16,156 nucleotides of DNA from a bacterium. Its GTDB lineage: Bacteria > JAHJDO01. The position numbers and the translations under genes are program-made. The stretch spans positions 1 through 16,156 of the forward strand of contig JAUSPT010000020.1 in the NCBI GenBank assembly GCA_030652805.1, read 5' to 3'. The notes under the pieces are model-generated. The model ran no database searches. It saw only the letters and a program-made list of their open reading frames with translations, and had not been told where the DNA came from. This document shows, in pieces, positions 1 to 16,156 of the stretch (the first letter of the stretch is position 1; each line of letters starts with the position of its first letter).

Positions 1-1
1 T

Positions 2-157
2 GTAACAAATTGGCTGATTGAGTACAATTTTAATCGCCCTCATCAAGCGCTTGATTATTTAACACCCATGAGATATATTGAGAATCACAATGAGAATCTT
101 AAACAAAAAGTGTTACCTATGTGCCCAGCCAGCACATCATACAATCTCTACCGTTAA
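2..157 (+). CDS. Transposase, C-terminal fragment (integrase core, IS481/IS3-like)
   Basis: This open frame enters from the left edge and ends at a TAA at 155-157, giving the last 51 residues of a protein. It begins VTNWLIEYNFNRPHQALDYL, followed by TP. The W-x(3)-YN-x-x-RPH-x-AL-x-Y-x-TP signature is the C-terminal end of the rve/DDE integrase core of IS481- and IS3-type transposases, just after the catalytic glutamate region. The enzyme would cut and join element ends. The upstream part is outside the window, so it is unknown whether the copy is intact. Its stop lies 27 nt before the next gene, so the element ends almost at that gene's ribosome binding site. The family is fairly sure; the exact IS group is not. 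Confidence 0.8.
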   Translation, partial: VTNWLIEYNFNRPHQALDYLTPMRYIENHNENLKQKVLPMCPASTSYNLYR

Positions 158-158
158 T

Positions 159-174
159 TGTTAATAACGTAACA
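159..174. repeat. Probable right terminus of the left insertion sequence
   Basis: Just after the transposase stop lies TGTTAATAACGTAACA, whose outer five bases on each side are inverted copies (TGTTA/TAACA). IS481- and IS3-type elements usually end in ...ACA, so the element boundary may be at about position 174, directly before the GGGAGG ribosome binding site of the next gene. The left end is not in the window, so the terminal repeat cannot be matched. This is an inference from position and sequence. Confidence 0.3.
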
Positions 175-184
175 GGGAGGCAAA

Positions 185-826
185 ATGGAAATCAGGGATG
201 GACAAACAATTCTCTTTATAGGAGACAGTATAACGGATTGTGGAAGACGTGCGACTGAACGCCCATTGGGTAACGGCTACGTTAAATTATTCTCGGATAT
301 GCTAATAATTCGAGAACATCAAAAAGCTATAACTGTTATTAATAAAGGTATAAGCGGTGATGTTGTTACAGGACTAAGGAATCGCTGGGATGACGATGTT
401 TTGCGTAATAAACCTGACTGGCTTTCGATTAAGATTGGCATAAATGATATTCACAGAACTCTAAGGCGAAGTTCAGATGCAGTCCCTCCAGAGTTATACA
501 GGGAAGCATATCAGGACATTATCTCACGGACTATATCTACTTTACCTGCGTGTAAACTTATCCTCATAGATCCTTTTTATATAAGTAATGAGACTTCGCC
601 AGACTCATTTCGCAGTGCTGTTTTGAAATTATTGCCAGAATACTTACAGATTGTTGATGAACTTAGTGTGAAATATAACGCGCTTCACATCAAGACACAC
701 AAGATATATCAACGGCTGCTCAAAAATCATGAGCCTGATACATTTTGCGCAGAGCCTGTTCACCCAAACCTCACAGGACATCTGGTTATAGCAGATGCTT
801 TATACACTGCCCTTAATTCAAAGTGA
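185..826 (+). CDS. SGNH/GDSL-family hydrolase (esterase/acetylesterase-like)
   Basis: A 213-residue protein without signal peptide or membrane segment, so probably cytoplasmic. The SGNH blocks are in order: GDSIT with nucleophile Ser15, the oxyanion glycine in NKGISGD (about 53-59), GIND with Asn87, and the C-terminal His193 in VHPNLTGH. The family hydrolyses esters, often removing acetyl groups from sugars or acting on lipids; the substrate here cannot be told. The residue three before the catalytic His is Glu190, where relatives normally carry Asp. The start is supported by GGGAGG at 175-180. It sits just downstream of an insertion sequence, and its 3' end overlaps the convergent radical SAM gene by 14 nt. 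No promoter of its own is evident between the IS and the gene, so expression may depend on the element or on read-through. Confidence 0.88.
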   Translation: MEIRDGQTILFIGDSITDCGRRATERPLGNGYVKLFSDMLIIREHQKAITVINKGISGDVVTGLRNRWDDDVLRNKPDWLSIKIGINDIHRTLRRSSDAVPPELYREAYQDIISRTISTLPACKLILIDPFYISNETSPDSFRSAVLKLLPEYLQIVDELSVKYNALHIKTHKIYQRLLKNHEPDTFCAEPVHPNLTGHLVIADALYTALNSK

Positions 827-1943
827 CATATTTACGTTGCTCTTTGATTGACAGCGCAAGTTTCTTGAATTCAGGAAGAGAGTGATTAAAAAACCGCTTC
901 CATCCCTTGCATAGCCAGCTCAAATTTCTTGAGTTATCTCTTTTATAAAGACGATGCTTTAAACAATCACCTGAGCAGTATTTAAGATATTCACACCTGT
1001 CACACTCCTTATTCCAAAGAGCTTTCTTTTTGCCAAATTCTATGTATCTTGGAGAAGTTTGAAGTTTTTCCCATGAATCATTCACTATGCTTCCAAGTTT
1101 TTTATTCGATTCAACAAAGAAATCGCATGGATATATGTCTCCATTATGTTCAACAACAAAATACTGACAGCAGTTATCCCCCATATGACAGACATTATAT
1201 ACACCGTCTACAATCAATGTGAGGATAGAATCGAACAGGCGCACAGAGACTTTTCTCATATCCCTTTTGATCCATTTATCAAAGATTCCACACAGAAAAT
1301 CACCCCATTCCTCTCCACTAATTGAAAAAGGCATGGGGTGTCCTTTATTGTCAAACTCCACACATGGAATATATTGATGATAGAAAAATCCCATATCACA
1401 GAGAAAACCGTAGACTTCCCTGGCTTTTTTTGCATTTGCTGAAGTAACAAGAGTCAGAATATTAAACTCCACATTGTTCTGTTTTAGATGTTCTATGCCT
1501 CTTAAGACATCTGTATATGATCCATGTCCATCAGCAGTAATTCTGTAGCGGTTATGAATATTCTCTGGTCCGTCAAGACTAACTCCTACTAAAAATTTGT
1601 ATTTTGCAAGGTGCTTGGCAAATTCCCCGTCAATTAGTGTGGCATTTGTTTGAAGTCCATTTGCCACTAAAGCCCCGCTCTTGCCATATTTCTGCTGAAG
1701 TTCAGTCACTCTGCGAAAAAAATCAACACCCATAAGGGTTGGCTCACCCCCCTGCCAGCCAAAAGCATACTGTTTCTGCTCTGTTTTCATATAGCTGGAA
1801 ATCATTTGCGCAAGTACCCCATCAGACATGCGATGACGTTTGATTTTGAGATAGAGAGCACTCCTATCCAGATAAAAACAATATGGACAATGAAGATTAC
1901 AGTCAGCAGATGCAGGTTTTATTAAAAGAGAAAATTGTCTCAT
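813..1943 (-). CDS. Anaerobic sulfatase-maturating enzyme-like radical SAM/SPASM protein
   Basis: A 376-residue protein, close to the roughly 370 residues of clostridial anSME. It opens with SLLIKPASADCNLHCPYC; C15, C19 and C22 form the radical SAM CX3CX2C site, and WQGGEP (63-68) matches the SAM-binding GGE motif. The SPASM half has C252, C258/C259, C273, C314, C317, C323, C327 and C345, the ligand pattern for two auxiliary [4Fe-4S] clusters. The YPCDF segment carries Asp274, corresponding to the proposed catalytic base of anSME. Known members convert an active-site Cys or Ser of sulfatases to formylglycine in the cytoplasm without oxygen. No sulfatase is in the window, so the client is elsewhere; a different peptide substrate is possible. 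An AGGA ribosome binding site lies 7 nt upstream. The gene is divergent from the DeoR operon. Confidence 0.85.
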   Translation of the reverse strand: MRQFSLLIKPASADCNLHCPYCFYLDRSALYLKIKRHRMSDGVLAQMISSYMKTEQKQYAFGWQGGEPTLMGVDFFRRVTELQQKYGKSGALVANGLQTNATLIDGEFAKHLAKYKFLVGVSLDGPENIHNRYRITADGHGSYTDVLRGIEHLKQNNVEFNILTLVTSANAKKAREVYGFLCDMGFFYHQYIPCVEFDNKGHPMPFSISGEEWGDFLCGIFDKWIKRDMRKVSVRLFDSILTLIVDGVYNVCHMGDNCCQYFVVEHNGDIYPCDFFVESNKKLGSIVNDSWEKLQTSPRYIEFGKKKALWNKECDRCEYLKYCSGDCLKHRLYKRDNSRNLSWLCKGWKRFFNHSLPEFKKLALSIKEQRKYVTLN

Positions 1944-1980
1944 TTTGTCCTAGCAATATTTTATTTTTAGCGTGTTTTAT

Positions 1981-2009
1981 ATTATTAAAATATTATTCGA
2001 TTATGTCAA
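1981..2009 (-). promoter_or_regulatory. Predicted sigma-70 promoter of the radical SAM gene
   Basis: Read on the minus strand, TTGACA (2009-2004) is followed after 17 nt by AATAAT (1986-1981), one mismatch from TATAAT. Transcription would start near 1974, about 30 nt before the ATG. Its -35 box lies within the left arm of the inverted repeat described for this region, so a factor bound there could affect both directions. Confidence 0.55.
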
Positions 2010-2048
2010 TTGTTTTGCTTGACAAGCAAATATGAGCATGACATAATC
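1999..2048. repeat. 10-bp inverted repeat in divergent promoter region
   Basis: GATTATGTCA (1999-2008) and TGACATAATC (2039-2048) are perfect inverted copies. The left arm holds the -35 box of the leftward promoter and the right arm holds the -10 box (CATAAT) of the rightward promoter. The arms are about 40 bp apart centre to centre, close to four helical turns, so they could be paired sites for a dimeric or tetrameric regulator. Confidence 0.55.
2019..2047 (+). promoter_or_regulatory. Predicted sigma-70 promoter of the DeoR-mtlD-dehydrogenase operon
   Basis: TTGACA (2019-2024), a 17-nt spacer, then CATAAT (2042-2047): a consensus -35 and a one-mismatch -10. The start would be near 2054. The spacer contains one copy of the 16-bp direct repeat and a second copy begins at the expected start point, so bound repressor would exclude RNA polymerase. 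This is the only clear promoter before the six-gene operon. Confidence 0.65.
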
Positions 2049-2076
2049 TAAAATCAAGCAAATATGAGCAAATATG
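2023..2076 (+). promoter_or_regulatory. Direct-repeat operator candidate for the DeoR-family repressor
   Basis: CAAGCAAATATGAGCA occurs perfectly at 2023-2038 and 2055-2070, and the core AGCAAATATG recurs a third time at 2067-2076. The first two copies are 32 bp apart, about three helical turns, and bracket the promoter spacer and start point. The third ends 13 nt before the repressor's start codon. Many DeoR-family repressors bind direct repeats in their own control regions, so autoregulation is the simplest reading. Binding itself is inferred. Confidence 0.6.
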
Positions 2077-2089
2077 GGTAAGAATAAGC

Positions 2090-2851
2090 ATGTTCACAGT
2101 TGAGAGACATAAAAAGATAAAAGAAATTTTAAATAGCAAAAAGAGCATATCTGTTCCGGAGCTAAGCGAGCAGCTTGATGTGTCGGAATCAACCATAAGA
2201 AGAGACCTGCATGTCTTGGAACAAAACAAGTTGATCCAGCGAACGCATGGCGGGGCAGTTAATATAGATTCCGTACGCTTTGAACCTTCTCTCTCAGAAA
2301 AAGAAATTCAATTCAGGGATGAGAAATTAAGAGTGGCAAAACAGGCAGTTCAAATGATACAAGATGGCGATACAATTGCGCTGGATGGCGGCACTACTAC
2401 GCTCGAGATAGCGAGAATTTTACCGAATATGGCGAATCTAACGGTTGTTACAAATTCAGTAAAGATAATTGCTGAGCTGGCAAATCTGCCGGATGTTAAT
2501 GTTGTTGTAACAGGTGGAAATCTGCGCAGAATGAACATGACACTTGTAGGGCCTATTTCAAACCAGACACTGGAGAATTTGCATATTGATAAGCTATTTA
2601 CAGGCACGATTGGTCTAACATATGAAGAAGGGCTTACAACAACAGATGTTATTGAGGCAAAGACAAAGAGGTCTATGATTGAAAGAGCAAAAGAGGTGAT
2701 TGTTGTCGCGGATTACAGCAAAATTGGCAAACTGGCGTTTGCAAATGTAGCTTCCATAAATAGTATTGATAAATTAATTACAAACACAGGTATTTCTAAA
2801 AGATTAGTAAAAAAGTTCCAAAAGAAAGGGATAGAGGTAATTACTGTATGA
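2090..2851 (+). CDS. DeoR-family transcriptional repressor (GlpR-like)
   Basis: A 253-residue protein of typical family length. Residues 6-56 form the DeoR winged helix-turn-helix, including VPELSEQLDVSESTIRRDL and the family hallmark QRTHGGAV. The C-terminal DeoRC sensor domain has DGGTTTLEIA (about 99-108), the stretch TGTIGLTYEEGLTT, and VVADYSKIGK. Family members bind phosphorylated sugars or polyols and release DNA when the inducer is present. It is the first gene of the operon and overlaps mtlD by 4 nt, so its ligand is probably a polyol or sugar phosphate made or consumed by the downstream enzymes. The ribosome binding site (GGGTAAG at 2076-2082) is weak, which would keep repressor levels low. 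Confidence 0.92.
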   Translation: MFTVERHKKIKEILNSKKSISVPELSEQLDVSESTIRRDLHVLEQNKLIQRTHGGAVNIDSVRFEPSLSEKEIQFRDEKLRVAKQAVQMIQDGDTIALDGGTTTLEIARILPNMANLTVVTNSVKIIAELANLPDVNVVVTGGNLRRMNMTLVGPISNQTLENLHIDKLFTGTIGLTYEEGLTTTDVIEAKTKRSMIERAKEVIVVADYSKIGKLAFANVASINSIDKLITNTGISKRLVKKFQKKGIEVITV

Positions 2852-3999
2852 AAAAAGCTGTGCAGTTTGGTGCTGGAAATATTGGAAGAGGATTTATAGG
2901 ACAACTTTTGTTTCAGTCCGGTTATGAGACAACATTTATAGATGTAAATGAAGAGGTTATATCAGCAATAAACCGGGTAGGTTCCTATAAAATTAACATA
3001 GTTGGGGAAATGGCATCATCTTTAAAGGTTCGAAACATCAAGGCAATAAATGCAAGAGACACCGAAGCAGTGACTTCAGAACTTGTTTCTGCAGACGTTG
3101 CTGTAACCGCCGTCGGCAATAGCGTTCTTGAAAAAATAGCACCGCTCATAGCGAGTGGATTAGCGGAAAGAAAAAAGAAGAATATAGAGAAACCTCTTAA
3201 TATCATAATATGCGAAAATCTCTTAGGCGCCGGTCAGGTGCTTAGGAAACTTGTTCTGGAATCTCTTGATAAGACTTTGTGGGATTATGCGAAAAGGAAT
3301 CTGGGACTTGTGGAGTCGGTTGTCAGCAGAATGGTTCCTGTGGTTCCTAGGAATATTTCAGAAAAAGATCCACTTTATATTGCCGTTGAAGAGTATTGTA
3401 CGCTTCCAGTTGACAGAGAGGGGTTTATTGGAGAAATACCCGATATAAAGGGCATGGTTCCGTATGAGAACATAGATGCTTATGAGGAAAGAAAGATATA
3501 TACACATAACGCGGGGCATTCTATATGTGCTTACCTTGGTTATCAAAAGGGATATGAGTTTGTATGGGAAGCACTGGAAGATAAAGAGATATACTCTGTT
3601 GTGACAGGAGCTTTAAGAGAAACAGGGGAAGCGCTTATTAAGAAACATGGTTTTAATTCGCAAAAGCACTATGAGCATGTTGATGATTTGCTGTCCAGGT
3701 TTGCTAATAAAGCGCTTGGAGATACAATATGCAGAGTAGGGAGAGATCCAATACGTAAACTGGGGCCAAATGACCGTTTAATAGGCTCTGCAAAACTGGT
3801 TTCAGAGTATGGTATAAAGCCTGTAAATATATGCAAAGGGATCGCAGCCGCATTGAAATATGATTATTCGGAAGATCCATCAGCTTGCCGGCTGGCAAAT
3901 TCAATCAAACAAAAAGGAATAGATTTTGTTTTTAAGAATATTTGTAAAATTGATCCACAAAGCAAAATAGCAAAACTTGTTAAAGGAGAATTGATATGA
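2848..3999 (+). CDS. mtlD: Mannitol-1-phosphate 5-dehydrogenase
   Basis: A 383-residue cytoplasmic enzyme, the length of E. coli MtlD (382). It oxidises mannitol 1-phosphate to fructose 6-phosphate with NAD. The N-terminus VQFGAGNIGRGFIG (about 5-18) is the Rossmann nucleotide site typical of MtlD. The polyol-dehydrogenase active site is visible as K216, N221 and H224 in the segment ERKIYTHNAGHSICAYLG. The start ATG overlaps the repressor's TGA (ATGA, 2848-2851), implying translational coupling. No mannitol phosphotransferase gene is nearby, so the phosphorylated substrate must come from a distant transporter, a kinase, or the reverse reaction. A related polyol phosphate substrate cannot be excluded. 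Confidence 0.88.
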   Translation: MKKAVQFGAGNIGRGFIGQLLFQSGYETTFIDVNEEVISAINRVGSYKINIVGEMASSLKVRNIKAINARDTEAVTSELVSADVAVTAVGNSVLEKIAPLIASGLAERKKKNIEKPLNIIICENLLGAGQVLRKLVLESLDKTLWDYAKRNLGLVESVVSRMVPVVPRNISEKDPLYIAVEEYCTLPVDREGFIGEIPDIKGMVPYENIDAYEERKIYTHNAGHSICAYLGYQKGYEFVWEALEDKEIYSVVTGALRETGEALIKKHGFNSQKHYEHVDDLLSRFANKALGDTICRVGRDPIRKLGPNDRLIGSAKLVSEYGIKPVNICKGIAAALKYDYSEDPSACRLANSIKQKGIDFVFKNICKIDPQSKIAKLVKGELI

Positions 4000-5036
4000 A
4001 AGCAGCATTATTGGAAGATATTGAGAAGCTTAAGATTACAGAAATCGCCACACCAAAACCGCAGATTGGAGAAGTGCTTATAAAAGTAGAAGCCTGCGCT
4101 GTCTGCGGAACTGACATAAAGATTTTTCATCACGGGCATAGGCTTATTACTTTTCCGCGTGTTACAGGACATGAGGTGACCGGAAAGATAATTGAAGTTG
4201 CGCAAGACGTTTCTAAATATAAATCCGGGGACAGGGTTGCGATTGCTCCGGCTGTTCCATGCGGAGACTGCTATTACTGCCATCGTGGAAAGCAGGCAAT
4301 GTGTGAAAATCTGCAGGCAATCGGATATTTTTGGAATGGGGGATTTGCGGAGTATATGATTGTCCCGAAAATTGCCGTAGATAATGGATGCGTAAACATT
4401 CTGCCTGATAATGTTTCGTTTGAAGAAGGGGCGCTTGCAGAGCCTTTGGCATGCGTTATAAACGGGCAGGAGCTTTCAAATGTAGGTATGGGAGATACTG
4501 TAGTAATAATAGGCACAGGTCCAATGGGATGTTTGCATGCAGAACTCGCTCGAGCAATAGGAGCAACAAAAACTGTGATGATAGAAGTGTCAGAAGAAAG
4601 ACTGGCGTTTGCAAAAAAGACTGTAGATGCGGATTTATTTATAAACTCAAGAAAGCAGGACAGTATCAAGTTGGTTAAAGATTTAACACAAGGCAGGGGA
4701 GCAGATAAGATTATAGTTGCATGCGGAGTTGGCAAGGCGCAGGAAGACGCGCTGAAAATGGTTGCAAATCTTGGCAATGTGAATTTTTTCGGAGGATTGC
4801 CAAAAGATAAGCCCCATATACAGTTTGATAGTAATGCTGTTCATTATAAGGAGTGCTCTATAACCGGTACCCACGGATCCAGTCCTTGTCATAATCAAAT
4901 GGCTATAGATTTGATAGCAAGTGGGAAGATAAAGATAAAAAAATACATAACAAGGAATTTTAAACTTGACGACTTAGCCGAAGCAATAGCACGAGCAGAG
5001 ACAGGAAAAGAGATGAAGATAATTATAAAACCATAA
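3996..5036 (+). CDS. Zinc-dependent medium-chain alcohol/polyol dehydrogenase
   Basis: A 346-residue MDR-superfamily enzyme. Catalytic zinc ligands are C37 and the GHE pair H59/E60. Structural zinc is bound by C89, C92, C95 and C103 in CGDCYYCHRGKQAMC. The NAD-binding fold starts at VVIIGTGPMG (about 168-177). Its length and layout match sorbitol, threonine, galactitol-1-phosphate and butanediol dehydrogenases; sequence alone does not choose between them. It overlaps mtlD by 4 nt (ATGA, 3996-3999), so it is probably co-translated. Beside mtlD it could oxidise a second polyol or polyol phosphate. Beside the E1/E2 genes an acetoin/butanediol role is also possible. Confidence 0.88.
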   Translation: MKAALLEDIEKLKITEIATPKPQIGEVLIKVEACAVCGTDIKIFHHGHRLITFPRVTGHEVTGKIIEVAQDVSKYKSGDRVAIAPAVPCGDCYYCHRGKQAMCENLQAIGYFWNGGFAEYMIVPKIAVDNGCVNILPDNVSFEEGALAEPLACVINGQELSNVGMGDTVVIIGTGPMGCLHAELARAIGATKTVMIEVSEERLAFAKKTVDADLFINSRKQDSIKLVKDLTQGRGADKIIVACGVGKAQEDALKMVANLGNVNFFGGLPKDKPHIQFDSNAVHYKECSITGTHGSSPCHNQMAIDLIASGKIKIKKYITRNFKLDDLAEAIARAETGKEMKIIIKP

Positions 5037-5056
5037 ACATAAAGGAGCAGAATGGA

Positions 5057-6055
5057 ATGAAAGAGTCTAAAGAAGAATTAATCGGTTATCTGCGTAAAAT
5101 GATGGACATACGTTTATTTGAAGAAAAGGTTATGGAACTGCTTGCAAGAAACATAATAAAGGGCGCATCGCATCTCTATGCAGGAGAGGAAGCTGTTGCA
5201 GTTGGAGCGTGCAGTGCAATAGAAGAAGATGATTACATTACAAGTACACATCGCGGACATGGACATTGTCTTGCAAAAGGTGGCAAGCTGCCGGAAATGA
5301 TGGCTGAGCTTTGCGGTAAAGCAACAGGCTATTGTAAAGGGCGCGGCGGCTCAATGCATATTGCAGATGTTACAAAGGGAAATCTCGGAGCAACAGGTAT
5401 AGTTGCCAGCAATCTTCCTGTTGCAGTTGGAGCGGCTCTATCTGCAAAGATGAGAAAGACAAATCAAGTGGTTTTGTGTTTCTTTGGAGACGGAGCGTCC
5501 AACAACGGAATTTTTCATGAATCGCTAAATATGGCTGCTGTCTGGAAACTTCCGGTTGTGTTTGTCTGCGAAAATAATCTGTATGGAATGAGTGTCGCTG
5601 CAAACAGATGTTCGGCAGTGCAGGACATGGCGGATAAAGCCAAAGCATATGACATGCCAAACATGATCTGTGACGGTATGGATATACTTGATGTCAAAGA
5701 AACCATAAAAAAAGCTGTTGAAAGAGCTCGCAAGGGAGATGGTCCTACGCTTGTAGAGTGTAAAACATATAGATATTTCGGACATTCAAGAAGTGATCCC
5801 AGAGCATACAGAACAAAGGAAGAGGAAAAGGAATGGAGAAACAAGTGTCCTATTAAGCAGTTCAGTAAAAAATTAACAGACAATAAAATTCTCACAGAGG
5901 AAGAGATTGCTCAAATTGAGAAACAGGCTGAAGAAGCCGTAGAAAGCGCGGAGAAATTTGCCATTGAAAGTCCGTATCCTGATGTTAGGGAACTAATGGA
6001 CGATATTTATGCGCCTTCTCCGGCAGACTTATTAAATGGAGGTGCCATAAGATGA
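5057..6055 (+). CDS. Thiamine-dependent dehydrogenase E1 component, alpha subunit (PdhA/AcoA-like)
   Basis: A 332-residue alpha chain of the alpha2-beta2 E1. The thiamine diphosphate motif begins with GDG at 144-146 and ends with NN at 173-174 (ENNLYGMS). GRGGSMH (95-101) and the phosphorylation-loop-like YRYFGHSRSDP are also typical. With the beta subunit it decarboxylates a 2-oxoacid such as pyruvate, or cleaves acetoin, and passes the acyl group to lipoyl-E2. The ATG at 5057 is about 10 nt after AAGGAG (5042-5047). A two-codon frame, ATG-GAA-TGA at 5052-5060, lies between them and its stop overlaps the real start. Substrate choice is unresolved because family members are very similar. Confidence 0.9.
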   Translation: MKESKEELIGYLRKMMDIRLFEEKVMELLARNIIKGASHLYAGEEAVAVGACSAIEEDDYITSTHRGHGHCLAKGGKLPEMMAELCGKATGYCKGRGGSMHIADVTKGNLGATGIVASNLPVAVGAALSAKMRKTNQVVLCFFGDGASNNGIFHESLNMAAVWKLPVVFVCENNLYGMSVAANRCSAVQDMADKAKAYDMPNMICDGMDILDVKETIKKAVERARKGDGPTLVECKTYRYFGHSRSDPRAYRTKEEEKEWRNKCPIKQFSKKLTDNKILTEEEIAQIEKQAEEAVESAEKFAIESPYPDVRELMDDIYAPSPADLLNGGAIR

Positions 6056-7026
6056 GAGAAATATTATATAAAGACGCACTTGTTGAAGCAATGCAGGAAG
6101 AAATGAAACGAGACGATAGGGTCCTCGTTATGGGCGAGGATGTAGCGATATATGGAGGAGCATACGGGGCAACAAAAGGGTTGTATGAACAGTTTGGAGA
6201 GGAAAGAGTAAGGGATACGGCAATTTCCGAGTCAGCTATAGTTGGCGCTGCTATCGGCGCTGCAATAACAGGCATGAGACCAATTGCAGAGATCATGTAT
6301 ATTGATTTTATTACTCAGGCAATGGACCAGCTTGTAAATCAGGCAGCAAAAATGAGATATATGTTTGGTGGAAAAACTACGGTTCCCATGGTACTCAGAA
6401 CTGAGGGTGGAGCCGGCAGATGTATTGCAGCTCATCACTCCCAAAGTCTTGAGGCATGGATAATGCACGTACCCGGATTATATCTTGTAATGCCATCCAC
6501 TCCATATGATGCAAAAGGGCTTCTAAAAGCATCTATTCGAGACGATAATCCAGTTGTGTTTATTGAACATAAGATGCTTTACGCTATGAAGGGAGAAGTT
6601 CCTGAAACTGATTATATAATCCCTTTGGGAGTTGCTGATATCAAGAAAAAGGGCAGTGATGTTACTATTGTGGCATATTCCAGACAGCTCCATGTAGCTA
6701 TGGAAGCTGCCGCAGAGCTTGAAAAGGATAATATTTCAGCAGAAGTCATTGATCCAAGAACGCTCAAGCCTTTAGATCTTGATGCTATTTTAACATCTGT
6801 CAAGAAGACCTCTAAACTTGTTATAGTTTCAGAGGGCTATAAAACTTGTAATGTAGCCAGTGAAATTGCAATGCTGGTTATGGAGCATGGATTTGATTTA
6901 TTGGACGCTCCTGTGAAGAGGGTCTGCGCTGTAGATGTGCCTGTTCCAATGAGTCCTGTGTTGGAAGATGCGGCTATTCCAAACAAACAAAATGTAATAA
7001 ATGCAGTTAAGGAGGTATGCCAATGA
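6052..7026 (+). CDS. Thiamine-dependent dehydrogenase E1 component, beta subunit (PdhB/AcoB-like)
   Basis: A 324-residue beta chain with the typical opening REILYKDALVEAMQEEM, the motif MGEDVAIYGGAYGATKGL near residue 28, and AAHHSQSLEAW around 120-135. The C-terminal transketolase domain contains VIDPRTLKPLD. It completes the E1 active site with the alpha subunit. The start overlaps the alpha stop as ATGA at 6052-6055, as expected for subunits made in equal amounts. Its last codons contain the AAGGAGGT ribosome binding site for E2. Confidence 0.92.
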   Translation: MREILYKDALVEAMQEEMKRDDRVLVMGEDVAIYGGAYGATKGLYEQFGEERVRDTAISESAIVGAAIGAAITGMRPIAEIMYIDFITQAMDQLVNQAAKMRYMFGGKTTVPMVLRTEGGAGRCIAAHHSQSLEAWIMHVPGLYLVMPSTPYDAKGLLKASIRDDNPVVFIEHKMLYAMKGEVPETDYIIPLGVADIKKKGSDVTIVAYSRQLHVAMEAAAELEKDNISAEVIDPRTLKPLDLDAILTSVKKTSKLVIVSEGYKTCNVASEIAMLVMEHGFDLLDAPVKRVCAVDVPVPMSPVLEDAAIPNKQNVINAVKEVCQ

Positions 7027-8189
7027 TTAAAGAAATTATAATGCCGAAGCTCGGCCAAACCGTTGAGGAATCAACAGTGGGCAAATGGCTAAAAAAAGAA
7101 GGAGATAAAGTAGAAAAAGGAGATGTGCTTCTTGAGATTACAACTGATAAAGCAACTCTTGAAGTAGAATCATTTGCAAATGGAGTGCTCAGAAAGATTG
7201 TTCATAAAGAGAGAGATATTGTGCCAGTTCTAGCAGTTATTGGATACATTGCTTCCAGTATGGATGAGGAGATACCTGAAAAGCCACAGGAACAATTGCA
7301 AGAGGAAAAGAAAGAGGTATCTATTGAGGAACCTATTCAAGAAGTTCAGGATAAATCCGTCATAGAAGAAGTCAGAATAAAGATTTCTCCATTAGCTAAA
7401 AAACTGGCAAAGGAAAAAGGCGTTGATATAACAAAGGTTAACGGAACCGGTCCTGGCGGAAGGATTGTCAAGGAAGATATACTTGCTTTTGGAGGAAAGG
7501 CAGAGGGCAGAGAAAAAATTGCTGCAAAGATAATCCCATTAAGCGGGATAAGAAAGGTTATTGCGAAAAGGCTCCAGGAAAGCAAGCAAACGATTCCTCA
7601 CTTTTATCTTTCAACAGAGATAGATATGACAGAATGTGTAAAAGCCAGAGCTGAAAAATCACCAAAGCCTGCGTTTAATGATATTATTATAAAGGCTTCA
7701 GCTCTTGCAATATCTGAAAATTCAGAAATAAATTCTTCTTTTAAGGGAGACTCAATCGAGATTATTGGAGATATAAATATTGGACTTGCGGTAGCTGTGG
7801 ATGATGGTCTGGTTGTTCCTGTTATACGAAATGCGGATAAGCTTGCAATATCAGATATTTCTAAGAAGCGTGATGAGCTTGTAAAAAAAGCAAGAGGAGG
7901 AAAACTCCTGCCATCCGATTATGAAGGAGGAACATTCACAATCAGTAATCTGGGAATGTTTGAAATAGATAATTTTTCAGCAATTATCAATCCTCCGCAG
8001 AGTGCGATTTTAGCTATTGGCAGGATAAAACAAAAACCAGTTGTTATTGATGGGAATATCGGTATTCGCTCAATGATGCAGGTTACATGCTCCTTTGATC
8101 ACAGATGCATAGACGGTGCACTTGGAGCAAAATTCCTGCAAAAGGTTAAGGGATATCTGGAAGATCCAAAAAATATGTTTCTAATTTGA
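7023..8189 (+). CDS. Dihydrolipoamide acyltransferase, E2 component
   Basis: A 388-residue E2 with one lipoyl domain (about 2-78; lipoylated Lys43 in TTDKATLEVES), a charged Glu/Lys-rich linker (about 81-118), a peripheral-subunit-binding domain (about 120-156, ending TGPGGRIVKEDI), and a catalytic domain ending in DHRCIDG (H360, D364). It carries the acyl group from E1 to CoA and forms the complex core. I choose the ATG at 7023 over one at 7017: AAGGAGGT (7009-7016) directly touches the first but stands 7 nt before the second, which also gives the same ATGA overlap (7023-7026) as elsewhere in the operon. No E3 gene follows; the operon ends by overlapping queF. The E3 must be encoded elsewhere. 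Confidence 0.92.
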   Translation: MIKEIIMPKLGQTVEESTVGKWLKKEGDKVEKGDVLLEITTDKATLEVESFANGVLRKIVHKERDIVPVLAVIGYIASSMDEEIPEKPQEQLQEEKKEVSIEEPIQEVQDKSVIEEVRIKISPLAKKLAKEKGVDITKVNGTGPGGRIVKEDILAFGGKAEGREKIAAKIIPLSGIRKVIAKRLQESKQTIPHFYLSTEIDMTECVKARAEKSPKPAFNDIIIKASALAISENSEINSSFKGDSIEIIGDINIGLAVAVDDGLVVPVIRNADKLAISDISKKRDELVKKARGGKLLPSDYEGGTFTISNLGMFEIDNFSAIINPPQSAILAIGRIKQKPVVIDGNIGIRSMMQVTCSFDHRCIDGALGAKFLQKVKGYLEDPKNMFLI

Positions 8190-8600
8190 TTCTTCAGGGT
8201 AGCTTGCTTCTACATTGATGCTTATTCCTCCGCGGGGAAGGAACTCTCCGGTAACCAGAGCTTTTCTTGGATTACATGCCCTTACAATATCATCAAGAAT
8301 TCTGTTAACAGCCTCTTCGTGAAACGTAGCGAAGTTTCTAAAAGAGAATAAATATAGTTTCAAAGACTTACTTTCTATGCACTTTTTATCAGGTATATAG
8401 CGGATTGTTATTATGCCAAAATCCGGCTGGCTGGTAACAGGACATATTGATGTAAACTCAGGACAGTCAAAGCTAATCCAATAATCTCTCTTAGAATATT
8501 TGTTCTCAAATGTTTCCAGCTTGGCTTTATCAGGAGAAGTGGGATATTTGATTTTGCTTTTACCAAGAATCGTTAAATTATCTATGCGTTCTTTAGGCAT
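8181..8600 (-). CDS. queF: NADPH-dependent 7-cyano-7-deazaguanine reductase, type I
   Basis: A 139-residue single-domain (type I) QueF. It reduces the nitrile preQ0 to the amine preQ1 using NADPH in queuosine synthesis. The active-site Cys53 (SICPVTSQPD) forms the thioimide with preQ0, Asp60 is the proton donor, and ESKSLKLY (about 76-83) is the family's NADPH-binding motif. FHEEAVNRILDD is also typical. AGGAGG lies about 8 nt before the ATG. It is the last gene of queE-queC-queF, 11 nt after queC, and its final 9 nt overlap the convergent E2 gene. Confidence 0.95.
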   Translation of the reverse strand: MPKERIDNLTILGKSKIKYPTSPDKAKLETFENKYSKRDYWISFDCPEFTSICPVTSQPDFGIITIRYIPDKKCIESKSLKLYLFSFRNFATFHEEAVNRILDDIVRACNPRKALVTGEFLPRGGISINVEASYPEESN

Positions 8601-8611
8601 TTTGCTTCCTC

Positions 8612-9283
8612 CTATGTGGAATATTGTACAGGATCTTTATAACCAGCTTCCTTAAATCCCTTTAATCTAAATTTACAGCTGTCGCATTTTCCGCACGCTT
8701 TACTGCCAGTACGTGGATTATAACAGCTCCAGGTTATGGAATAATCAATTCCTAATGCAATGCCCTTTTTTATAATTTCTGCTTTAGACATTCTGAGTAA
8801 AGGCGCATGAATCTTTGTTTTTTTTCCTTTAATACCAGCTTTAGTCCCGAGATTTGCTAGGTTTTCAAACGCTTCTAAGTACTCTGGTCTACAGTCCGGA
8901 TAACCACTATAGTCAACTGCATTTGCCCCAATAAATATATCGTTTGCTCCAACAACCTCTGCCCAGGCCAATGCAATAGAAAGGAATATAGTATTTCTCG
9001 CTGGAACATACGTAACAGGTATTTCCATTGAGATGCTATCTGTCGGGATATCTATATTAGCTGTTAGTGCAGAGTCTCCAATTTCCCTTAGATCTACCAC
9101 TATGATTTTGTGTTCCTTGACACAAAAAGAACTAGCAACTTTTTTAGCGCTTTTAATCTCAATCTTGTGACGCTGTCCATAATCAAGAGTTAATGAGTAC
9201 AACTCGTAGTTTTCTGCTTTAGCAATAGCCATTGCAGTTGTTGAATCAATTCCTCCGCTGCTGAGAACTATAGCCTTTTTCAT
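8612..9283 (-). CDS. queC: 7-cyano-7-deazaguanine (preQ0) synthase
   Basis: A 223-residue ATP-dependent enzyme that converts 7-carboxy-7-deazaguanine to preQ0 with ammonia. The PP-loop SGGIDST (9-15) binds ATP. Four cysteines near the C-terminus (C187, C197, C200, C203) are the zinc site. The YVPARNTIFLSIALA segment is characteristic of QueC. Its ATG follows the queE TAG with no gap, so the two are translationally linked. The reaction lies between QueE and QueF, matching the gene order. Confidence 0.96.
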   Translation of the reverse strand: MKKAIVLSSGGIDSTTAMAIAKAENYELYSLTLDYGQRHKIEIKSAKKVASSFCVKEHKIIVVDLREIGDSALTANIDIPTDSISMEIPVTYVPARNTIFLSIALAWAEVVGANDIFIGANAVDYSGYPDCRPEYLEAFENLANLGTKAGIKGKKTKIHAPLLRMSKAEIIKKGIALGIDYSITWSCYNPRTGSKACGKCDSCKFRLKGFKEAGYKDPVQYST

Positions 9284-9925
9284 CTAAACGCCTCTCGCAT
9301 CCGGTCCCCATATATATTTATGAATCTGAATCTGCATTCTAACGTCCAGATTGTCATGGCAAATCCATTCAACGAGTTTCTTGGGAACCAGTTTACCATA
9401 AACGGGCGAAAAATGAACACTGTTTACTCGTTGATTGAGGTTGTATTTTTCTGCTATATCCTTTGCCCAATCGTAATCCTTTCTGTCGCCTATCACAAAC
9501 TTAACCTCATCTTTTTTCCTTAAATACTCAATGTTTTTCCACAGCGTATTGACGCTCATTTTGCTTCCCGGACATTTCAAATCAAGTATTATTATTGCGT
9601 GTTGATTTATATTCTTAATACCAATAGTGCCATTTGTTTCAATTAAAACAATGTATTTTTGCTTGATTAAAGTGGCAATCAGTTCAATGGTTTGTTTTTG
9701 CAGAAGAGGTTCTCCTCCTGTGATTTCTACCAGATTCGGACCCAGCATCTTTACTTTTCGGACTATTTCTTCTATAGATAAATCATCCCCTTTTTCGTAA
9801 GCATACTTTGTGTCGCAGTAGCTGCATCTGAGATTACAGCCTGTAAGTCTTACGAAACTGCACAATTTGCCGGCAAAGCTCCCCTCGCCCTGAATGCTTT
9901 TAAAAATTTCATTAACCTTAATCAT
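9284..9925 (-). CDS. queE: 7-carboxy-7-deazaguanine synthase (radical SAM)
   Basis: A 213-residue radical SAM enzyme. C30, C34 and C37 in GCNLRCSYCDTK form the CX3CX2C cluster site, so this is the standard 4Fe-4S spacing. SIQGEGSFAG (10-19) and ITGGEPLLQ are family motifs. It rearranges 6-carboxytetrahydropterin to 7-carboxy-7-deazaguanine. It is the promoter-proximal gene of queE-queC-queF. AGGTGATT precedes the ATG. The enzyme making its substrate, QueD, is not in the window. Confidence 0.95.
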   Translation of the reverse strand: MIKVNEIFKSIQGEGSFAGKLCSFVRLTGCNLRCSYCDTKYAYEKGDDLSIEEIVRKVKMLGPNLVEITGGEPLLQKQTIELIATLIKQKYIVLIETNGTIGIKNINQHAIIILDLKCPGSKMSVNTLWKNIEYLRKKDEVKFVIGDRKDYDWAKDIAEKYNLNQRVNSVHFSPVYGKLVPKKLVEWICHDNLDVRMQIQIHKYIWGPDARGV

Positions 9926-9943
9926 GAATCACCTGAATTCTTT

Positions 9944-9973
9944 TTGACATCAAATCAAAATTTGCTATTATAC
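9944..9973 (+). promoter_or_regulatory. Predicted tRNA-Leu promoter overlapping a leftward -10 box
   Basis: On the + strand, TTGACA (9944-9949), a 16-nt spacer and TATTAT (9966-9971) form a good sigma-70 promoter about 25 nt before the tRNA. On the - strand the same bases read TATAAT (9972-9967), a perfect -10 box positioned for queE, with only a weak -35 near 9990-9995. The two promoters would share one melting region and exclude each other. A small inverted repeat (TTTTGA/TCAAAA, 9942-9960) also lies here. Confidence 0.5.
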
Positions 9974-9994
9974 ACAGAGGTTCAAGATGTTTCT

Positions 9995-10078
9995 GCCGGG
10001 ATGGTGAAATTGGCAGACACGCTAGCTTGAGGGGCTAGTGGGAGAAATCCTGTGCGAGTTCAAATCTCGCTCCCGGTA
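9995..10078 (+). tRNA. tRNA-Leu (anticodon GAG)
   Basis: The 84-nt sequence folds as a class II tRNA. The acceptor stem is GCCGGGA/TCCCGGT, with a G-U pair at 1:72. The anticodon stem is CTAGC/GCTAG with loop TTGAGGG, giving anticodon GAG. A long variable arm follows (GGGA/TCCT around GAAA), then T-stem GCGAG/CTCGC with loop TTCAAAT. The discriminator is A at 10078. It reads CUC and CUU leucine codons. CCA is not encoded; the next bases, CTA, are already the reverse complement of the neighbouring gene's stop codon, so a CCA-adding enzyme is required. Confidence 0.95.
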
Positions 10079-11080
10079 CTATCTGGCTATTTTACTGTTT
10101 GTGTAATCAATAATGTATTTTCTTTCTTCATCAGAAATATCAGTAAAGAGAAGCCCTGTATCAAAATCATTATCCATTCTTCTTTTTCTTGAGTATATAA
10201 CACGTGCGAGGGCATTAATTGGAGAGCTATAACCGGGAATTTCTATTTCCAGTTCAATGATTGTGCTCCTTGTTATGCAGTCAGCTGTTGTTATACAAAT
10301 TCCGTTCCCGCCTATATTTTCTGTATAGGCTTGCTCATCCTTGCTAATACCTGTTGGAGAATATGCAAGGTAATTGACAGCTGCTTTCATATCCAGGCGA
10401 GGATATTTTCTGCGCTCAGGGCCGAGATATTTTTCTTTTTTCTCTTTTTCTGGTTCTATCTTAACTATTTCTTCATCCTGTTTTTTGAAGATAATGTTTA
10501 TATTTATATGCGCGATTCCTATTTCATCGCCTGTTTTTAATATATGAGATTGAATAAGCTTGCCATTTATAAATGTGCCGCCTTTGGAGTGTAAGTCATA
10601 TATTATATATCCATCTGTCTGTGGCCTGATCCTTGCATGTCTTCTTGATGCAGTTACTTCATCCAGAATTAATTGGTTATCCTCATCTCTACCGATCCAG
10701 AATTCCTTTCTTGGGGTCATAAGAAATTCTTTGACTTTTCCCTCTGCTTCTTTCACAATCAATCTTGCATTTTGTAGGGATATATCTCCAATCTCTCCTG
10801 TTGGAATTATATGCCTTTCAAATTCCTTTTTGTCCTTAAAGAAAGAAAAACTGGGATATACGAGATGTCTGATAGCAGAAAAGACCGCCTTATAGTAGCT
10901 CAAAAGCAACAAAATGCCTACAAAAACTCCGCAAGCGCCAAAGATTATAAAACTAAATTTAACAGGATGATCCTTTAGTATTCGTTCAATTTTGCTGATT
11001 GCAAAAACACTTCTTGAAAAGAATAAAAATATAATGATTTGGGAGATGATTAAATTTAAGCTCTTATTTTGCACTAACAA
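10079..11080 (-). CDS. Membrane-anchored FHA-PilZ domain protein
   Basis: A 333-residue protein with two hydrophobic segments (about 9-28 and 42-62) and a soluble remainder. An FHA phosphothreonine-binding domain spans about 105-200; its conserved positions are G130-R131, S145-R146, H148 and N172-G173. A charged linker (about 200-220) leads to a PilZ domain (about 221-330). The first c-di-GMP motif is R224-x3-R228 (RRKYPR). The second, normally D/N-x-S-x-x-G, reads N255-I-G-G-N-G260, so the serine is replaced. It probably links kinase and cyclic-di-GMP signals at the membrane. The start is TTG (11078-11080) 4 nt after AGGA; a GTG two codons in is possible. The stop codon touches the tRNA 3' end. 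Confidence 0.85.
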   Translation of the reverse strand: MLVQNKSLNLIISQIIIFLFFSRSVFAISKIERILKDHPVKFSFIIFGACGVFVGILLLLSYYKAVFSAIRHLVYPSFSFFKDKKEFERHIIPTGEIGDISLQNARLIVKEAEGKVKEFLMTPRKEFWIGRDEDNQLILDEVTASRRHARIRPQTDGYIIYDLHSKGGTFINGKLIQSHILKTGDEIGIAHININIIFKKQDEEIVKIEPEKEKKEKYLGPERRKYPRLDMKAAVNYLAYSPTGISKDEQAYTENIGGNGICITTADCITRSTIIELEIEIPGYSSPINALARVIYSRKRRMDNDFDTGLLFTDISDEERKYIIDYTNSKIAR

Positions 11081-11115
11081 TATATCCTGTATTTATTTAT
11101 CAAAACTATCATAAG

Positions 11116-11143
11116 ATTATACCCCTTGTTTCTCCTTACTCAA
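11116..11143 (-). promoter_or_regulatory. Predicted promoter of the FHA-PilZ gene
   Basis: Read on the minus strand, TTGAGT (11143-11138), a 16-nt spacer and a perfect TATAAT (11121-11116) lie just before the FHA-PilZ gene. The -35 box includes the TGA stop of the small gene upstream. Transcription would start near 11109, leaving a leader of about 30 nt. This suggests that FHA-PilZ is transcribed separately from the nucleotidyltransferase pair. Confidence 0.5.
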
Positions 11144-11289
11144 CGGAGTGTTAGTTTGTCCATTTTTTCCAGCATCTTGAGTTTTTTAAGAAATGGGTAT
11201 TTTCTTTGTTTTTGCAAAGTCTTTTTCCTCTCTTGTGAAAACACCTGCCAGAATTCTTTTGCGGTTTTTACATTAAGAAGCTTTTTCAT
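11140..11289 (-). CDS. Small basic protein partnered with nucleotidyltransferase
   Basis: A 49-codon gene read on the minus strand, starting MKKLLNVKTAKEFWQVFSQE and ending near LEKMDKLTLR. Its ATG overlaps the nucleotidyltransferase stop (ATGA, 11286-11289), and GGAG in the preceding codons serves as ribosome binding site. About a quarter of the residues are lysine, and the sequence looks helical and strongly basic. A closely coupled tiny protein beside a nucleotidyltransferase is common in my recollection of such loci, where the small partner carries an F-x-x-K-L-x-x-L-E-K-like segment, as here. It could be an antitoxin-like or structural partner. The function is not established. Confidence 0.7.
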   Translation of the reverse strand: MKKLLNVKTAKEFWQVFSQERKKTLQKQRKYPFLKKLKMLEKMDKLTLR

Positions 11290-11804
11290 TTTTTCTCCGT
11301 TATCTCTTTGAATCTTTCAAGAATTGGGTACTCTTTATTTGTGAACTGCTTCAACACTCTTTTTAGCAAATCCATATTAGCAGAGGGCAATAGCTGTACT
11401 ATTGTATATTTATCTTTTTGCCTGAATGATATAAGCAAAGTGGCGATAAGATATTCAACTGTCAGCACCTTTGTTCTTATTTTATCAACATATATCTTCT
11501 TGCTGTTTTTGATGGCTTCTTGAATGAGCGGATGAATAAAACTTGGCAGGAATTGGACGGGCACGCCCTTTATAGTTATAAAAACATTTTCTATCTTGCA
11601 TTTTTCCCGACGAAAGTGATCGTAGACATTATGAAAGTCATCCATGCTATCAATTAAAATAAAGAGATCAAGATCGTATGTAAACTGTGGTTCTAAATAA
11701 TAGCTTTTCGCTATACCGCCACCTATGGCATAATCTTTAATTATCTTCTTCGTTTTAAGATTGTTTATTTCTTTTATAACATCCAAGAGCCCCTGCGTTT
11801 TCAT
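11286..11804 (-). CDS. Nucleotidyltransferase (AbiEii/MNT-like, possible toxin component)
   Basis: A 172-residue protein of the polymerase-beta-type nucleotidyltransferase fold. GGG (28-30) in YAIGGGIAKSYYLEPQFTYD is followed by D44-L-D46, the metal-binding D-x-D pair. A GVPVQFLPS segment stands where the third carboxylate often lies, with Gln there; I believe this VQFLP form is normal for this short subgroup. Such enzymes transfer nucleotides to RNA, protein or small molecules, and AbiEii and MenT relatives act as toxins. The partner here is a 49-residue basic protein, not a helix-turn-helix AbiEi. AGAGGT precedes the ATG, and a promoter lies 20-50 nt upstream. A role in toxin-antitoxin biology is inference only. 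Confidence 0.8.
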   Translation of the reverse strand: MKTQGLLDVIKEINNLKTKKIIKDYAIGGGIAKSYYLEPQFTYDLDLFILIDSMDDFHNVYDHFRREKCKIENVFITIKGVPVQFLPSFIHPLIQEAIKNSKKIYVDKIRTKVLTVEYLIATLLISFRQKDKYTIVQLLPSANMDLLKRVLKQFTNKEYPILERFKEITEKK

Positions 11805-11825
11805 AATAACCTCTTATGTTACTTG

Positions 11826-11854
11826 ATAATATCAAATTTCTACTATAAAATCAA
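11826..11854 (-). promoter_or_regulatory. Predicted promoter of the nucleotidyltransferase pair
   Basis: Minus-strand TTGATT (11854-11849), a 17-nt spacer and TATTAT (11831-11826), one mismatch from the -10 consensus, stand just upstream of the AGAGGT ribosome binding site. This lets the pair be expressed independently of the membrane-protein genes upstream. A 10-bp palindrome CAAAATTTTG at 11877-11886 lies just beyond and may be an operator. No GC-rich terminator was found between 11805 and 11912. Confidence 0.45.
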
Positions 11855-11912
11855 AATCAATAACTTTGTGTAACACCAAAATTTTGATGATTTTCATACA
11901 ACATTTATAACA

Positions 11913-13775
11913 TCAAATCTGTGGTCTGCCTATTTCCTTACTTATTCCTAACCATTTATCAAATCCTGTCTTCCATGGAACAATTTTTCGGGCTCTTTCA
12001 TAATTTTCCTGGGCTTTTTCAAGATTATTATTTTTCTGATAAGCTTTTCCAATAAGGAGCCAGGGCAGAGCATAATACTCATAAAAGATAGAAGAACGCG
12101 TTTTCCCCTTTTCGGGGAGAAAAGAATGGTGAAACTGGTAGCTGGAAAATAATTTTTTGTTTATTCTTTCCACCTGTTGAATAGTGGGTGGTCTCTCCCC
12201 AGGGGATAGAAGTCGGATAAGTACACCAGAGGGATAAAACTTCCATTTTTCTTCTCTAAAGCTAGGATGAAAAAAATCTGTGATATAGATGGAAAATCTG
12301 TCAATATTAGCCTGGATAAATTCTTCCACTTTATTCTTTCTATACTTTTCTGCCAATTTTATATTAGGTACATTTGATAGCAATCGTTTGTGACACCAAT
12401 CTAAGCCCAACATTCCCGTCGTCATATGTTGGACATCCCTGCGAATTTCCAGAACTTCTTTTATGTAAAGAAATGCTCCTATATGGGTATCGGTAGAACC
12501 GAGAATTAAGCCATTCTTTTCTACTCCTTTCAATGCATTTATACAATAATCCTGAATAATAGTGTCATTCCTTAAGTTCACCTTTGGATAGTTCAATGGG
12601 ATAAATATCAAAACAGAGAGCGCAATAAGTGAAATTTTACTCCATGCGGATATATTCTCTCTCTTCCATTTTAAGAAAAAGCGTATCCCTTCACACATAA
12701 ATATAACCAGAATTAGATTCGGCATAATATAGAAGCGGCGCACTACAAAGATGCTTAAGCCCCTGAATTCTACATTCATTAAAGATAAGAAGAATACAGA
12801 AGACAAGAGGAAGGAGAGCAGGAATGAGCCATACAGCATCTTCTTGTCAAAAGACCATTTCCTTTTCCGGATGAGTTTAAAAATTGTTACAAAAAGTCCA
12901 AGAACAGCCAGGGCAAGTGGAAAATAAAAAAACTCCCCGGGTAAAGAGAAAAGATATTCTTTTACCTGAACAAAATTAGGTACAGGCACATTGTGAGGAG
13001 AAAACTTGAAGCTGTAATCTTTTCTTAAAACGTGATGAAGCAGTCCTCTCCAGTATTGCGTATAGCCCCAAGCCCAGACCTTTGATTTACTGCCTATGAA
13101 TTTAAGGTAAAGATAGGGGGTAAGTCCAAACAGAAAGAATAATATTCCCAGTCCGTATTCTCTTAGTATTTCTTTCAACCTTTTGCGCCTGCCGGCAAAA
13201 TAGAGACCTGTTAGAAAGACAGGAAAGACTAAAACCACTGTATAATGATTGGAAAGCCCTAATCCAGCCAGTAAAAAGAGTAAGGGAATAGTGTGCCGGC
13301 GGGATTTCAAAGCTGCTAACAGGACTGCGGTTATTATACAGGTATTTAAGGTTCGGACTTCTGCCACTGAGGAATATCTCCAGAAAAGTGGAGTTAAACC
13401 GAATATTGCCGAAGCTAAGCCGGAAGAGAGGATATCCTTCGTTAGTCCAAATAAAAGCAAGAATAAAAGAGCAATAGTTAATGCGCCAAAGAACGAAGAA
13501 GTTAAAGAAACCTTAAAAGCCGGAGTCCCAAATGGCAGATGGCTGAAAACTCTTCCTGCCAGCACATATAAAGGATAACCAGGAGGATGAGGAACTCCGC
13601 CTTTGTAGAGTACTGTCATATATTCGCCGGTATCACCCCCCTGGACGGTCCGTGTACAGGTTGAAGAATAAAGAATGAGAAAGGACAAAAATAAACCAGC
13701 GCTAATTAAATAGAAGTGCGGCTTTAATGTTTTAACCATGCTCTTATAAAACCTGGTTTTTCTTCGCTCAGCCAT
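11913..13775 (-). CDS. DUF2723-family multi-spanning membrane protein with C-terminal TPR-like tail
   Basis: A 620-residue protein. After a basic N-terminus, a first membrane helix (about 22-38) leads to the DUF2723 signature: GGDTGEY (D48, E51) and VPHPPGYPLYVLAGRVF (H63-P-P-G66). About ten hydrophobic segments follow up to about residue 380, then a soluble domain. A TPR-like helix pair (LIGKAYQKNNNLEKAQENYERA, about 575-600) lies near the end. The family resembles GT-C glycosyltransferases, with an acidic D/E motif in the first outer loop, so lipid-linked sugar transfer to an extracytoplasmic acceptor is plausible but unproven. The start at 13775 is supported by GGAGG about 10 nt upstream and makes a 52-nt overlap with the preceding gene. 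An internal ATG at 13739 has a poorer site. Confidence 0.82.
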   Translation of the reverse strand: MAERRKTRFYKSMVKTLKPHFYLISAGLFLSFLILYSSTCTRTVQGGDTGEYMTVLYKGGVPHPPGYPLYVLAGRVFSHLPFGTPAFKVSLTSSFFGALTIALLFLLLFGLTKDILSSGLASAIFGLTPLFWRYSSVAEVRTLNTCIITAVLLAALKSRRHTIPLLFLLAGLGLSNHYTVVLVFPVFLTGLYFAGRRKRLKEILREYGLGILFFLFGLTPYLYLKFIGSKSKVWAWGYTQYWRGLLHHVLRKDYSFKFSPHNVPVPNFVQVKEYLFSLPGEFFYFPLALAVLGLFVTIFKLIRKRKWSFDKKMLYGSFLLSFLLSSVFFLSLMNVEFRGLSIFVVRRFYIMPNLILVIFMCEGIRFFLKWKRENISAWSKISLIALSVLIFIPLNYPKVNLRNDTIIQDYCINALKGVEKNGLILGSTDTHIGAFLYIKEVLEIRRDVQHMTTGMLGLDWCHKRLLSNVPNIKLAEKYRKNKVEEFIQANIDRFSIYITDFFHPSFREEKWKFYPSGVLIRLLSPGERPPTIQQVERINKKLFSSYQFHHSFLPEKGKTRSSIFYEYYALPWLLIGKAYQKNNNLEKAQENYERARKIVPWKTGFDKWLGISKEIGRPQI

Positions 13776-15772
13776 CCAAGAAGTTCCTCCGCTTTTCTCT
13801 CATGCAGAGGATAGCTCAAGTATGTTTCTATTATCTCTCTTATTTTCTTTTTATCAGTTCCTCTCTTTATGCTTTCAGCAAAATCCTCCTTTGCTTTCTC
13901 CACTTTTCCCTGCCATAATCTGACTACGCCTCTCTGCCACAGGAAAGAGGAACCAGTTAATCCTTTAGTATAATGGCTCTCAGCCTGCTCAAGCCAATAG
14001 AAAGCACGTTGAACTAACTCTGCTCTTTCCGGAGCTTCTTCAGAAAATTCCATGGTCTTCTGAAGAATTTCAAGGGCTGTTCTTCCTTCCAGGTTTCCCC
14101 GCATGAACCATGCTATTTTTATATCAGACCTCAGGAGGTTCTTCTCTTTCAAATAATCCAGCATCTCCTGTCGGTTTTTTTTATCACCTTTATTTACAAA
14201 ATGCCTGTATGACGAGGGAGTAGTAAAAGTGCAGACGTCTTCTCTGTCGTACTTGGAGATAAGAGGAGCATTTTTACTTATGCGTGGAACCACTACTATC
14301 CACATATCATCCCAGTATACGGTATGCCACTTATCAGCCAGTTCCCAAAGAGGAATATTATACTTTTGCCACTGAATTATCATAGCGTCTGCGCTTTCAT
14401 CAAAGTATTTTCTCCAGTTTTCGCCGCCCTTTGCTAGTTTCTTTTGATTCAGGAATACCCATGAAGGATAGGTCAGGCATTTCCCGTCAATATAAAATTT
14501 GCTATTCTTAAGATAGAACTCCAGATAGTGTCCTGCGTCATAATCATTATAGATTTTTCCTTTGATTCCCTTATTCATCATGAATTCTACCGCTTTAACA
14601 GGAAGATTCGGGTCTTTTACTAAATTTCCAGCGGAAGGGAGCTCTTTCACAAAAGGGGAAGGGATAGTGGTGAAAGCTACGGCTGCTGTTACGCAAAAAA
14701 ATACTATGGATATTACCCAATTAGAAGCCCCCACCGAAGGTGTTGCAGTTGTCTTTGGCAACTTACTTCTAACGGGGTGAATAAGTTCACTGATCACGGG
14801 AGTAAGCAGAATGAATGAAGACAGAGTAAATAAGCCAAGCTGGCGGCGATACATTAAACTGGATACTCCCAGACCAAGCAGAATGAGAATATGAGAGATT
14901 TTTAAGTGATTTGAGTTTCTTTTTTTTAACGCAAATAAGCTTGCAAAGACTACGAAACATAGAAATAACCACGGCTGAAAAGCGGAAAATTTTAATGGGA
15001 TAGATTTCCATTCCATTACATATTTGAAGACCCATCCAAGAGAGCGTATGTAGAACGCGTATTTCGGAACTTCAATTCCATAGGGGTTGATCAAGCAGAT
15101 ACCCATACAGCCTATTAATAGAAGAATATAATTCTTTACCCCGCTTAGAGATTTAACAAAGCGGAAATACCAAGTGCATTCCCTATCTCTAACGGGGTAA
15201 AAAACTGCCTCTATTATTCCACCGGCTATATAGCATCCTATGACAAAAAAGAGCAGAAGGAACGCTGAGTGAAGATTAGCCCAGATGAGAGTTAAGACCA
15301 AGAAACAGATAAACTTTTTTTTAGTGAGTTCTCCTTCCAAGAGGAGCAAGGAGACTGCCAGAAAAAGGAATGTAAAAAGATAGGGGCGGATTAAAAGCCC
15401 CGTAGCTCCAAACAAAGAGCCTAAAACAAACAGGAATATGACTAGAGGATGGCTGTTTTTTTTCAGGTTGTGATAACTGCATAATGTAAAGGTAAAAGCG
15501 ATCAGCAGGGATTTTATAATAATCAGCCCCAAAAGTCCCCAAAAGCGATAAATCCCCCATAGAATGAGCTGAGCCAGCCAGCAGTAGTTTATAAATATGT
15601 TATGAGGAGTATAAAGAAATGGATTTTGCTGAGGGAATACCCCATTTTCACACATATATCTTCCAAAGGCGAGATGTCCCCAGAGGTCGCATGCGCTTAT
15701 AGGCGTGAAACCAATATAGAATGTTAAAATAAAAACAGAAACGAGTAAAAAAAATGAAGATTTATTAAACAA
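13724..15772 (-). CDS. Large GT-C-like multi-spanning membrane protein with helical-repeat C-terminus
   Basis: A 682-residue protein with a signal-anchor-like N-terminus and roughly ten membrane segments up to about residue 375. The first outer loop reads CDLWGHLAFGRYMCENGVFP (D29-x-W31-x-H33), then NPFLYT and WLAQLILW. This D-x-W-x-H-L-x-x-G pattern recurs in uncharacterised GT-C-like membrane proteins with tetratricopeptide tails. Residues 400-500 form a soluble region with YNDYDAGHYLEFYL, and the C-terminal 130 residues look like TPR helices. The start is TTG (15770-15772) after GGGAG. It overlaps the DUF2723 gene by 52 nt, so the two proteins probably work together in surface polysaccharide or glycoprotein assembly (inference). 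Two palindromic modules are embedded in frame at residues about 191-213 and 331-354. Confidence 0.8.
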   Translation of the reverse strand: MFNKSSFFLLVSVFILTFYIGFTPISACDLWGHLAFGRYMCENGVFPQQNPFLYTPHNIFINYCWLAQLILWGIYRFWGLLGLIIIKSLLIAFTFTLCSYHNLKKNSHPLVIFLFVLGSLFGATGLLIRPYLFTFLFLAVSLLLLEGELTKKKFICFLVLTLIWANLHSAFLLLFFVIGCYIAGGIIEAVFYPVRDRECTWYFRFVKSLSGVKNYILLLIGCMGICLINPYGIEVPKYAFYIRSLGWVFKYVMEWKSIPLKFSAFQPWLFLCFVVFASLFALKKRNSNHLKISHILILLGLGVSSLMYRRQLGLFTLSSFILLTPVISELIHPVRSKLPKTTATPSVGASNWVISIVFFCVTAAVAFTTIPSPFVKELPSAGNLVKDPNLPVKAVEFMMNKGIKGKIYNDYDAGHYLEFYLKNSKFYIDGKCLTYPSWVFLNQKKLAKGGENWRKYFDESADAMIIQWQKYNIPLWELADKWHTVYWDDMWIVVVPRISKNAPLISKYDREDVCTFTTPSSYRHFVNKGDKKNRQEMLDYLKEKNLLRSDIKIAWFMRGNLEGRTALEILQKTMEFSEEAPERAELVQRAFYWLEQAESHYTKGLTGSSFLWQRGVVRLWQGKVEKAKEDFAESIKRGTDKKKIREIIETYLSYPLHERKAEELLGWLSEEKPGFIRAWLKH
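14712..14782. repeat. In-frame palindromic module, copy 1 (71 bp)
   Basis: The outer arms are ATTACCCAATTAGAAG (14712-14727) and CTTCTAACGGGGTGAAT (14766-14782). As inverted repeats they match at all but two positions and one indel. Between them lie two further hairpins, CACC-GAA-GGTG (14732-14742) and GTTGC/GCAAC (14742-14762), so the RNA could form a three-way junction. On the coding (minus) strand it gives HPVRSKLPK...GASNWV, a segment between two membrane helices. It shares the end ACCCCGTTAGA and the size with copy 2. Confidence 0.6.
15135..15201. repeat. In-frame palindromic module, copy 2 (67 bp)
   Basis: The arms are TTTACCCCGCTTAGAGAT (15135-15152) and ATCTCTAACGGGGTAAA (15185-15201), inverted repeats that differ by a single extra base over 17 positions, around a 32-nt centre. 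Read on the minus strand it encodes YPVRDREC...KSLSGVK, also between two membrane helices. The reading frame relative to the arms is the same as in copy 1: the left arm gives P-V-R, the right arm gives S-x-x-V. Confidence 0.65.
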
Positions 15773-15802
15773 ATTTTCTCCCTCAATGACACAGCATTAC
15801 AA

Positions 15803-15832
15803 AAAAAGGAGGGAAAAATCTCCCTCCTTTTT
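15803..15832. terminator. Bidirectional rho-independent terminator-like hairpin
   Basis: AAAAAGGAGGGA (15803-15814), a 6-nt loop and TCCCTCCTTTTT (15821-15832) form a perfect 12-bp stem with T-runs on both sides; the leftward run (seven T) is longer. It lies 30 nt before the start codon of the membrane-protein gene. It therefore either ends leftward transcription from beyond the window or acts as an attenuator in that gene's own leader. Confidence 0.75.
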
Positions 15833-15899
15833 AGTTTGTCTTAGTCTCCTGTAAAATTCACAACTCACTGGTACACAGAAAGTTACGAACATTAATTCC

Positions 15900-15928
15900 T
15901 TGACTTTTCCCTCCAGCCTTGGCATAAT
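15900..15928 (+). promoter_or_regulatory. Predicted transposase promoter
   Basis: TTGACT (15900-15905), a 17-nt spacer, then CATAAT (15923-15928): one mismatch in each box. Transcription would start near 15935, about 45 nt before the transposase ATG. The -35 box is embedded in the left arm of the inverted repeat 15901-15910/15971-15980. Confidence 0.6.
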
Positions 15929-15980
15929 GTAACTGCTTTTCAAATAACAAGTTACAACAAAAAGCGAAAGGAAAAGTCAT
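15901..15980 (+). promoter_or_regulatory. Inverted repeat able to sequester the transposase start region
   Basis: TGACTTTTCC (15901-15910) and GGAAAAGTCA (15971-15980) are perfect inverted copies. The right arm overlaps the ribosome binding site AAAGGA (15968-15973) and the A of the ATG. Inside, TGTAACT (15928-15934) and AGTTACA (15950-15956) form a second stem. RNA reading in from outside contains both outer arms and could hide the start. RNA from the internal promoter begins near 15935 and lacks the left arm. Confidence 0.55.
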
Positions 15981-16156
15981 GCAAAACTTTCAACTTTCTC
16001 TCTTCTACGATTTACAACTATTAATTCAAAGATCAAACTTCCACAGAAAATATTATCTGCTTTTTACAGCTCTTGATCTATCTAATATCCATGACAAGAA
16101 TTATGGCGTTGGCCGCACTGGCTATTCCCACCATGCTATGATCAGAGCCTTTATTG
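15980..16156 (+). CDS. Transposase, N-terminal part (DUF772/IS4-IS5-like), truncated by window edge
   Basis: The first 59 codons of a gene that runs off the right edge. It begins MQNFQLSLFYDLQ and continues with YYLLFTALDLSNI, then YGVGRTGYSHHAMIRAFI. The pattern LDLS-x-I ... G-R-x-GYS-x-x-AMIRAFI is the N-terminal (DUF772-type) domain of DDE transposases of the IS4/IS5/IS1182 assemblage, which helps bind element ends. AAAGGA (15968-15973) is 6 nt before the ATG. The catalytic domain is outside the window, so intactness is unknown. Confidence 0.8.

Follow-up and report, generated by a model that had tools for sequence, protein, structure and literature searches.

A mobile palindrome family with a 4-bp target duplication and readable frames in many bacterial phyla, and two likely decayed members in one membrane-protein gene

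Protein-coding palindromes have so far been described mainly from Rickettsia and its relatives, and their mechanism is still unknown after 25 years. The Rickettsia palindromic elements (RPEs), of 105 to 146 bp and found in Rickettsia and relatives (Ogata et al. 2000, 2002; reviewed in PMC2229807 and PMC10969869), have been grouped with CGTC-tagged repeats (PMC2229807, PMC3733652); reviews give no known target duplication for them. They are small palindromes that lie in frame within unrelated, often conserved genes, are translated, and have no known transposase, features that they share with the family described here. GTAG/CGTC REPs and REPINs (PMC3733652) resemble it as short, many-copy hairpins, some of them intragenic, with stem bases that vary while remaining paired. 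Prokaryotic MITEs (RUP, ERIC, Correia/NEMIS) are likewise non-autonomous, with terminal inverted repeats and target duplications, and in-frame fusions are known for several of them, as in this family. Integron attC sites are similar in their boxes of the GTTRRRY/RYYYAAC type within a folded hairpin; the box order is reversed, however, and nothing like the 4-bp duplication is known from integrons. We conclude that the family is most aptly described as a new, phylum-crossing variant among the translatable mobile palindromes.

Two modules in one membrane-protein gene

The window (the whole stretch of DNA analysed, 16,156 nucleotides) is contig C20 of a 2.0-Mb draft genome, and its phylum was sampled by five genomes of one genus. 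One of its genes contains two palindromic modules, which lie near residues 193-213 and 333-354 of the encoded protein:

13724..15772, minus strand: host gene (from the ORF list), encoding a 682-amino-acid polytopic membrane protein with a soluble C-terminal part
14715..14778, minus strand: element copy 1, 64 nt, flanks TTCA...TAAT, read as HPVRSKLPKTTATPSVGASNWV
14768..14778, minus strand: perfect arm ACCCCGTTAGA of copy 1, exact match, the 5' arm in gene sense
14715..14725, minus strand: decayed arm TCTAATTGGGT of copy 1 (sequence), the 3' arm in gene sense
15138..15198, minus strand: element copy 2, 61 nt, flanks TTTA...TAAA, read as YPVRDRECTWYFRFVKSLSGVK
15188..15198, minus strand: perfect arm ACCCCGTTAGA of copy 2, exact match, the 5' arm in gene sense
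15138..15149, minus strand: decayed arm TCTAAGCGGGGT of copy 2 (sequence), the 3' arm in gene sense

On the gene strand, copy 1 has the ends ACCCCGTTAGAAG...CTTCTAATTGGGT (running from 14778 to 14715) and copy 2 the ends ACCCCGTTAGAGAT...ATCTCTAAGCGGGGT (15198 to 15138). Relative to the perfect 11-nt arm, the partner arm differs by 2 mismatches (copy 1) or by a single inserted base (copy 2); the decay of these arms indicates that both copies are old. Compared with shuffled sequences, the predicted single-stranded DNA folds gave z values of −2.1 (copy 1) and −5.3 (copy 2), and that of copy 1 places two inner hairpins on one closing stem, forming a three-way junction. Both lengths are 1 mod 3, and the reading frames give PVR...SNWV (copy 1) and PVR...SLSGV (copy 2). 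With the base composition of the window, about 0.002 arm pairs (counted as one perfect arm plus one partner with up to 2 mismatches) are expected per 2.0 Mb, so that two such pairs in one gene are not due to chance.

Three of the four flanks have the TNNA form, and no target duplication was matched at either copy (TTCA/TAAT in copy 1, TTTA/TAAA in copy 2). The host protein matched no Pfam family, and no orthologues of its gene were found within the sample of the window's genus. Homologues at 25 to 30% identity occur in 78 of 285 Omnitrophota genomes; in 30 such Omnitrophota homologues, the most frequent loop length is 47 residues at one site (51 in the query) and 58 at the other (57 in the query), and at both sites the loop sequences are dissimilar and too divergent to decide whether anything was inserted. 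Based on their ends, lengths, and frame, both copies are likely to be insertions, which is not shown. As a single joint claim, and leaving the enzyme aside, we consider it likely that the family is a mobile palindrome with a 4-bp duplication and that the window copies are its old, decayed members.

The alternative, that the modules do not belong to the family and arose by chance or as structural RNA features within a loop that is simply variable, is supported by the missing target duplications, the unique interiors, and the homologue-like loop lengths. We regard it as very improbable given the low expectation for arm pairs, two of which lie in one gene, the 1 mod 3 lengths and the family frame PVR...SNGV in both copies, the TNNA form of the flanks, and the presence of a perfect copy elsewhere in the genome. 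In addition, an Rfam search of the window and 16 element-bearing loci yielded no match.

An earlier note, made from sequence alone, had described two modules of 71 and 67 bp in this membrane-protein gene (14712-14782 and 15135-15201), which held with the boundaries refined to 14715-14778 and 15138-15198. Its inverted arms of 16 to 18 nt were slightly generous (without gaps, 13 nt at 85% complementarity in copy 1 and 18 nt at 78% in copy 2). The differing interiors held, as these have no similarity to each other or to any fetched copy, and so did the common frame P-V-R...S-x-x-V and, as a predicted fold, the three-way junction of copy 1. Absence of both segments from orthologues of the host protein was not supported, the homologues at 25 to 30% identity having loops of similar length.

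Ends, stem, and distribution of the family

The window genome carries a perfect 31-nt copy at C56:17538-17568 and a partial copy at C24:92634, the 5' part of which (ACCCCATTAGAGAAAACCACTGACTTTAGTCGGTGG) resembles a 113- to 117-nt long form of the element. A strict pattern, ACCCCRTTAGA-(9-39)-TCTAAYGGGGT with the ends ACCCCGTTAGA/TCTAACGGGGT, matched at least 118 stretches in the contigs of 84,980 species (genome_contigs), with about two chance hits expected in that scan, as estimated from base counts. The matches were found in Omnitrophota, Patescibacteria, Nitrospirota, Desulfobacterota, Planctomycetota, Bacteroidota, Elusimicrobiota, Cloacimonadota, and others, and nearly all carriers are uncultured groundwater or sediment genomes; four viral contigs also contain the pattern. 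Single matches in one isolate or one archaeal bin could represent chance or contamination. Strict copies numbered 1 to 61 per genome in 48 carrier genomes (0 for a reversed-pattern control), and 53 of 285 Omnitrophota genomes had at least one (control, 0). Literature searches returned no paper on a palindromic element with these arms or in these phyla, and no title among the 19 papers containing part of the arm sequence concerned a palindromic element; the family is large and, as far as the literature was searched, apparently unnamed.

The unit has the form CCCCGTTAGA-NNN ... N'N'N'-TCTAACGGGG and a length of about 29 to 156 nt. Its terminal 10 bases are invariant across phyla, the first 11 nt being fixed by the search itself. 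Among 129 distinct sequences, 95%, 81%, and 63% were paired at positions 12, 13, and 14, respectively, with several types of base pair, and pairing was about 25% from position 15 on. A stem of 13 to 14 bp is thus maintained, the inner bases of which vary yet stay paired, while the loop is free; the interiors are highly diverse among copies and interchangeable. In G015, a 113- to 117-nt multihairpin form (L347:19579-19694 and other loci) is present beside a 33-nt form, which corresponds to the 3' terminal hairpin of the long form, and a related 113-nt unit was found in G016, a record not labelled Omnitrophota (L273:1541-1653). In another genome, G005 (L027, L073, L236-L249), most of the approximately 60 copies lie within a larger intergenic repeat, gagcggttagaaaattgagc[element]aaggttttgtaaccaatcg, a nesting in which a second repeat family carried the palindrome along. 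The 61 copies of this genome were left out as evidence for independent insertion, since they are mostly nested in this way.

Insertion and candidate enzymes

Insertion of the copy on C56 is seen directly from natural empty sites. Genomes G000 (to which the C56 copy belongs) and G002 contain the 31-nt copy inside an ABC-transporter ATPase gene, and two genomes of the same genus, G001 (88% identity) and G004 (83%), are shorter there by exactly 33 nt: the empty site is GACCTATTTATTAG, and the filled site is GAGCTGTTTA-CCCC...GGGG-TTTATTAG. An exact 4-bp TNNA duplication was present at 179 of 291 distinct copies (0 to 5 in shifted-window controls). The target TTTA/TAAA was used more often than expected (134 versus 42), and the symmetric target TTAA was sharply avoided (2 versus 18), suggesting that the target is read in a strand-specific manner. 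Reconstructed empty sites have the context G-TNNA-C. Among the 75 strict-set copies without a repeat, 45 have kept T...A on both sides, which we infer to be what recombination between copies would leave; from the intact duplications, we also infer that the 31-nt units are mobile as such and are not deletion remnants. For the family, it is shown that insertion creates a 4-bp duplication, that the ends are fixed, that a 13- to 14-bp stem is conserved, and that the frame is preserved. The mechanism becomes testable, given a defined end, a measured duplication, natural empty sites in closely related species, and copies in the hundreds.

We propose that the window modules are old copies of a non-autonomous mobile palindrome on which a transposase encoded elsewhere would act in trans, recognizing the fixed ends; this enzyme was not identified. 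It may require a folded form of the element, hairpin or cruciform, and would make a 4-nt staggered, strand-specific cut at the target TNNA, after which gap filling would create the 4-bp duplication. Horizontal transfer would carry the palindrome between phyla, a step offered together with the occurrence of an identical 31-mer, ACCCCGTTAGATAGTAAACATCTAACGGGGT, in viral contigs and in records that carry the labels Omnitrophica, Elusimicrobia, and Nitrospiraceae. Three viral contigs (L145, L147, and L148) have one 31-nt copy in common, located at one site with a TGAA duplication, and could be a vehicle for this spread. No autonomous element with the palindrome's ends was detected in about 640 kb of the element-rich genome G015 or in the other fetched loci, and no parent element was found among the arm positions in G043, a search that was not exhaustive.

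One alternative, which we judge rather unlikely, is that these are REP-type hairpins moved on single-stranded DNA by RAYT/Y1 (IS200/IS605-like) tyrosine transposases. Like REPs (PMC3733652), the units are small hairpins in which the ends are fixed and the stem bases vary but stay paired. Of 32 genomes that bear the element or are of the same genus, 29 contain Y1_Tnp genes, and the asymmetric target preference is compatible with single-strand targeting. Against this, a 4-bp target duplication is not expected from IS200/605 chemistry. The palindrome also lacks a GTAG or CGTC tag, with TNNA on both sides in place of GTAG beside the hairpin, and differs from REPs in its longer fixed stem (13 to 14 bp) and clear target duplication. 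None of the 30 Y1 loci examined has a palindrome copy at the gene ends, so the REP trait of flanking a RAYT gene is not met, and no Y1 match was obtained in G051 (18 copies), G009, or G012, all draft genomes. Linkage to RAYT/Y1 was dropped, as Y1 genes are common and none examined is flanked by the palindrome. At L202, a different hairpin, ATGAACGAGG...CCTCGTTCAT, is located on both sides (38-68 and 790-820) of a Patescibacteria Y1/RAYT-like gene and is probably the REP of that RAYT gene itself.

A second alternative is a classical MITE, in which the units would have arisen by internal deletion from a DDE insertion sequence that has CCCCGTTAGA ends and makes a 4-bp TNNA duplication. The family meets the MITE traits of terminal inverted repeats (ACCCCGTTAGANNN, paired to position 14) and of a target duplication of fixed length, seen also at the natural empty site, and the coexistence of 113- to 117-nt and 33-nt forms in one genome, with a related long form in another, also speaks for it. 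However, no parent insertion sequence was found in the loci examined, only about 10 bases are fixed at each end, with a variable paired inner stem, and the units are as short as 29 to 31 nt and range across phyla. A 31-bp duplex would, we infer, be too short to bend into a normal paired-end complex; recognition of the ends as duplex would not predict the matched variation seen at positions 12 to 14 inside one and the same genome, and TTAA is avoided as a target. On balance, we lean against this explanation.

A third alternative invokes a serine-type recombinase and a circular intermediate, the junction GGGGT-NN-ACCCC of which would recombine with T-NN-A targets. A 2-bp duplication enclosed by T..A describes the repeat just as well, hardly any self-complementary NN occur, and the core of the junction is identical to the target consensus GTNNAC. 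Within one subfamily and one orientation, however, NN is AA, GA, TC, or TT; the dinucleotide is therefore not carried with the element, the idea of a heritable dinucleotide was dropped, and this explanation appears unlikely.

Returning to the trans-acting transposase, a bolder reading is that one class of minimal hairpin transposon (minimum, about 29 to 31 nt) is still in circulation, crosses phyla, is recognized partly by shape (the 13- to 14-bp stem, with inner bases free if paired), inserts at TNNA by means of an unidentified enzyme, writes peptides into essential proteins, and lands recurrently at the prepilin motif. We would not favor this reading over its negation, nor the reverse.

Reading through genes

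Both ACCCCGTTAGA and its complement contain a stop codon in only one of the three frames, and in-gene copies read as PVR...SNGV (20 copies) or TPL[DE]...LTG[FY] (10 copies). Of 33 in-gene copies, 30 had a length of 1 mod 3, compared with 43 of 84 copies outside long frames (Fisher P = 4e-5); a copy of such length together with the 4-bp duplication is a multiple of three, so that the frame is kept. The in-gene excess is partly expected, because an out-of-frame insertion breaks the long frame that is used for gene calling. Outside genes there was an excess as well (P = 7e-4 against one third), possibly reflecting favored sources of suitable length. Since the lengths of a unit and its duplication usually add up to a multiple of three, and since the arms have a stop in only one frame of three, in-gene copies are read through and persist as short peptide inserts. 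The genes that host them in frame are often essential and include those for GlyRS (glycyl-tRNA synthetase), PolA, MurB, and Fpg. In a PolA, precisely the 18 residues contributed by the element are absent from Taq polymerase, and alignments of GlyRS, Fpg, MurB, and the ABC ATPase with solved relatives have gaps at or beside the insert.

The RPE trait of in-frame insertion with an open frame is thereby met, and the RPE length, CGTC-tagged end, and host range (Rickettsia and its intracellular relatives) are not: the palindromes described here are 29 to 156 nt long, have ends of the type ACCCC...GGGGT with fixed ACCCCGTTAGA, a 4-bp TNNA duplication, and two readable frames, and are spread over many phyla. 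The resemblance to RPEs suggested in the earlier note accordingly held for behavior and failed for sequence, ends, and distribution. Mobility, which it had only inferred, held for the family by natural empty sites and 4-bp duplications, and the supposed selection to remain translatable is matched by in-gene copies that do stay translatable. Further copies were found in the same genome and far beyond it; RAYT/TnpA-like transposase genes were present, none of them tied to the palindrome; and the statement that no named element has these ends held in the literature searched. One recurring element places peptides into essential proteins in many phyla. This affects how genes are called and proteins aligned in uncultured bacteria, where PVR...SNGV and TPLE...LTGF segments are element derived.

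The cleavage motif of type IV prepilins, G-F-T-L-[IVLM]-E, is the exact landing site of thirteen copies, which come from three or more phyla (Omnitrophota, Phycisphaerae, and Riflebacteria). The prepilin codons GGN-TTT-ACN supply the preferred target GTTTAC, and the right end of the element rebuilds L-T-G-F-T-L at the motif. Copies at this motif were observed at L051, L064, L082, L092, L119, L120, L339, and L359. In a radical-SAM-like protein, a 67-nt copy (L278:1483-1549) lies in frame directly after a CNAQCPFC motif.
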